Positions 1-64,000 of a stretch of DNA of 64,000 bases are shown here, one piece after another. The stretch's first letter is position 1, and the number at the start of each line of letters is the position of its first letter. Source of the DNA: Oscillospiraceae bacterium (lineage in GTDB: Bacteria; Bacillota; Clostridia; Oscillospirales; Oscillospiraceae); NCBI GenBank assembly GCA_015067785.1, contig SVLR01000001.1, positions 16,949 to 80,948 on the forward strand. Direction: 5' to 3'. A program made the translations under genes and the position numbers. The notes beneath the pieces were generated by a model, which saw only the letters and a program-made list of their open reading frames with translations, had not been told where the DNA came from and searched no databases.

Positions 1-505
1 GATCTCTATCCACCAACACACCCAGCGCACAAGCTGTTGGTGTCTGTTCACTTTGGGCAAAATATCGGGTCACATCATCTCCGATCTCACCGGATACAAG
101 AGGCACGGATCCCACATAAGGCTCCTTCATCTGCAGGTCACGGATCACGGTAATCGTGCCGTCTGTGCCTACTGTGGCGCCCACATCTAGCTTGCCGGGG
201 TACTTTTCTGTTAAAGGTACATTGGGCTGTGTCACATAGCCCCGGACATTACCCATTGGGTCAGATACACAGACGATGGAGCCGATGGGGCCACCGCCCT
301 TGATCTGCAGGGTCATTGAGCCGTTTTCAACCTTTTGCATATTGCCCATCATAGAAGCCGCCGTCAGCGCTCTGCCAAAGGCTGCAGTTGCATTGGGTGT
401 TGTCTTTTGTATTTCCGCACCGCGGCGCACCGTCTGCGTAGAACGGATTGCCACTGCCTTTACATATCCGTCAAGGGTCATTCCCCGTACTAAATAGTCC
501 TGCAT
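1..505 (-). CDS. hslO: Hsp33 family redox-regulated chaperonin (partial, runs off window start)
   Basis: Reverse translation from ATG at 505 reads MQDYLVRGMTLDGYVKAVAIRSTQTVRRGAEIQKTTPNATAAFGRALTAASMMGNMQ..., a typical Hsp33 N-terminus; not in the supplied ORF list because it is open at the window edge. Confidence 0.9.
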   Translation of the reverse strand, partial: MQDYLVRGMTLDGYVKAVAIRSTQTVRRGAEIQKTTPNATAAFGRALTAASMMGNMQKVENGSMTLQIKGGGPIGSIVCVSDPMGNVRGYVTQPNVPLTEKYPGKLDVGATVGTDGTITVIRDLQMKEPYVGSVPLVSGEIGDDVTRYFAQSEQTPTACALGVLVDRD

Positions 506-1251
506 TTTACTTTTCCCTTTCTTGCCTTAAAATAGATCCGCTGCTCACCTGCAGCAGGTGCTTCCATACAGCAGTCACCAAACACCTCGATATGGGTAAA
601 TCCGGCTTCCTTCAAATATGCTGTCAGTTGTACCTGCGAATAGGCATATTCCTCGTGGACCTCTTCGCTGCGCACCCATAGGTTACCGCGCCGCTGGAAG
701 ATATCCATACCATAGGTACAAATATTGGTCTCTTCATCGAATTCACCGCGCCATACGCAGTACACACCATCATCTTCATCCAAAAAGACTTGTCCATCCA
801 TTGCACGCAGCTTTTCCGGTGTATTGACATCAAATATAAAGCATCCACCTGGGTTTAACGCCTTATAAATACGGGAAATTGCTATTTTGCAGTCTGCAGG
901 ATCCGTAATGTAATCCAAGCTGTCCAGCGCGCATACCGCAAGATCCACACCTCGGGGCAGCTGTAGCTGCGTCAGATTCTGGCAAACAAACAGCGGCGTG
1001 TTCTCCATCTCAGCCGCTTTACCGGATGCCACAGAGAGCATATCCTCCGAAAGATCCACACCGATCACAGAAAGTCCCCGCTTTGCCAGCAGCACAGAAA
1101 CAGAGCCCGTTCCGCAGGCAAGGTCTACTGCAGTTCTTGGGCGCAATCCTTCTCTCTCTAAAATATCAAAATAAAAAGCGACAACACGGTCATAATCCAC
1201 ATCGTTGGTCAGGCGGTCATAGCTTTCCGCCAATGCGCCATAGGCATCCAT
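490..1251 (-). CDS. class I SAM-dependent methyltransferase
   Basis: MDAYGALAESYDRLT...VDLACGTGSVSVLLAKRGLSVIGVDLSEDML; start chosen at MDAYGAL rather than the ORF 5' end (1281). Confidence 0.85.
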   Translation of the reverse strand: MDAYGALAESYDRLTNDVDYDRVVAFYFDILEREGLRPRTAVDLACGTGSVSVLLAKRGLSVIGVDLSEDMLSVASGKAAEMENTPLFVCQNLTQLQLPRGVDLAVCALDSLDYITDPADCKIAISRIYKALNPGGCFIFDVNTPEKLRAMDGQVFLDEDDGVYCVWRGEFDEETNICTYGMDIFQRRGNLWVRSEEVHEEYAYSQVQLTAYLKEAGFTHIEVFGDCCMEAPAAGEQRIYFKARKGKVKCRTI

Positions 1252-1261
1252 AGCATACCTC

Positions 1262-1285
1262 ACAAAAAACATCCCGGGCACTGCC
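1262..1285 (-). terminator. hairpin (CATCCCGGGCAGTGCCCGGGATG) just downstream of ftsZ
   Basis: Near-perfect inverted repeat tcccgggcactgcccggga downstream of the ftsZ stop; U-tract weak. Confidence 0.45.
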
Positions 1286-1299
1286 CGGGATGCCCTTAT

Positions 1300-2343
1300 T
1301 TATTTCTTTTTGAAAACATCCAATACATCATCGATGTCAGTCATCTCACCGAAGCCGGCAACGAAGGTCTTCTTGGGCTGGGGTTCTTCCTTATGGTCAA
1401 AGCCGGTGGCAATGACAGTAACCTGGATCTCATCCTCCAGCTCATCAGAGCAGGTCGCACCAAAGATAATGTTTGCATCAGGATTTGCCGCCTCCTGCAC
1501 AATGCCTGCAGCAGTCTCCACATCGTCCAGCGTCATCTCAGAGGAGCCGCAGACATTAACGAGGACACCGGTAGCACCGTTGATGGAGGTCTCCAGCAGA
1601 GGACTTGCAACAGCTGCCAGTGCAGCCTGCTCGGCCTTCTCACGACCGGATGCGACACCGACACCCATATGAGCGCGACCTGCGTCCTTCATAACTGCGG
1701 AAACGTCCGCAAAGTCAAGGTTGATGATCACGCGCTCGGAGTAGCCAACCAGCTCAGAAATAGAAGCAACCGCCTGCTTCAGCACATCGTCTGCGATGCC
1801 GAATGCATTGGCAAAGGTAATCTTCTGATCCGTTACGTACTTCAGACGATCATTGGGGATGATGACTAAGGAGTCAACACGGCCACTAAGTGCCTCAATA
1901 CCGGCATCTGCCTGACGCATACGGTTTGCACCCTCAAACTTAAAGGGTTTGGTTACGATACCGACTGTCAGCGCACCGGCCTCGCGGGCAAGGTCTGCGA
2001 CGATAGGTGCAGCACCGGTACCGGTACCGCCGCCCATACCTGCGGTGATAAATACCATATCTACGCCCTCAACGAGCTTAGCGATCTGTGCTCTGCTTTC
2101 CTCAGCAGACATCTTGCCGATCTCAGGCTTGGAGCCTGCGCCCATACCGCCGGTCAGTTTCTCGCCGATCTGCAGTTTATTGGGGCAAATGGACTTATTG
2201 AGGTCCTGCTTATCGGTATTGATAACAACAAAGTCAACACCGCCAACACCTGCACCGATCATACGATTGATTACATTATTGCCGGCGCCGCCGACACCGA
2301 TTACTTTAATTTTAACTACGCGTTCCTGAAATGTCTCGACCAT
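1300..2343 (-). CDS. ftsZ: cell division protein FtsZ
   Basis: IKVIGVGGAGNNVINRM..., GGGTGTGAAP tubulin signature; dcw cluster context. Confidence 0.98.
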   Translation of the reverse strand: MVETFQERVVKIKVIGVGGAGNNVINRMIGAGVGGVDFVVINTDKQDLNKSICPNKLQIGEKLTGGMGAGSKPEIGKMSAEESRAQIAKLVEGVDMVFITAGMGGGTGTGAAPIVADLAREAGALTVGIVTKPFKFEGANRMRQADAGIEALSGRVDSLVIIPNDRLKYVTDQKITFANAFGIADDVLKQAVASISELVGYSERVIINLDFADVSAVMKDAGRAHMGVGVASGREKAEQAALAAVASPLLETSINGATGVLVNVCGSSEMTLDDVETAAGIVQEAANPDANIIFGATCSDELEDEIQVTVIATGFDHKEEPQPKKTFVAGFGEMTDIDDVLDVFKKK

Positions 2344-2478
2344 TTCCGTTCTCCTCCTATGTATTAGCAGATGAAAATCTGCCCAAATTCCAATGTTGCT
2401 CTTATATTCTACCTTGAAAATATGATTCGGTCAATAGCAATTATTCGTTTTTTCTAAAAAAAATATGGAATAGTTGTT

Positions 2479-3360
2479 TTAATCAAACTCTCTGTGATAG
2501 ATTTCATCAGGCCAGGTAGTAAAGCTGGCATCCAAAATACCGGTCTGATATCGATCAAACTGGAAAATTGCCCGCACCACATAGAACACCTTCTTAGGAA
2601 GCTCCGTGCTTTCACCCAGAAGGATCTGGAACCTCCGACCATACCAAACCTCGATATTTCCCATATCCGTTACATCAATGGTGGCCGTTTCGCCCAAAAC
2701 ACCGTTCTTTTCCATCTCCTGCGCAATAATCAACGCAGCATCAAGGCGCTCCCTATTGTAAACCGTTACGGGAACTGTGGATCCTTCTCCGTCAGGGGAA
2801 GCTTGCAGATTTTCGTAAGCTACTGCTGATTTGCTCACCTCAGGCTCCTCCAACTTAACGCCAAGGATCCGCGGATAGTTCCCGGATGTGGAGGCATCGA
2901 TCTTCTCCATAATCTTACCTTCGCAATTCAGCACCCACCAAGCACCGGAGACATCCTCGACAGCGTAGGCAACGGCAGATTCTACCACGCTGATAATAAC
3001 AGTATCCGGCAAGCGGATCCCAATCCGGATTTCCTTAATATACGGCAGCTTTCCTAAAATTCGTCCGGCGATCTGTCCCTTATTGAGCGTCAACAGGTTG
3101 GTGCCTTTTATAATGCCGGCAGCTTCCTGCACCTGACTGACCTCGTACTTATCCGCACCTGCCACCTCGATCTTTTCTGCCTTGAAGAAGATCGACATAC
3201 CGAAAACGATTGCAAACACCACCGCCAAAACCGTGGCGATCCGGACGAGAAAACGGCTAATATTGACGGGTTTTGCCTCCGTATAGACAGTTTCCTCGCG
3301 GCGCACTCGCCTTTTGGGTCTTGGTTGACGCTTAGGTTCTCCATTGGTGTATTTTTCCAT
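2479..3360 (-). CDS. ftsQ: cell division protein FtsQ/DivIB (POTRA domain)
   Basis: Single TM then FFKAEKIEVAGADKYEVSQVQEAAGIIKGTNLLTLNKGQIAGRILGKLPYIKEIRIGIRLPDTVIISVVE; position in dcw cluster. Confidence 0.9.
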   Translation of the reverse strand: MEKYTNGEPKRQPRPKRRVRREETVYTEAKPVNISRFLVRIATVLAVVFAIVFGMSIFFKAEKIEVAGADKYEVSQVQEAAGIIKGTNLLTLNKGQIAGRILGKLPYIKEIRIGIRLPDTVIISVVESAVAYAVEDVSGAWWVLNCEGKIMEKIDASTSGNYPRILGVKLEEPEVSKSAVAYENLQASPDGEGSTVPVTVYNRERLDAALIIAQEMEKNGVLGETATIDVTDMGNIEVWYGRRFQILLGESTELPKKVFYVVRAIFQFDRYQTGILDASFTTWPDEIYHREFD

Positions 3361-4493
3361 TATTTGCTCCTCTTTTGTGCCAACGCATACATAATGTCGC
3401 ACAGCCTCTCTGCAGAATCCGGCACAGCAATTTTGAGTAATGCTGTCCGCATCGCAGATGCCTTTTCCTTATTCTCTACTATACTCTTTATCTCATCAAA
3501 TACGCTCTGTGCGCTGCAATCCTTCTCAAGCACCAACGTAGCGCCGCCGTTATTAGAGAGTACGCGCGCATTCATCTCCTGATGGTTATTGGTTACATTG
3601 GGTGACGGAATCAGAATACAGGGCGTGCCTGATGCCGCGATCTCATTGCAGGTGGACGCACCGGCACGACCAATGAACACATCCGCTGCCGCTACCACAG
3701 TAGGCATATTATAAATATACTGGACCATTCGTATGGCATCCGTCTTCGTTAGGTCAACACCTTTTTTCTGCACAAGCTCCGGCATCCAGCTCCAGCCATA
3801 ACTACCAACCGCGTGAATATGCTGGAACGGGAACCCCGCCTCCTGCTCCAAACGAAACAGCTCTGCCATCAGCTCATTCATTGCTTTTGCACCCTGGCTT
3901 CCAAAAGCAGAAACAATCACCGGGCGGTGATCCAGCTTCAGCTCCTTGCGCGCGCCTTCCTGATCGGAGAAGATAAACTCCCGGCGCACCGGCATACCGA
4001 CTACTTCTACCCGATCCGGGTGTGTATAGTACTTTCTGCATTCCTCAAAGCAAACAAGGACCTTATCTGCCCACTGAGCAGCCATCTTTGTGGTACGACC
4101 GGGGACAGCATTGGCTTCGTGAACGCAAGTCGGTATCCCCATTTGATGGGCGGCAAGAAGGGCGGGATAGCTGGCATAGCCACCGGTGCCGATAACCACA
4201 TCCGGACAGAATTCCTTCATTATCTTCTTACAGGCAGGAACCGATGCCATAACACAGCGAACCGCCAAAATATTTCGTTTGATCGCCTTCCAGCTAAATC
4301 CCCGGCGCATTCCGTAAGCATCAATGGTCTTGAGGGCATAGCCTGCCTTGGGAACAAGCTCCTCCTCCATACTGTTCTTAGCACCAATAAACAGTATATT
4401 GCTGTCAGGGTAACGCTCTTTCCATATATTCGCAACAGAGATCGCCGGCATAATATGGCCGCCGGTTCCTCCGCAAGTAAATATCACATTCAT
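3360..4493 (-). CDS. murG: UDP-N-acetylglucosamine--N-acetylmuramyl-(pentapeptide) pyrophosphoryl-undecaprenol GlcNAc transferase
   Basis: TCGGTGGHIMPAISVAN..., FIGRAGASTCNEIAASGTPCILIPSP. Confidence 0.97.
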   Translation of the reverse strand: MNVIFTCGGTGGHIMPAISVANIWKERYPDSNILFIGAKNSMEEELVPKAGYALKTIDAYGMRRGFSWKAIKRNILAVRCVMASVPACKKIMKEFCPDVVIGTGGYASYPALLAAHQMGIPTCVHEANAVPGRTTKMAAQWADKVLVCFEECRKYYTHPDRVEVVGMPVRREFIFSDQEGARKELKLDHRPVIVSAFGSQGAKAMNELMAELFRLEQEAGFPFQHIHAVGSYGWSWMPELVQKKGVDLTKTDAIRMVQYIYNMPTVVAAADVFIGRAGASTCNEIAASGTPCILIPSPNVTNNHQEMNARVLSNNGGATLVLEKDCSAQSVFDEIKSIVENKEKASAMRTALLKIAVPDSAERLCDIMYALAQKRSK

Positions 4494-5662
4494 AGCTTTT
4501 CCTCCTGTACAGCCGCCCGGTTACGATGCCGGGAGATGCTAAGTACGATCCCCATTTCTCCCAGATTAACGGCCAGCGCCGTACCTCCATAAGAGAAGAA
4601 CGGTAGCGCGATCCCGGTAGACGGAAGTAAATTTGATACGACCCCTAAATTCAGTATAGTCTGTACTGCGATCAGTGTAATCAAGCCGGCGGACAATACC
4701 GTAGAAAACTTATCCGGTGCGCGCAGCGCGATCCAATACCCCCGAAGAATAAGGGCAGCAAACAGCGCCATAATAAGCAACGCTCCTACAAGTCCCAGCT
4801 CTTCACATATGATTGCAAAAATATAATCGTTATACTGAAAGGGCAGATAGAGATACTTCTGTCTGCTCTTTCCCAATCCAAGTCCAAACAGTCCACCGGA
4901 GCCAATGGCATAGAGGGACTGCAAAATCTGATATCCCGTATCCCCCGGATCCTGCTCCGGGTGCAGCCAAGCGGTTATTCTGTCTCCGGCATAGCCCATA
5001 AGGCTGACGTATACCACAAGAAACGCAACCGCCGCGCCAGCGCCGGCCAGCAGCCATTTAGGGTTTGTGCCGGCAATGTACATCATCACCACAGCAACCA
5101 TACCCATCAGCATAATGGCTGACAAATGCTTTTCCAGCGCAAGTGGGACCAGAATCCCCATCAGCGCCGCGCCAAAGCCCAGCACACCAAAACGGAATTT
5201 TCTTGCCTCGTGACCAAACCCCTTTGTTAGCTTGGCAAAAAGCACGATCATTGCAAATTTTGCAATCTCCGAAGGTTGGAATTGAAGACCTGCAATATTG
5301 ATCCACCGTTTGGCGCCGTTTACGGACTGTCCAAATACCAGCACAGACAGCAAAAGCAAAATGCTGATACCATAAATAGGCCAAGCCATTTTTAGCCAAA
5401 AGGACGCAGGGACTCGATATAACAGCGCCATTGCCGCAAGACCGATCACTGCGCATATCCCCTGCTTTTGGAGGTAGCGTGTAGACACCGTATAACCGGT
5501 GTCATATTCACTTTGGGCATAGCTTGCAGAGTATAGCATCAAAAGTCCTACCGCAAGCAAAGATAAAAGAATAATAAGAAAAGGTATATCGAATCTTTCG
5601 CCCGCAGACCCGTACAGTCTGCGGCGTTTCTCTTTGGCATGCAGAAAACGCTCCGCAGCCAT
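4490..5662 (-). CDS. ftsW: FtsW/RodA/SpoVE family lipid II polymerase
   Basis: SEDS-family topology and motifs (INIAGLQFQPSEIAKFAMIVL; GGTALAVNLGEMGIVLSISRH). Confidence 0.95.
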   Translation of the reverse strand: MAAERFLHAKEKRRRLYGSAGERFDIPFLIILLSLLAVGLLMLYSASYAQSEYDTGYTVSTRYLQKQGICAVIGLAAMALLYRVPASFWLKMAWPIYGISILLLLSVLVFGQSVNGAKRWINIAGLQFQPSEIAKFAMIVLFAKLTKGFGHEARKFRFGVLGFGAALMGILVPLALEKHLSAIMLMGMVAVVMMYIAGTNPKWLLAGAGAAVAFLVVYVSLMGYAGDRITAWLHPEQDPGDTGYQILQSLYAIGSGGLFGLGLGKSRQKYLYLPFQYNDYIFAIICEELGLVGALLIMALFAALILRGYWIALRAPDKFSTVLSAGLITLIAVQTILNLGVVSNLLPSTGIALPFFSYGGTALAVNLGEMGIVLSISRHRNRAAVQEEKL

Positions 5663-5671
5663 AACGCCTCC

Positions 5672-6655
5672 TTATCCAACCAAGCCGGAAATACTAAACC
5701 AAGCAACGACACACATCAGTGCGGACACCGCGGAGAACACCAAAACAATTTTGACTTCCTTCCAGCCGCACATTTCAAAATGATGGTGGATCGGTGCCAT
5801 TTTGAAAATACGCTTTCCGTGGGTAATTTTAAAATACAGCACCTGAATAATATCGGACAGCGTCTCCACAATGTACACAAAACCAACTAAAATCAGTACC
5901 AACGGCATATCCATTGCAAATGCCATAGCGCAGACAACACCACCTAAAAACAGTGAGCCTGTATCGCCCATAAAGACCTTTGCCGGATGCCAGTTATAAA
6001 TCAGGTACGCAAACAGTCCGCCAACCAAAGCAGCAGGCAAAACCGCAAGGTCCCATTTCCCCATTGCAACAGCAGCGGCAGTGAAGAACACCATAACCGG
6101 AATGGTTACGCTGCCGCACAAGCCGTCTACTCCGTCGGTAAGATTGACGGCATTGACACAGCCCACCATTACAAACATCGCAAAAAAGATATAAATAATG
6201 GGATGGATGTACACAGTAATATTCACAAAAGGAATATAGAGATCGCTGGTCATAACACCGGTCTTATAAAGCACATAGAGATAGATTGCAGACACTGCCA
6301 TTTGGAGAGCTGCCTTCTGAAAAGCCGTAAGCCCTAAATCCCGCTTAAACTTCACCTTGCAGAAATCGTCTAAAAAGCCAACCAGTCCAAAGCAAAAGCT
6401 AATCGCCAGTACATAAAAGGCTGTATATTCCTCTGTTTTCGGCAAATTGATCAGCAGGCACAAAATCGTAGCGCCCACAAACATCAGTCCACCCATCAAC
6501 GGCGTACCCACCTTCGTATTATGCCAAGTCGGACCAATATCGTGGACAGATTGGCCTGTCTTTAATGCCCGAAGCAGGGGCAGCAAAATATATCCCAAAA
6601 CACCTGATGCCACAAAGCCGATCAGAGCGGTGATCAATACTCTTGTCATTACCAT
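5672..6655 (-). CDS. mraY: phospho-N-acetylmuramoyl-pentapeptide-transferase
   Basis: NAVNLTDGVDGLCGS, MGDTGSLFLGG, APIHHHFE motifs. Confidence 0.98.
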   Translation of the reverse strand: MVMTRVLITALIGFVASGVLGYILLPLLRALKTGQSVHDIGPTWHNTKVGTPLMGGLMFVGATILCLLINLPKTEEYTAFYVLAISFCFGLVGFLDDFCKVKFKRDLGLTAFQKAALQMAVSAIYLYVLYKTGVMTSDLYIPFVNITVYIHPIIYIFFAMFVMVGCVNAVNLTDGVDGLCGSVTIPVMVFFTAAAVAMGKWDLAVLPAALVGGLFAYLIYNWHPAKVFMGDTGSLFLGGVVCAMAFAMDMPLVLILVGFVYIVETLSDIIQVLYFKITHGKRIFKMAPIHHHFEMCGWKEVKIVLVFSAVSALMCVVAWFSISGLVG

Positions 6656-6671
6656 ATCCTCCGTTATTTCT

Positions 6672-8024
6672 TTAGTCCTGCAAAAATGCCTCCAAAATCA
6701 GCTCCATGCGCATACCGCGGGAACCCTTAAACAGCAGGACATCTCCAGGGCGGGCAGCTATCTTCAGGGCTTGCACCAAACGCGCACGGTCTGTAAAAGC
6801 TCTGGCTCTGCCGATCATCCCGCCGGTCACGGCGCCGCTAAGCATCCGCTCTCCAGTAGGCCCATAGGCAAATAGCAGATCTGCCTTTTCCGCAGCAATT
6901 CTTCCGATCCGATAATGCTCTGCCTGTGCATTAATGCCAAGCTCCAGCATATCGCCCAACACAGCGATCTTTCGCCCCTCTTTGCTTCCCAGCACGTTGA
7001 GTGCTGCAACCATAGACTCAGGGCCTGCATTATAGCTGTCGTTAATAATTGTAAATCCCTTGGCTTTATAGACGCTCTGTCTGCCTTCCATATTAGAAAA
7101 AGCAGCCAGTCGCCGCTGAATATCTGCCGTAGGCACACCCATTTCAAGCGCAACAGAAATGGCAGCAAGAGCATCAGAAACGTTATGAATGCCATCAAGG
7201 GGAAGTGTAACTTGGAATATCTCATTCCCGGTGCGGACTGTAAAGCTGGTGCTTCCGTCACCTTCACTCACCTGATCGCCTTGCACTGTCACATCCGGAT
7301 TGCGAAGTCCAAAGTACACCTTACGGAAATCCTGATTCCGACGCTGCCCCCAGAGGAGATTGTCGTCACCGTTTAAGATCAACGTACCATTTTCAGGCAT
7401 ACCTTCCCGAATCTCCAGCTTTGCCTGCAAAATTCCCTCTTTAGAGCCCAAATGCTCAATATGCATTGTACCAATATTGATGATAACACCAATATCCGGC
7501 TTGCCGATTTGTGTCAGATAGGCGATCTCACGGAAGTGATTCATACCCATTTCCAGCACCGCTACCTCCGTATCCTCTGGCATAGCAAGCACCGCCATGG
7601 GCATACCAATGTCGTTATTATGATTAACAGGGGTTTTGGCTACCTTATATGTGCCGTCCAATACTCTTGCGATCATTTCCTTTGTGGTGCTTTTTCCAAC
7701 AGAACCGGTTACTGCAACCACCTTCACATTCAGCCTTTGCCGCTCGTGCCGGGCAATGTCACCTAAGGCGATCCGCGTATCCTCCACAACGATTGCAGGA
7801 TAGTTGCCGTCTGCGCGGGTGCACAAAACCGCTGCAGCACCCTTTTCCAGAGCCGCAGGAATAAAATCATGCCCATCACGAACATCTTTCAGCGCAACAA
7901 ACAGCTGTCCAGCTTGCAGTTTCCGTGTGTCATTGCTTGCACCGACAAAGGTAATGTCCTTATATTTAGGATCTATCTTGCCACCGCACCACTCGGCAGC
8001 CTGCTGTAATGTGATCCTGCCCAT
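6672..8024 (-). CDS. murF: UDP-N-acetylmuramoyl-tripeptide--D-alanyl-D-alanine ligase
   Basis: VVAVTGSVGKSTTKEMIARVL, Mur ligase central domain, NDSYNAGPESM; start at MGRITLQQ. Confidence 0.95.
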   Translation of the reverse strand: MGRITLQQAAEWCGGKIDPKYKDITFVGASNDTRKLQAGQLFVALKDVRDGHDFIPAALEKGAAAVLCTRADGNYPAIVVEDTRIALGDIARHERQRLNVKVVAVTGSVGKSTTKEMIARVLDGTYKVAKTPVNHNNDIGMPMAVLAMPEDTEVAVLEMGMNHFREIAYLTQIGKPDIGVIINIGTMHIEHLGSKEGILQAKLEIREGMPENGTLILNGDDNLLWGQRRNQDFRKVYFGLRNPDVTVQGDQVSEGDGSTSFTVRTGNEIFQVTLPLDGIHNVSDALAAISVALEMGVPTADIQRRLAAFSNMEGRQSVYKAKGFTIINDSYNAGPESMVAALNVLGSKEGRKIAVLGDMLELGINAQAEHYRIGRIAAEKADLLFAYGPTGERMLSGAVTGGMIGRARAFTDRARLVQALKIAARPGDVLLFKGSRGMRMELILEAFLQD

Positions 8025-8040
8025 TTTATTTCCTCTTTTC

Positions 8041-9471
8041 TCACAGCTGCTCTGCGACAATCTCTCTTTCGTCCAAGTGATACTTTACACCGCAGATCTC
8101 CTGATATGTTTCGTGGCCTTTTCCAGCCAATACAATTATATCATCTTTTTGTGCAATGTCCATAGCCATTGTGATCGCTTCGGGACGATTTTCCACGATC
8201 TTGTAATTATTTTTTTCCACACCTGCCACAATTTGCCGAATGATGGACATCGGCTCCTCTGTTCTGGGGTTATCTGAAGTAATGATGGCAATGTCAGCCA
8301 TATCCGTACCAATCTTACCCATGATAGGTCTTTTTACCGGATCCCGGTCGCCACCGCAGCCAAAGACAGCGATCAGTCTGCCCTTGCAAATAGACTTAAG
8401 CAATGTCAAAACGTTCTCGAGTCCATCCGGTGTATGGGCATAGTCAATAATAACCGTATAGTCCTTACCGGGTGTCGGGACCACCTCCACTCTGCCCTTT
8501 ACACTCTTTGCCGTTTTTAGTGCTTCTGCTGCCTTCTGCAGAGGGATTCCGAGATTATGCGCAATGCCCAAAACAGTCAATACATTATAAACGGTAAACA
8601 GTCCGGGAATAATGACACGCACTTCAGCCTCTTCCTCACCGCAAACCGCGGTAAAGCAAACACCGTCTGCAGGCAGGGAGATATCCCGTGCATAAAGGTC
8701 TGCTTCCTTCTTAGTGGAAATAGACAGCACCGGGCATACGGTCTTTGTAAACATTCTTTGGAACCAAGGATCGTCGCAATTTCCCGTTGCGCTGTCGCAT
8801 CGGGCAAACAGCTCCGCCTTAGCATCGCAATAGTTTTCCATTGTCTTGTGGAAATCCAAATGATCTTCCGTAAGGTTGGTAAACGCACCAGCAGCAAAGT
8901 GCAGTCCCGCAATGCGGTCAAGGGCGACGGCGTGGGAAGAGACCTCCATCACCACATGGGTACATCCCGCATCTCGCATTTGGCGCAGTAAGCCGTAAAG
9001 CTCAAAGCTCTCAGGAGTAGTCCGGGAAGCCTCGGTGCGCACATCTCCGATCATATTCTCCATTGTGCCCATAAGACCGACCTTTGCGCCGACTGTGTTT
9101 TCTAAAACATGTTTGAGCAGTAGCGTAGTAGAGGTCTTGCCGTTCGTACCGGTTACACCGATGATCTTCATATCCGCCGCTGGATCACCATAGTAGTTTT
9201 TACCCAAAAGCGCCAACGCAAGTCGATCAGAATCTACTAAAATATAGGGAATCTCTTCCGCAGGCTCCACAGCAGTCACCACCGCCACAGCACCCTTTTG
9301 AAATGCCATTGGGATGTATCGATTGCCATCAGTAACAAATCCGGTCACTGCTACAAAAAGATCCCCCGCCCCCACCTTCCGGGAATCATAACAAACATTA
9401 TGGATATCCATCTCCATATCCACATTGGATTTAATAACATAAATGCCATTCAGCAGTTCTCTCAGTTTCAT
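8041..9471 (-). CDS. murE: UDP-N-acetylmuramoyl-L-alanyl-D-glutamate--2,6-diaminopimelate ligase
   Basis: IIGVTGTNGKTSTTLLLKHVL; TSDNPRTEEP (DNPR motif of meso-DAP-adding MurE). Confidence 0.96.
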   Translation of the reverse strand: MKLRELLNGIYVIKSNVDMEMDIHNVCYDSRKVGAGDLFVAVTGFVTDGNRYIPMAFQKGAVAVVTAVEPAEEIPYILVDSDRLALALLGKNYYGDPAADMKIIGVTGTNGKTSTTLLLKHVLENTVGAKVGLMGTMENMIGDVRTEASRTTPESFELYGLLRQMRDAGCTHVVMEVSSHAVALDRIAGLHFAAGAFTNLTEDHLDFHKTMENYCDAKAELFARCDSATGNCDDPWFQRMFTKTVCPVLSISTKKEADLYARDISLPADGVCFTAVCGEEEAEVRVIIPGLFTVYNVLTVLGIAHNLGIPLQKAAEALKTAKSVKGRVEVVPTPGKDYTVIIDYAHTPDGLENVLTLLKSICKGRLIAVFGCGGDRDPVKRPIMGKIGTDMADIAIITSDNPRTEEPMSIIRQIVAGVEKNNYKIVENRPEAITMAMDIAQKDDIIVLAGKGHETYQEICGVKYHLDEREIVAEQL

Positions 9472-9493
9472 AATTCTTTCTCCTTTGTGATTC

Positions 9494-11830
9494 TCAATCT
9501 CTTGCTTCCAGATCTGCAAAGGTCAGCTTAATCGTTGATCCGGTTTTTATTTTTGCTCCTTTTGTCTCCGACTGTGCAGTCACCACCACATTTGGCTCTA
9601 AGCTCATATTGCCGGAAATCAAGATATATAGCCCCGCTTTTCCTGCGGCTTCCTGCGCTTGACTTCGGTTCATCCCCATAAAGTCGGGCACTTCTGTATA
9701 GGTAGTTTGCCCTTTATCCCCAAAATAAAGGAGAAGTTGACTGTCCCCCGGCACGTTCTGTCCTGCAGCAGGAATCTGTCCGGTAACCTTTTCTTCCTCT
9801 CCCTGCATAACGGCAGTCAACCCCTGACTTTTCAGCAGCTTATTTACCTCTTTTGCTGTCAGTCCCGTGTAATCTGCCACAGCAACCAGCTTACCTGCCG
9901 CATCATTTTCCGTATAGCTGTGTGCTACCCCAAGATAGGGCAAAATATCCGCCATCACAGCACCGACCGTAGGTGCAGCCATTACACCGCCTGAAATATA
10001 GATTCCTGTAGAGCGGGAAGGTGTGTCAAGAGCCACAAGTACAATATACTGCGGATCGTCCATCGGTGCAACCCCTACGAAGGAAACAATTTTATCCTGC
10101 ACCCGCTGACCGTTCTCGTCAAACACATCGATCTTTTCACTGGTGCCGGTTTTACCTCCGATGGCAAAGCCTGCTACCTGCGCATTTTTTGCCGTTCCTT
10201 CTGTTACTACAGACTGTAGAAGCGAACGCATTTTTATGGAAGTTTCCTCTTTGATCACCTGACGCACTACAGTAGGCTCCTGCCGTAGCACAGTGTTTCC
10301 GTCTGCGTCCTGCACCTCAGAAACAATATACGGCTCTAAAAGCTTTCCCCCGTTGACTACCGCCGCAATTGCCCGAACCAGCTGCAGTGGCGTCAGCTTA
10401 AAGGTCTGCCCAAAAGCTGCAGATGTAAGCGAAGCAGTCCCCCATTTATCGGTGTTAACAATGATATTCTTATCAAAAAATACACCCTTGCTTTCGCCGT
10501 TCAAGTCGAAGCCTGTCTTTTCCAATATACCGAAATTGCGTATGTATTCATAAAAGCGTTCCCCACCCAGCTTCAGACCAATATGGGCAAAAGCAAGGTT
10601 GCAGGAATTTTGCAGAGCCTGGGGCGTTTTTTGAGAGCCATGTCCGGTACTGCGCCAGCAATGGAGCAGCTGGGCTCTGCCCGGTATCTGTTCTGCGCCA
10701 CTGCAATAAAAACCGGTTTCTAAATCCACGGCGCCACAATCAAGTGCTGCCGCCAAGGTCAAAACCTTAAAAGTAGATCCCGGCTCATAACCGTCGGAAA
10801 TACAGCGATTTCTCCACTGTTTCAGCTGTGCTTCCGTAAGTGCCGCATCGTATGCTTTTTTGCCATTTTCGTAAGCTTCACTGCCCATGGGACTATCCTC
10901 ATAGGTCTGACGCAATATCTCCAGGGATGCTTTTACTTTCTCATTGGCGATTTCCTGATATTGATTGGGGTCATAGCTCCCCAAGGTGGCCATTGCCAGT
11001 ATTTCTCCTGTATTTACATCCATCACCATACCGAATGCACCGTTTTGTACATCGTACCGATTGATGGCATCCTCCATTTGCTTTTCCAGTATGGTTTGAA
11101 TAGTTGCATCCAAGGTGAGTATCACATTGCAGCCCTTTTGAGAAGCTACAAACTTTTCATAGGAAAAGGGCATATCCATTTCGTTGTTGCCCTTTGTGGT
11201 AATAACCTTACTGCTGCCACCCTCCAAAAAACCATTATAGGCTGCTTCGATTCCCTCGGAGCCCTGCCCGGAATTATTGGTAAATCCCAAAACCTGCGCC
11301 GCAAGTGTTCCCTGGGGATAATACCGCTTGGCGCTTGGTTCCAAATGAATGCCGGAAATACTATTTTCATTGATAAATAAGCGGATCTTTGCTGCCGTTT
11401 CTTCGTCGATTTGAGCGCCGATCTGCTTATACCGCTTTTTCGTATCCTTCCCCTGCTCAATGATCCACTGGGGATCCTTTTCCAGTATTTCGCCAAGAAC
11501 ACGGGCGATCTCCTCTAAATTCGCTTTGGATTGCTTTAGCTCATGGGGGTCAAGATATATGTTTTCCACCCCCACCGACGTGGCAAGGATATTCATGTTA
11601 CGATCTAAAATCAAGCCCCTATCCGCCATTATCCGGGTTGTGCGGGTCTGGTTTCTAAGCGCAAGATCAGAATAGTATTCGTAATTTACGATCATCAGGT
11701 TATATAGCTGCAGTGTAGCAGGGATGAAAGCCAAGAGCCCAAAAACTGCCGCAATAAGCAAGATTCGGCGGTGCTGCCCGCTATCTGCACGAATCCGATC
11801 GTATTTTTTCTTTTCCCTTCTTTTCTTCAT
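9494..11830 (-). CDS. class B penicillin-binding protein (FtsI/SpoVD-like) with C-terminal PASTA domains
   Basis: YEPGSTFKVLTLAAAL (SxxK), SCNLAF (SxN), GGKTGTSEK (KTG); two C-terminal PASTA-like repeats. Confidence 0.95.
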   Translation of the reverse strand: MKKRREKKKYDRIRADSGQHRRILLIAAVFGLLAFIPATLQLYNLMIVNYEYYSDLALRNQTRTTRIMADRGLILDRNMNILATSVGVENIYLDPHELKQSKANLEEIARVLGEILEKDPQWIIEQGKDTKKRYKQIGAQIDEETAAKIRLFINENSISGIHLEPSAKRYYPQGTLAAQVLGFTNNSGQGSEGIEAAYNGFLEGGSSKVITTKGNNEMDMPFSYEKFVASQKGCNVILTLDATIQTILEKQMEDAINRYDVQNGAFGMVMDVNTGEILAMATLGSYDPNQYQEIANEKVKASLEILRQTYEDSPMGSEAYENGKKAYDAALTEAQLKQWRNRCISDGYEPGSTFKVLTLAAALDCGAVDLETGFYCSGAEQIPGRAQLLHCWRSTGHGSQKTPQALQNSCNLAFAHIGLKLGGERFYEYIRNFGILEKTGFDLNGESKGVFFDKNIIVNTDKWGTASLTSAAFGQTFKLTPLQLVRAIAAVVNGGKLLEPYIVSEVQDADGNTVLRQEPTVVRQVIKEETSIKMRSLLQSVVTEGTAKNAQVAGFAIGGKTGTSEKIDVFDENGQRVQDKIVSFVGVAPMDDPQYIVLVALDTPSRSTGIYISGGVMAAPTVGAVMADILPYLGVAHSYTENDAAGKLVAVADYTGLTAKEVNKLLKSQGLTAVMQGEEEKVTGQIPAAGQNVPGDSQLLLYFGDKGQTTYTEVPDFMGMNRSQAQEAAGKAGLYILISGNMSLEPNVVVTAQSETKGAKIKTGSTIKLTFADLEARD

Positions 11831-11918
11831 AATACCCCGACCTTTCGATTATGATGGGCAGCAAAGGAAAACCTCGCTGCCCATTCATACTACTTTATCC
11901 TATTGGTCGGGGCAGTCT

Positions 11919-12410
11919 TTATGCAAAAAGTCCTGCTAAAAATGTTCCGATCTGCTCCCAAAGGGTAGGCGTCGCTATCGGCTCCTCAGGAACATACATG
12001 GTGATCCCGGTCTCAGGTGCATCCAGCTTTGGGATCATACCAAGCGCCAATGCCAGTCGACGAACCTCGTTCAGATCGCAAACCTCGCTAAACTCTGCCC
12101 GAAGGGCAGTGTTGCTCTCCGTCAGCGTATCCACATACTGCGCCATTTGGACATTTCTCTCCTGAGCCGCCTGCAAACGGACCATACCGATGACCATAAA
12201 GATGATCATACAAACTGCCACTGCCATACCGATCAATGCAACAGGATCTACTGTCAGCACACGGCTCTTCTTCCGCTTTACCTTGGGAAGCTGCGCCACT
12301 TTCTTGGGCGCAGACGCAATCTTGCGGGCAGCACTTCCCTCCGTGCTGAAATCTATATATCTGATATCGATCTGATTTGCCACGAGATTCGTCTCCTTCC
12401 TGATAATCAA
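11919..12410 (-). CDS. ftsL: FtsL-like septum formation initiator
   Basis: Basic N-terminus, one TM (VALIGMAVAVCMIIFMVIGMVRLQAAQ), coiled coil; between rsmH and PBP. Confidence 0.75.
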   Translation of the reverse strand: MIIRKETNLVANQIDIRYIDFSTEGSAARKIASAPKKVAQLPKVKRKKSRVLTVDPVALIGMAVAVCMIIFMVIGMVRLQAAQERNVQMAQYVDTLTESNTALRAEFSEVCDLNEVRRLALALGMIPKLDAPETGITMYVPEEPIATPTLWEQIGTFLAGLFA

Positions 12411-13342
12411 AGCTTTTCACAGATCCGTAGCTTTGCGCTCCGGGATCTGGGATTTACCTCCAGTTCCTCCGGAGAAGCCACAATTGGTTTCTTTGTAATT
12501 AGTTTTACCTTCGGTTTATTGCCGCATACACAAATTGGGAAATTAGGAGGGCATGTACAACCCTTTGCTGCCTCCACCATTGCATTTTTAACAATGCGGT
12601 CTTCCAAGGAATGGAATGTGATGATCACCAATCTTCCGCCCTTATTCAGTAGCGGGATGGCGGAGCGCATTACTTTTTCCACCGAGCCGAGCTCATCGTT
12701 GACCGCAATGCGGATCGCCTGAAAGCTGCGTTTTGCCGGATGCTGTTTTTCCCTCAGCGCTGCAGGAGGCATCGCGCTACGGATCACATCCACCAGTTCA
12801 AGAGTCGTTTTAATCGGCGCGTTTTCTCTTCGTCGGCAGATCGCCGATGCGATCTGCGGTGCATAACGCTCCTCGCCATAGTCATATAGGATGCGCTTCA
12901 ATTCTTCCTGAGGCCATGTGTTTACTACCTCGTAGGCAGACAGGCTATCCTCGCCGTTCATCCGCATATCCAGTGGCGCATCTGCCATATAGGAAAAGCC
13001 ACGGGCACCGTCATCCAACTGCGGAGAGGATACGCCAAGATCCAAAAGAATACCATCCACTCCGGTAATGCCCAGCTTTTCCAGCTCCTCCGCCATTTCA
13101 CAGAAATTGGCGTGAACCAGCTTTACATTCTGCCGAAAGGGAGCAAGTCTCTCCCCAGCCGCCCGGAGCGCCACGGGATCTCGGTCAATGCCCACAAGAA
13201 GTCCGGTATCCAATCGGCGGACGATCTGTCCGGAATGTCCGGCGCCGCCCAAGGTGCCATCTACATAAACACCGTCCGGCTTAATATTCAGTCCGTTGAT
13301 GCATTCCTGCAGCAGCACGGAAATATGATAAAAGTCACTCAT
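12407..13342 (-). CDS. rsmH: 16S rRNA (cytosine(1402)-N(4))-methyltransferase
   Basis: HISVLLQECINGLNIKPDGVYVDGTLGGAGHS; FHSLEDRIVKNAM. Confidence 0.97.
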   Translation of the reverse strand: MSDFYHISVLLQECINGLNIKPDGVYVDGTLGGAGHSGQIVRRLDTGLLVGIDRDPVALRAAGERLAPFRQNVKLVHANFCEMAEELEKLGITGVDGILLDLGVSSPQLDDGARGFSYMADAPLDMRMNGEDSLSAYEVVNTWPQEELKRILYDYGEERYAPQIASAICRRRENAPIKTTLELVDVIRSAMPPAALREKQHPAKRSFQAIRIAVNDELGSVEKVMRSAIPLLNKGGRLVIITFHSLEDRIVKNAMVEAAKGCTCPPNFPICVCGNKPKVKLITKKPIVASPEELEVNPRSRSAKLRICEKL

Positions 13343-13767
13343 AAGCCAATGGCCTCCAAAGAAGCCAGTAGCTTCTCAGGTGTAAGGTTTTCCTCTTCAA
13401 AGGCAGCGAAGGCCTCTGCATCCCAGATCTCCGCCTGACCGGCTCGACCCACGATCATTACATCTTTCCCGATCCCTGCATAGGTAAGCAGCTTCTGCGT
13501 CAGCGTGAAGCGGAACTGCTTGTCCGGAATACATTCCACCGCAAAGTTAAAAAGCAGGCTGGTGGCACCAGCACGCTGGGAGATAGACAGCGAATTATAA
13601 TTCTGAGACAGAGCCTGCCAATCCTTAGCAGAATAAATCGTCAGGCAGCTACGACCGCAATTGATACCCACAGTAACGAAAAAGGCTTCTCCCAATTCCG
13701 CACGAAGCTTGGCCGGAACGAACAATCGGTTCTTGTCGTCCAGTTTTGCCGGGTATGTTCCGATCAA
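13339..13767 (-). CDS. mraZ: division/cell wall cluster transcriptional repressor MraZ
   Basis: IGTYPAKLDDKNRLFVPAKLRAELGE; a TTG start at 13767 has AGGAGG at good spacing, whereas the GTG at 13776 abuts the SD. Confidence 0.93.
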   Translation of the reverse strand: MIGTYPAKLDDKNRLFVPAKLRAELGEAFFVTVGINCGRSCLTIYSAKDWQALSQNYNSLSISQRAGATSLLFNFAVECIPDKQFRFTLTQKLLTYAGIGKDVMIVGRAGQAEIWDAEAFAAFEEENLTPEKLLASLEAIGL

Positions 13768-13780
13768 TTTGGCCACCTCC

Positions 13781-13822
13781 TACTCCATTTTGCTCCACTT
13801 AACTACCATTTCGCTCCCTTTA
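13781..13822 (-). promoter_or_regulatory. candidate MraZ operator: four 10-bp-phased G(T/A)GGAG-like direct repeats
   Basis: Minus strand reads AGGGAGCGAA-ATGGTAGTTA-AGTGGAGCAA-AATGGAGTAG between the promoter and the SD of mraZ. Confidence 0.6.
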
Positions 13823-13827
13823 ACGAC

Positions 13828-13856
13828 AGTATAACGGATGATTATCAAAAAATCAA
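13828..13856 (-). promoter_or_regulatory. dcw cluster promoter (TTGATT-N17-TATACT)
   Basis: -35 at 13851-13856 and -10 at 13828-13833 (reverse strand), 17-bp spacer, upstream of the MraZ-like repeats. Confidence 0.6.
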
Positions 13857-13962
13857 TCATTTTCTTCAGTTTTTTTCAAAAAAAGTGGAGAAAATACCGG
13901 TTTTTTGCCATTTTCGAACGGTTGTTCTATATAAAATGTCCGGTATTTCTCCTTTTTTGTAT

Positions 13963-16290
13963 TTAGCTGCGGAAGGAAAGGCTTCCGTCTGCCCATCTCC
14001 CCCATATTTTGGCAGGTTTTTTTCCGCACCGTAGCAGATAGGACGCCAAAGGCCCCTCTACCCTCTCCTGCACCAACCGGCGCATTTGCCTGGCACCGTC
14101 ACGGTTCTTTCTCTCTTGGCAAAGCACCGCTGCCAGCTCCTCCGGAAGGGTAAGCTGGATGCCGTTTTCCGCGGCGCGGGCAGTTAATTGCCGTAAACAT
14201 TTTTCCGTGATCTGCACCATTACATCTTCTCCCAGCGGTTCAAAACAGACGATCTTATCCAGTCGTCCCAAAAATTCCGGTGTAAAGTGCTGCCGCAGTG
14301 CAGCCTGCGTCTGTTTGTCCTTTCCTGCCGGTTGAAAGCCAAGGCCATCACTTTTCTGCTCACCGCCCAAATTGGAAGTCATCACAACGATGGTATTTTT
14401 GAAGCTGACACGCCGTCCGGTAGAGTCTGTAAGCTCACCCTCCTCCATAATCTGCAGTAAGATCCCCGATACATCCGGGTGGGCTTTTTCCAGCTCGTCC
14501 AAAAGCACCAAGCAGTACGGTCTGCGGCGAACCGCCTCCGTCAGCTTTCCACCTTCCTCATAGCCCACATAGCCGGGAGGTGCACCGATCAACCGGGCAA
14601 CAGATTGTTTTTCCATATACTCGCTCATATCCAAGCGAATAAAGGCCTCCTTGCTCCCATATAATTCCTTGGCAAGGATTCTGCAAAGCTCTGTTTTGCC
14701 AACACCCGTCGGACCGCAAAACAGCATACTTGCCACCGGTCGGCTGCCGTCCCTGAGACCGGAAAGCCCCCGGCGCACTGTCTCCGCTACTTGCATAACT
14801 GCCCGTTCCTGCCCCATTACACTGGCAGATAAAATGGTTTCCAAATTCAGCAATCTTTCCTTTTCATCTGCCGTCAGCCGCCCAACCGGAATCCCGGTCC
14901 GCGCAGATACTGCCCAAGCCACATCCCCGGCGGTAACAGCTCTGGGACGGTGTGCTTCAGCAGGCTTTGCGGCAAGGCGCTGCATTTTGTCCCGTAGCTG
15001 TGCTGCCTTCTCATAGCGGCTATCCCGCACTGCCTCATATAGCTCCTGCTCCAATTCCCGGCGGCGAATACCGTTCTTACCGCTGCGCAGCTCCTCCATA
15101 CGGGCATAAGCCGCACCCTCATCCAAAAGATCGATCGCCTTATCCGGGAGATAAAGATCCGGCAAATACCGCTGAGACAGGCGTACCGCCTCCAGGAGCG
15201 CTTCCTCCGTCACCTTTAAGCCGTGATGCTGCTCGAGACCCGGCTTCAGTGCCCGCAGAATGGACATGGTAGCTTCCTCTGAAGGCTCCTCCACCAAAAC
15301 CGGACGAAATCTTCGCTCCAATGCCGGATCCTTTTCGATAAATTTGCGATACTCCTCCCGGGTGGTCGCACCTAACATTTGCAGCTCCCCCCGGCCAAGG
15401 GCAGGCTTTAAGATATTTGCTGCATCGATTGCGCCCTCTGCCGCGCCTGCGCCTACGATGGTGTGCATCTCATCCACGAAAAGGATCACATCGCCGCTAC
15501 GGCGAATCTCCGCCAGTACATCCCGGAGCCGTTCCTCAAACTCACCCCGGTATTTCGTACCGGCAACCAAATTTGCCATATTCAGGCTGATAAGCCGCTT
15601 GTTCTTCAGCTGGGGCGGCACATTGCCCGCCGCCATCCGTTGGGCAAGTCCCTCTGCGATGGCAGTTTTGCCCACGCCCGGCTCGCCGATCAGCGCTGGG
15701 TTATTCTTATTCTTTCGGCTGAGGATCCCCACCACCATATCCAGCTCCTGCTCTCTGCCGATTACCGGGTCCATATTCGCTACCTTTGTAATGAGATCTT
15801 CGCTAAATTGTTCCAGTAGCTTCGTTGTAACCGCCTCCTTTTTTCGTTTCACACTTGATTCTCTTTCCAGATATAGGCTGTCCACCGCTCTGGAAAACAA
15901 ACACTCTCTGTCCACACCGCTGAGTATCAGCAGTACGCTTGCCTCAGAGCGTCCCTCGCGCAGAACGGACAGGAAGATATGGGTTTCTCCCACCTGCCGC
16001 TGTCCAAGTCGTTTTGCCTCCTCGGCAGCGCTGCGCAGTACCTTTCTTGCTTGCAGGGAAAAGCCTTGAGGTAGCGGCAGTCCCGGTGTACCCCTGCCGT
16101 ATAAAACCACCGCTATACACCAAAGAGTCTCTTCTTCCACACCTGCGCCCCGGAGTAGCCTTCCGGCAAACCCCTCCGACTGCGCCAGCGCCAGCAGTAA
16201 ATGGGCACTTCCCACATAGCTATGTCCCAGTCCTCTGGCTTTTTCTGCCGCGATTTGCAGAATTTTCTGGGCATCTGCGCCGTACTGCAT
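13963..16290 (-). CDS. clpC: ClpC-type AAA+ ATPase (Clp_N, two AAA modules, UVR motif)
   Basis: GEPGVGKTAIAEGLAQR and FCGPTGVGKTELCRILAKELYGS Walker A motifs; UVR-like YEKAAQLRDKMQRL. Confidence 0.92.
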   Translation of the reverse strand: MQYGADAQKILQIAAEKARGLGHSYVGSAHLLLALAQSEGFAGRLLRGAGVEEETLWCIAVVLYGRGTPGLPLPQGFSLQARKVLRSAAEEAKRLGQRQVGETHIFLSVLREGRSEASVLLILSGVDRECLFSRAVDSLYLERESSVKRKKEAVTTKLLEQFSEDLITKVANMDPVIGREQELDMVVGILSRKNKNNPALIGEPGVGKTAIAEGLAQRMAAGNVPPQLKNKRLISLNMANLVAGTKYRGEFEERLRDVLAEIRRSGDVILFVDEMHTIVGAGAAEGAIDAANILKPALGRGELQMLGATTREEYRKFIEKDPALERRFRPVLVEEPSEEATMSILRALKPGLEQHHGLKVTEEALLEAVRLSQRYLPDLYLPDKAIDLLDEGAAYARMEELRSGKNGIRRRELEQELYEAVRDSRYEKAAQLRDKMQRLAAKPAEAHRPRAVTAGDVAWAVSARTGIPVGRLTADEKERLLNLETILSASVMGQERAVMQVAETVRRGLSGLRDGSRPVASMLFCGPTGVGKTELCRILAKELYGSKEAFIRLDMSEYMEKQSVARLIGAPPGYVGYEEGGKLTEAVRRRPYCLVLLDELEKAHPDVSGILLQIMEEGELTDSTGRRVSFKNTIVVMTSNLGGEQKSDGLGFQPAGKDKQTQAALRQHFTPEFLGRLDKIVCFEPLGEDVMVQITEKCLRQLTARAAENGIQLTLPEELAAVLCQERKNRDGARQMRRLVQERVEGPLASYLLRCGKKPAKIWGRWADGSLSFRS

Positions 16291-16363
16291 CTTTCCGCCC
16301 CCTCTTTTTCCGGGAAATTTTTCCCAAATGGGCGAAAAAATATTCATATCCATAAAAAAGCGG

Positions 16364-16391
16364 TTGCATTTTGAAAAATCCGTGTTAGAAT
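16364..16391 (+). promoter_or_regulatory. promoter of ferredoxin gene (TTGCAT-N16-TAGAAT)
   Basis: Sigma70-like hexamers; followed at the predicted +1 by the TTGCGTTT-N5-AAACGCAA hairpin (16396-16416). Confidence 0.55.
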
Positions 16392-16445
16392 AGTCTTGCG
16401 TTTCCTAAAAACGCAACACAACACATAGAAACTGGAGGGAATACT

Positions 16446-16616
16446 ATGGCTTACAAAATTACTGACGCTTGCGTTAGCTGTGGCTCTTGCGCTGACAACT
16501 GCCCCGTAGAGGCTATTTCTGAGGGCGAAGACAAGTACGTAATCAACCCTGACATCTGTGTCGATTGCGGTACTTGCGCAGAAAACTGCCCCGTAGAAGC
16601 AATCGAGGAAGGCTGA
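16446..16616 (+). CDS. 2[4Fe-4S] ferredoxin (56 aa)
   Basis: Translation MAYKITDACVSCGSCADNCPVEAISEGEDKYVINPDICVDCGTCAENCPVEAIEEG; two CxxCxxCxxxCP motifs; below the length cutoff of the ORF list. Confidence 0.97.
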   Translation: MAYKITDACVSCGSCADNCPVEAISEGEDKYVINPDICVDCGTCAENCPVEAIEEG

Positions 16617-16689
16617 TTCTCCGACTTTGCATTCAGCCTGTGCTGCCGATTATGGTGCACAGGCTGATTTTTCTCTTTATGGAGGTCCT

Positions 16690-17379
16690 ATGGAACATCT
16701 GCATAACGGCTATACATTGGAATTCTCCCCGGATGCGTTCCCTTTAAGTACCGATTCTGTTGCCCTTGCTCATTTTGTGAAGCTACCGAAAAATGCCCGG
16801 GTATTGGATCTGGGTTCGGGCTGCGGCACATTGGGTCTGTATCTTTGCGCGCTGGACGAAAATTGCACCGTCTGCGGCCTGGAGCTGACAGAAAGCGCCC
16901 ATAAGATGGCGCTGCACAATGCATCTGTTAACAACATCTCCCACCGTCTTAATAGTGTATGCGGTGATATGCGAAACATTCCTGATTTTTTCCCATCCGG
17001 AAGTTTTTCTTGCTGCGTTTCCAATCCGCCCTATTTTTCTTCCGGTCCGCAAAGTCAAAAATTGCCGCTAGCCCGTCGGGAGGACTGCTGTTCCCTTCCC
17101 GAACTGTTTGCTGCCGCAAGCTGGGCACTGCAATACGGCGGTGACTTCTTCATCGTCCACCGACCCGAAAGACTTGCAGAACTTTGCGCCTGTGGCGCGC
17201 AGCATAAGTTAGAAGCAAAAAAGCTGCTTCTTTTGCGCCATAAAGCAGACGGCCCGGTTTCCCTGATTTTGATGCAATTCCGCAAAGGCGGCAAGCCCGG
17301 TCTTATTTGGCAGGAAGAATCCCTCTCCCACCAAGACGGCACACCGACTGCCTATTACCGCAGTCTCTATCATATTTAG
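16690..17379 (+). CDS. tRNA1(Val) (adenine(37)-N6)-methyltransferase-like
   Basis: LDLGSGCGTLGLYL and CVSNPPYFSSG (NPPY) motifs; GGAGG before ATG at 16690; adjacent to rsmI. Confidence 0.85.
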   Translation: MEHLHNGYTLEFSPDAFPLSTDSVALAHFVKLPKNARVLDLGSGCGTLGLYLCALDENCTVCGLELTESAHKMALHNASVNNISHRLNSVCGDMRNIPDFFPSGSFSCCVSNPPYFSSGPQSQKLPLARREDCCSLPELFAAASWALQYGGDFFIVHRPERLAELCACGAQHKLEAKKLLLLRHKADGPVSLILMQFRKGGKPGLIWQEESLSHQDGTPTAYYRSLYHI

Positions 17380-17389
17380 GAGGTACTAT

Positions 17390-18220
17390 ATGGCAGGCAT
17401 GTTATATCTTGTCCCCACCCCTATCGGCAATTTGGGTGACATCTCCATCCGCTGCCGGGAGACCTTGGAAGCGGCAGATTTCATTGCCGCAGAGGACACC
17501 CGGGTCAGCATCAAATTACTTAACCACTTGGGTATCAAAAAAAGCCTCGTCAGCTACTTTGAGCATAACAAGGCACAAAAAGGCAATATAATCGTAGAGC
17601 GGATCTTGGCAGGCGAAACCTGTGCGCTGGTATCCGATGCCGGCTCCCCCGCCATCTCCGATCCCGGTGAGGATCTGGTGCGGCAATGCGCGGAGGCAGG
17701 CATTACGGTCTGCGCTATTCCCGGTCCCTGCGCAGTCATCACGGCGCTGAGCATCTCCGGACAAAGCACTGGCAGATTCTGCTTTGAAGGCTTCCTGTCT
17801 ACGGCGAAGAAAAGCCGCCGGGAACACTTGGATTCCCTAAAGGATGAAAAGCGGACAATGATTTTTTATGAAGCCCCCCATAAGCTTCTGGCAACCTTAG
17901 AGAGTATGGCAGAGGTATTTGGAGGAGATCGCCCCATCAGCCTTTGCCGGGAACTGACAAAGCTCCACGAGGAGGTTGTGCGTACCACCTTAGCAGACGC
18001 AATCCAAAAGTATACGGAACAGCCGCCCAAAGGCGAATTTGTTCTTGTAGTCGCCGGCGCGCCGGAAAAGGAAGCAGAAACCATCACCGAGGCTGTAATC
18101 ATCGCACGGTTACAGGAACTGATTGATAGCGGTCTTTCCAAAAAGGACGCCATCAAGCAGACCTCCACCGAACTCTCCCTCCCCAAAAACGAGGTTTATG
18201 ACATATCGCTGAAATTATAA
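17390..18220 (+). CDS. rsmI: 16S rRNA (cytidine(1402)-2'-O)-methyltransferase
   Basis: LYLVPTPIGNLGDISIRCRETLEAADFIAAEDTRVS. Confidence 0.97.
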   Translation: MAGMLYLVPTPIGNLGDISIRCRETLEAADFIAAEDTRVSIKLLNHLGIKKSLVSYFEHNKAQKGNIIVERILAGETCALVSDAGSPAISDPGEDLVRQCAEAGITVCAIPGPCAVITALSISGQSTGRFCFEGFLSTAKKSRREHLDSLKDEKRTMIFYEAPHKLLATLESMAEVFGGDRPISLCRELTKLHEEVVRTTLADAIQKYTEQPPKGEFVLVVAGAPEKEAETITEAVIIARLQELIDSGLSKKDAIKQTSTELSLPKNEVYDISLKL

Positions 18221-18227
18221 AGGGATA

Positions 18228-18259
18228 AACCCCAGAGAGCGCAATGCTCTCTGGGGTTA
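18228..18259. terminator. bidirectional hairpin terminator between convergent rsmI and the pilin-hydrolase gene
   Basis: aaccccagagagcgcaatgctctctggggtt, 12-bp stem. Confidence 0.75.
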
Positions 18260-18268
18260 CTGTGTCTA

Positions 18269-20062
18269 TCAGTCAGTTTCGTATGATCTAAAAAACTCAA
18301 TTGCCAATCTTCTGGACTCGCTATGCTGTACCATTTTACCGTTATAGTTGTCAATTTGTCCTTGCGGACCGTTGTCCCATGCATTATGATTACCGGTATC
18401 ATATAGTTTTAGCTTAACCGTTGCACCCCCACGCTCAAGCATACCAGTTAAGTATTCGCTATAGCGGTAGGAAACAGTTGCATCATCCTTGTTGTGAATG
18501 ATCAGCAAAGGGCAAGGATGGGTAGCAGTCAGTTGTGTGTACAGGGCAGCTTCCTGTGCATCCGCAACAGTCGCATTAGCTGGCAGTTTTTCAAAAATCA
18601 CAGAAGGATCACAGGAGGATAGCTTAGCAAATATTGGAGAATACGGGATCACCTTATCAAAGTTATGCCGGAAATAATCGATTTCTGCCTGCGTAGGCGT
18701 ATGCTTAGTATTTGTAAACGCGGGCTGAACACCCTCAAACCCAAAATAAGAAGATATCCTCTCACGCTGGTAAGTCCCTGTTGCCCAAGGATTGCAGTAT
18801 GCTTGCTTATATAGATCAATAACAGGACAGTTGGCAACCTGCGCCAACACAGGGAATTTACCACTCTGTACAATTTGGAAGGAAGACAATCCGCCCATAG
18901 AAGATCCCAACACAAAGACACCATCGGTTTTGAGATTAAACCGCTTCATTACATATTCGTAGCCTTTTTCATAACACTCCAGTACAGTCGGATTTCCATA
19001 GTGCAGCTCTTCCCCATCTCCAAGAGCGGGCGGGCAAGCATACATATCCATAATGGCATAGCCCATATCCAGCCAATAGGTTTGACTATGAGATTTTGCT
19101 TCGAATGACTTGTATATATCCAGTTCAGCGCCCGCGCCGTGGCAAGTAATAATCAAACGGGTCGGCTCTCCATCCTTCGTATAGTTCTCAGGAAGCATAA
19201 TATAACCATAGTCGGTTGCCTCTACTATAGCATCTTTTCCAAGGGCGGGGGCAATATTCACTTTTACGGTAAATGCATGCGTCCCATTTGCGGGCCGATC
19301 AAGCTTTTCCGTAATATGCTGTGTTTCCTCAATCTCGCTGCCGATAAATTCAACATAGCGGAACATTTCAGTATTATCCGCTTCCGTTTTCCAATCCTGC
19401 AAATAGCCATAACGAAAGATCGTTGCATTCTCAGGGATATCCACTGTAATCCATTGGTATCCCACCGTTGGATCACAAACACCGGAAATATATCCGTTAT
19501 TACTAAAAAATGCAGATCCCCATCTTTGACCAGTTTTAAAAGTCAAAAAACGCACCTTTTCTGCGCCATTAGGAATTTTTATATCGGAATACCAGTTATT
19601 TACAAATGTAGTATTCAATTCACCTGTATCAGCATTTACTCCACCCTGCTGCCATACCAAATCGGAAGCAGTAATTCTTACAGCACCTCGCTTAAGTGCA
19701 AAAAGACCATTCTTGCCTACAGTGACAGAAAAATAGCTTTCCGATTCGTCAATAAACTTGGAAGCCGAATCGTCCAGCATCGCTTTCAGGGCTTCTCTTT
19801 CGGTTGCGTACGCGCCCTTGGGGGCACCTTTATGGAGAGCGACGAAGCGGTTACCGGACTGGTAGAGCATATATTCGGGGGCTGTACCGCCGTTTTCGAT
19901 CAAATAGTTTGTATAGGCGTTTTTTGCTTCCTGCAAGGCTTTGCTGTCATTGGCTTTGCCAATCAAGCCGGAAAATGTAGGAATCAGCACAGTAGCAAGG
20001 ATAGCGATCACCGCAATGACGATCACCAGTTCTACCGTAGTAAAGCCTTTTTTGTTTTTCAT
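18269..20062 (-). CDS. pseudopilin-type N-terminal methylation domain fused to a C-terminal alpha/beta hydrolase (locus A)
   Basis: MKNKKGFTTVELVIVIAVIAILATVLIPTFSG (prepilin peptidase site and hydrophobic helix); C-terminal LGSSMGG nucleophile elbow, HNKDDATV acidic-residue region and GNHNAWD His region. Confidence 0.88.
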   Translation of the reverse strand: MKNKKGFTTVELVIVIAVIAILATVLIPTFSGLIGKANDSKALQEAKNAYTNYLIENGGTAPEYMLYQSGNRFVALHKGAPKGAYATEREALKAMLDDSASKFIDESESYFSVTVGKNGLFALKRGAVRITASDLVWQQGGVNADTGELNTTFVNNWYSDIKIPNGAEKVRFLTFKTGQRWGSAFFSNNGYISGVCDPTVGYQWITVDIPENATIFRYGYLQDWKTEADNTEMFRYVEFIGSEIEETQHITEKLDRPANGTHAFTVKVNIAPALGKDAIVEATDYGYIMLPENYTKDGEPTRLIITCHGAGAELDIYKSFEAKSHSQTYWLDMGYAIMDMYACPPALGDGEELHYGNPTVLECYEKGYEYVMKRFNLKTDGVFVLGSSMGGLSSFQIVQSGKFPVLAQVANCPVIDLYKQAYCNPWATGTYQRERISSYFGFEGVQPAFTNTKHTPTQAEIDYFRHNFDKVIPYSPIFAKLSSCDPSVIFEKLPANATVADAQEAALYTQLTATHPCPLLIIHNKDDATVSYRYSEYLTGMLERGGATVKLKLYDTGNHNAWDNGPQGQIDNYNGKMVQHSESRRLAIEFFRSYETD

Positions 20063-20081
20063 ATGTATCTCTCCTTAAATT

Positions 20082-20110
20082 AAAAAGGTGCGCAGCGGTC
20101 GCCACGCACC
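20082..20110 (-). terminator. intrinsic terminator inside the 5' leader of locus A
   Basis: Minus strand GGTGCGTGGCGACCGCTGCGCACCTTTTT: ~10-bp stem plus U5, located 5' of the RBS. Confidence 0.8.
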
Positions 20111-20240
20111 GAAAAATGCATAGCCTCAAATGCTGCGACACATCTTTCACGCCAAAACAGGTGCAAAAACGAGGATGCATTTTTACAAAAAGTAAAATGC
20201 ACCTACTTTGGCTAAATATTCAGATGTGTCGCAAGTAAAT
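20082..20240 (-). ncRNA. candidate structured 5' leader / attenuator RNA, copy A
   Basis: P1 20222-20233 with 20134-20145 (12 bp); second stem GCCAAA/UUUGGC plus GGUGCA/UGCACC; long-range AAAAAUGCAU with AUGCAUUUUU (20175-20184 with 20112-20121); terminator at 3' end; same architecture as copy B. Confidence 0.7.
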
Positions 20241-20275
20241 CATACCACACCAAAAATAGAAATGCAAGTGTTTCC
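20240..20275 (-). promoter_or_regulatory. promoter of leader A (TTGCAT-N17-TATGAT)
   Basis: Minus strand CAGGAAACACTTGCATTTCTATTTTTGGTGTGGTATGATTTACTTGCGAC; predicted TSS falls at the start of P1. Confidence 0.7.
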
Positions 20276-20324
20276 TGTCGACTGGTTTATAGGCTTTTTA
20301 GATGGAATGCATAAATGCATTCCC

Positions 20325-20510
20325 TGCAATTGCTTACGATGGTACGCCATCCCCTCCCCCGGGGGAGGGTGATTTTTGCTCTGCAAAAATCGGGTGAGGA
20401 ATGGCGTGCACTATAAGTCTGCACAAATGCGTATTTTGAAGACTATCTCCCGCATTCCTCATCCGCCCCTTCGGGGCACCTTCCCCCCGGGGGAAGGCTT
20501 TTTTTGTACT
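20325..20510. repeat. dispersed intergenic repeat, two related arms (CCCTCCCCCGGGGGAGGG ... CACCTTCCCCCCGGGGGAAGG)
   Basis: ccatcccctcccccgggggagggtg...ggtgaggaatgg and gcattcctcatccgccccttcggggcaccttccccccgggggaagg; GC-rich hairpins in an otherwise noncoding gap. Confidence 0.6.
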
Positions 20511-20553
20511 TGAAAGGGTCCTTTTTGCGTAGAGTACCATAGGAGGGATCGGT

Positions 20554-21132
20554 ATGGTTATGAGTTACATTTTTGTAGGCTGCCTTATTCTTTCTGTCTT
20601 TTCTGCCGTGCTGACAGGAAATGGCGGAGCATTGGGGGCGGCGGTATTTCAGGGGGCGCAAAGCGGCGTTACACTCGCCATTTCCATCGCCGGGGCGCTG
20701 TGCCTTTGGTCAGGTGTGGGATATGTGATGGAGAAAACCGGTATCAGCAAAGGGCTGAGCAAGCTGCTCTCTCCCCTGCTCCATTTTATTTTCCCATCCA
20801 CACGGACAGATACCGCCCTTGCGGGCAGTCTCAGCGCCAACATCTGTGCCAATTTCCTGGGACTTGGAAATGCGGCGACTCCTATGGGCATCGCTGCCGC
20901 GGAGCGATTGGCAAAAAACAAAAACGGCATTGCCTCCGATGAGCTGTGCCGTCTCATCGTCCTCAATACCGCTTCTATTCAGTTCATTCCCTCCACCGTT
21001 GGGGCGCTTCGGGCATCTCTCGGCTGTAATACACCTTTTGATATTCTGCCCGCTGTTTGGGTAACAAGTCTATGCTCCGCCGGACTGGGGCTTACTGTGG
21101 CCTTTTTGCTGGGAAAGGTTTGGCTCAAATGA
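20554..21132 (+). CDS. spmA: spore maturation protein A
   Basis: Nucleoside recognition/gate domain membrane protein, LAGSLSANICANFLGLGNAATPMGIAAAERL; overlaps spmB by ATGA. Confidence 0.9.
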   Translation: MVMSYIFVGCLILSVFSAVLTGNGGALGAAVFQGAQSGVTLAISIAGALCLWSGVGYVMEKTGISKGLSKLLSPLLHFIFPSTRTDTALAGSLSANICANFLGLGNAATPMGIAAAERLAKNKNGIASDELCRLIVLNTASIQFIPSTVGALRASLGCNTPFDILPAVWVTSLCSAGLGLTVAFLLGKVWLK

Positions 21133-21644
21133 CCGATTATATCGTACCTCTGATTTTACTTACCACCGCCCTTTGGTCGCTCCGCAAAAAGGAAAATATA
21201 TACGATCTGCTGCTTACCGGCGCATCCCAAGGGTTAAAGCTGCTTATTGCGCTGATCCCAACGCTTATCATTTTACTGACCGCTGTGACGATGCTCCGTG
21301 CTTCCGGTGCGCTTATGCTGCTCAGTCGTTTCCTATCTCCGGTTTTCAGCCTTTTCGGCATTCCACCGGAGACCGCCCTTTTAGTTTTAGTTCGTCCCAT
21401 CAGCGGTAGCGCGGCGCTGGCGGTTGGCGCAGATCTGATGGCGCAGTACGGTGTGGATTCCCAAATCGGGCGTACCGTAGCCGTTATGCTTGGCTCCACG
21501 GAAACTACCTTCTATACTATAAGCGTCTATTTTGGTGCCGTAGGCATCCGCAAGACACGTTACACCGTCCTTGCTGCTTTAATTGCTGATTTCGTTGGCT
21601 TTTTCACCGCCGCCTTCACTGTTCGTTTCCTCTTTCCTCAATAG
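21129..21644 (+). CDS. spmB: spore maturation protein B
   Basis: MTDYIVPLILLTTALWSLRKKENIYDLLLTGASQGLKLLI...VRPISGSAALAVGADLMAQYG; ATG at 21129 overlaps the spmA stop. Confidence 0.9.
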   Translation: MTDYIVPLILLTTALWSLRKKENIYDLLLTGASQGLKLLIALIPTLIILLTAVTMLRASGALMLLSRFLSPVFSLFGIPPETALLVLVRPISGSAALAVGADLMAQYGVDSQIGRTVAVMLGSTETTFYTISVYFGAVGIRKTRYTVLAALIADFVGFFTAAFTVRFLFPQ

Positions 21645-21645
21645 T

Positions 21646-21674
21646 AAAAGCCGCAGGCGGCTGCCTGCGGCTTA
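21646..21674. terminator. bidirectional terminator hairpin
   Basis: aaaagccgcaggcggctgcctgcggctt between convergent genes. Confidence 0.7.
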
Positions 21675-21678
21675 TAAA

Positions 21679-22128
21679 TTATTCGTCGTCTTCTACTACG
21701 AACTCCAAAAGTTCGCCGCAGTTGGGGCAAGTGATACTGCCCTGCTCCAGCGTCTCTTCGTCGAAGTCTACGATCTCGCCGCAACCGCACTCTACAGAAT
21801 AAATGATAGAGTCCTCGTCGCCGAAATCAAAGCCTTCCTCGCCGTACTCCTCGTCTTCAAAGTCGTCGAAATCGTCCTCATAGTCGTCCTCAAAGTCCTC
21901 ATCATCCTCGGAGAGAATGTAGTCCTCGATGGCGTCCAGATCTTCCTCGATCTCGTCCAGCTCGTCGGAAATAGCAATGGTAGTCTCCTGCACATTGGCA
22001 AGTGTGGTGGTCACATCGCCCAGCAGCTCCACGATGGAAGCGATCATCTGACCCTCGGGCTTATCAGTGTCCAGCTTCAGGCCATCCATCAGGCCCTTGA
22101 GGTATGCAGCCTTTTCAGAAATGGTCAT
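21679..22128 (-). CDS. CD1247-type N-terminal domain protein with acidic linker and C-terminal zinc-ribbon-like motif
   Basis: MTISEKAAYLKGLMDGLKLD...; long Asp/Glu tract; CGCGE...CPNCGELLEF. Confidence 0.75.
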   Translation of the reverse strand: MTISEKAAYLKGLMDGLKLDTDKPEGQMIASIVELLGDVTTTLANVQETTIAISDELDEIEEDLDAIEDYILSEDDEDFEDDYEDDFDDFEDEEYGEEGFDFGDEDSIIYSVECGCGEIVDFDEETLEQGSITCPNCGELLEFVVEDDE

Positions 22129-22139
22129 AGAAATTCTCC

Positions 22140-22700
22140 TTATTTTGCGCGGCCCAGATACTCACCGGTACGGGTGTCGATCTGGATCTTCTCGCCCTCA
22201 TTGATGAACAGAGGCACCTTGACCTCAGCGCCGGTCTCCAGAGTAGCGGGCTTCAGGGTGTTGGTAGCGGTGTTGCCGGCAAAGCCGGGCTCGGTAGCGG
22301 TAACGACCAGCTCAACAAAGGTGGGAACTTCCACGCCGAAGACATTGCCCTTATAGCTCATAATGGTGCAGGTGTCGTTCTCCTTAACGAAACGGAAGCC
22401 GTCGTCCAGAACGGACTTGTCGATGGGCTCCAGCTCGTAGGTCTCGGGGTTCATGAAGTAGTACAGGTCGCCGTCATTGTAGGAATACTCCATCTTCTTT
22501 CTCTCAATGAAAGCGGTGGGGAACTTTGCGGAAGGGTTCAGAGAGGTTTCGGTCACGCCGCCGGTGATGACATTTCTCATCTTGACGCGAACGAAAGCTG
22601 CACCCTTACCGGGCTTAACATGCTGGAACTCAATGACCTGAACGACCTTGCCGTCCATCTCAAAGGTAACACCGTTACGAATATCGCCTGCAGAAATCAT
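22140..22700 (-). CDS. efp: elongation factor P
   Basis: [43 protein letters not shown]. Confidence 0.98.
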
Positions 22701-22812
22701 AATTTTTTATCCTCCTAAAACGCTCCCCAAAACGGGGGCTAAATGTGTACATAGCTTGACTGATATATTTTAACCGACAAACTGACATTTTGCAAGAGGA
22801 AAATGCAAATTT

Positions 22813-23877
22813 TTATACAATAATTAAATTTTTCGGACTATGGGTAATATCTTCATAGCCATTTTCCTTGAAAATCAGCACATCTTCGATGCGAACACCA
22901 AATTTTCCGGGCAGATAGATGCCGGGTTCAGCAGAAGCAATCATATTTTCTTCCATAACTGTCTCACCGGAGGGGTTTACACCGGGGGCTTCATGGACCT
23001 CCATACCAAGGCAATGACCGTAGCCGTGGCCAAAGTATTTGCCATAACCGGCATCTGCGATCACCTTACGGGCAGCACCGTCGATCTCCTTACCCGTCAC
23101 GCCTGCCTTTGTTGCAGCGATACCAGCCATCTGCGCTTCCAGAACCGTATTGTAGACCTTTTCCATTTCTTCGGTAGCATAGCCAACCGCCACTGTACGG
23201 GTCATATCTGCGCAGTAGCCACAGTACAGCGCGCCGAAGTCCATCGTGATGAAATCGCCTTTCTGAATCACGCGGTCACCGGCGACACCGTGGGGCAGAC
23301 TGGTATTAGGACCGGAGACCACGATGGGATCAAAGGAAGTGTTGTCCGCACCGTTTTTATAGAGGCAGTAAATAAGCTCTGCCTGCAGTTCCTTCTCGGT
23401 CATACCAACCTGAATGCGACCCAGCACTTCAGAAAACGCCTTATCGGTGATCTCCTGTGCCCTGCGCATCAAGTTCAGCTCCCACTCCTCCTTGATCTGG
23501 CGGAACTTATGGATCGCCTTATTCATAGGAACAAGCTCTGCGTTCAGTCCCTTTTCATAGTAACGGAACTCCGCCACATTCAGGTAGTCCTCCTCAAAGC
23601 CCAGCTTGGTTACGCCAAATTCTTCGATGGCTTCATTGATGAGCTTTACATAGGGATGCTCCCGGTCCACCATAATGACCTCATAGCCTTGAAGGCCGTT
23701 CTCGGCAGCTTCGATGTAGCGGCTGTCAGTAAAGTAACGGCAGCCCTTCTTCGTTACAATCGCAACACCCTCGGCAATGTCATACTCTGCGCTGTACAGA
23801 CGGCTGTAACGGGAGGTCAGCAGCAGACCGTCTACCTCTCCATCCAGCAAGGTCAGGTATTTTTCCATATTCTTCAT
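22813..23877 (-). CDS. M24 family metallopeptidase (Xaa-Pro aminopeptidase-like)
   Basis: ITMDFGALYCGYCADMTRTVAVG, GHGYGHCLGMEVHEAPGVNPSGETVMEENMIASAEPGIYLPGKFGVRIED. Confidence 0.94.
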   Translation of the reverse strand: MKNMEKYLTLLDGEVDGLLLTSRYSRLYSAEYDIAEGVAIVTKKGCRYFTDSRYIEAAENGLQGYEVIMVDREHPYVKLINEAIEEFGVTKLGFEEDYLNVAEFRYYEKGLNAELVPMNKAIHKFRQIKEEWELNLMRRAQEITDKAFSEVLGRIQVGMTEKELQAELIYCLYKNGADNTSFDPIVVSGPNTSLPHGVAGDRVIQKGDFITMDFGALYCGYCADMTRTVAVGYATEEMEKVYNTVLEAQMAGIAATKAGVTGKEIDGAARKVIADAGYGKYFGHGYGHCLGMEVHEAPGVNPSGETVMEENMIASAEPGIYLPGKFGVRIEDVLIFKENGYEDITHSPKNLIIV

Positions 23878-24374
23878 CGTTTCATTCTCCTTTTTGCCAT
23901 AAAGATAAAAGGCTTTTCTGCGATATGACGCAGCTTCAGCCAGATATTATGATTATTAATAGGTTTTACCAGGATAGACATTGCACCGGCTAGGTTTGCC
24001 CCCAGTGTATCCGTAAAGATCTGGTCGCCTGCCAACGCGCACGCCTGCGGTGCAAGACTGTATTTTTCCATACACTTGCAGATCCCCCGACCAAAGGGTT
24101 TCTTTGCGCGGGTAATGCAATCGATCCCCCACCGGCTGCAGAAAACACGAACACGGTCACGCTTGCTGTTGGAAACAACGCAAATTTGGATGTCCGTACC
24201 CTGCATTTCTTTGAGCCACGCTTCCATTTCCGGTGTCGGGATATTGGTCGTATAGGGGACGATGGTGTTGTCAAAATCCAGCATCAAAAGCCGGATTCCC
24301 TGCGCTTGCAGCATTTGGGGTGTCAAATCCGTCAACGACGGCTGAATCCATCGAGGAAATAAGGGAAAAGGCAT
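23874..24374 (-). CDS. yqeG: YqeG family HAD IIIA-type phosphatase
   Basis: GIRLLMLDFDNTIVPYTT, VSNSKRDRV, KPFGRG, GDQIFTDTLGANLAG. Confidence 0.92.
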   Translation of the reverse strand: MPFPLFPRWIQPSLTDLTPQMLQAQGIRLLMLDFDNTIVPYTTNIPTPEMEAWLKEMQGTDIQICVVSNSKRDRVRVFCSRWGIDCITRAKKPFGRGICKCMEKYSLAPQACALAGDQIFTDTLGANLAGAMSILVKPINNHNIWLKLRHIAEKPFIFMAKRRMKR

Positions 24375-24438
24375 ATATTTATTCCCACCTTCATAAGATA
24401 TACGGCACATATTATAACACATCGTGAGGTGTTTGTCT

Positions 24439-25170
24439 ATGTCTTTGCGCTTCTATCTTGCAATGACGGATGCCGAGATCCGGAGTGCCCCCTCTCTTCC
24501 ACCGCATCTCGCCTTTATGGCATGTCACTTTTCCCCATACGGTGCCGGGCTTACCAATATTCCTCAGCGTCTCCCCCCCGGTAGTATATTGATCGTCAAT
24601 GACCGCGTGCCGGTCCTGCATCACGATCCAGGCATTATTCTTGGTCAGCTAAAAACCGCTGTTCAAAAATTAGGGGTCTTTGGTGTGCTTTTGGATTTTC
24701 AAATACCCGAACAGTCGCAAACCGCAAAGATCGTAAAGGCACTCACGGAAGGGCTCCCCTGCCCGGTTGCCGTCTCTGCAGCATACGGCAAAGATCTTAC
24801 CTGCCCGATTTTTGCCGCGCCGGCACTGCACCTGCGTTTTTGCGACTTTGAGCCAATAAAGAAAGGCCGTTCCCTTTGGCTGGAAGCCTATGAGGAAACG
24901 GCTGTTTATAGTATTACCGGCGAGGGTTGCAGTGCAGGCAGAGAAGCCAAACTAAACGGTGAAAGCTTTTTTGACGATGCCCTGCAATGCCGGTATGCGT
25001 TTTCCATTGAAAAGGATGCTGTGCTTTTCACCCTCTCACGGCAAACGGAAGAGATACCCGGTTATCTTCAGGCAGCAGAAAAGGCCGGAGTCAGTGTTGC
25101 AGTCGGTCTTTATCAGCAGTTTTCCGGTCTTACCCCTGCCAGCGGCGCAAAAACTGGATCGCGCTGGTAA
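24439..25170 (+). CDS. hypothetical protein
   Basis: Long ORF with GAGGTG SD before ATG 24439; no family recognised. Confidence 0.6.
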   Translation: MSLRFYLAMTDAEIRSAPSLPPHLAFMACHFSPYGAGLTNIPQRLPPGSILIVNDRVPVLHHDPGIILGQLKTAVQKLGVFGVLLDFQIPEQSQTAKIVKALTEGLPCPVAVSAAYGKDLTCPIFAAPALHLRFCDFEPIKKGRSLWLEAYEETAVYSITGEGCSAGREAKLNGESFFDDALQCRYAFSIEKDAVLFTLSRQTEEIPGYLQAAEKAGVSVAVGLYQQFSGLTPASGAKTGSRW

Positions 25171-25825
25171 AAAAGACAGAATTGCTGGGTCTTTTCTTTG
25201 CGCCCGGGAAATAAGTATCCCACATTTTCCCATTGTGCCTATTCCAAGCATCCTTTACGGACAAGCGAATACCGTGTTCGATCTGTTCCCAGCTACCGTT
25301 GATTTGTTTTGCAACAGCCGGATATATAACCTTTGTCAAAGGCTGACCCGGATTCTCACTGAGCAATTCCAGGGTTTTGAAAAGATACTCATATCCGCAT
25401 AGGTTCGGCTTAAAGCCTAAACTCATCAAGAAATTCCGAATCCATTCTCTTACCGGTGTTACTGCGCAATTCACTTTATCTTGTAATGCCAATACTTTAT
25501 TTGCCACAGCAAGCATCTCGCAGGGTCTTAATATGATGTCATCGACCTTCAGTTCACCTGCGCGGTCTGAAATATCCAGCAGAGCAACCAGCAATACTGT
25601 CGGATGTATGCCTACGCTTCGTACCGCTTGCAGAAGGTAGAGGCCATCATACCCCGGCAGATGGGATGGGATAACCAAAATGTCAGGCTCGTAGCTTACG
25701 ATCCGCGAAAACGCATTTTCGCAATCCGTGCAAACATCTACCGTCATAGTGTCCGGCAAAAGCGCTTTCAGGCTATCACAGAAAGTCTCAGACATATCAA
25801 CAATTTGTACTTTTATACCAGACAC
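25130..25825 (-). CDS. Spo0A-like transcription factor with degenerate receiver domain
   Basis: C-terminus GFKPNLCGYEYLFKTLELLSENPGQPLTKVIYPAVAKQINGSWEQIEHGIRLSVKDAW...KRPSNSVFFTSAIQFLR matches the Spo0A_C pattern; the receiver reads PDILVIPSHLPGYDGL, with Pro at the phosphoacceptor position. Confidence 0.85.
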   Translation of the reverse strand: MSGIKVQIVDMSETFCDSLKALLPDTMTVDVCTDCENAFSRIVSYEPDILVIPSHLPGYDGLYLLQAVRSVGIHPTVLLVALLDISDRAGELKVDDIILRPCEMLAVANKVLALQDKVNCAVTPVREWIRNFLMSLGFKPNLCGYEYLFKTLELLSENPGQPLTKVIYPAVAKQINGSWEQIEHGIRLSVKDAWNRHNGKMWDTYFPGAKKRPSNSVFFTSAIQFLRRWQG

Positions 25826-25897
25826 CTCTCTTTCCGTAGAGTTGTTTCTAAAATATCACATTTATCTACATTTTACAACTAAATACATCCATTTTCG

Positions 25898-25913
25898 TTC
25901 GACGGATTTCGAC
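25898..25913. promoter_or_regulatory. tandem 0A-box-like sites (GTCGAA, 10-bp spacing)
   Basis: Minus strand GGTCGAAATCCGTCGAA between the Spo0A-like gene and the divergent LRR gene; fits TGNCGAA-like half sites imperfectly. Confidence 0.5.
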
Positions 25914-25971
25914 CATACCCTGTTATCAGTCCAAAAGGAACCCATTTCCACTTTTTGCTTAGGCCAAGTGC

Positions 25972-26000
25972 TTGCATTTCCTGCTGAAATGTTGTATAAT
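25972..26000 (+). promoter_or_regulatory. promoter of LRR protein gene (TTGCAT-N17-TATAAT)
   Basis: -35 25972-25977, -10 25995-26000. Confidence 0.7.
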
Positions 26001-26057
26001 AAGGCGAATTATTGGAAAATTCGTTAACTGAATGCATTTTACACGGAGGAGTACGCA

Positions 26058-27473
26058 ATGAAGATATTTAAAGTTGCTTTCGTCCTTATCTTTTGCCTGC
26101 TGCTGATCGGCGCCATAGCACTCTTGGTACAAGAGGCTCCTGAGGCACCAAAGGACGGATATTATACCTACACCATAAGTAACGGCAAAGCCACCATTGA
26201 AAGCTGTGATCAAACAGCAACCGGAGAGCTTATCGTTCCCTCTGTTCTGGGTACCTTCCCCGTCACCACGATCGGTGCCTATGCATTTGACGGCTGTATC
26301 AATGTTACTGATATCAAGCTCCCGGATAGCGTAACAGAAATCCAAATGTACGCATTTGAGAATTGCACCAGCCTCGTAAATATCCACATTCCCGATAGTG
26401 TAGCAAGTATCGACCGCGATGCCTTTGGTAACTGCCCCAGCTTAGCTGGCATTTGGGTCGATGAAGGCAACACCAAATACGCAAGCGACGATTCCGGTGT
26501 TCTCTTTTATAAGGATATGGTCACGCTTATCCGCGCACCTATGGCGCTGACAGACCCATATATAATCCCGACTACCGTACAAACCATTGGCGAACGGGCA
26601 TTCCAGGGCTGTTCCAATTTAACCAATATCATTATTCCCGATGGCATTACCAGTATCGACTGGTATACTTTTAGTGACTGCACCGCCTTAAAGGTCATCA
26701 CCATTCCCCACAGTCTCACCAGCATCGGCTACGAGGTTTTCCGCGGCTGCAACAGCCTCACCAAGGTAAACTTCAAGGGCACAGAAGATGACTGGGGCAA
26801 AATCTCCGTCAAGACCGGCAACAACCCCTTAAACAGCGTAACATTTGAGTACAATTACTGTCAGCACACCTTTGACAGCGGTACGGTTACGAAGCCCGTA
26901 TCCTGCAAGGAGGACGGTGTCCGCTCCTACACGTGTACGCAATGCGGTCGGATCAAGCTGGAGACTATTCCGAAGCTCGAGGCTCATGATTGGGACGAGG
27001 GTGTCAAAACGAAAGCACCTACCTGCAAAGAATCTGGTACAATAACCTATACCTGCACAATCTGTAACACCAAAAAGACAAGCGACATTCCTGCCTTGGA
27101 TACGCATACCTTCGGTGCCGGTGTAACTACCAAGGAGCCTACCTGTAAGGAGCCCGGCACAATGACCTACACCTGCAGATACTGCGGTATGACAAAGGAG
27201 GAAACCATCATAGCCCTTACTACCCACACACCGGGTCCTCCAGCAACAAGCACCACCGATCAGGTCTGTACAGTTTGTGGCACAGTATTAGTCCCCGCTA
27301 CCGGTACACCGGAGCCTACTGAACCCACAACCGAGCCCTCAACCGAACCGTCTCAGAATGAGGATCCTGGAAATGACGGAGGTTTCTTCGGTGGCATTGC
27401 AGACTTCTTCAACTCCATCGGTTCATTCTTCGAGGATATGTTCTCTTCTTTCTTCTCCTTGCTTGGTTTCTGA
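26058..27473 (+). CDS. BspA-type leucine-rich repeat surface protein with tandem CxxC modules and Phe-rich C-terminal tail
   Basis: Signal/TM N-terminus; LRR_5 units (IGAYAFDGCINVTDIKLPDSVTEIQMYAFENCTSLVNIHIPDSV); three to four ~38-aa PTCKExGTxTYTCxxCG modules. Confidence 0.88.
   Translation: MKIFKVAFVLIFCLLLIGAIALLVQEAPEAPKDGYYTYTISNGKATIESCDQTATGELIVPSVLGTFPVTTIGAYAFDGCINVTDIKLPDSVTEIQMYAFENCTSLVNIHIPDSVASIDRDAFGNCPSLAGIWVDEGNTKYASDDSGVLFYKDMVTLIRAPMALTDPYIIPTTVQTIGERAFQGCSNLTNIIIPDGITSIDWYTFSDCTALKVITIPHSLTSIGYEVFRGCNSLTKVNFKGTEDDWGKISVKTGNNPLNSVTFEYNYCQHTFDSGTVTKPVSCKEDGVRSYTCTQCGRIKLETIPKLEAHDWDEGVKTKAPTCKESGTITYTCTICNTKKTSDIPALDTHTFGAGVTTKEPTCKEPGTMTYTCRYCGMTKEETIIALTTHTPGPPATSTTDQVCTVCGTVLVPATGTPEPTEPTTEPSTEPSQNEDPGNDGGFFGGIADFFNSIGSFFEDMFSSFFSLLGF
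26865..27300 (+). repeat. tandem ~38-codon repeat encoding PTCKExGTxTYTCxxCG modules
   Basis: HTFDSGTVTKPVSCKEDGVRSYTCTQCG / HDWDEGVKTKAPTCKESGTITYTCTICN / HTFGAGVTTKEPTCKEPGTMTYTCRYCG / partial fourth unit. Confidence 0.8.
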
Positions 27474-27515
27474 ACAACAAAAACACCGGCACCGCGAAAT
27501 GCGATGCCGGTCATT

Positions 27516-28322
27516 TTATGGTTTGAACTTTTCAAAAATCGGAATCCAGTCCTCATTTATCGCCGTTTCATACTGCTCCATATCCGTAAGTGTCCAGGAA
27601 ACGCCCTGAATTTGCCAAAGCTTACGGCAAAGAAAATTGCTCATGGTTTTACGGTCAGCGTACCGATAAGCAATAAAATCCGGAACTACCCAGCAATTCA
27701 TCAGCTGATAGGTCAGTAGAAAACGCAAAAACAGGGGCACCGGAGATTTTTCCTTAAGAGAATTGTGTGCCAGCTGTCCCCGAACGAGATCCGGAAAATA
27801 CTTCCGGACATAAGCGATGGCGCGGGGATCAAAGGATTCCACGCAGTAAAGACCTGGATACTCTGCCAGCATACGGCATGTTGCTTCCGTGACCGCAGCC
27901 GTATTCTTGCCATCCGTCTTGATCTCCACGATCAACGGCACACGCCCGCCTACCATCTTCAGCACATCGGCAAACAGTGGTATGGTTTCCTCTGTCCCCT
28001 GCAGCTTGTATGCGGATAGTTCTGCCGCCGTCAGTTCTTCGATCTTCTTTTCCACACCGACGGTGCGTTTGAGCGACGAGTCGTGGATCACTGCAAGGTT
28101 GCCGTCTGCCATCAGATGAACATCCAATTCCATGCCATAACCCGCCTCGACAGCCTGCCGGAAGGCTCCCATACTATTTTCCGGGAATCTATCACCGTGT
28201 AGTCCTCGATGGGCATAGGACCATTTCTTAAGCTCTTCCATCTTTGGATGCCCAGCCCGACCGCGAAGCATCAGCAGATAGAGGAATATGAGAACAAAAA
28301 TGAAAATGATCATATCAATCAT
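27516..28322 (-). CDS. glycerophosphodiester phosphodiesterase
   Basis: AHRGLHGDRFPENSMGAFRQAVEAGYGMELDVHLMADGNLAVIHDSSLKRT. Confidence 0.94.
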   Translation of the reverse strand: MIDMIIFIFVLIFLYLLMLRGRAGHPKMEELKKWSYAHRGLHGDRFPENSMGAFRQAVEAGYGMELDVHLMADGNLAVIHDSSLKRTVGVEKKIEELTAAELSAYKLQGTEETIPLFADVLKMVGGRVPLIVEIKTDGKNTAAVTEATCRMLAEYPGLYCVESFDPRAIAYVRKYFPDLVRGQLAHNSLKEKSPVPLFLRFLLTYQLMNCWVVPDFIAYRYADRKTMSNFLCRKLWQIQGVSWTLTDMEQYETAINEDWIPIFEKFKP

Positions 28323-29874
28323 CTACATTCAGCGCTTCCAAACCCTTCTGTGTTTCGGGTCTGCTGTCACCGTGACGGACAAAGGCCATCGTCACAAAGG
28401 CAAGGCCGGCAAAGATCGCAGCATACGGGAACAGAATGGTCATTTTTCCGGTCAGGTCCATAAGCGCACCGGAAAAAACCGGTGTTACGATCTGCGCCGC
28501 CATAGAAGCTGTGTAGTAATAGCCGGTATACTTACCGATATCAGAACCAGAGCTCAGCTCTACGACCATCGGGAAAGAGTTGACATTAATGGTCGCCCAG
28601 CCAATACCTGCCAAAATAAACAGCACATTCATAACCAGTACAGAGCTGCCTGCACGTAGGAAAGAGGCAACAGCAAATGCAGTCGTCAGCATTACCACGC
28701 CGCCCAGAATGGTCTTCTTTCTTCCGATCTTAGAAGCCACAATACCTGCAGGGATATATGCAACGATGGCAGCGCCTTGGGCAAGCAACAGCGTGGTATT
28801 ATAGTCCATATCCAGCACACGGCTTGCATAGAGCGAATATTTGGAGGTAATGGCATTGTAGCCAATGTACCAAAGAGCGACAGAAGCGAGGATCAAAAGC
28901 AAGCTGCGCTTTTCCGCCTTATCCAGTCGACGGTTCCCCTTGTTCTCCTCAGTCTCTGCTTCGTCAATACCCAAACGCTCACTCTCCGCGCGCATTTCTG
29001 CGGCCCACTGAGGCTCCCGGACAGTTAGACGGAACACAAGTAGTGCGCCTAACATCAGTGCTGCGATCACACCATAATATACGGTATAATTCATCATAGA
29101 GTTTTTGACCGCGCCGGTTGCAAATACAATGCCCAGCACCAGCACAAGGATGCCGCCGGCAGTACCCATCAGGTTAATGATAGCATTTGCCTTGCTGCGA
29201 AGTGGCTTGATGGTCACATCCGGCATCAGCGCAACAGCGGGGCTGCGGAAGATAGACATAGAAATCAGCACCGCCAGCAAAAGCGCCACGAACAAGATAA
29301 GTGTTGTAGGATCTGCAGCTGTTGCATCTGCCGCGCAGGCCTGACGGGCAGGTGCTACATAGTTCGTATAATCGGGGTTGGTAACAAGCTTGTCATTTTC
29401 GCCCTTGACTTGGCTGGTAATCGCCATAAACTGTTCCTTGGTGAACTTGTCCTTGAGCACATAAGCATCACCGTCAGGCGTCATCAGCTCCCGTTCTGCC
29501 TGCTGCTCATAGATTACGCCAAGGGTAGCAGGATCATCGATCTTGGAAACATCAGAGATATTCTTCAGCTGCGCTGCATCCACAAAGCTCAACGCAACCA
29601 ATACAACCGCAGCAATGATCGTGCCTACCATAATAAAGGGTGTACGCTTGCCGGATTTCTTGCCTACATATTTATCGGACAAAGCACCAAAGATAGGCAG
29701 CATAAAGACTGCTAAAATGTTATCCAGCGCCATAATCAGGCCGGACCATGTCTGGGACATACCAAACTTATTTGTCAGGATCACGGGAATCGTCGCATCA
29801 TAGGCCTGCCAAAATGCGCATATGAGGAAAAAGGCAAAACCTACCAGAATCGTACGCTTATAATCGAGTTTCAT
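28315..29874 (-). CDS. MFS transporter (sugar/cation symporter-like, SLC45-type)
   Basis: Multiple TM segments; N-terminal FWQAYDATIPVILTNKFGMSQTWSGLIMALDNILAVFMLPIFGALSDK. Confidence 0.88.
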   Translation of the reverse strand: MKLDYKRTILVGFAFFLICAFWQAYDATIPVILTNKFGMSQTWSGLIMALDNILAVFMLPIFGALSDKYVGKKSGKRTPFIMVGTIIAAVVLVALSFVDAAQLKNISDVSKIDDPATLGVIYEQQAERELMTPDGDAYVLKDKFTKEQFMAITSQVKGENDKLVTNPDYTNYVAPARQACAADATAADPTTLILFVALLLAVLISMSIFRSPAVALMPDVTIKPLRSKANAIINLMGTAGGILVLVLGIVFATGAVKNSMMNYTVYYGVIAALMLGALLVFRLTVREPQWAAEMRAESERLGIDEAETEENKGNRRLDKAEKRSLLLILASVALWYIGYNAITSKYSLYASRVLDMDYNTTLLLAQGAAIVAYIPAGIVASKIGRKKTILGGVVMLTTAFAVASFLRAGSSVLVMNVLFILAGIGWATINVNSFPMVVELSSGSDIGKYTGYYYTASMAAQIVTPVFSGALMDLTGKMTILFPYAAIFAGLAFVTMAFVRHGDSRPETQKGLEALNVDD

Positions 29875-29895
29875 AGGGAACCTCCAATTTTTAGT

Positions 29896-29908
29896 GTAGA
29901 TGATCTAC
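29896..29908. promoter_or_regulatory. candidate operator palindrome GTAGAT-N-ATCTAC overlapping the predicted start of the MFS transcript
   Basis: Perfect 6-bp arms; 6 bp downstream of the minus-strand -10-like TATAAT at 29915-29920. Confidence 0.4.
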
Positions 29909-29978
29909 TGGTCTATTATAGCATTTATTGTCAGATTGTCCAGTTTTTTGTGAAAGGGTGACGAAAGTCGCCCTTATT

Positions 29979-31199
29979 TCACTTCAGTACAGCCTTGTGG
30001 AATACCTTTTTACCCTTACGGATCTTTACGCCTTCCTTCAGCATCTCCTCGGTGACTGCAAACTGAGGCGCAGGTACCTTTTCGTCATTAACGAAGACAC
30101 CGCCCTGCTCGACCAGCTGCCGGGCCTGCTTATTGGATGGTGCAAGTCCACAGGCAACCATCAAGTTCAAAATGCCGATCTTGCCGTCTACAAGCAGCTC
30201 TACGCTGATCTCCGTAGTAGGCATCTGGGCATCACCGCCGCCCATAAACAGTGCCTTTGCAGATGCTTGCGCCTTTGCAGCTTCTTCCTCACCGTGCACA
30301 AGCTTTGTCAGCTCAAAAGCGAGGATATCCTTGGCCTCGTTAAGCTTTGCATCTTTCCAGTCCGCCATCTCCTCGATCTGCTCAAGCGGCAGGAATGTCA
30401 GCATCCGGATGCACTTGAGTACATCGGCATCCTCTACATTTCTCCAGTACTGGTAGAAATCGTAGGGAGAGGTCTTATTGGGATCCAGCCATACCGCGCC
30501 CTTAGCGGTCTTACCCATCTTCTTACCCTCAGAATTGAGCAGTAGCGTAATGGTCATTGCGTGGGCATCCTTACCCAGCTTCTTGCGGATCAGCTCAGTA
30601 CCGCCCAGCATATTGCTCCACTGGTCGTTGCCGCCAAACTGCATATTACAGCCGTACTCCTTAAAGAGATAGTAGAAGTCATAGGACTGCATAGGCATAT
30701 AGTTAAACTCCAGGAAGGAAAGACCCTTTTCCATTCTCTGCTTAAAGCACTCCGCACGAAGCATATTGTTCACAGAGAAGCAGCCGCCGATCTCCCGGAT
30801 AAATTCCACATAATTAAGATTCAGCAGCCAGTCGGCATTGTTGACCATCCGGGCCTTATCCTCACCGAACTCGATGAAGCGCTCCATCTGCTTCTTGAAG
30901 CAGGCGCAGTTATGCTCGATGGTCTCCCGGGTCATCATAGAACGCATATCCGTCCGACCGGAAGGGTCGCCAATCATAGCTGTACCGCCGCCGATCAGCG
31001 CAATGGGCTTATTGCCTGCCATCTGTAATCTTTTCATCAGGCACAGCGCCATAAAATGGCCAACATGCAGAGAATCAGCGGTGGGGTCAAAGCCGATATA
31101 GAAGGTAGCCTTGCCGTTGTTGATCATTTCCTTGATCTCTTCTTCGTTGGTAACCTGAGCAATGAGTCCTCTTGCTACCAGTTCATCATAAAGTTGCAT
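29979..31199 (-). CDS. tyrS: tyrosyl-tRNA synthetase
   Basis: [16 protein letters not shown] (HIGH-like), KMGKTAKGA (KMSKS-like); C-terminal S4-like domain. Confidence 0.97.
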
Positions 31200-31212
31200 A
31201 TCATTTCCTCCA

Positions 31213-31475
31213 ATAAAAATAAAGCCCTCCGTCCTTACGGACAGAGGGCGTAAATTACGCGGTACCACCTCTGGTTCGCCTACGCCTCACAGCAGTAGAC
31301 CTTACAGCGTCTATGACGCATTGCGCTTTTTCGGGCGCACCCGTCCTCCCCTACTATTTCATTCAGAAAGGCCACTCCGGGAGGTATTTGGGCACACATT
31401 CTGCCGTCTTGCACCAACCGGCGGCTCTCTGTAAGAAGAGGTGCGCTTACTTCATCCCATCATTGTGTTAAGCCG
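31213..31475 (-). promoter_or_regulatory. T-box riboswitch (Tyr) upstream of tyrS
   Basis: Minus strand AGAGGTGGTACCGCG T-box (around 31258-31271), terminator GCCCTCTGTCCGTAAGGACGGAGGGCTTTATTTTT, candidate UAC specifier at 31384-31386. Confidence 0.92.
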
Positions 31476-31534
31476 AGGGGAATCGAACACCGACAGCCCT
31501 CAGTTTATTATGATAACGAAATTTCAGGCATTTG

Positions 31535-33184
31535 TCAAGTATGGAGCATTTCCTCCGCGCTTTTCAGGGTCGTTTCTGTAATATTTGTGCCGCCGATGAT
31601 CCGTGCCAGCTCCTGTGCCCTGCCTGCCCGGTCTAAAGGTGTAACGGTAGTATAGGTCCGGCCTCCCCGCTCCGCCTTTGCGATCAGCAGATGGGTATCT
31701 GCCAGCGCCGCAAGCTGAGGCAAGTGGGTCACGCACAAGACCTGCTTATGCCTTGCAACAGCGTGGAGCTTTTCCGCCACCTTCTGCGCCGCACGACCGG
31801 ATACACCGGTATCCACCTCGTCAAAGATGAGGGTACCCACCCGATCTTTTTCCGCTTGTACGTTTTTCATTGCCAGCATAATTCTTGCCAGCTCGCCGCC
31901 GGAAGCTACCTTGCTCATAGGCTTCAACGCTTCACCGGCATTGGCAGACATATAAAAGGCTACACCGTCTGTACCGGTGGGTGTCAGCAGCAATTTCTCA
32001 AATTCGCAGGAAAACTGCACGTTCGGCATATCCAGCTGGCCAAGCTCAGAGCAAATCATCTGCGCCATCGCCTTTGCTTTTTCTCGTCTGTTTTCCGACA
32101 GCCGGTCAGCCGCTGCATAGGCCTCTTTCTCTGCTTTTTCAAGCTTATTTTTCAGCTTTTCCAAATGGTCATCGGCAAATTCGATCTCATCAAGCTCGGT
32201 CTTTGCCTTTTCCAAATACGCAAGGATATCCTCACAGGTGGCACCGTATTTCTTGCGCAGCTTGTGAATGGTATCCAGCCGCTCCTCGATCCGGTCCAGC
32301 TCCTGGGGGGAATAGCTCAGGCTGTCCTTGGCATTCCAAAGCTCCTCTGCCACATCCTGCACCTGATACATAAGATCACTGAGTTTCTCCTGCATCCCGG
32401 CATAGGCATCCGTATAGCGGGAAAGGCGGGAAAGCTCTCTGCTTGCTTCCTGCAGAAGGGCGACCGCACCGTCGGTATCTTCGTTACCGGAAAGTGCCTG
32501 CACAGCGGACTGCATACCGTCGCTGAGCTTTTCGCTGTTTTGGAGCAGCTTTCTCCGTTCCTCCAAGGCAGTATCTTCGCCAACGGTCAGCGCAGCCTTT
32601 TCGATTTCCGCGATCTGATAGCGGAGCGTTTCCATCCGGCGGAGCTTTTCACCCTCATCCATAGAGATCCGATCGATCTCCCGGCAAAGGGTCATTACCG
32701 CATCATACTTTTCCTTATAGGCTGCACGAAGGTCCTCATTCGCGGCAAAATCATCCAAAAATTGCAGGTGACTGCCTTCGTCGAAGAGGGACGCGCTGTC
32801 GTGCTGACCGTGAATGTCAATAAGCTGACTTCCCAGTTTCCGCAAAACAGAAACAGAAACAAGACTTCCATTGACACGGCAGACATTTCTGCCATCTAAG
32901 AAGATCTCTCTCTGAATGACCGTTTCTTCCTCATAGGGCACACCGTTATCATAGAACCAGGACAGCGCCGGCATATCGGAAAAAACAGCCTGCACAGAGG
33001 CCTTTTCGGTGCCGGTACGGATCATATCCCGATAGGCGCGCTCACCGATGATGGCAGAAATGGCATCGATCACGATGGATTTACCTGCACCGGTTTCACC
33101 GGTGAGCACATTAAAACCCTTATCGAAGACAATCTCCGCGCACTCAATGACCGCAATATTCTCAATATGCAGCACACGCAGCAT
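31535..33184 (-). CDS. recN: DNA repair protein RecN
   Basis: MLRVLHIENIAVIECAEIVFDKGFNVLTGETGAGKSIVIDAI; FDEVDTGVSGRAAQKVAEKL. Confidence 0.97.
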   Translation of the reverse strand: MLRVLHIENIAVIECAEIVFDKGFNVLTGETGAGKSIVIDAISAIIGERAYRDMIRTGTEKASVQAVFSDMPALSWFYDNGVPYEEETVIQREIFLDGRNVCRVNGSLVSVSVLRKLGSQLIDIHGQHDSASLFDEGSHLQFLDDFAANEDLRAAYKEKYDAVMTLCREIDRISMDEGEKLRRMETLRYQIAEIEKAALTVGEDTALEERRKLLQNSEKLSDGMQSAVQALSGNEDTDGAVALLQEASRELSRLSRYTDAYAGMQEKLSDLMYQVQDVAEELWNAKDSLSYSPQELDRIEERLDTIHKLRKKYGATCEDILAYLEKAKTELDEIEFADDHLEKLKNKLEKAEKEAYAAADRLSENRREKAKAMAQMICSELGQLDMPNVQFSCEFEKLLLTPTGTDGVAFYMSANAGEALKPMSKVASGGELARIMLAMKNVQAEKDRVGTLIFDEVDTGVSGRAAQKVAEKLHAVARHKQVLCVTHLPQLAALADTHLLIAKAERGGRTYTTVTPLDRAGRAQELARIIGGTNITETTLKSAEEMLHT

Positions 33185-33201
33185 ACTTTTCTCCCTCCGC
33201 C

Positions 33202-33654
33202 TCAGCCAATCAGATTCTTAATCTCACCGCAAAATGCTGCGGCAGCATTGGTGTCCCGCATCACGATCATTACCGTATCATCACCGGAAATAGAACCCAC
33301 GATGGTACTCAGGCTCATAGCATCAATGGCAGAGCCGGCAGCAGCTGCAAGACCGGGGAGCGTACGGATGATAATGATATTCTGGGCGTAGTCATAGCTG
33401 ATGACACATTCCCGGAATATCTTATTGAGTCTCGCCGTAAAGGAATTGCCGACTTCACCGGTAGAGGCCGCATAACGATAAGTACCGAGATTCGACAGCT
33501 CCTTTACGATCCGAAGCTCCTTAATGTCACGGGAAATGGTTGCCTGTGTGCTGTTAAAACCCTCCGCCTGCAGAGCCTCCAAAAGCTGCTCCTGGGTCTC
33601 CACATTGCGGGTAGTGATGATTTCCATTATCTTTGCCTGTCTCTTACTTTTCAC
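33202..33654 (-). CDS. argR: arginine repressor ArgR
   Basis: MKSKRQAKIMEIITTRNVETQEQLLEALQAEGFNSTQATISRDIKELRIVK; C-terminal GDDTVMIV. Confidence 0.96.
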   Translation of the reverse strand: MKSKRQAKIMEIITTRNVETQEQLLEALQAEGFNSTQATISRDIKELRIVKELSNLGTYRYAASTGEVGNSFTARLNKIFRECVISYDYAQNIIIIRTLPGLAAAAGSAIDAMSLSTIVGSISGDDTVMIVMRDTNAAAAFCGEIKNLIG

Positions 33655-33664
33655 GGCAATTACC

Positions 33665-34528
33665 TCAATTATTTCTAAATTTTTGATTGATCACATCATA
33701 GAAGCTACGATCCTTAAGACGCACCAGCTTCGTGGTCAGCGGAGAGCGCTTTACTGTAGCAATGTCCCCCGCATTGATTCGCAGCGCTTTGCCACCGTCA
33801 ACAGAAAGGTATGCGCTGCGTCGGGTGCCGGGCGACAGCTCCACAGAAATCACCCGCTTATCGGACGCCACGATGCTGCGGCTGACCATATCGTGGGCGC
33901 AAATAGGAGTAATGAGTATGTTTGCTGCCTCTGGCTCCACCACAGGACCGCCGGCCGACAGATTATAGGCTGTAGAACCGGTAGGTGTGGCAACAATAAT
34001 ACCGTCACCGTTGCATTCCATTGCCTGCACATTATCGCATCGGACATTGAGCTGTACGACACGGGCGACCGCGCCCTTGGTAAGTACCACATCATTGAGA
34101 CAAATGTCGTGGAAAATAATATCTCTGTCCCGATAGACCGTCACATCCAGCATCATACGCTCGTCAAGCGTATATTCGCCGATAGCTAATTTTTTAAGCA
34201 TAAAAAGCTCGCTGTTTTCCAGTTCTGCCATAAAGCCCAAGGTTCCCATATTCACGCCCAAGATCGGCACACCCTGCCGGGTGGCAGCCTTAGCCATATG
34301 GAGAATGGTGCCGTCACCGCCAAAGCAGACGACCATAAAAGCACCGGGCAGTTCTCGGTCCAATCGATGGAAGCGGATATCTTTGGGGAGATCGGATACC
34401 CGCTCCAATTCAAAGGGCAGGCAGATTTTTATCTCAAAACCGGCCTCCATCAGAATATCCCGGGCATTGCGAACCACAGAAAAATTCTTATCCCGGTAAG
34501 GATTCGGGGTAAGTATTATTTTTTTCAT
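33665..34528 (-). CDS. nadK: NAD(+) kinase
   Basis: VVCFGGDGTILHMAKAA (GGDG), NECNGDG-type and TPTGSTAYNLSAGGPVVEP motifs. Confidence 0.96.
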   Translation of the reverse strand: MKKIILTPNPYRDKNFSVVRNARDILMEAGFEIKICLPFELERVSDLPKDIRFHRLDRELPGAFMVVCFGGDGTILHMAKAATRQGVPILGVNMGTLGFMAELENSELFMLKKLAIGEYTLDERMMLDVTVYRDRDIIFHDICLNDVVLTKGAVARVVQLNVRCDNVQAMECNGDGIIVATPTGSTAYNLSAGGPVVEPEAANILITPICAHDMVSRSIVASDKRVISVELSPGTRRSAYLSVDGGKALRINAGDIATVKRSPLTTKLVRLKDRSFYDVINQKFRNN

Positions 34529-34532
34529 CCTA

Positions 34533-35336
34533 TCACCCCTTCAGCGTATCGTGGGCAGACACCACCAAAGCATCTGTATCCGGCGCAATGCCAAGCTTAT
34601 CGTCCAATGTCAAGTGGGCCAAAAATTCGATATTTCCCTCCGGGCCTTTCACCGGAGAAAAGGTCATCCCCAAAATGGTAAAACCGATTTCTTTGGTCAG
34701 TGCAACAAAGCCGTCAAGCACTTCCTTGTGAACTGCGGGGTCACGAACAACACCCTTTTTGCCCACCTTTTCCTTCCCTGCTTCAAACTGGGGCTTAATG
34801 AGGCAAAGTACCTGCCCGGTAGGCTTCAGGAAGGTTTTAATGACCGGCAATACGATCCGGAGCGAGATAAAGCTCACATCCACAACGGAAAGATCCAACG
34901 GCTCCCCCAATTCCTCCGGCGTCACATAGCGCACATTGGTGCGCTCCATTACCACAACGCGGGGATCGGAACGGATCTTCCAGTCCAGCTGACCGTAGCC
35001 AACATCAATAGCAAAAACCTTTTTTGCGCCCTGCTGAAGCAGGCAATCGGTAAAACCACCGGTAGAAGCGCCGGAGTCGCTGCACACAAAGCCGGTAGGA
35101 TCTACTCCAAAATCCCGGAGTGCCTTTTCAAGCTTCAACCCGCCACGGCTCACATAGGGACAAGTCGCACCGCGCACCTCTAACTCTACCGTCTCCTCGA
35201 AGGACATTCCGGGCTTATCTGCCTTCTGTCCGTTTACATAGACAAGGCCGCTCATTATAATGGCCTGTGCCTTGGCACGGGAGTCCGCATAGCCCTGCTC
35301 TGTCAGAAGAACATCCAATCTCTTTTTAACTTTCAA
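34533..35336 (-). CDS. tlyA: TlyA family rRNA (cytidine-2'-O)-methyltransferase
   Basis: KKRLDVLLTEQGYADSRAKAQAIIMSGLVYVNGQKADKPG (S4) and CSDSGASTGGFTDCLLQQGAKKVFAIDVGYGQLDWKIR; likely TTG start at 35336 after AGGAGG. Confidence 0.95.
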   Translation of the reverse strand: MKVKKRLDVLLTEQGYADSRAKAQAIIMSGLVYVNGQKADKPGMSFEETVELEVRGATCPYVSRGGLKLEKALRDFGVDPTGFVCSDSGASTGGFTDCLLQQGAKKVFAIDVGYGQLDWKIRSDPRVVVMERTNVRYVTPEELGEPLDLSVVDVSFISLRIVLPVIKTFLKPTGQVLCLIKPQFEAGKEKVGKKGVVRDPAVHKEVLDGFVALTKEIGFTILGMTFSPVKGPEGNIEFLAHLTLDDKLGIAPDTDALVVSAHDTLKG

Positions 35337-37173
35337 GGCTACACACCTCCTGCACAAAATTTACAATACTTTCGGGATCGAGACCACAATGGCGATAAAG
35401 AGTCTGCAGATCTCCGTGGGGTACATACTGTTCCCCCAAATTTTTCTGATATACACGGCATCCGCGAAGAGCCTGCGCCAGCGCTTCCCCTATGCCACAA
35501 GCTGCCATTGTTTCTTCCAAAATACATACCGGCACATCCGCCGAAATATAGGGCAAAATTTCATTTGTTGGCAGCGGAGAGAGGGATAAAAGCCGCAACA
35601 CCGTAACGGAAACGCCCTTCTCCTGCAATGCTTTCTGCGCCTGCAGCGCATTATCGGTCAGCACGCCGTAGGTGATCAGCACGGCATTTTTTCCTTGGCT
35701 ATGCGCACACACCGGGCCATTTTCCCAAGCAGAGCCCGTATAGCCCCGATCTCCCCCTCTGGGATAGCGGATGGCAACCGGTCCATTTTGCTTTTCCACA
35801 GCCCAGGTGAGCATTTCCCGCAGCTCCTGCCGGGAAGCAGGACAGAGGATCTGCATACCGGGACAATGCCGCAGATACCCCACATCGAAAACACCGTGGT
35901 GGGTCTCGCCGTCCTCGCCCACAAGCCCTGCCCGGTCTACAGCAAAAACGGCGTGAAGCTTTTGCAGACCAATATCCTGAAGCAGCATATCATAGCCTCT
36001 TTGCAGGAAGGTAGAGTAGACCGCAAAGACCGGGATCATCCCTTGCTTTGCAAGACCACCCGCCATAGAGACTGCGTGTCCCTCCGCAATGCCCACATCA
36101 AAAAGGCGCTTGGGATATTTTGCCTTGAAATCCAAAAGGCCGGTACCGCCGGGCATTGCCGCCGTGATGGCGCAGACCCGGTCATTTTTCTTTGCCAGCT
36201 CCACTATGGTTTCTCCAAAGGCTTCAGAAAAACTGGGAGCAGACTTTTTCAGGGGCTCACCGGTTTTGGCATCAAATTTTCCGATGCCGTGGAAAAGCTT
36301 GGGATGCTCCTGTGCAGGAGCGTACCCTCTTCCCTTTTGGGTCACCACATGCAAGACCACCGGGGAGCGCATTTCCTTTGCACGACGGAGCAGAGAGATG
36401 AGCTTGGGCAAATCGTGTCCGTCCACCGGTCCAAAATAGGTAAAGCCCATATTTTCAAAAATGGTGGTGGGCAGCAGCATCCGGCGGACCCTTTCCTTCA
36501 GGTTATGGGTAAACCGGTAAATGGCTTTACCTCCGGGAATCCGGAGGATAAAGTGCCGGTATTGCTGCTTAAAGCCGAGATATTTGTCCCGGGTACGAAG
36601 ATTGGAAAAATGCTTTGCAAGCCCGCCTACATTTTTGTCAATGGAAAGCTCATTATCGTTAAGGATCACGATCAGCGGCTCCTTGCTGTCTGCCGCGTCA
36701 TTAAGTCCCTCGAAGGCAAGACCACCGGTAGCAGCACCGTCCCCGATCAGGGCAACCACACTGTAATCCTGCTTTTGCAGTGTCCGCGCCCGGGCCATAC
36801 CCAAAGCAATGGATACGGAGCTGGAGGCGTGACCTGCGGTAAAGGCATCGCTCACACTCTCCGATGGTTTGGGGAAACCGGCAATACCGCCGTATTGCCG
36901 CAGCATGGAAAAATCCGCCTGGCGGCCGGTCAGCAGCTTATGGATATAAGACTGATGACCCACATCAAACACCAGACGGTCAGTAGCAGTATCAAAAACG
37001 GTCTCCAAAGCCACCGTCAGCTCTACAACACCCAAATTGGAGGCAACATGACCACCCGTGCGGGACACATTTTCCACAAGGAATGCCCGCAGCTCTTTGC
37101 AAAGGGTCTCCCGCTGCAAATCGGTCAGACCTACCAAGTCCTCGTGGCAGCGGATGCTGTCCAAAATACTCAC
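35326..37173 (-). CDS. dxs: 1-deoxy-D-xylulose-5-phosphate synthase
   Basis: DVGHQSYIHKLLTGR, IGDGAATGGLAFEGLN, TPR transketolase-type C-terminal half. Confidence 0.97.
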   Translation of the reverse strand: MSILDSIRCHEDLVGLTDLQRETLCKELRAFLVENVSRTGGHVASNLGVVELTVALETVFDTATDRLVFDVGHQSYIHKLLTGRQADFSMLRQYGGIAGFPKPSESVSDAFTAGHASSSVSIALGMARARTLQKQDYSVVALIGDGAATGGLAFEGLNDAADSKEPLIVILNDNELSIDKNVGGLAKHFSNLRTRDKYLGFKQQYRHFILRIPGGKAIYRFTHNLKERVRRMLLPTTIFENMGFTYFGPVDGHDLPKLISLLRRAKEMRSPVVLHVVTQKGRGYAPAQEHPKLFHGIGKFDAKTGEPLKKSAPSFSEAFGETIVELAKKNDRVCAITAAMPGGTGLLDFKAKYPKRLFDVGIAEGHAVSMAGGLAKQGMIPVFAVYSTFLQRGYDMLLQDIGLQKLHAVFAVDRAGLVGEDGETHHGVFDVGYLRHCPGMQILCPASRQELREMLTWAVEKQNGPVAIRYPRGGDRGYTGSAWENGPVCAHSQGKNAVLITYGVLTDNALQAQKALQEKGVSVTVLRLLSLSPLPTNEILPYISADVPVCILEETMAACGIGEALAQALRGCRVYQKNLGEQYVPHGDLQTLYRHCGLDPESIVNFVQEVCSLES

Positions 37174-37182
37174 AAGTAATAC

Positions 37183-37761
37183 CTACCTATCTTTTTTCTG
37201 AAACATATGAGAAGCGCTCCAGATGATCTTACCGACAAGGTGCACGATCTGTGTGCTGGAGCCGATGGCAATGCTCTTACCGATGGCCTTGCCGCCAACG
37301 GTCAAGCCTGCCACTAAAGCAGACATACCCAAGGTAATCAGCTGGGGTATGGAAAAATCAAAATTAGAAAGGATCTGTGCCACAATGGCAGCCGATGCGC
37401 TGCCGGATATAACGCCGCAAATGTCTCCGATCACATCACAGCAAACGCTGCTGACCTTGTCCGCTTTCCGCAAAAGCCGGATCGCCTCCTGCGCACCCAC
37501 GACCTTTCGGGCAGCCATAGAATGGAAGGGTTTTTCGTCAGCAGAGGTCACCGCCACACCGACGATATCGAAGATAATACCGATCAGCACAATGACCAGC
37601 AAGATCAGAAACGCAACCGCAACTGTGCTTGCTTCCATCAAAAGAGAAGAACAAAAAGAAATGATCGCAGAGATCGCAATGGTCAGCAAAAAGACGGTAA
37701 CGATCCATTTTGTTCTTGTTGGCTTTCCTTTTTTTCTACTGTCCGGGTCAGGCTTCGACAC
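37183..37761 (-). CDS. small integral membrane protein, candidate OLE-associated protein OapA (partial DUF21/CorB-like)
   Basis: 192 aa; multiple TM helices; IFDIVGVAVTSADEKPFHSMAARKVVGAQEAIRLLRKADKVSSVCCDVIGDICGVISGSASA; lies between a ~615-nt structured noncoding region and dxs; GTG start with GAGGG SD. Confidence 0.72.
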   Translation of the reverse strand: MSKPDPDSRKKGKPTRTKWIVTVFLLTIAISAIISFCSSLLMEASTVAVAFLILLVIVLIGIIFDIVGVAVTSADEKPFHSMAARKVVGAQEAIRLLRKADKVSSVCCDVIGDICGVISGSASAAIVAQILSNFDFSIPQLITLGMSALVAGLTVGGKAIGKSIAIGSSTQIVHLVGKIIWSASHMFQKKDR

Positions 37762-37789
37762 TTTTCATCCCTCTTAATCTAAAATTATG

Positions 37790-38405
37790 ACGGCAGCAGA
37801 CAGGATAAATCTTACGGCTTAGGTCGGGTTGTTTTTCACCGTGCAGAACCTGCCGTTGCCGTGCAGGCCGTTTCCGTTTGATCCGCGCGCTCACTTGTTG
37901 CCGGAAGTGAGTACCCGATTGCCACTGAGTCCGTACTGTAATCCCCTGTCTGCCCAATTACGACAGCCTAGGTGTTTTCCACCGCAGCACAAGTCACCCC
38001 TTAGCCTCTTTTGCAAGGATGGTTTCCAAAGGCAATTCCGGAAATGGCTCTGGCCATCAGCCACATTCCGGCGGCTCCTTTTTCCCCGCATACTCACTCA
38101 AGGCAGGCTACACTGCACACAGCACACGATTCTGCGCACTGCCTTGCAGGTTCATACCAGGCTCGTACGCGATCGGCGTTACAGCAAATGCTGTAGCTTT
38201 ACCGTCGTCGCACAACACCAGGTCTCCACGGTAACCGGGTCGTATACGCCATGCCATTGGCGTGCGCCCTGAAACCTTAACCCCCAGCATCCACCCTAAA
38301 CTGGGCGTAAAAAGCAGACACAAGGGACTTCATCGATATGCCCTTCATAGGATTTTTAGGCCCTACCTGGGAGGTGATCGTTCTGACTAGGATACTGCAC
38401 CGTCA
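37790..38405 (-). ncRNA. OLE (ornate large extremophilic) RNA candidate
   Basis: About 615 nt, no convincing CDS, dense inverted repeats (e.g. minus strand CCGGAATGTGGCTGATGGCCAGAGCCATTTCCGG; ACAGCATTTGCTGT), own promoter, directly upstream of a small membrane protein and dxs-tlyA-nadK-argR-recN. Confidence 0.8.
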
Positions 38406-38411
38406 AAATGT

Positions 38412-38440
38412 ATATTATCACAGTATTTATGAATATTCAA
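38412..38440 (-). promoter_or_regulatory. promoter of the OLE-like RNA (TTGAAT-N17-TAATAT with extended -10 TGTGATAATAT)
   Basis: -35 38435-38440, -10 38412-38417 on the minus strand. Confidence 0.7.
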
Positions 38441-38613
38441 GTATATTTTGCATATTTTCCGTAATCGCCTTATATTTGTTATCAATATTGACATACCTAT
38501 GCATGAATACTATCATATAAAAGAGGGTATATTACGCACCCCCGGCATCGTATTTGTTATATTTTTGCAAATAGGCAGTGGTCTGTGTCATATCGGTAAT
38601 TTGTGAAAAGATA

Positions 38614-38662
38614 GCGCGTAGGCTTGCGGGGTGCTCAGCCCCGAAGTTCCTGCGCGTTTTTT
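38614..38662 (+). terminator. intrinsic terminator upstream of the micro-ORF/lipoprotein cluster
   Basis: GCGCGTAGGCTTGCGGGGTGCTCAGCCCCGAAGTTCCTGCGCGTTTTTT. Confidence 0.75.
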
Positions 38663-38695
38663 GACAATTATATTCATTTCAAGGAGGTATTTGTA

Positions 38696-38794
38696 ATGAA
38701 AAAGACGATTGCAAATACGAAGATAAACCGTACTTTCAGGGTATTGCTGATCTTGCTAATATCTACTCTGTCCGTTACCGGGTGCAGTCTGTAA
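38696..38794 (+). CDS. 32-aa micro-lipoprotein-like ORF
   Basis: MKKTIANTKINRTFRVLLILLISTLSVTGCSL; AAGGAGG SD before ATG; lipobox-like SVTGC; partially repeated at 39547. Confidence 0.5.
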   Translation: MKKTIANTKINRTFRVLLILLISTLSVTGCSL

Positions 38795-38827
38795 TCGTTT
38801 TGCGCAACAATGAAAGGAGTAACCAAT

Positions 38828-39511
38828 ATGAAAAAAGTACTGTCAATCATCAGCATCCAGTTAGTAATACTTATTCTCTTTTCCTCCTGCGCCAGTCCTT
38901 ATGCTATCAACATTGGGCACGATGCTCACCATGGATTATTACCCTCGGTCGCAATTGGAATACGAAGTGATAAAAACGAATTTAACATAGATGATATTAC
39001 TTTGGATTTCTCTTTTGGAGACGACAATGGCGACATCATTGATTACATACAAATTGGCGGTATTAACGCTGAAAAATGTCCAATTGTTTGCGTGGCCGTC
39101 TATTTTTACAATGCGAAATATATGGATGCTACATTTGAACATGTGGAAGATTCCTATGTTTCGCAGAGAATCCTTTTTGAAGATTACAAAGAAATTGAAG
39201 GCTGGCATTTCGTAAAAGAAATTACGCCCGAGGACTATGAAGAAAACTACAAGGTGCAGTATAATTACTGGGGTCGCACAAAATACGACCATACCGAGAC
39301 ACTAACAATTCCCAAAGAAACATTGGAACTCACAACCGGTTATGTTTGCTTTGGGGTACATCAGATAGCCTATATCCCTTCTGAAGATTCTTACATAGTC
39401 ATAGTTAACGATGGTGATTGTAGAGGGGTAAAATACGAAAAACTCGAAAACGGAAAAGTTAAAATTAGTGATGCCGGTATGACTCTTTTCCCTACTGATG
39501 TGCCTCGATAA
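38828..39511 (+). CDS. putative lipoprotein, paralog 1
   Basis: MKKVLSIISIQLVILILFSSCASPYA lipobox (FSSC); paralog of 39698..40345. Confidence 0.8.
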   Translation: MKKVLSIISIQLVILILFSSCASPYAINIGHDAHHGLLPSVAIGIRSDKNEFNIDDITLDFSFGDDNGDIIDYIQIGGINAEKCPIVCVAVYFYNAKYMDATFEHVEDSYVSQRILFEDYKEIEGWHFVKEITPEDYEENYKVQYNYWGRTKYDHTETLTIPKETLELTTGYVCFGVHQIAYIPSEDSYIVIVNDGDCRGVKYEKLENGKVKISDAGMTLFPTDVPR

Positions 39512-39546
39512 GAAAAAACAATTGAACGAAAGGATGGTTAAAAATA

Positions 39547-39663
39547 ATGAATAGTTCGAGGTTTAGATTTTTAGCTTTCAAAAGCACGCAGGCAAACCGT
39601 GCTTTTAGGGTGTTGCTGATCTTGCTGATTTTTGCCTTGGCGGTATCGGGTTACGGTCTTTAA
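39547..39663 (+). CDS. 38-aa chimeric micro-ORF
   Basis: MNSSRFRFLAFKSTQANRAFRVLLILLIFALAVSGYGL: N-terminus as in the 40381 metalloprotease, C-terminus as in the 38696 micro-ORF. Confidence 0.4.
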   Translation: MNSSRFRFLAFKSTQANRAFRVLLILLIFALAVSGYGL

Positions 39664-39697
39664 TTGCATTACCAAACAGTGAAAGGAGCAACTAAGT

Positions 39698-40345
39698 ATG
39701 AAGAAAGTACTGTCAACCATTAGCATCCTGTTAGTAATACTCATTCTCTTCTCCTCCTGCGCCAGCCCCTATGCTATCAGCATTGGGCACGATGGCTTCT
39801 ATGTAGGATTATTACCCTCGGTCGCAATTGGAATACGAAGTGATAAAAACGAATTTAACATAGATGATATTACTTTGGATTTCTCTTTTGGAGACGATAA
39901 CGGCGACATCATTGATTACATACAAATTGGCGGTATTAGCGCTGAAAAATGTCCAGTTGTTTGCATAGCACTCTACTTTTACAATGCGAAATATATAGAT
40001 TACATATCCACTCGTTTTGCAAACTATAAAGAAATTGAAGGATGGCATTTCGTAAAAGAAATTACGCCCGAGGACTATGAAGAAAACTACAAGGTACAGT
40101 ATAATTACTGGGGTCGCACAAAGTACGACCATACCGAGGCACTGACAATTCCCAAGGAAACATTGGAACTCACCACCGGTTATGTTTGCTTTGGCGTGTA
40201 TGCAATAGCCTATATCCCGTCGGAGAATACATATAAAATATGTATGGGAAGCGAGAAAGGTTTGAAGTATGAGAATCTTACAAGCGGAAAAGTTAGAATT
40301 CATAACGCTGGCAAAGGTCTTTCCTCTACTGATGTACCCCGATAA
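39698..40345 (+). CDS. putative lipoprotein, paralog 2
   Basis: MKKVLSTISILLVILILFSSCASPYA; near-identical central segment to paralog 1. Confidence 0.8.
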   Translation: MKKVLSTISILLVILILFSSCASPYAISIGHDGFYVGLLPSVAIGIRSDKNEFNIDDITLDFSFGDDNGDIIDYIQIGGISAEKCPVVCIALYFYNAKYIDYISTRFANYKEIEGWHFVKEITPEDYEENYKVQYNYWGRTKYDHTEALTIPKETLELTTGYVCFGVYAIAYIPSENTYKICMGSEKGLKYENLTSGKVRIHNAGKGLSSTDVPR

Positions 40346-40380
40346 GAAAAAACAATTGAACGAAAGGATGGTTAAAAATA

Positions 40381-42045
40381 ATGAATAATTCGAGGTTTAG
40401 GTTTTTAGCTTTGGTTTTAACATTTGCACAACTCTTATCCATATCAAGTGTCACAGTGTCGGCAAACTCCAACGAGAAATCCGCAAAGCAAGCTGAAGCC
40501 ATTCTACCGTCAGAAAGTATTTCTTTAAATAACGGCATTTCAGTCGAAAACCCGATTCCTATGCCTGAACACGAATTAAAACCCATTGTTAGCTCTGAAA
40601 AATTCACAACCGATGAACAAATTGTGCTTCGCTTCGATTATACAGATGTTATGGATTACTACTATGTTGCAGATGGCATAACCGTAACCGAAGAAAGCGG
40701 CAATTCTATGCAGTTTACCCTTACCGCAACCGAAGAATTCGGCAGTGTGGATGTTTATGCAGATTACGGAAATGGAGATGTGGTAAAAAGCTCACTATAT
40801 ACCTACAAATACGGCGATACCGTTTATGTCAGCGATATTGCAAAGGATCAAGCGTGGTATGACTGTATGAAGGATCAATACGAATCCGGATTGATTACCT
40901 TAGACGAGTGGCAGGATGCTTATTCTCTTTTATCACAAACCTTTGTTGCATATGATGGAATTGAAGCTACCGCTTCACAAGCACATCCAAGCACACCGTC
41001 CTCAAACATGGCAGCCACAGCAACTTCGAGTATTATGACAATATCCGGTACACTTAGCTGGGAGATAAATACGGCGGGCAATAAACTTCCTTTACGGATG
41101 ACGAAAGTAGAATTACACGATAAAGACGCCATTGGTTCCCGGTGCATCGCCGTCGGATATACGAATAGCTACGGTCAATATTCCTTTACTTTCGATAATT
41201 CTGACGACGGGGACATTTGGGAAAGTGGTGATATGGATTTCTTTATTCGCTGTTCATTGGAAAGTGAAACATTCAAAGTCGCAGCGGATTGGGTAATAAC
41301 CAGTTACTACTGCGATATTGATATATCCGACAAGATACATAACGGTATAACAACAGGTTTAGACTACTATATTCTATATGATGAGGATATCAATGCTTCT
41401 AAGGCAACCTATGTCCAGCAAGGGATGGTTGTGGGGCAACGGTTTGCGAAGAAAATGGGAATGTCAACCGATAATTTTCTTAATGTAGTTTTTCCATATA
41501 CTTTTGATAATAATGCTGCTTTTTGCTTTGGTGTTCTTGCCGGAAACTGCTTTTCAGGTATTGGAGCAAACAAATTTAAAAATATCGATACACTGATTCA
41601 CGAATATGGACATTATGTAGAACGTTCTTTGGGGGTCTGCGGGGCTACTCTATGGGATATTATCATTCAAGATACAGATCACGCTATTGATGAAGACCAG
41701 TTTTACGATAAGGATGATAAAACCTTTGCTATGCATTTAACATGGTCGGAGTCTTGGGCAACTGCTTTTTCACTGATCGCTCAGGATTTCTACAAAACAG
41801 AATACGATGTACTCCCTGGATTTGCCGATGTTAAATACGGAAATACTAGCTACACATACGAAACACTTAATGTCGGCCAAAATGGTTGTGAGGCTCAAGA
41901 AATGGCAGTTATTGCAGTTTTATGGGATTTATTCGATGCTGCGCCTACCGAGCCGGAAGATCCTGCCGAACCGACCGAGCCAACCGAACCATTTGATAAT
42001 GTTGCATTAGGCATACAATCCAGCAACACAATCCGGTGTATATAG
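40381..42045 (+). CDS. secreted zinc metalloprotease-like protein (HEYGH motif)
   Basis: Signal peptide; NIDTLIHEYGHYVERSLG (HExxH at 41599) and downstream WSESWATAF as likely third ligand region; PEDPAEPTEPTEP C-terminus. Confidence 0.7.
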   Translation: MNNSRFRFLALVLTFAQLLSISSVTVSANSNEKSAKQAEAILPSESISLNNGISVENPIPMPEHELKPIVSSEKFTTDEQIVLRFDYTDVMDYYYVADGITVTEESGNSMQFTLTATEEFGSVDVYADYGNGDVVKSSLYTYKYGDTVYVSDIAKDQAWYDCMKDQYESGLITLDEWQDAYSLLSQTFVAYDGIEATASQAHPSTPSSNMAATATSSIMTISGTLSWEINTAGNKLPLRMTKVELHDKDAIGSRCIAVGYTNSYGQYSFTFDNSDDGDIWESGDMDFFIRCSLESETFKVAADWVITSYYCDIDISDKIHNGITTGLDYYILYDEDINASKATYVQQGMVVGQRFAKKMGMSTDNFLNVVFPYTFDNNAAFCFGVLAGNCFSGIGANKFKNIDTLIHEYGHYVERSLGVCGATLWDIIIQDTDHAIDEDQFYDKDDKTFAMHLTWSESWATAFSLIAQDFYKTEYDVLPGFADVKYGNTSYTYETLNVGQNGCEAQEMAVIAVLWDLFDAAPTEPEDPAEPTEPTEPFDNVALGIQSSNTIRCI

Positions 42046-42107
42046 ACTAAATTTTGGTTACTAAATTACATTGTGTAAATCTCACCGTGTCAAATCTTAT
42101 TTTCAAG

Positions 42108-42134
42108 GGGTCGATGTCTGTATCGACCCCTTGT
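42108..42134 (+). terminator. intrinsic terminator after the metalloprotease gene
   Basis: ggggtcgatgtctgtatcgacccctt. Confidence 0.6.
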
Positions 42135-42272
42135 CCATTTTAGTTGTTTTTTGATAGTTACGCTCTATTTTGACCTCCTGAGAAATTTTCAGTCTATTTC
42201 CCTTTCCGTGGACATATTCTTTCGTAGAACGAGGCAGGAGCAGGCCTCCTGCCAAGCTAAGGAGGCTGGCTT

Positions 42273-43736
42273 ATGGAAAATATGTACGCAAACATTGCCG
42301 CACGAACGGGAGGTAATATCTACATCGGCGTGGTGGGCCCGGTACGCACCGGTAAATCCACCCTCATTAAGAGAATAATGGAGACGATGGTCATTCCCAA
42401 CATCGAAGACCCCTACCGTAAGGAGCGGGCAAAGGATGAGCTGCCCCAAAGCGGCTCGGGAAAGACCATTATGACCAGCGAGCCCAAATTCGTGCCGGAG
42501 GAAGCGGTGGAGATCTGCCCCGATGGGACCACGCGGCTGCGGGTGCGGATGATCGACTCGGTGGGTTATATGGTAGACGGCGCGGTGGGCGCTACCGAGG
42601 ACGGTGTGCCCCGGATGGTCACGACCCCTTGGTATGATTATGAGATCCCTCTGGTGGAGGCGGCTGAGCTTGGCACACAAAAAGTGATGCAGGAGCACTG
42701 CTCTGTGGGCTTTGTGGTCACCACCGACGGCACGGTGACGGACATAGACCGGGCAGATTACTTAGAGGCGGAAGGTCGGGCCATTACCGATATGAAAAAG
42801 GCAGGAAAGCCCTATCTTGTGATCATCAACTCCGCCTCCCCCACGGGAAATGCGGCAAAGGCGGTGCAGGCAGAGCTGAAAGAAAAGTATGGCGTCGACA
42901 GCTTCGTCTGCGACTGTCAGGCGCTGACGGTCGAGGATATCAACGGACTACTTCAGGAGCTGCTCTATGCGTTTCCAATGCAGCAACTTGCAGTCTATCT
43001 CCCCCGGTGGATGGACGCGCTGGAGATGGATCACCCGGTAAAGAGCGCGCTGGACACGGCCCTTTTGCAGGCAGCCGAGCAGATCGCCTGCCTTGCCCAA
43101 GCCGAGGGAACACTTGCCGCTCTTGGGGAGCTGGAAGCGGTGCAGGACTTTAAGATCCGGTCTATCGACCTTGGCTCGGGCACAGTATCCTGTGTACTGA
43201 CCTTCCCTGAGAAACTTTTCTACGAAATCCTTAGTGCCAAGGCTGGGATGCCCATCGAAAATGACGGACAGCTTTTATCGCTGCTTACTACCCTGTCGGA
43301 AAGCAAGCGAGAGTATGATAAGATTGCTGATGCCCTTTCCTCGGTGAAAGCCACCGGCTACGGCATCGTAATGCCCGGCGCAGAGGAGATGAAGCTGGAA
43401 ACCCCGGAGATCCTCAAAAAGAACGGTGCATATGGCGTGAAATTGAAAGCCGGCGCGCCTTCTATTCATATGATTCGGGTGGACATTGACACGGAGATCT
43501 CCCCGATGGTGGGCGATGAAAAGCAGTCCCGGGACTTAATCGGCTATTTGGCTGGAGAATCCCCGGAAAAGCTGTGGGAGAGCAACATTTTCGGCAAGAG
43601 TGTTTACGCCCTCATTCAGGAAGGGCTTAGCTCCAAGCTGATCCGCACCCCCGACGATGTCCGCAACAAATTCCGCGGCTGCCTGACCCGCGTCGTAAAC
43701 GAAGGCGCAAACGGAGTTATTTGTTTGATACTGTAA
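42273..43736 (+). CDS. spoIVA: stage IV sporulation protein A
   Basis: NIAARTGGNIYIGVVGPVRTGKSTLIKRIMETMVIPNIEDPYRKERAKDELPQSGSGKTIMTSEPKFVPEEAV. Confidence 0.98.
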   Translation: MENMYANIAARTGGNIYIGVVGPVRTGKSTLIKRIMETMVIPNIEDPYRKERAKDELPQSGSGKTIMTSEPKFVPEEAVEICPDGTTRLRVRMIDSVGYMVDGAVGATEDGVPRMVTTPWYDYEIPLVEAAELGTQKVMQEHCSVGFVVTTDGTVTDIDRADYLEAEGRAITDMKKAGKPYLVIINSASPTGNAAKAVQAELKEKYGVDSFVCDCQALTVEDINGLLQELLYAFPMQQLAVYLPRWMDALEMDHPVKSALDTALLQAAEQIACLAQAEGTLAALGELEAVQDFKIRSIDLGSGTVSCVLTFPEKLFYEILSAKAGMPIENDGQLLSLLTTLSESKREYDKIADALSSVKATGYGIVMPGAEEMKLETPEILKKNGAYGVKLKAGAPSIHMIRVDIDTEISPMVGDEKQSRDLIGYLAGESPEKLWESNIFGKSVYALIQEGLSSKLIRTPDDVRNKFRGCLTRVVNEGANGVICLIL

Positions 43737-43742
43737 AGGACT

Positions 43743-43777
43743 TTTAACAAAATCGGCGCATCGAGCGCCGATTTTTG
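43743..43777 (+). terminator. intrinsic terminator after spoIVA
   Basis: aaaatcggcgcatcgagcgccgatttttg. Confidence 0.75.
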
Positions 43778-43823
43778 TTTCGGTTCGTCGTGGCGCCGAC
43801 CGCTACAATGCGCGCCGACAAAC

Positions 43824-43858
43824 CGTGTAGGGACACCCGTCCTCGGGTGTCCGTTCCC
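43824..43858. repeat. dispersed palindromic repeat TGTAGGGACACCCGTCCTCGGGTGTCC
   Basis: Related copies at 52131-52156, 52212-52245 and 63666-63696. Confidence 0.7.
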
Positions 43859-43996
43859 TGTCAGGTCATTTACCCACACAAAAGATACACCCCCAACCGT
43901 TTCCCGGTTGGGGTGTGTTTGTGATGGAATGACGAAAAGGTGCGCGTTTTTCCACCACTTCAATAAATCAATAAGAATATTTGGAGAATTATTGCA

Positions 43997-46099
43997 TCAT
44001 TGGAACATCACATTGATACTTTGACCATAGTCGGCGGTCAGGTTGTTGTTTGATGAGTCTCTGACCATAAGCCGCATATATGCATATTCCCCAGCGTGGA
44101 GGTTCAGTTCGGTGAGATAACCATCTGGACTAGTAACCGGGCAGGAATGGAAACTAAAATTCTCATTATAGTAGATAGGGCATAATTTAGCATTGCCAGT
44201 GACGGTGATCTTCACGCCATCGGAAACATTGATGAAACCGGTGCGAATTCTGTTTGACATAGTTGCATCAGCACCAGTCGTAGAATTGATAGCACCGACC
44301 GACCAAAAAACGTTCTGTTCTCCGGAGGTCGCGACTGTCACTTGGATATTATTTCCGTATTCAGGAGTCAAGGTTGCATTGATGTTCGACTTATTTCTGG
44401 CCACAATCCGCATATATACATATTTTCCGGAGGGAACGTTCAGATCATTAACACTCCAATCCACGAAATCACATTTCGTGAGATCCTTGTTAAAATAAAA
44501 GACATAGTACTCAGCGCCGCCGGTAGCGGAAATGGATACACCGTTGGTAATCTCGATGTAATTAGTGGAAACCCTGGTCGTCCAGCCATTGTTCGAATCT
44601 TTTCCGTCAGAGGAATTAAGAGCCATAACCGACCAGACAATACCACCTTCCGTATCCACTTTTGCGGTAGAGGTGATCGTGATATTTCCGGTAACGGCAG
44701 GGATGGTGATCTTGCCGTCTACATACACAGAGTCGGTAATATCCACTCCATCCATCGTAACAGCAACAGAGGAGATTTGACAGCCTGAGGCGGCGTACAG
44801 TCTCGCGTTGATGGATGTTCCGTCGGATATCAGGGTGGGTTTCACATCGGCGTTCACACCGCTCAGATTCCATGCTACAGCGTGATAGGCATCCTTACCC
44901 AGCATGGCATCGATTACTGCCTGACTAATAAAATCCATTCCTGTTGCGGTAGGATGAACCGCATCACCAAAGTATGTTTTCCACGTTGTAGAAGCATTGT
45001 CGACGCAGTGCTCCAGATCAACAAAAGTCGCGCCGACTTTTTCTGCCACCTTTTTTAGTTCGGCATTGAATGCAGTAGGCTGGCCGTGATCGTGGTAACC
45101 GCCTTGATAAGGCTCCACGCGGGGCAACAAGCTCAGGCAGTAAATCTTCACATCAGGATAGGCTTGCTTCATCTTGTCCAGCGCAACCGCATAAGCTTCG
45201 CAGGTGCTTGTGGGATTCTCCGCATTGGAAAGATCTACACTGTCTGCGGTGCCTAAAGGCTTATTACAAAAACTTGAGTTTACACCGCTTACATTTCTGC
45301 AAGTCTCACAGACATTAAGATTCTTATCAGTTCTGCTTGTACACTCCGCACAATTCAGCATTACTTGGCAATTGGTGCAATCAGAATTTATATGATAGCT
45401 AAAATCATTGGTGCCCATAAATACGAGGATCACATCAGGCTTTTCCTCACCGGAGTGCAGATTCACACACCGATCTCGATATGCTGCGTAGTTGCCATTG
45501 CGAATACCGTTTCCTTGAAAATATTCATCAGAAAGAATACGGCTACCGCCTGAAGCATTATTAACAAGTAACTCCATCCCCATCGTATCGATGACCTGCT
45601 GCCACCAAGTATCAGATCGGGATTTAACAGTCGTGTCATGGGGATATACAGCATTCAGTACATTGGGTACGCCACCAAATGTGGATATGCTATCACCCAT
45701 AATAGATACCTTTTTTCCTGCAAAGGAGAAAGGAGGCTCACCGGGGCTAGCAGCACCGTATATATGCATTTTGCCGTATTTTACAAGCTTTGTGGGGTCT
45801 GCATTTGCGATCATAGATTTCAGCGCTTCTTTATCGGTCGCATAAACGCCCTTGGGGGTGCCATTGTGGAGGGCAACAAAGCGGCCGTCTGCTTCATAAA
45901 GGATATATTCCGGGGCGGTGCCGCCGTTTTCTATCAGGTAGTTTGTATGGGCGTTTTTTGCTTCCTGCAAGGCTTTGCTGTCGTTGGCTTTGCCAATTAG
46001 ACCGGAAAAAGTAGGAATTAGAACGGTTGCCAAAATCGCAATCACTGCGATCACGATCACCAGTTCTACAGTTGTAAAGCCTTTTCTATTTCTCTGCAT
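43997..46099 (-). CDS. pseudopilin-type N-terminal domain fused to SGNH/GDSL hydrolase and C-terminal repeat modules (locus B)
   Basis: MQRNRKGFTTVELVIVIAVIAILATVLIPTFSG; VSIMGDSIST (block I), FMGTNDF (block III), DAVHPTATG (block V); two C-terminal WSVxAxNSxxG... modules. Confidence 0.9.
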   Translation of the reverse strand: MQRNRKGFTTVELVIVIAVIAILATVLIPTFSGLIGKANDSKALQEAKNAHTNYLIENGGTAPEYILYEADGRFVALHNGTPKGVYATDKEALKSMIANADPTKLVKYGKMHIYGAASPGEPPFSFAGKKVSIMGDSISTFGGVPNVLNAVYPHDTTVKSRSDTWWQQVIDTMGMELLVNNASGGSRILSDEYFQGNGIRNGNYAAYRDRCVNLHSGEEKPDVILVFMGTNDFSYHINSDCTNCQVMLNCAECTSRTDKNLNVCETCRNVSGVNSSFCNKPLGTADSVDLSNAENPTSTCEAYAVALDKMKQAYPDVKIYCLSLLPRVEPYQGGYHDHGQPTAFNAELKKVAEKVGATFVDLEHCVDNASTTWKTYFGDAVHPTATGMDFISQAVIDAMLGKDAYHAVAWNLSGVNADVKPTLISDGTSINARLYAASGCQISSVAVTMDGVDITDSVYVDGKITIPAVTGNITITSTAKVDTEGGIVWSVMALNSSDGKDSNNGWTTRVSTNYIEITNGVSISATGGAEYYVFYFNKDLTKCDFVDWSVNDLNVPSGKYVYMRIVARNKSNINATLTPEYGNNIQVTVATSGEQNVFWSVGAINSTTGADATMSNRIRTGFINVSDGVKITVTGNAKLCPIYYNENFSFHSCPVTSPDGYLTELNLHAGEYAYMRLMVRDSSNNNLTADYGQSINVMFQ

Positions 46100-46115
46100 A
46101 TATGTCCCTCCATAT

Positions 46116-46144
46116 AAAAAGGTGCGCAGCGGTCGCTACGCACC
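46116..46144 (-). terminator. intrinsic terminator inside the 5' leader of locus B
   Basis: Minus strand GGTGCGTAGCGACCGCTGCGCACCTTTTT, same as copy A with one change in the stem. Confidence 0.8.
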
Positions 46145-46279
46145 GAAAAACGCATAACCCCATTGCTGCGACACAATCATTCGACGAACCCAAAGGATGC
46201 CAAATTAAGGGTGCGTTTTTACCAAAGCAAAAACACATCCTTTGTATCGTCGCAATATATGATTGTGTCGCAAGGTTAT
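46116..46279 (-). ncRNA. candidate structured 5' leader / attenuator RNA, copy B
   Basis: P1 46259-46272 with 46167-46180 (14 bp); second stem CGACGA/UCGUCG plus AAAGGAUG/CAUCCUUU; long-range AAAAACGCA with UGCGUUUUU (46212-46220 with 46146-46154); covaries with copy A. Confidence 0.7.
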
Positions 46280-46314
46280 GGTATCACAGCCGTCAAGAAA
46301 ATGCAAGGGTTTCC
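46279..46314 (-). promoter_or_regulatory. promoter of leader B (TTGCAT-N17-TACCAT, TGTGA extended -10)
   Basis: Minus strand GGCAGGAAACCCTTGCATTTTCTTGACGGCTGTGATACCATAACCTTGCGAC. Confidence 0.65.
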
Positions 46315-46328
46315 TGCCGAAATCAATG

Positions 46329-46420
46329 TAGGGACCGGCGTCGTCGACGGTCCTTTTATGAATATGTAACATTCCACCGAGAGATTGCCACGGGCGCAAA
46401 GCGCCCTCGCAATGACAACA
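46329..46420. repeat. short dispersed repeats (GTAGGGACCGGCGTCGTCGACGGTCC; GAGATTGCCACGGGCGCAAAGCGCCCTCGCAATGAC)
   Basis: Palindromic/hairpin-forming intergenic units of the type scattered in gut Clostridia; genome-wide copy number not testable here. Confidence 0.45.
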
Positions 46421-46517
46421 AAGTGCGGTGCTGGCAAATGTTTTTTCATAAAACCCTTTACCAGCGGGGAAATATATGGTAAACTGGACGAAAATGCGCT
46501 ATTTGGAGGTCTCCAAA

Positions 46518-49205
46518 ATGAAACAGCTCCGTTTACCGAATATATCCCTCAAAAATTCCCGCATCTCTCCCCTGCTGCTATCTTTCCTTTTACCCTTTCT
46601 TGGGATGACCGGCGTAATGATCATCTGCCAGTATGTCCCATTCGGTGTAGGCTCTTTTCTATATTCCGATGCGTACCATCAGTACTATCCCTTCTTTGTG
46701 GAGATGCGGGAGGCTATCCTCTCGGGCAAGGGACTGCAGTGGACTTGGAGCGTAGGCTTGGGTCTTGACTATTTAGGGCTCTTTGCCTACTATCTTGCTT
46801 CTCCCCTGAACTGGCTGGCTGTTTTGCTGCCGGAGAGTATGACCCTCGGTTACTTCACTTTCCTGATCCCCATTAAGCTGGGCTTTGCAGGACTGTTCTT
46901 CGCTCTGTTTTTGAAGAAGATCTTCGGTCGCAACGACTGGTCCATTGCCTTCTTTGGCGCATTTTATGCCACCTGTGCCTGGGCGCTGGGCTATCTGTGG
47001 AACATTATGTGGCTGGATACCTTTGCCCTTCTGCCGCTGGTAATCCTCGGTATGATAAGCCTGCTGGAAAAGCGGAAATTTGTACTTTATACCATGGCGC
47101 TGTTTTTCGCAGTCGTGATCAACTACTATATTGGCTTCTTTGTCTGCATATTTGTATTTCTCTCCTTTCTCTGCTATGAGATCTGCTGCTTCAAGAGCAT
47201 CAAGAAGCTGCTTATCGATCTGGGATTGATGGCGATCTTCTCCATCCTTGCCCTATGTATGACGATGGTGCTGACCCTACCTGCCTACGCTGCACTGCAA
47301 AATACCCATTCCTCCGTCAACGCTTTCCCTGTAGATTTCCGCCTCAATATGGTCACCGAGCACAATTTTGCCGGACTGCTGGAGGCAATGGGCAAGGTTG
47401 CCGGCAATATGGGCGGCGGTATCGCGCCTACCTTTAAGGAAGGGCTTCCCAATGTGTATAGCGGTATTGGAACAATAGTGCTGGCTTTTCTGATGCTGAC
47501 CGCCAAAAATGTCAAGCTCCGGGAGAAGCTCACCACCGTCATTCTTCTTCTGTTCCTGATGGTCAGCTTCGCCATCCGGCAGCTGGACTATATCTGGCAC
47601 GGCTTCCACTTTACCAATATGATCCCCTATCGGTTCTCTTTCCTTTTCTCCTTTGTGCTGCTGACGATGGCATATCGTGCATTTACCCTATGGGATACCT
47701 TTAAGCCCTGGCAGATCGTAATATCTGCAGTTTTGGCTATGGTACTGATGCTGTTTTCGGAAAAGAGCACGGAAACCGTCTATATTCTCTTTAATTTCGT
47801 TCTGATCGTCCTTTATAGTGCAGTGCTTCTTTATCAGGTCCTTCCCCTGAAACCGGAGAAAAAGGCCAAGAAGGAAGAGCAGCTTCAAAAGCAGGCAAAT
47901 CGCCGCAGGCTATGCGCCCAAACCCTTGCAGGTGTGATGGCGGTGGAGCTGATCCTCTCTCTTGTGAATTTCAGCGTCAATTTTGGTGGCACCAATACCG
48001 CTTACTATCCCAAGGGCAAAGATAACAGTAAGCAGGCGATCTCCCTTATGAAGGAGCGGGAAAAGGATAATCACTTCTACCGGGCAGAGACCACCCACAC
48101 CCAGTCTCTCAACGACGGCGCGCTCAATGGCTATAACGGCATTACCACCTTTACAAGCTCTGCCTTTGTAAATGTTACAGAATTTATGCAGGCGCTGGGA
48201 TATGGCGCAAAGGACAACTATAACCGCTACTGCTATGAGGAAGCCTCCCCCGTTGCCAATCTGTTTTTGAATCTCAAATATATGATCGAGCGGGACGGCA
48301 TCATTGAGGATAACAGCTATTTTGACGAAGTCGGCCGCTATGGCGATGTGATCCTCTTGGAAAACAACGCTTATCTGCCCTTGGGCTTCCTTGCAAATAA
48401 GGAGCTTGGTCAGCTTGAATTTCCCATTGACGGCAACGGCTTTACCTTCCAAAATGACCTGATTCTGGCAGCTACCGGTGTGAACAATGTCTTTTCCACC
48501 GAAAAGGACCTAAAGATCACCGCAGCCTCCGGTATTACCCTTTCCAACATTTATTCCTCCGGCTACTGCCGCTATAAAGCCACCAGCGCCGGTGCAGTCA
48601 CCTTCACCTACACCATCAAAGAGGAAGGCTTCTTCTGTATTGATATCAATCAATCCAAGCGCAACAATTTTATGGTGCGGAAAAACGGCACATCCCTTTA
48701 CCGCTACCAGGAGGCCTATTCCCTGCCCCAGATGGCATCTGTCTGTGATGTCGCCCCCGGGGATCAGGTGCAGGTAGTATTCTACTGTAAGGCCGGTGAA
48801 GAGGGAGTTATCAGCGTAGATAACGGACTTCTAAACGAAGAAAAATTCCGTCAGGCGCACAGGATTTTGAATGCCTCTACCCTCTCCATTTCTGAATTTG
48901 ACACCACACACATTGTGGGCACCATAAGCTGCGATCGGGACGGTCTGATGTACACCTCCATTCCACAGAACGGCAACTGGATCGCAATGGTGGACGGCGA
49001 GCCTGCGGAAACAGTACAGGTAGGCGGCGCAATGCTTGGCATCTATATGACCGAGGGTGCGCATACGGTAGAGATCGTTTATCAAAACGATGCCTTCCGT
49101 GCAGGTGTGTGCATGACGGTCATCAGTCTTCTGATCTTTGGCGCTATTTATGTAGCTTGGTACAAGCCCTATAAGAGATTCCGCAAAAAAGAAGACAATG
49201 CATAA
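46518..49205 (+). CDS. YfhO family membrane protein
   Basis: Large polytopic N-terminus GSFLYSDAYHQYYPFFVEMREAILSGKGLQWTWSVGLGLDYLGLFAYYLASPLNWLAVLLP. Confidence 0.92.
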   Translation: MKQLRLPNISLKNSRISPLLLSFLLPFLGMTGVMIICQYVPFGVGSFLYSDAYHQYYPFFVEMREAILSGKGLQWTWSVGLGLDYLGLFAYYLASPLNWLAVLLPESMTLGYFTFLIPIKLGFAGLFFALFLKKIFGRNDWSIAFFGAFYATCAWALGYLWNIMWLDTFALLPLVILGMISLLEKRKFVLYTMALFFAVVINYYIGFFVCIFVFLSFLCYEICCFKSIKKLLIDLGLMAIFSILALCMTMVLTLPAYAALQNTHSSVNAFPVDFRLNMVTEHNFAGLLEAMGKVAGNMGGGIAPTFKEGLPNVYSGIGTIVLAFLMLTAKNVKLREKLTTVILLLFLMVSFAIRQLDYIWHGFHFTNMIPYRFSFLFSFVLLTMAYRAFTLWDTFKPWQIVISAVLAMVLMLFSEKSTETVYILFNFVLIVLYSAVLLYQVLPLKPEKKAKKEEQLQKQANRRRLCAQTLAGVMAVELILSLVNFSVNFGGTNTAYYPKGKDNSKQAISLMKEREKDNHFYRAETTHTQSLNDGALNGYNGITTFTSSAFVNVTEFMQALGYGAKDNYNRYCYEEASPVANLFLNLKYMIERDGIIEDNSYFDEVGRYGDVILLENNAYLPLGFLANKELGQLEFPIDGNGFTFQNDLILAATGVNNVFSTEKDLKITAASGITLSNIYSSGYCRYKATSAGAVTFTYTIKEEGFFCIDINQSKRNNFMVRKNGTSLYRYQEAYSLPQMASVCDVAPGDQVQVVFYCKAGEEGVISVDNGLLNEEKFRQAHRILNASTLSISEFDTTHIVGTISCDRDGLMYTSIPQNGNWIAMVDGEPAETVQVGGAMLGIYMTEGAHTVEIVYQNDAFRAGVCMTVISLLIFGAIYVAWYKPYKRFRKKEDNA

Positions 49206-49206
49206 A

Positions 49207-49237
49207 CAAATCGGGTCTGCCGCGGCAGACCCGATCT
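49207..49237. terminator. bidirectional terminator between convergent yfhO-like and tex genes
   Basis: aaatcgggtctgccgcggcagacccgatctt. Confidence 0.75.
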
Positions 49238-49239
49238 TC

Positions 49240-51393
49240 TTATTCATTGGGAATATTTTTCATAGTCAGGCTGATGCGCTTGCGCTTTTCATCCACATCG
49301 AGAACAGCGACCTTTACCACATCACCGACCTGTACCACCTGGCTGGGGTGAGTGACCTTATGCTTTGCAACCTGAGAGATGTGTACAAGACCATCCTGAT
49401 GGACTCCGATGTCCACAAAGACACCGAAGTCAATGACATTTCGCACCGTACCGGTAAGCACCATTCCGGGCTTTAAGTCCTTCATTTCCAGCACATCGGT
49501 ACGCAGCACCGGAGGCGGCAGCTCGTCACGGGGGTCTCTGCCAGGCTTTTGCAGCTCCTTGACTACATCATCGAGGGTGGGAACGCCAACACCGCAGCGG
49601 ACGGCAGCTTCCTCTTTTCCAAGGGCTTCATAGCGGTCGGATAATGCTGCAATATCCCCGGATTTCACATCCTTTTTGTCATAGCCACAGAGGAGCAGCA
49701 GCGTTTCCGCTGCCTTATAGCTTTCCGGGTGAACGCCGGTGTTATCAAGGATCTCCTTGCTCTCCGGTACACGGAGGAAGCCGGCGCACTGCTCGTAGGC
49801 TTTCGGTCCTAACTTGGGAACTTTTTTCAGCTGGCTGCGGGCGGTAAAGGGACCGTTTTCTTCACGATAATTGACCACGTTTTTGGCGATGGTGCCGTTC
49901 AGTCCGGAGACCTTTTGCAGGAGACTTGCAGACGCAGTATTGAGGTCAACGCCTACCGCATTGACACAGTCCTCTACCACCGCACCAAGGGCTTCGTCCA
50001 GCCGTTTTGCGGGCATATCGTGCTGATACTGACCAACGCCAATGGCCTTGGGATCGATCTTTACAAGCTCAGCCAGTGGGTCTTGGAGACGGCGAGCAAT
50101 GGAAACGGCGGAGCGAAGATTTACATCGTAATCCGGGAATTCTTCAGCCGCCAATTTGGAGGCAGAATAGACGGAGGCGCCGGCTTCGTTAACAATCATA
50201 TAGCTGACGCCGGGCAAGCCCTTCAGCATATCCACGGTCATAGACTCGGTCTCCCGGGAGGCGGTACCGTTACCGATGGCAATGTGGCGCACGCCGTGCT
50301 TTTTCGCCATTGCGGTCAGTACACGGATAGCCTCCGCCCGCTTGATCTGAGAGAAGGTAGGGTAAACCACGGCCGTATCCAGCACCTTGCCGGTGGGGTC
50401 TACTACAGCCACCTTACAGCCGTTCTTATATCCAGGGTCCAGACCCATAGTAACGAAGCCCTTCACCGGTCTTTGCATCAGCAGCGGCTTTAAGTTCAGT
50501 GCGAAGTTACCGATGGCAGACTCAGCTGCCCGGTCGGTGAGCGTACTGCGAAGCTCCCGCTCGATGCTGGGGGCGATCAGCCGGTTAAAGGCATCCTCGG
50601 CAGCTGCGCGGACGAACTGGGAAATGTGCAGACCGGGCTTCAGCGCCATCCGGCACACCAGTGCCTGCCCCTCAAGGCCGGGGAGGGCGGCGGTGACTTT
50701 CAAAAAGCCTTCCTTTTCGCCACGGTTAATGGCGAGGATCTGGTGATTTTGCAGTCTCGATACCGGGGTCTTAAAGTCATAGTACATCGTGTACACGCTT
50801 TCCTTTTCCAGGTCGTCGGCAACAACGGTGACTACTGCGCTGCGCTCCATTTTTTCCCGGAGCGCTTTGCGGATATCCGCATCGTCAGAGAGCATTTCCG
50901 CGATAATATCCGATGCGCCTTGCAGGGCATCCTCTACCGTTTCTACGCCCTTTTCCGGATCGATGTAATCACCCGCGAGGGTAGACGGGTCGCTGCCGTC
51001 CTGCTGGAAAATAGCAAGCGCCAAAGGCTCTAAACCTTTTTCCTTTGCCACGGTTGCGCGGGTGCGGCGCTTCTGCTTATAGGGGCGGTAAAGGTCCTCC
51101 ACCTCGGCGAGCGTAACAGCCGCCAAAATAGCCTTTTCCAGCTCCTCGGTGAGCTTTTCTTGGCCTGCGATGGATTTAATGACCTCGGCCTTACGCTCCT
51201 CCAAATTGCGGAGATATTGCAGGCGGGTTTCTAAGTTACGGAGGGTCGTGTCGTCCATCGCGCCGTGCATTTCTTTGCGGTAACGGGCGATAAAGGGAAT
51301 GGTATTTCCCTCGTCGATCAGGGCTACGACATTTGCGACATACTCGGTCTTTTGACCCAGCTCCTCGGCTAATTTCTGAATGATTGGATCCAT
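49240..51393 (-). CDS. tex: Tex family RNA-binding transcription accessory protein
   Basis: VTMGLDPGYKNGCKVAVVDPTGKVLDTAVVYP; C-terminal S1 domain GMVLTGTVRNVIDFGVFVDIGVHQDGLVHISQ. Confidence 0.96.
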   Translation of the reverse strand: MDPIIQKLAEELGQKTEYVANVVALIDEGNTIPFIARYRKEMHGAMDDTTLRNLETRLQYLRNLEERKAEVIKSIAGQEKLTEELEKAILAAVTLAEVEDLYRPYKQKRRTRATVAKEKGLEPLALAIFQQDGSDPSTLAGDYIDPEKGVETVEDALQGASDIIAEMLSDDADIRKALREKMERSAVVTVVADDLEKESVYTMYYDFKTPVSRLQNHQILAINRGEKEGFLKVTAALPGLEGQALVCRMALKPGLHISQFVRAAAEDAFNRLIAPSIERELRSTLTDRAAESAIGNFALNLKPLLMQRPVKGFVTMGLDPGYKNGCKVAVVDPTGKVLDTAVVYPTFSQIKRAEAIRVLTAMAKKHGVRHIAIGNGTASRETESMTVDMLKGLPGVSYMIVNEAGASVYSASKLAAEEFPDYDVNLRSAVSIARRLQDPLAELVKIDPKAIGVGQYQHDMPAKRLDEALGAVVEDCVNAVGVDLNTASASLLQKVSGLNGTIAKNVVNYREENGPFTARSQLKKVPKLGPKAYEQCAGFLRVPESKEILDNTGVHPESYKAAETLLLLCGYDKKDVKSGDIAALSDRYEALGKEEAAVRCGVGVPTLDDVVKELQKPGRDPRDELPPPVLRTDVLEMKDLKPGMVLTGTVRNVIDFGVFVDIGVHQDGLVHISQVAKHKVTHPSQVVQVGDVVKVAVLDVDEKRKRISLTMKNIPNE

Positions 51394-51516
51394 AGGCATC
51401 TCCTTACTTTTGTATGCAAGCATTATAGCACAAAAGGAAGAAAATGTACACCGGAGTTTGACTTTTTTTCATCCTTGTTTTATAATAAAAGAAACACAAT
51501 CAAAGGAGGCGTTTTT

Positions 51517-52125
51517 ATGGAAAAGAAGATCATTACCATCTCCCGGCAGTTTGGCAGCGGTGGCCGTACCATCGGTCGGGCTGTGGCAGAGAAATTAGGT
51601 ATTCCCTTTTACGACAAGGAGCTTGTGGAGCAAATCGCCTTGGAGTCCGGCTTTGACCCCAGCTACATAACAGAACACGGCGAGCACGCACCGGGAAAAA
51701 GCCTGTTTTCCTACGCCTTTGCCTCTATGGGTATGCCCGGGGTGATGCAAGGCCTTTCCTCTGCGGATTTCCTGTGGACGATCCAGTGTAACGTCATTTT
51801 GCAGCTGGCGGAAAAAGGCCCCTGCGTCATTGTGGGCCGCAATGCGGATTATATTCTCAAGGACCGGGAGGACTGTCTCCACGTCTTTATCCACGCAGAT
51901 ACCGATTATCGGGCTGACCGGATCGTGCGGCTCTACGGTGAGTCGGAAAAAGCGCCCCTTGCCCGCTTGGAGGAAAAGGACAAGCGCCGCCGGGTCAATT
52001 ACGAGCATTACACCGGCCGGGATTGGGGCAATGCAGAGAATTACGACATCTGTCTCAACAGCGGTGTTTTAGGCGAAGAAGCCTGTGTGGATTTCATTGT
52101 AAATTCCGTCAAAAACAGCAAATAA
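51517..52125 (+). CDS. cytidylate kinase-like family protein
   Basis: MEKKIITISRQFGSGGRTIGRAVAEKLGIPFYDKELVEQIALESGFDP. Confidence 0.9.
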   Translation: MEKKIITISRQFGSGGRTIGRAVAEKLGIPFYDKELVEQIALESGFDPSYITEHGEHAPGKSLFSYAFASMGMPGVMQGLSSADFLWTIQCNVILQLAEKGPCVIVGRNADYILKDREDCLHVFIHADTDYRADRIVRLYGESEKAPLARLEEKDKRRRVNYEHYTGRDWGNAENYDICLNSGVLGEEACVDFIVNSVKNSK

Positions 52126-52130
52126 AAATC

Positions 52131-52245
52131 GTAGGGACACCTCTCCAAGGTATCCGAAAAACGCAAAAAATCGGCACAAAATGTGCCGATTTTTTATGGT
52201 TATTGTGGGTTTTGCGGACACCCGGGGACGGGTGTCCCTACAATA
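52131..52245. repeat. MITE-like composite: inverted TGTAGGGACACC arms flanking a terminator hairpin
   Basis: gtagggacacctctccaaggtatccg ... aaaatcggcacaaaatgtgccgattttt ... cggacacccggggacgggtgtccctaca. Confidence 0.6.
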
Positions 52246-52252
52246 CCCATTT

Positions 52253-52789
52253 TTATTTTTTGTCCCAGAGGCAGTTCCAGTTTTGGATGAAATACTCCAC
52301 ACCGGAGTAGACGGTAGTCAGTACAATGACAGCGATAACGATCCAACTGAGGATGCTATTTGTGGGAAATGCCATCATCACGCAAAGACCGATCATAGTG
52401 CTGGCGGTTTTGACCTTACCGCTCCAACCGGCGGCAATGACCTTTCCCTTACCTACCGCGATGAGCCGCAGACCGGTAACAGCAAATTCCCGGGTCAGGA
52501 CGATCATCAGCGCCCAAGCGGGGAACATATTCCACTGACAGAATATTGCCATAGCAGAGATCACCAGCAGCTTATCCGCCAAGGGATCTAAAAACTTACC
52601 AAAGTCGCTGACCTGCTGATATTTCCGCGCAATATGGCCGTCCACGAAGTCTGTCAGGCTTGCGACCACAAAAACCGCAAGACTTAGCCACATATAAAGG
52701 CCGCTTTGACCGCCGCTCAAGTACATAAGTACCATAAATACCGGGATAAATGCAACCCGGATCAGGGTAATTTTCGTTGCAAGTGTCAT
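52253..52789 (-). CDS. pgsA: CDP-diacylglycerol--glycerol-3-phosphate 3-phosphatidyltransferase
   Basis: ATKITLIRVAFIPVFMVLMYL; DFVDGHIARKYQQVSDFGKFLDPLADKLLV motif. Confidence 0.95.
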   Translation of the reverse strand: MTLATKITLIRVAFIPVFMVLMYLSGGQSGLYMWLSLAVFVVASLTDFVDGHIARKYQQVSDFGKFLDPLADKLLVISAMAIFCQWNMFPAWALMIVLTREFAVTGLRLIAVGKGKVIAAGWSGKVKTASTMIGLCVMMAFPTNSILSWIVIAVIVLTTVYSGVEYFIQNWNCLWDKK

Positions 52790-54117
52790 ACTGTTTCCTC
52801 CTGGGGATAGCCGGAGAGGTCTCCGTCTACCAGTCCGTCGATGGTGATGTTCAGGAATGTGCCCTCTGTCAGAGCTTCGTCGCAGGCGATCCAAACTCTG
52901 CCGTCAATGTCGGGGGAGTCGCCATAGGTACGACCATAGAACTGACCGAACTCCTCGTTGTAGCCGTCTACCAAAACCGTGAGGGTCTTGCCGATGAAGG
53001 ATGCGTTATACTCGTCCATGATCCGGGACTGGATCTGTTCCAGTATTTCCGCCCGCTGCTGGGCAACAGAGAAATCCACATACTCCATATCATATGCCGG
53101 TGTGCCCTCCTGTGGAGAAAAGGCAAAGGCACCTACCCGCTCCAGCTTCATTTCCTTCAAAAACTCGCATAGCTCTGCGAACTCCTCCTCCCCCTCACCG
53201 GGAAGACCGGTAATGACGCTGGTACGCAGTACGATATCGGGCATTTTGGCTCTGAGCTTTCCGAATAGCTCCCGTAAAAACGCACCGTCGCCACGGCGAT
53301 TCATCAGCTTCAGTATCTTATTATTACAGTGCTGAATGGGAATGTCAAGATATTTTACGATTTTCGGCTCCCGAGCCATGGTCTCGATCAGCTCGTCGGT
53401 GATCTCATCGGGATAGACATAGTGGATCCGCACCCACCGGAACCCCTCGATTTTACAAAGCTCTGTCAGCAGCTCCGGCAGCATCCGCTTGCCGTAAAGA
53501 TCGAGACCGTAACGGCTGGTATCCTGCGCCACCACGATCAGCTCTTTTACACCGCTGTCTGCAAGAAGCCGGGCTTCATAGAGCACATCATCCATCGTCC
53601 GGGAGCGGAATTTGCCACGCAGCGACGGGATCACGCAGTAGCTGCAGCGGTTGTCGCAGCCCTCGGCAATTTTCAGGAATGCGTAATGCTCTGGGGTGGT
53701 CAGCACTCTGCCGGTCTCCTCCTCCGGCTCGTTGATGGAGCCGAAATCCACCACTTGGGTGTCTTCTAAAAGCTGCTCAATGGCAGGTACGATCTTGTGG
53801 TAGCTGCCGGTGCCGAGGATGCCGTCAACCTCCGGCATCTCCTTCAGGATTTCTTCCTGATAGCGCTGAGAAAGGCAGCCGGTGACAAGAATTTTGCCAA
53901 TCAGTCCCTCTGCTTTCAGTGCTGCCATTTCCAGTATATAATCAATGGCTTCGCTTTTCGCAGAATCGATAAAGCCGCAAGTATTGATGACCACCACATC
54001 GCTGCCGGTCACACTGCTAAGCACCTCGTGACCTGCTTCCCGGACACGGTACATCATCCGCTCGCAGTCTACCTGATTTTTCGCGCAGCCGAGGGATATA
54101 AAGCCAATATTAGCCAT
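52786..54117 (-). CDS. rimO: ribosomal protein uS12 methylthiotransferase RimO
   Basis: [43 protein letters not shown] radical SAM motif. Confidence 0.97.
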   Translation of the reverse strand: MANIGFISLGCAKNQVDCERMMYRVREAGHEVLSSVTGSDVVVINTCGFIDSAKSEAIDYILEMAALKAEGLIGKILVTGCLSQRYQEEILKEMPEVDGILGTGSYHKIVPAIEQLLEDTQVVDFGSINEPEEETGRVLTTPEHYAFLKIAEGCDNRCSYCVIPSLRGKFRSRTMDDVLYEARLLADSGVKELIVVAQDTSRYGLDLYGKRMLPELLTELCKIEGFRWVRIHYVYPDEITDELIETMAREPKIVKYLDIPIQHCNNKILKLMNRRGDGAFLRELFGKLRAKMPDIVLRTSVITGLPGEGEEEFAELCEFLKEMKLERVGAFAFSPQEGTPAYDMEYVDFSVAQQRAEILEQIQSRIMDEYNASFIGKTLTVLVDGYNEEFGQFYGRTYGDSPDIDGRVWIACDEALTEGTFLNITIDGLVDGDLSGYPQEETV

Positions 54118-54739
54118 CATTTTCCTCCATTTGTAAGGACAATTCTTCCATTGCCCTGCGGATTTCTCCGTAACTGTGCCCCCGCCGCAGCAGGGCGTTA
54201 ATGACCCGATCCCGGGCTTTTCTGTCTTCCCGGATCTCAGGATGGTTTTCGAGATAAGAAAGGATATGCGATTGCTGAGAAGGATAGTCCGCGAGGGCAT
54301 CCTCCCAAAGATGCTTTGGCACTCTTTTTTCATAAAGCGCCTGTTTTGCCCGGGCGATGCCATAGCCCTTATGGATGCAACGCTCGACGATATTGCGGGC
54401 AGTTTTGCTGTCGTCCAGCAGGTCCATATCCGTCAGCCAGGCCACTGCCTCCTTGGCATTTTGCGCATCCTCGCCCTTTTGGATCAGGCGGTGCTCCAGC
54501 TCCCGTTTGGTAATACCGGAGGCCGAAATGATCCGCACTGCCCGCATTTTGGCGGACATTTTCCCTGCCGCCTCGGTTAGCTTTGCAAATTCCTCGTCGG
54601 TCAGCTCCAGGCCGGTATAAAGTCCAAAGTCCTCCACCGTCTGCCGGTAAAGGCGCATACTTTCACCGCTCTCAAAACGCACCGCGTGCCTCCCTGCCCG
54701 GTCGGGCTGGGAGGCAATCGATTCAATCCTCATCATCAA
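54110..54739 (-). CDS. recX: regulatory protein RecX
   Basis: [33 protein letters not shown]...; adjacent to recA. Confidence 0.88.
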
Positions 54740-55823
54740 AATCGTCAGCGCTGACAGCTACGGGACGGTCTGCCACCTTAGCCGGTGCTTTGGTGCCGCC
54801 GATCTTCCACAGGTTTTCACGGACCTGGGCTTCTACGCTTTCTGCAATGTCGGGGTTATTCTGCAGGAAGGTCTTTACCGCATCCTTGCCCTGACCGATC
54901 CGCTCTTCGCCCATACTAAACCAGCTGCCGCTCTTCTGAATAACCTCCAGCTGCACAGCTAAGTCTACCAGCTCGCCCCATTTACTGATGCCCTCGCCGT
55001 ACATAATGTCGAAAAAGGCTTCCTTGAAGGGAGGCGCGACTTTATTCTTGACCACCTTGACACGGGTCTTGTTGCCGATCACATTGCCGCCTTCCTTGAT
55101 GGATTCCACTCTGCGCACATCCAGACGGACGGAGGAGTAGAACTTAAGGGCATTGCCACCGGTGGTGGTTTCAGGGTTACCGTACATCACACCGATCTTC
55201 ATACGAAGCTGGTTGATGAAAATGACCACACAGTTGGTCTTGGCGATGGTGCCAGCCAATTTCCGCAGTGCCTGAGACATCAGTCGCGCCTGCAGACCTA
55301 CGAAGGTATCACCCATTTCGCCCTCGATCTCCTGCTTAGGAACAAGGGCAGCAACGGAGTCCACGACCACCGCATCCACAGCACCGCTGCGCACCAGCGC
55401 ATCGGTGATCTCCAGCGCCTGCTCGCCGGTATCCGGCTGGGAGACCAGCATATTTTCCGTGTCCACACCCAAAGCCGCCGCATAGACCGGATCAAGGGCG
55501 TGCTCTGCGTCCACGAAGGCGACCTCGCCGCCGCGCTTCTGAGCTTCTGCCAAAATGTGCAGTGCAAGGGTGGTCTTACCGGAGGATTCCGGTCCGTAGA
55601 TCTCAATAATTCTACCCTTGGGTACACCGCCCACACCCAGCGCAGCGTCCAGTGCCAGGCTGCCGGTGGGGATAGCTTCAACGTTCATATCCGGGCGCTC
55701 GCCCAAACGCATAACCGTGCCCTTACCGAAGTTCTTTTCGATCTGGGATATGGCGGTCTGGAGTGCTTTTTTCTTATCGGAAGCAGGGGTAGGTGCTTCA
55801 TATACTGTCTTTTTTGTTGCCAT
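54723..55823 (-). CDS. recA: recombinase RecA
   Basis: [40 protein letters not shown]. Confidence 0.99.
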
Positions 55824-55825
55824 AG

Positions 55826-56701
55826 CTATACATCCTCTCTCTCATATCGGGCAATGATCGCCCGCTCTCTCTGATTAAAATCCTTCACCAATTTCCGTAC
55901 TGTAAATCCGTTTTCGCTTAGTATTCCCGCTACCGCGCTTCCCTGCGCTGCTCCAAATTCAAAGCAAAGATATCCGTCTGTTTTTAAGGCTGCGCGGTAG
56001 TTTTTCGCAATGCTTCTGTAGAAGATAAGCCCGTCATCACCGCCGTGGAGGGCTAAATGGGGCTCAAAGTCATCTACGCTTTTTGGAAGCTGCGCCATCT
56101 CATCGGTAGTGATATATGGGGGATTGCTGACGATGATATCAAACTTTCCAAGAAATGCCGAGGGCTCTCCCAACGCATCCGCAGCTGTGCAGGTCACTCT
56201 GCTATGCAGCTTCTGACGGGCAACATTCTCCTTTGCCACCGCTAGAGCGTTCCGGGAAATGTCCGCCAAGGTCACCCAGACATCGGGCACATTCTTTGCC
56301 ACCGCAAGACCAATACAACCGGAGCCAGTGCAAAGATCCAAGACCCGCTTTTCGCCGGGGATAGCTTTTGCAGCTTCGATGACCAGATCTGTCACAGCGC
56401 AGGTATCGTCCCGGGGAATGAGTACATCAGGCGTGACTTTCAGGGTCATTCCGTAAAAGTCCCACTCTCCCAGCACATAGGCAAGGGGCTCGTCGTTCAG
56501 AAGCCGCCTGATGCCCGCCTCTACCCTTTCGCATTCCTGATCGCCCACATACATATCCCGGTGGGATAGGAGCTGATCCTTATTCTTTCCGGTAACACAG
56601 CAAAGAAGCTCCTGGGCATAGAAATGGGCGGTATCCGCGTCCTCCCAGTCAAGCAACTTTTTGCGCGCATACATATAGAGGTTTCCGAGGGTCATTACCA
56701 A
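55826..56701 (-). CDS. prmC: peptide chain release factor N(5)-glutamine methyltransferase
   Basis: [34 protein letters not shown]. Confidence 0.95.
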
Positions 56702-57672
56702 CGGTCTTCCCCCTCATTTTCCGGGATAACTGCTTCCAGAGCGGCAATGCCGGTGCGGATCATATCCTCGTCCGGCTCCTGGGTAGTGAAGTTTTGCATC
56801 CACATACCGGGGGCGGTCAGAATCCGGGAAAACCAGTTATCGTGACGACCTACCCAGCGGTTGATCTCATAGCTGATGCCTACCACCAAGGGAAGAAGCA
56901 GCAGCTTAAAAACGATCATAATAAGCCGGTAAAGGAAGCTGCCGTGAATGGTCTCCAGCGCGGGGATCAGCGCCAAAAGTCCGGAGGATGCCGCGGAAAA
57001 TACCAAGATGGACAGCACCATTACCACAAGCAGGAAGCTGGTGCCGCAGCGGGGATGCAGTCGGGTCTGCTTTTGTACATTTTCTACTGTCAGGGGAAGT
57101 CCTGCCTCGTAGCAGCGAATGGTCTTATGCTCTGCGCCGTGGTAAGCAAAGACACGCTTCATTTCCTGCATCCGGGACACCAGCACCATATAGGTGCCGA
57201 AGATCACAATACGCACCAAGCCCTCGATCAGGTTGATGATCAGGTTATTCTTCACGATACCGTAGAAAAAGCCGCCTACGATCATCGGAAGCAGGAAGAA
57301 AAGCACAATAGAAAGACCCAGTCCCAAAAAGACACCAAGACCTACCACGATCTTTTGGAACTTTTCATTTCCCAGCTTTTCTTCCAGCCAAGCGTCAAAC
57401 TTGCTGGGTTCTTCCTGATACTCCTCCGGGGCAAGCTCCGATGCCTGCATCAGCGCCTTCACGCCGGTCAGCTGGGCATCGAAAAAGCTGACCATGCCCC
57501 GGATAAAAGGGATCTTGCTGATGACCTTGGGGGGCAGCTTACGGTCCTTCACATCGATCTTCAGTTCTCCGTTTGCACAGGTAACGATGGCATCCTTCTT
57601 AGGACCGCGCATCATAATGCCCTCGATCAGCGCCTGACCGCCGATCATTGTTTTGAATTTTTCCTGAGACAT
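56695..57672 (-). CDS. DUF1385 domain-containing membrane protein (YqhQ-like)
   Basis: MIGGQALIEGIMMRGPKKDAIVTC...; YHGAEHKTIRCYEAGLPLTVENV. Confidence 0.93.
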   Translation of the reverse strand: MSQEKFKTMIGGQALIEGIMMRGPKKDAIVTCANGELKIDVKDRKLPPKVISKIPFIRGMVSFFDAQLTGVKALMQASELAPEEYQEEPSKFDAWLEEKLGNEKFQKIVVGLGVFLGLGLSIVLFFLLPMIVGGFFYGIVKNNLIINLIEGLVRIVIFGTYMVLVSRMQEMKRVFAYHGAEHKTIRCYEAGLPLTVENVQKQTRLHPRCGTSFLLVVMVLSILVFSAASSGLLALIPALETIHGSFLYRLIMIVFKLLLLPLVVGISYEINRWVGRHDNWFSRILTAPGMWMQNFTTQEPDEDMIRTGIAALEAVIPENEGEDRW

Positions 57673-57739
57673 AGTATATCCTCTTTAGTAATGTAATTTC
57701 TTACCAATGATTATAGCACATTCCGTCATAAAAGGAAAG

Positions 57740-60700
57740 CTATTTCAGCACAATATTTCCCTCACCCAAGAAGGTTTTGAGTTTCTGCAGCAGCTTATCG
57801 TTCAATGCGCAAGTCGTGCCGCGGCGGACACCGGTATCCTCAAAGTAGAGTACCGTCTTGATATCTCCGGGGAACATCTGCAAGGATGCTCTTACCGGCT
57901 GATAAAGAGGACTATTCTCGCTGGGAAGCCGCAGGTAAAGCACCTGATCCGCCTTTATCTCCCGCTTTTCACGGACTGCTTTCGTCTGCTGCGGTTCCGG
58001 GTCCGGATTTCCGTTTGCAAAATCAGAAATGGGTCTTGCCCGGTTAATGACGATCTGGGGTTCTTTATCGTCCCGCATAGAGAGTCTGCCGGTAATGACC
58101 ACCGCCTGATTTTCCCGGAGGTAACCGCCAAACTGGCTCAGCACATTGGAAAATGCCAGCATTTCAATGGAGGCAGTATCGTCCTCCAGTGTCACATAGG
58201 CCATCATGGAGTTATTGCGGGTGGTCTTCATTTTTACCTGCTGGATCACACCGGCTACGCTGACGATCTGGTCGTCCTGATAACTGCCTTCTTCATCCAT
58301 AAGAATACCGATGGATACCACGTGGGTATTTTTCAGGAAGGGGCGATAATCGTCCATCGGGTGACCGGAGATGTAAATACCGGTAGTCTCCTTTTCCAGC
58401 AGCATCAGCTCTGCCTTGCTCATTTCGTTAAGCTTCGGAATGGGGATAGCCGCAGCCGCATCGTCCTCCTCCAGCATGGAGAAGAGACCGATCTGCCCCT
58501 CCACATTCTTTTTCCGGGCAGAAGAGATACTGTCCATCATCATATCATAGACTGCCAAGAGCTCACTTCTGTGGTAGCCGAAGCCGTCCATCGCGCCACA
58601 CTTGATGAAGTTTTCCACTGCCCGCTTGTTGATCTCATCCCCCATGCGCTGCAAAAAGTCCTCCAAGGAGCGGAAATCGCCGCCCTCGCTGCGTTTTTTT
58701 ACCATATTGCGGATAAGACCAACACCGACATTTTTCACGGCACCAAGACCGAACCGAATGGCATTGCCCTCTACCGTAAAGGTATCCTCCGAGCGGTTGA
58801 TATCCGGGGGCAGCACCGGAATGCCCATATTCTTACACTCGGCAATATACCCGGAGATCTTCACCGCAGAATCCAGCACCGAGGTCATCAGTGCCGCCAT
58901 ATACTGGTGGGGATAATGACACTTAAGGTATGCGGTCTGGTAGGATACCACCGCATAGCAAACAGCGTGTGCCTTATTAAAGGCGTAGTTGGCAAATTCC
59001 ACGATCTCGTCATAGATCGACTGGGCGGCAGCCTCCGAAACGCCTCTGCCCACACAGCCGGGAATATTTTGCTTGGGATCACCGTAGACGAAGACCTTCC
59101 GTTCTTCCTCGATGACCTTCTGCTTCTTTTTAGAGATGGCTCTGCGGATGTTATCGGCTTGTCCCATGGTATAGCCTGCCAGAGAGCGGAAGATCTCAAT
59201 GACCTGCTCCTGATAGACGATACAGCCGTAGGTGACCCGGAGGATCGGCTCTAAATGAGGTGTTTTATAGGTGATTTTGGCAGGATTCTGCTTGTTGGCA
59301 ATAAATTTCGGAATAGAATCCATAGGACCGGGACGGTACAGCGCCACGATCGCCGTCATATCTTCAATAGAAGTAGGCTTCATATTGACGCAGACACCGG
59401 TAATGCCGGCGGATTCCAGCTGGAAGACACCCTGGGTCTTGCCCTCGGCAAGCATCCGGAAGGTCTCCGGGTCGTTATCGGGGACATTGTCAATGTCAAA
59501 ATCCGGGTCTATTTTCTGAATTTGGGTTTGGGCATCCTTGATGACCGTCAGGTTGCGAAGACCTAAAAAGTCCATTTTAAGAAGACCGAGCTCCTCGATG
59601 GTAGTCATCGTATATTGGGTGACGATGGTATCGTCATTACAGGAAAGGGGCACATAGCTGCACACCGGGTCCGCGGTGATCACCACACCTGCGGCGTGGG
59701 TGGAGGTATTTCTCGGCATACCCTCCAGCCGCATTGCGGTGTCGATGAGGGTGCGGATCCGCTCGTCTCCGTCGTACATCTCCCGCAGCTTGGGCGAGAC
59801 ATCCAAGGCTTCTTTCAGGGTGATGTGCAGCGGCATTGTGGGCACCTGCTTTGCCACCTGATCGGTCTCTGCATAGGTAAAGTTCAGCACTCTGCCCACA
59901 TCACGGATGGCACCGCGGGCGGCCATCGTACCGAAGGTCGCGATCTGCGCCACATGGTCAGCGCCGTACTTCTGCATAACATATTCAATAACCTCGCCCC
60001 GGCGCTCCTGACAGAAGTCCGTATCGAAGTCAGGCATACTGACACGCTCCGGGTTGAGGAAACGCTCGAAAATGAGAGAATATTGCATTGGGTCTACCTC
60101 TGTAATATGCATACAGTAGGCAACGATGGAGGCAGCACCGGAGCCACGGCCCGGTCCTACAGGAATACCCGTTTCCTTTGCAAAACGGATAAAGTCCCAA
60201 ACGATGAGATAGTAGTTGACATAGCCCATCCGGCTGATGACGCCGATCTCATATTCCAAGCGCTCTTTGTAGCTTTCAGGGGGATCATCATACCGCTCCC
60301 GAAAGCCGTCCATACAGAGCTTGCGGAAATATTCCTCATTGGTATACCCCTCCGGTACCGGGAAAGAGGGCAAATGGTACTGATTAAAGACAAATTCCAG
60401 ATTGCAGCGGTCGGCAATGCAGACGGTATTTTCAAAGGCTTCGTCCAGCCCGGGGAACAGCTTCCACAGCTCCTCCTCGCTCTTTAGGTAAAATTCCTCG
60501 GTCTGGAATTTCATACGGTTGGGATCGTCGATGGTCTTGCCGGTCTGGACGCACAGCAGCACATCCTGCACCGCAGCGTCCTCCTTGCGGAGATAGTGAG
60601 CATCGTTAGTCACCACCAAAGGAAGGCCTGTCTCTCTTGCGATCCGGCAGATGCCCTGATTGACAGCGGTCTGCTCCGGAATACCGTGATCCTGCAGTTC

Positions 60701-61216
60701 CAAATAGAAGTTGTCCGGTCCAAAGATCTCAGACATCGTAAGGGCATAGTCCTTTGCTGCATGATAATCCTCATCCATAAGATACTGGGCGACACCGCCG
60801 GCAAGGCAGGCAGAAAGGGCGATCAAGCCTTCATTATACTGCCGCAAAAGCTTAATATCCACACGGGGCTTGCCGTAAAAACCGTGGATAAAGGCTTCGG
60901 ACACCAGCTTGCAGAGGTTTTCGTAGCCCTGACGGTCCTTGCACAGAAGCACCAAGTGATAGGGGTCGTTGTCAATACCGTGGACACGGTCCTCCATATT
61001 TCTGCGGGTCACATAGACCTCACAGCCGATAATAGGTTTAATGCCGGCAGCCTTGGCAGTTTTATAAAAGTCAATACAGCCGTACATCACGCCGTGATCA
61101 GTCAGCGCAATGGCGCTCTGCCCCAGCTCCTTGACCCGATCCATCATCCGGTCAATGCGGCAGGCACCGTCCAAAAGGCTATATTCCGAGTGAACATGTA
61201 AATGGACAAAACCCAT
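57740..61216 (-). CDS. dnaE: DNA polymerase III subunit alpha (DnaE)
   Basis: MGFVHLHVHSEYSLLDGACRIDRM PHP domain; VGPGRGSGAASIVAYCMHITEVDP, PDFDTDFCQERR. Confidence 0.98.
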   Translation of the reverse strand: MGFVHLHVHSEYSLLDGACRIDRMMDRVKELGQSAIALTDHGVMYGCIDFYKTAKAAGIKPIIGCEVYVTRRNMEDRVHGIDNDPYHLVLLCKDRQGYENLCKLVSEAFIHGFYGKPRVDIKLLRQYNEGLIALSACLAGGVAQYLMDEDYHAAKDYALTMSEIFGPDNFYLELQDHGIPEQTAVNQGICRIARETGLPLVVTNDAHYLRKEDAAVQDVLLCVQTGKTIDDPNRMKFQTEEFYLKSEEELWKLFPGLDEAFENTVCIADRCNLEFVFNQYHLPSFPVPEGYTNEEYFRKLCMDGFRERYDDPPESYKERLEYEIGVISRMGYVNYYLIVWDFIRFAKETGIPVGPGRGSGAASIVAYCMHITEVDPMQYSLIFERFLNPERVSMPDFDTDFCQERRGEVIEYVMQKYGADHVAQIATFGTMAARGAIRDVGRVLNFTYAETDQVAKQVPTMPLHITLKEALDVSPKLREMYDGDERIRTLIDTAMRLEGMPRNTSTHAAGVVITADPVCSYVPLSCNDDTIVTQYTMTTIEELGLLKMDFLGLRNLTVIKDAQTQIQKIDPDFDIDNVPDNDPETFRMLAEGKTQGVFQLESAGITGVCVNMKPTSIEDMTAIVALYRPGPMDSIPKFIANKQNPAKITYKTPHLEPILRVTYGCIVYQEQVIEIFRSLAGYTMGQADNIRRAISKKKQKVIEEERKVFVYGDPKQNIPGCVGRGVSEAAAQSIYDEIVEFANYAFNKAHAVCYAVVSYQTAYLKCHYPHQYMAALMTSVLDSAVKISGYIAECKNMGIPVLPPDINRSEDTFTVEGNAIRFGLGAVKNVGVGLIRNMVKKRSEGGDFRSLEDFLQRMGDEINKRAVENFIKCGAMDGFGYHRSELLAVYDMMMDSISSARKKNVEGQIGLFSMLEEDDAAAAIPIPKLNEMSKAELMLLEKETTGIYISGHPMDDYRPFLKNTHVVSIGILMDEEGSYQDDQIVSVAGVIQQVKMKTTRNNSMMAYVTLEDDTASIEMLAFSNVLSQFGGYLRENQAVVITGRLSMRDDKEPQIVINRARPISDFANGNPDPEPQQTKAVREKREIKADQVLYLRLPSENSPLYQPVRASLQMFPGDIKTVLYFEDTGVRRGTTCALNDKLLQKLKTFLGEGNIVLK

Positions 61217-61217
61217 A

Positions 61218-62123
61218 TTATGCCTCCTGCGCCAATTGCGCCAGTTTTTTCAGTCGGTGATTCATTGCCGGTTTGGTAATGGGCGGCTCCATAAGCTGCG
61301 CCAGCTCTGTCAGGGATGCGTCGGGATTCTCCTCCCGGGCAATAGCGGCAGCCTTCAGCTTTTGGGGCAGCTGATCAAATATGCCCCGGCTGCGCAGGGT
61401 GCGAATGGCAGAAAGCTGCTGCTGGGCGGCCTCCACAACCTTGGAAGTGTTGGCATCGTCGCAGTTGCAGCGGCGGTTTACCTTGTTGCTCAGCTCTTTT
61501 TCCAGCTTTGCTTCAATAATATCCATAGCTGCAATGGGCGCACCCAAATAGGTTAGACAATCGGAAATTTGGTCGCTTTGCTTGAAATAGAGCACCCAGC
61601 TGCCGGCACGGCTTGTCTGCTTGGGATAAAAGCCCAAAGCCTCCTGTGCCAGTGCATAGGCTTCCCGGGCCACGCTTGCGTGGGAGGTAGTCAGCTCCAA
61701 ATGGTAGCCCTTTCCCGGGTCGGTAACAGAGCCGCCGGCTAAAAATGCGCCCCGGAGGAATGCAGCCTTGCAGCAATCCTCCTCCAAAATCTGGAGATTG
61801 ATATGAAGGGAAAGACTGCTTGCCGGGTCAAATCCGTAGGTATCCATCAGCCGTCTGCACTTTACAGGGTCTGTGATACCGAAAACCAGCTTGCCACTCT
61901 CCTCTTGGGGACGGATGTCAAAATCCATAGAAAAAGCCTTGTGGAAAAGCTTGGGAAGCAGTTGGGCAAAGTCCCGGTTTTCGGTGACGATGCGGACACC
62001 GTCAGAAGTAAAGCTGTTGCCAAACAGCAGAACACCAAAGCACTGCGCCAAAGCGCAGCAATGACCAGTTGAGGTGGCGCGGCAAACCTCTGCCTTCGCG
62101 CCTGCGGAAAAAGAGATCGCCAC
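61218..62123 (-). CDS. whiA: DNA-binding protein WhiA
   Basis: FLRGAFLAGGSVTDPGKGYHLELTTSH; C-terminal HTH PDASLTELAQLMEPPITKPAMNHRLKKL. Confidence 0.96.
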   Translation of the reverse strand: MAISFSAGAKAEVCRATSTGHCCALAQCFGVLLFGNSFTSDGVRIVTENRDFAQLLPKLFHKAFSMDFDIRPQEESGKLVFGITDPVKCRRLMDTYGFDPASSLSLHINLQILEEDCCKAAFLRGAFLAGGSVTDPGKGYHLELTTSHASVAREAYALAQEALGFYPKQTSRAGSWVLYFKQSDQISDCLTYLGAPIAAMDIIEAKLEKELSNKVNRRCNCDDANTSKVVEAAQQQLSAIRTLRSRGIFDQLPQKLKAAAIAREENPDASLTELAQLMEPPITKPAMNHRLKKLAQLAQEA

Positions 62124-62143
62124 TTAAATCCCCTCCCTTTCTT

Positions 62144-63052
62144 TTACCAAAGTCTAATTTCCGGCTCGATTCGAATACCGGAGCTTTCATATACTTTATC
62201 GGATACCTGCCGCAAAAGGGTCAGCACATCCGCAGCGGTGGCTTCACCCAAGTTAACAGCAAAGCCAGCGTGCTTTTCCGAGATGGCGGCATCCCCCACC
62301 CGGTAGCCCTTGAGTCCTGCGCCGTCGATCAGCGCTGCCGCATAACCACCCACGGGACGCTTAAAGGCGGAGCCGGCAGAGGGCTTGTCGAGAGGCTGGG
62401 AGGCTCTGCGTTTCGCCATCAGCTCCTGCATTTTCTCCCGGATCTCACTTTCGGGCTCAGGCGTCAGGGTAAAGGTTACAGAAAGCACAATGCCACCCTC
62501 ATCCTCCAAGCGGCTGTGACGGTAGGAAAAGTCCATTTCGCTTCCCGGGACAGTGCGGATATCGCCGCTATCATCCATCACCTCTACGCATTCGCAGACC
62601 TGACATATTTCGCCGCCGTAGGCACCGGCGTTCATATACACGCCGCCGCCAACACTGCCGGGAATGCCGTGGGCAAACTCGAGACCCGAAAGGCTGTGAT
62701 TTGCCGCAAACATCGCCGCTCTTGCCATAGACACGCCGGCAGCGATCCTCACCCGGTCGCCGGGCAGCAGCTCCATTCCATCCAAGGAGTCCTTAAGACA
62801 GATGACGATCCCCTTTATTCCCTCATCGGGGGCGAGAATGTTGGTTCCTGCACCTAAAATACGATATTCCGCGTCCAATAATTTGGACACTTTTAAGATT
62901 TCAGACAGTTCCTCACGATTTTTCGGGAATGCCATAACCTCCGCCGGACCGCCGATGCGAAAAGAGGTATGGTTTTTCATAGGCGCATTAAAACGAAGCT
63001 CGATTCCCGGCAAAAAATCCCCTATTTTCGCCTGAAAAGCTGTATTTTCCAT
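62144..63052 (-). CDS. murB: UDP-N-acetylmuramate dehydrogenase
   Basis: NHTSFRIGGPAEVMAFPK, ILGAGTNILAPDEG, FAHGIPGSVGGGVYMNAGAYGGE. Confidence 0.97.
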   Translation of the reverse strand: MENTAFQAKIGDFLPGIELRFNAPMKNHTSFRIGGPAEVMAFPKNREELSEILKVSKLLDAEYRILGAGTNILAPDEGIKGIVICLKDSLDGMELLPGDRVRIAAGVSMARAAMFAANHSLSGLEFAHGIPGSVGGGVYMNAGAYGGEICQVCECVEVMDDSGDIRTVPGSEMDFSYRHSRLEDEGGIVLSVTFTLTPEPESEIREKMQELMAKRRASQPLDKPSAGSAFKRPVGGYAAALIDGAGLKGYRVGDAAISEKHAGFAVNLGEATAADVLTLLRQVSDKVYESSGIRIEPEIRLW

Positions 63053-63169
63053 AATAAACACCTCCGGGTGTATCATTCTAATTAGTATAGCATACGCAGA
63101 CGCATTTTGCAATTATTCCGTTAAAAAATATAGAAAAATTCCCGTGGCGAATTTCGTTTCACCTCGGGA

Positions 63170-63400
63170 GCATTTGTAGTGGGCGACGTCCTCGACGTCA
63201 CGCCAAAGCCTCCCCTGTGCAAGGGGAGGTGGCAGCCGAACAGGCTGACGGAGGGGTTGTAATCTATCGATACACAATCCCCCACCGCTTCGCGGAGTCC
63301 CCTTTACACAAGGGGGCCTTCACCGCATTGAGCGCCGATTTGGTTTCGGGGTCGTCCGGGAGGTCGACCCCTACAATCAAGACAGAGAACCGTCCCCTGT
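63170..63400. repeat. dispersed composite repeat (AAAGCCTCCCCTGTGCAAGGGGAGGTGGC ... AATCCCCCACCGCTTCGCGGAGTCCCCTTTACACAAGGGGGCCTT) with flanking short palindromes
   Basis: Two hairpin-forming halves in roughly inverted arrangement in a noncoding gap; resembles repeats common in gut Clostridia. Confidence 0.6.
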
Positions 63401-63408
63401 CTTAACCG

Positions 63409-63615
63409 CTACGTCTTCTTTTTTTGCTTGAGAGAAATCATAGCGTTTATACCCATTGTCATACCAGCAACCCCTATAATATAAGCAATAGTACGGACAA
63501 TAATACGGAGTACCCATATGTCAGTTATGTCCAATATAGCCGATATGTACGTTATCTCATTTATGAGAATGCCTGCTACAAACATAATCAAACCTATTAT
63601 CACTTTCTTTCGCAT
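63409..63615 (-). CDS. small two-TM membrane protein (68 aa)
   Basis: MRKKVIIGLIMFVAGILINEITYISAILDITDIWVLRIIVRTIAYIIGVAGMTMGINAMISLKQKKKT; two hydrophobic helices and basic tail; AGGAGG before ATG. Confidence 0.55.
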   Translation of the reverse strand: MRKKVIIGLIMFVAGILINEITYISAILDITDIWVLRIIVRTIAYIIGVAGMTMGINAMISLKQKKKT

Positions 63616-63665
63616 ATGCGCTTCCTCCTATACACAAAATTCTATAAACGAAAGATATAGCCGAT

Positions 63666-63696
63666 TGGCGGACACCCGAGGACGGGTGTCCCTGCG
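63666..63696. repeat. dispersed palindromic repeat copy (GGACACCCGAGGACGGGTGTCCCT)
   Basis: Same family as 43824-43858 and 52212-52245. Confidence 0.65.
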
Positions 63697-63713
63697 GATT
63701 CATAAGGCTGTGG

Positions 63714-64000
63714 TTATTCCTCTGCAAGATAGCGCAGGACATCAGAAATCGAATCGTGAATGATGCACTCCGCTAAGCCATCATAGGCAGTGGGAGAATA
63801 ATTGATAATAATGAGATGCTCCCCTGTAAAGGCATCGATCAAAGACGCTGCCGGGTGTACGACCAAAGAGGATCCGCCAACGATCAGAACATCCGCACTG
63901 GAAATTTCCTCCTCAGCATCCGCATAATTGAAGCCATCCAAGGATTCTCCATAAAGGGTTACATCGGGTCTGACCAAAGCACCACAAACTTCACATTGCG
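63714..64000 (-). CDS. NAD-dependent protein deacylase, sirtuin family (partial, C-terminal part)
   Basis: QCEVCGALVRPDVTLYGESLDGF...ADVLIVGGSSLVVHPAASLI...LIIINYSPTAYD; continues past window end. Confidence 0.93.
   Translation of the reverse strand, partial: QCEVCGALVRPDVTLYGESLDGFNYADAEEEISSADVLIVGGSSLVVHPAASLIDAFTGEHLIIINYSPTAYDGLAECIIHDSISDVLRYLAEE

Follow-up and report, generated by a model that had tools for sequence, protein, structure and literature searches.

A large family of putative pseudoknot-controlled transcription attenuators preceding genes for secreted and surface proteins in Clostridia

Comparison of a structured leader RNA, encoded in a 64,000-nt stretch of Oscillospiraceae DNA (this whole stretch being referred to as the window), with homologous sequences from other genomes suggested that it belongs to a large uncatalogued family of cis-acting, pseudoknot-controlled transcription attenuators in Clostridia. 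We assign this reading a probability of about 0.8, in the absence of any expression, probing or ligand data. The family probably constitutes a riboswitch class with an unknown ligand; in the absence of a known ligand, the designation 'riboswitch' has yet to be proven.

Leader architecture in the window

The leader, hereafter copy A, is a promoter-proximal structured element of ~ 155 nt at 20234-20082 (minus strand, to which all window coordinates given here refer), with an intrinsic terminator just 5' of the start codon of the following gene. Its promoter, TTGCAT-N17-TATGAT (20267-20239), was identified from sequence and consists of a -35 hexamer TTGCAT (20262-20267), of which homologs keep TTG, and a -10 hexamer TATGAT (20239-20244) in an extended -10 context located 5 nt 5' of helix P1. 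The latter is a 12-bp helix of UGCGACACAUCU (20222-20233) and AGAUGUGUCGCA (20134-20145), both strands being supported by covariation in the family. The second stem reads GCCAAAGUAGGUGCA/UGCACCUGUUUUGGC in the sequence, and the strands of P2 were placed at 20198-20212 (5') and 20151-20165 (3') by folding and comparison of cognate halves.

Perfect complementarity over 10 nt exists between the apical strand AAAAAUGCAU (20184-20175), for which family-wide pairing with the linker provides the support, and the linker strand AUGCAUUUUU (20121-20112), supported by sequence, family pairing and tree simulation; together they form a predicted pseudoknot. Overlapping the linker strand is the 5' strand of a putative antiterminator, GCUAUGCA (20117-20124), whose partner UGCGUGGC (20101-20108) is the terminator 5' arm, an assignment based on family pairing and energies. 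The intrinsic terminator itself, GGUGCGUGGC-GACC-GCUGCGCACC-U5 (20082-20110; sequence and family pairing), is followed by a Shine-Dalgarno (SD) sequence (20076-20071) and an ATG start codon (20062), both recognised from sequence. Folding energy of the leader was -66.1 kcal/mol, compared to -39.0 ± 3.7 kcal/mol in dinucleotide shuffles (z = -7.4). The gene downstream (18269-20062) encodes a protein of 597 aa with a prepilin N-terminus and an alpha/beta hydrolase domain (PF07963, PF00326).

A first-pass annotation, made from the sequence alone, had already listed the promoter, P1, the second stem, the apical strand, the linker with its 10-nt complementarity, the terminator, the SD and the start codon, and each of these was recovered at the same place.

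Copy B and other elements of the source genome

A second copy, also anticipated by that annotation, is present at 46273-46116 (P1 to terminator; covariance-model score of 150.5 bits). Copy B is 74% identical to copy A across the element and is preceded by the promoter TTGCAT-N17-TACCAT (46278-46306; sequence). The pseudoknots of the two copies differ by a compensatory change, AAAAAUGCA/UGCAUUUUU versus AAAAACGCA/UGCGUUUUU. The gene under copy B (43997-46099) encodes 700 aa with a prepilin N-terminus and a GDSL lipase/acylhydrolase domain (PF13472, PF07963); the prepilin N-termini of the two window genes are nearly identical, yet they are joined to different hydrolase domains.

Six covariance-model matches were obtained in the source genome, namely copies A and B and four elements of a divergent subtype (L230:2061-2271, L231:3853-4041, L231:8745-8890 and L232:2185-2398). 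P1 of this subtype is GCCAAACUAA/UUAGUUUGGCG, and its 11-bp pseudoknot (AAAAAYGCAAA/UUUGYRUUUUU) has undergone a separate compensatory change. Two of the divergent copies are located 5' of near-identical lipoprotein genes, and one 5' of a gene for a membrane-anchored protein.

The window additionally carries a full-length OLE RNA between copies A and B (37774-38419; RF01071, 419.6 bits) and a T-box leader heading a tyrosyl-tRNA-synthetase-like gene (31241-31472; RF00230).

Distribution of the family

DNA similarity located the leader in 10/61 genomes of the genus and 18/151 genomes of the family, a few of the weakest matches being short and doubtful. An exact pattern combining the P1 3' strand and the linker matched at least 120 stretches in a species-level genome collection; the matches listed came from Oscillospiraceae, Ruminococcaceae and other Clostridia, and nearly all were in uncultured gut or rumen genomes. 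Genome searches with a covariance model built from 29 sequences were positive for 103 of 295 genomes of the order (62 of 148 genera) and, when run across the class Clostridia, for 79 of 290 genomes at E ≤ 1e-6. Copies per genome reached at least 10 in these searches, and such numbers are lower bounds, because stricter filters were used and the scored candidates were limited. The same model gave zero leader matches in the phylum sample outside the class Clostridia, and plasmids contained no leader match. Judged by these searches, the leader is a large family and not a matter of two copies. The genomes carrying it are mostly metagenome-assembled.

Complete elements, each with its own terminator, were also seen in tandem pairs (L061, L068, L113, L159, L171, L215, L219 and L229). 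Leader-like sequences occurred on viral or phage-labelled contigs (L164; MT837627.1:2227-2337; MT835845.1:2169-2233), which could represent phage carriage or mislabelled host DNA.

Comparative support for the structure

Structure statistics were calculated from 108 distinct aligned sequences. P1 was paired in 98.8% of cases with double changes in 7 of 11 pairs (the fourth pair, for instance, being GC in 66 sequences, CG in 36 and UA in 4), and its sequence is conserved beyond what pairing needs. The terminator was 99.6% paired with double changes in 8 of 10 pairs. For the pseudoknot between the apical AAAAAYGCA and the linker UGCRUUUUU the figure was 99.0%: five A-U pairs were almost invariant, and both sides changed in the two variable pairs (CG 43, UA 37, UG 27; GC 84, AU 19, GU 3). 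The latter figure is not circular, because the pseudoknot was absent from the alignment model; the apical strand was likewise absent from the DNA search pattern. Collectively, 269 double-change cells were counted over the whole structure, versus 55 ± 7 after shuffling, and pairing fell to 32-51% in slid-partner controls.

The homologs from the DNA pattern search were chosen with the P1 3' strand and the linker fixed, and the counting script demanded a terminator, so that linker and terminator were partly selected for. The apical strand, terminator arm sequence, P2 sequence and downstream genes were outside this selection. Kinship of the sequences inflates covariation counts, and a tree simulation was therefore run in which columns evolve independently on a tree built without the tested columns. 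Forbidden combinations at the two variable pseudoknot pairs numbered 0, with 14.2 ± 4.0 and 15.4 ± 4.3 expected. In a simple count of step-coupling on the tree, neither the first pseudoknot pair nor the antiterminator pair stood out from other variable columns, and the simulation was used instead.

Sequence of P2 was almost unconserved (41% identity), yet its cognate halves formed a median of 15 bp compared to 9 bp for mismatched halves, and at least 10 pairs were possible in 93% of cognate versus 27% of mismatched halves. P1, P2 and the pseudoknot thereby satisfy one criterion of a riboswitch, that of a conserved structured 5' UTR receptor with supported tertiary pairing. Comparative evidence, which is all that is available here, shows the family, P1, P2, the pseudoknot and the terminator, as well as the position and the gene association of the leader.

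Two further structural candidates were considered. A hairpin P3, pairing an upstream U-rich strand with the apical A5, was common; however, 7 bp or more were formed by 70% of cognate and 56% of mismatched halves, and column pairing was poor. P3 would compete for the apical strand and, owing to this poor pairing support, is retained as a possibility only. A U.A-U triple helix of the upstream U-tract, A5 and the linker U5 is purely hypothetical, and strand polarity was unfavourable to it.

Antiterminator and competing helices

The predicted antiterminator pairs the linker GGAGCUAUGCG, the 3' part of which doubles as the pseudoknot strand, with the terminator 5' arm; across its 11 bp, pairing was possible in 93.4% of cells. 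In some members the helix enters an enlarged terminator loop, as in L027 (CAAACGGAGC with GUUCCGUUUG) and L023 (CAAAUGAGGC with GUCUCAUUUG). Median antiterminator energy was -15.1 kcal/mol compared to -6.6 kcal/mol with a shuffled linker, the native value being lower in 139/139 elements. Terminators had a median of -15.4 kcal/mol, and the antiterminator was within 3 kcal/mol of the terminator in 100 of 139 elements; two near-isoenergetic, mutually exclusive helices are what would be expected of a switch. Antiterminators of copies A and B (-12.7 and -9.4 kcal/mol) were weaker than the respective terminators (-14.5 and -15.8 kcal/mol).

Most antiterminator pairs were near-invariant or changed on one side only, leaving a single informative pair (-5:4; P = 0.012 on the tree), for which simple step-coupling was no greater than in other variable columns. 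As far as sequence comparison can tell, the antiterminator is supported, albeit less strongly than P1, P2, the pseudoknot and the terminator, and its covariation is modest. With that qualification the leader satisfies two sequence criteria of an attenuator: its intrinsic terminator lies past the promoter and ahead of the start codon, and a mutually exclusive antiterminator is conserved. The competing fold suggested in the first-pass annotation, UGCACC with the terminator 5' strand, was not borne out: it could form in 26% of cognate and 29% of mismatched combinations and was broken in copy B, so the supported partner of the terminator 5' arm is the linker.

Some linkers contain NUG after GGAG, which might point to attenuation mediated by a leader peptide and the translating ribosome. 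An SD-preceded upstream ORF of at least 8 codons was however found in only 33/139 elements, at scattered positions, and the reading frame through linker and terminator was not preserved. Lacking a conserved short ORF in the leader, this explanation was rejected as scarcely credible.

Promoters, start codons and downstream genes

An extended -10 element (TGnTAnaaT) ended exactly 5 nt 5' of P1 in 121/130 homologs, and transcripts should therefore start at the base of P1; TTG was present at the -35 position in 119/130 homologs for which a -10 was scored. In 88/135 elements (65%) the U-run was followed within 60 nt by an SD and start codon, compared to 69/675 random places drawn from the same loci (10%), and the median distance from U-run to start codon was 23 nt. 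By this simple criterion about one third of elements had no SD-preceded start inside 60 nt.

By a simple rule, 61 of 88 downstream proteins carried a signal peptide or lipobox, versus 135 of 618 other ORFs. Among 74 downstream proteins, Pfam families included BspA-type leucine-rich repeats (14), S-layer homology (6) and zinc ribbons (4), with single or few cases of Big_2, dockerin, ricin-type lectin, CHAP, peptidases and others. According to these annotations, the family is generally tied to genes for secreted and surface proteins, mostly lipoproteins and secreted surface proteins, and the link to pilins is genome-specific. Pilin N-methyl motifs were found in 2/74 downstream proteins, a number equal to that of the window genes in the set, both of which bear the motif. 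The pilin-hydrolase association proposed at the outset thus holds for both window copies, which precede prepilin-hydrolase fusions, and does not extend to the family as a whole.

Having a promoter, a compact fold and a strong terminator, the unit could also be a stand-alone small RNA that merely adjoins genes. We consider this unlikely given the position of SD and start codons relative to random places, the enrichment of secreted proteins among the adjoining genes and the presence of an antiterminator. A mobile repeat (MITE-like palindrome) bearing promoter and terminator, to which the patchy spread, the many copies, some of them tandem, and the few matched phage-labelled contigs would conform, appears very unlikely: the register to the start codon is constant, P2 is fully variable yet paired, and compensatory pseudoknot changes and gene-class bias are signs of function.

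Proposed mechanism and significance

In the attenuator reading that we favour, transcription would begin at the base of P1, and P1, P2 and the apical strand would fold first. The linker would then join one of two helices. Pairing with the apical AAAAAYGCA in the pseudoknot would free the terminator 5' arm, so that the terminator forms and the mRNA ends 20-25 nt short of the start codon (OFF); alternatively, in the antiterminator the linker would hold the terminator 5' arm and polymerase would read through (ON). The choice of helix would fall to a stabiliser of the pseudoknotted receptor, most likely a small molecule, which would in this way set expression of lipoproteins and other surface and secreted proteins; a signal stabilising the receptor would repress. 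The equation of pseudoknot with OFF, control by a signal and the small-molecule nature of that signal are all inferred, as are the direction of switching, the identity of the signal and even the need for one.

The same switch could be operated by an RNA-binding regulator acting on the receptor domain. Restriction to one class, multiple copies and a single regulon-like set of surface genes would fit a lineage-specific RNA-binding protein, as would conservation of P1 sequence beyond pairing. On the other hand, a big receptor, a pseudoknot and conserved unpaired apical letters are, as general knowledge, more typical of metabolite aptamers, and no candidate protein is at hand; control by a protein is thus possible, if rather doubtful.

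Under either form of the attenuator, the leader probably decides whether each mRNA for a secreted or surface protein is completed or ends early. Few riboswitch classes attain 10 copies or more within one genome, and those that do usually mark a central signal. The family appears to place BspA-type leucine-rich-repeat, S-layer-homology, lectin and dockerin proteins, lipoproteins and pilin fusions under a single input sensed by RNA; the gut and rumen Clostridia concerned have scarcely been brought into culture. The broader proposition, of a hitherto unknown riboswitch class comprising hundreds of members, often at least 10 per genome, that responds to an unrecognised signal and globally controls the secreted and surface proteome of uncultured gut Clostridia, we put at about even odds. 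With a consensus, two rival helices and a list of genes available, ligand screens and mutational tests can readily be set up.

Comparison with known RNA families

Rfam 15 at gathering threshold detected nothing at either window copy or at the leader position of 20 homologous loci, and no credible match appeared at copies A and B at E ≤ 10; OLE RNA and the T-box of the same window were detected. Taken together with the strong covariation, these scans uphold the original proposal of a structured leader, not described before, that is built like an attenuator. The literature consulted, including PMC8632094, PMC8040213, PMC2864571 and PMC11109978, names no such leader. Supplementary tables were outside its scope, and an unnamed entry in a big candidate list (e.g. 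among the 3161 of PMC8040213) is consequently not excluded; with this reservation, the family is previously uncatalogued.

Covarying hairpins, a terminator and an antiterminator are shared with the trpB motif and other attenuator candidates (PMC11109978), as far as the main text of that paper describes them; the genes they accompany and their structure are different. Lipoprotein genes, Oscillospiraceae, Ruminococcaceae and Clostridia all go unmentioned in that main text.

In Clostridia, riboswitches for c-di-GMP likewise lie ahead of genes for pilins and surface proteins (PMC11477304, PMC6200980), which raises the question of a GEMM-like variant. Similarly to the leader, c-di-GMP-I (GEMM) and c-di-GMP-II riboswitches act in cis, occur in several copies per genome, have a terminator or pseudoknot and regulate clostridial pilins, adhesins and other surface proteins. 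The leader, however, matches neither in sequence nor in structure: besides the absence of any Rfam class at gathering score, no c-di-GMP class was matched at E ≤ 10 in either copy, in agreement with the mismatch to both consensuses noted in the first-pass annotation. It differs further in its long P1-P2 hairpin and in an A5/U5 pseudoknot extending to the expression platform. GGDEF domains (PF00990) were absent from 16/50 element-bearing genomes, some holding 10 copies, and c-di-GMP is for this reason unlikely to be the signal; a c-di-GMP variant is, overall, highly improbable.

T-box leaders (RF00230) resemble the element in being large leaders of Firmicutes with mutually exclusive antiterminator and terminator. 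Copies A and B were nevertheless not matched by RF00230, although the window T-box (31472-31241) was, and the antiterminator has no constant UGGN, the linker being mostly CGGAG with a variable first base. Fluoride (crcB) and preQ1-I riboswitches are terminator-type switches in which a receptor pseudoknot adjoins the terminator platform. In comparison with these, the fold and conserved letters of the leader are unrelated, its helices are much longer, and it is the linker itself that would swap between pseudoknot and antiterminator.
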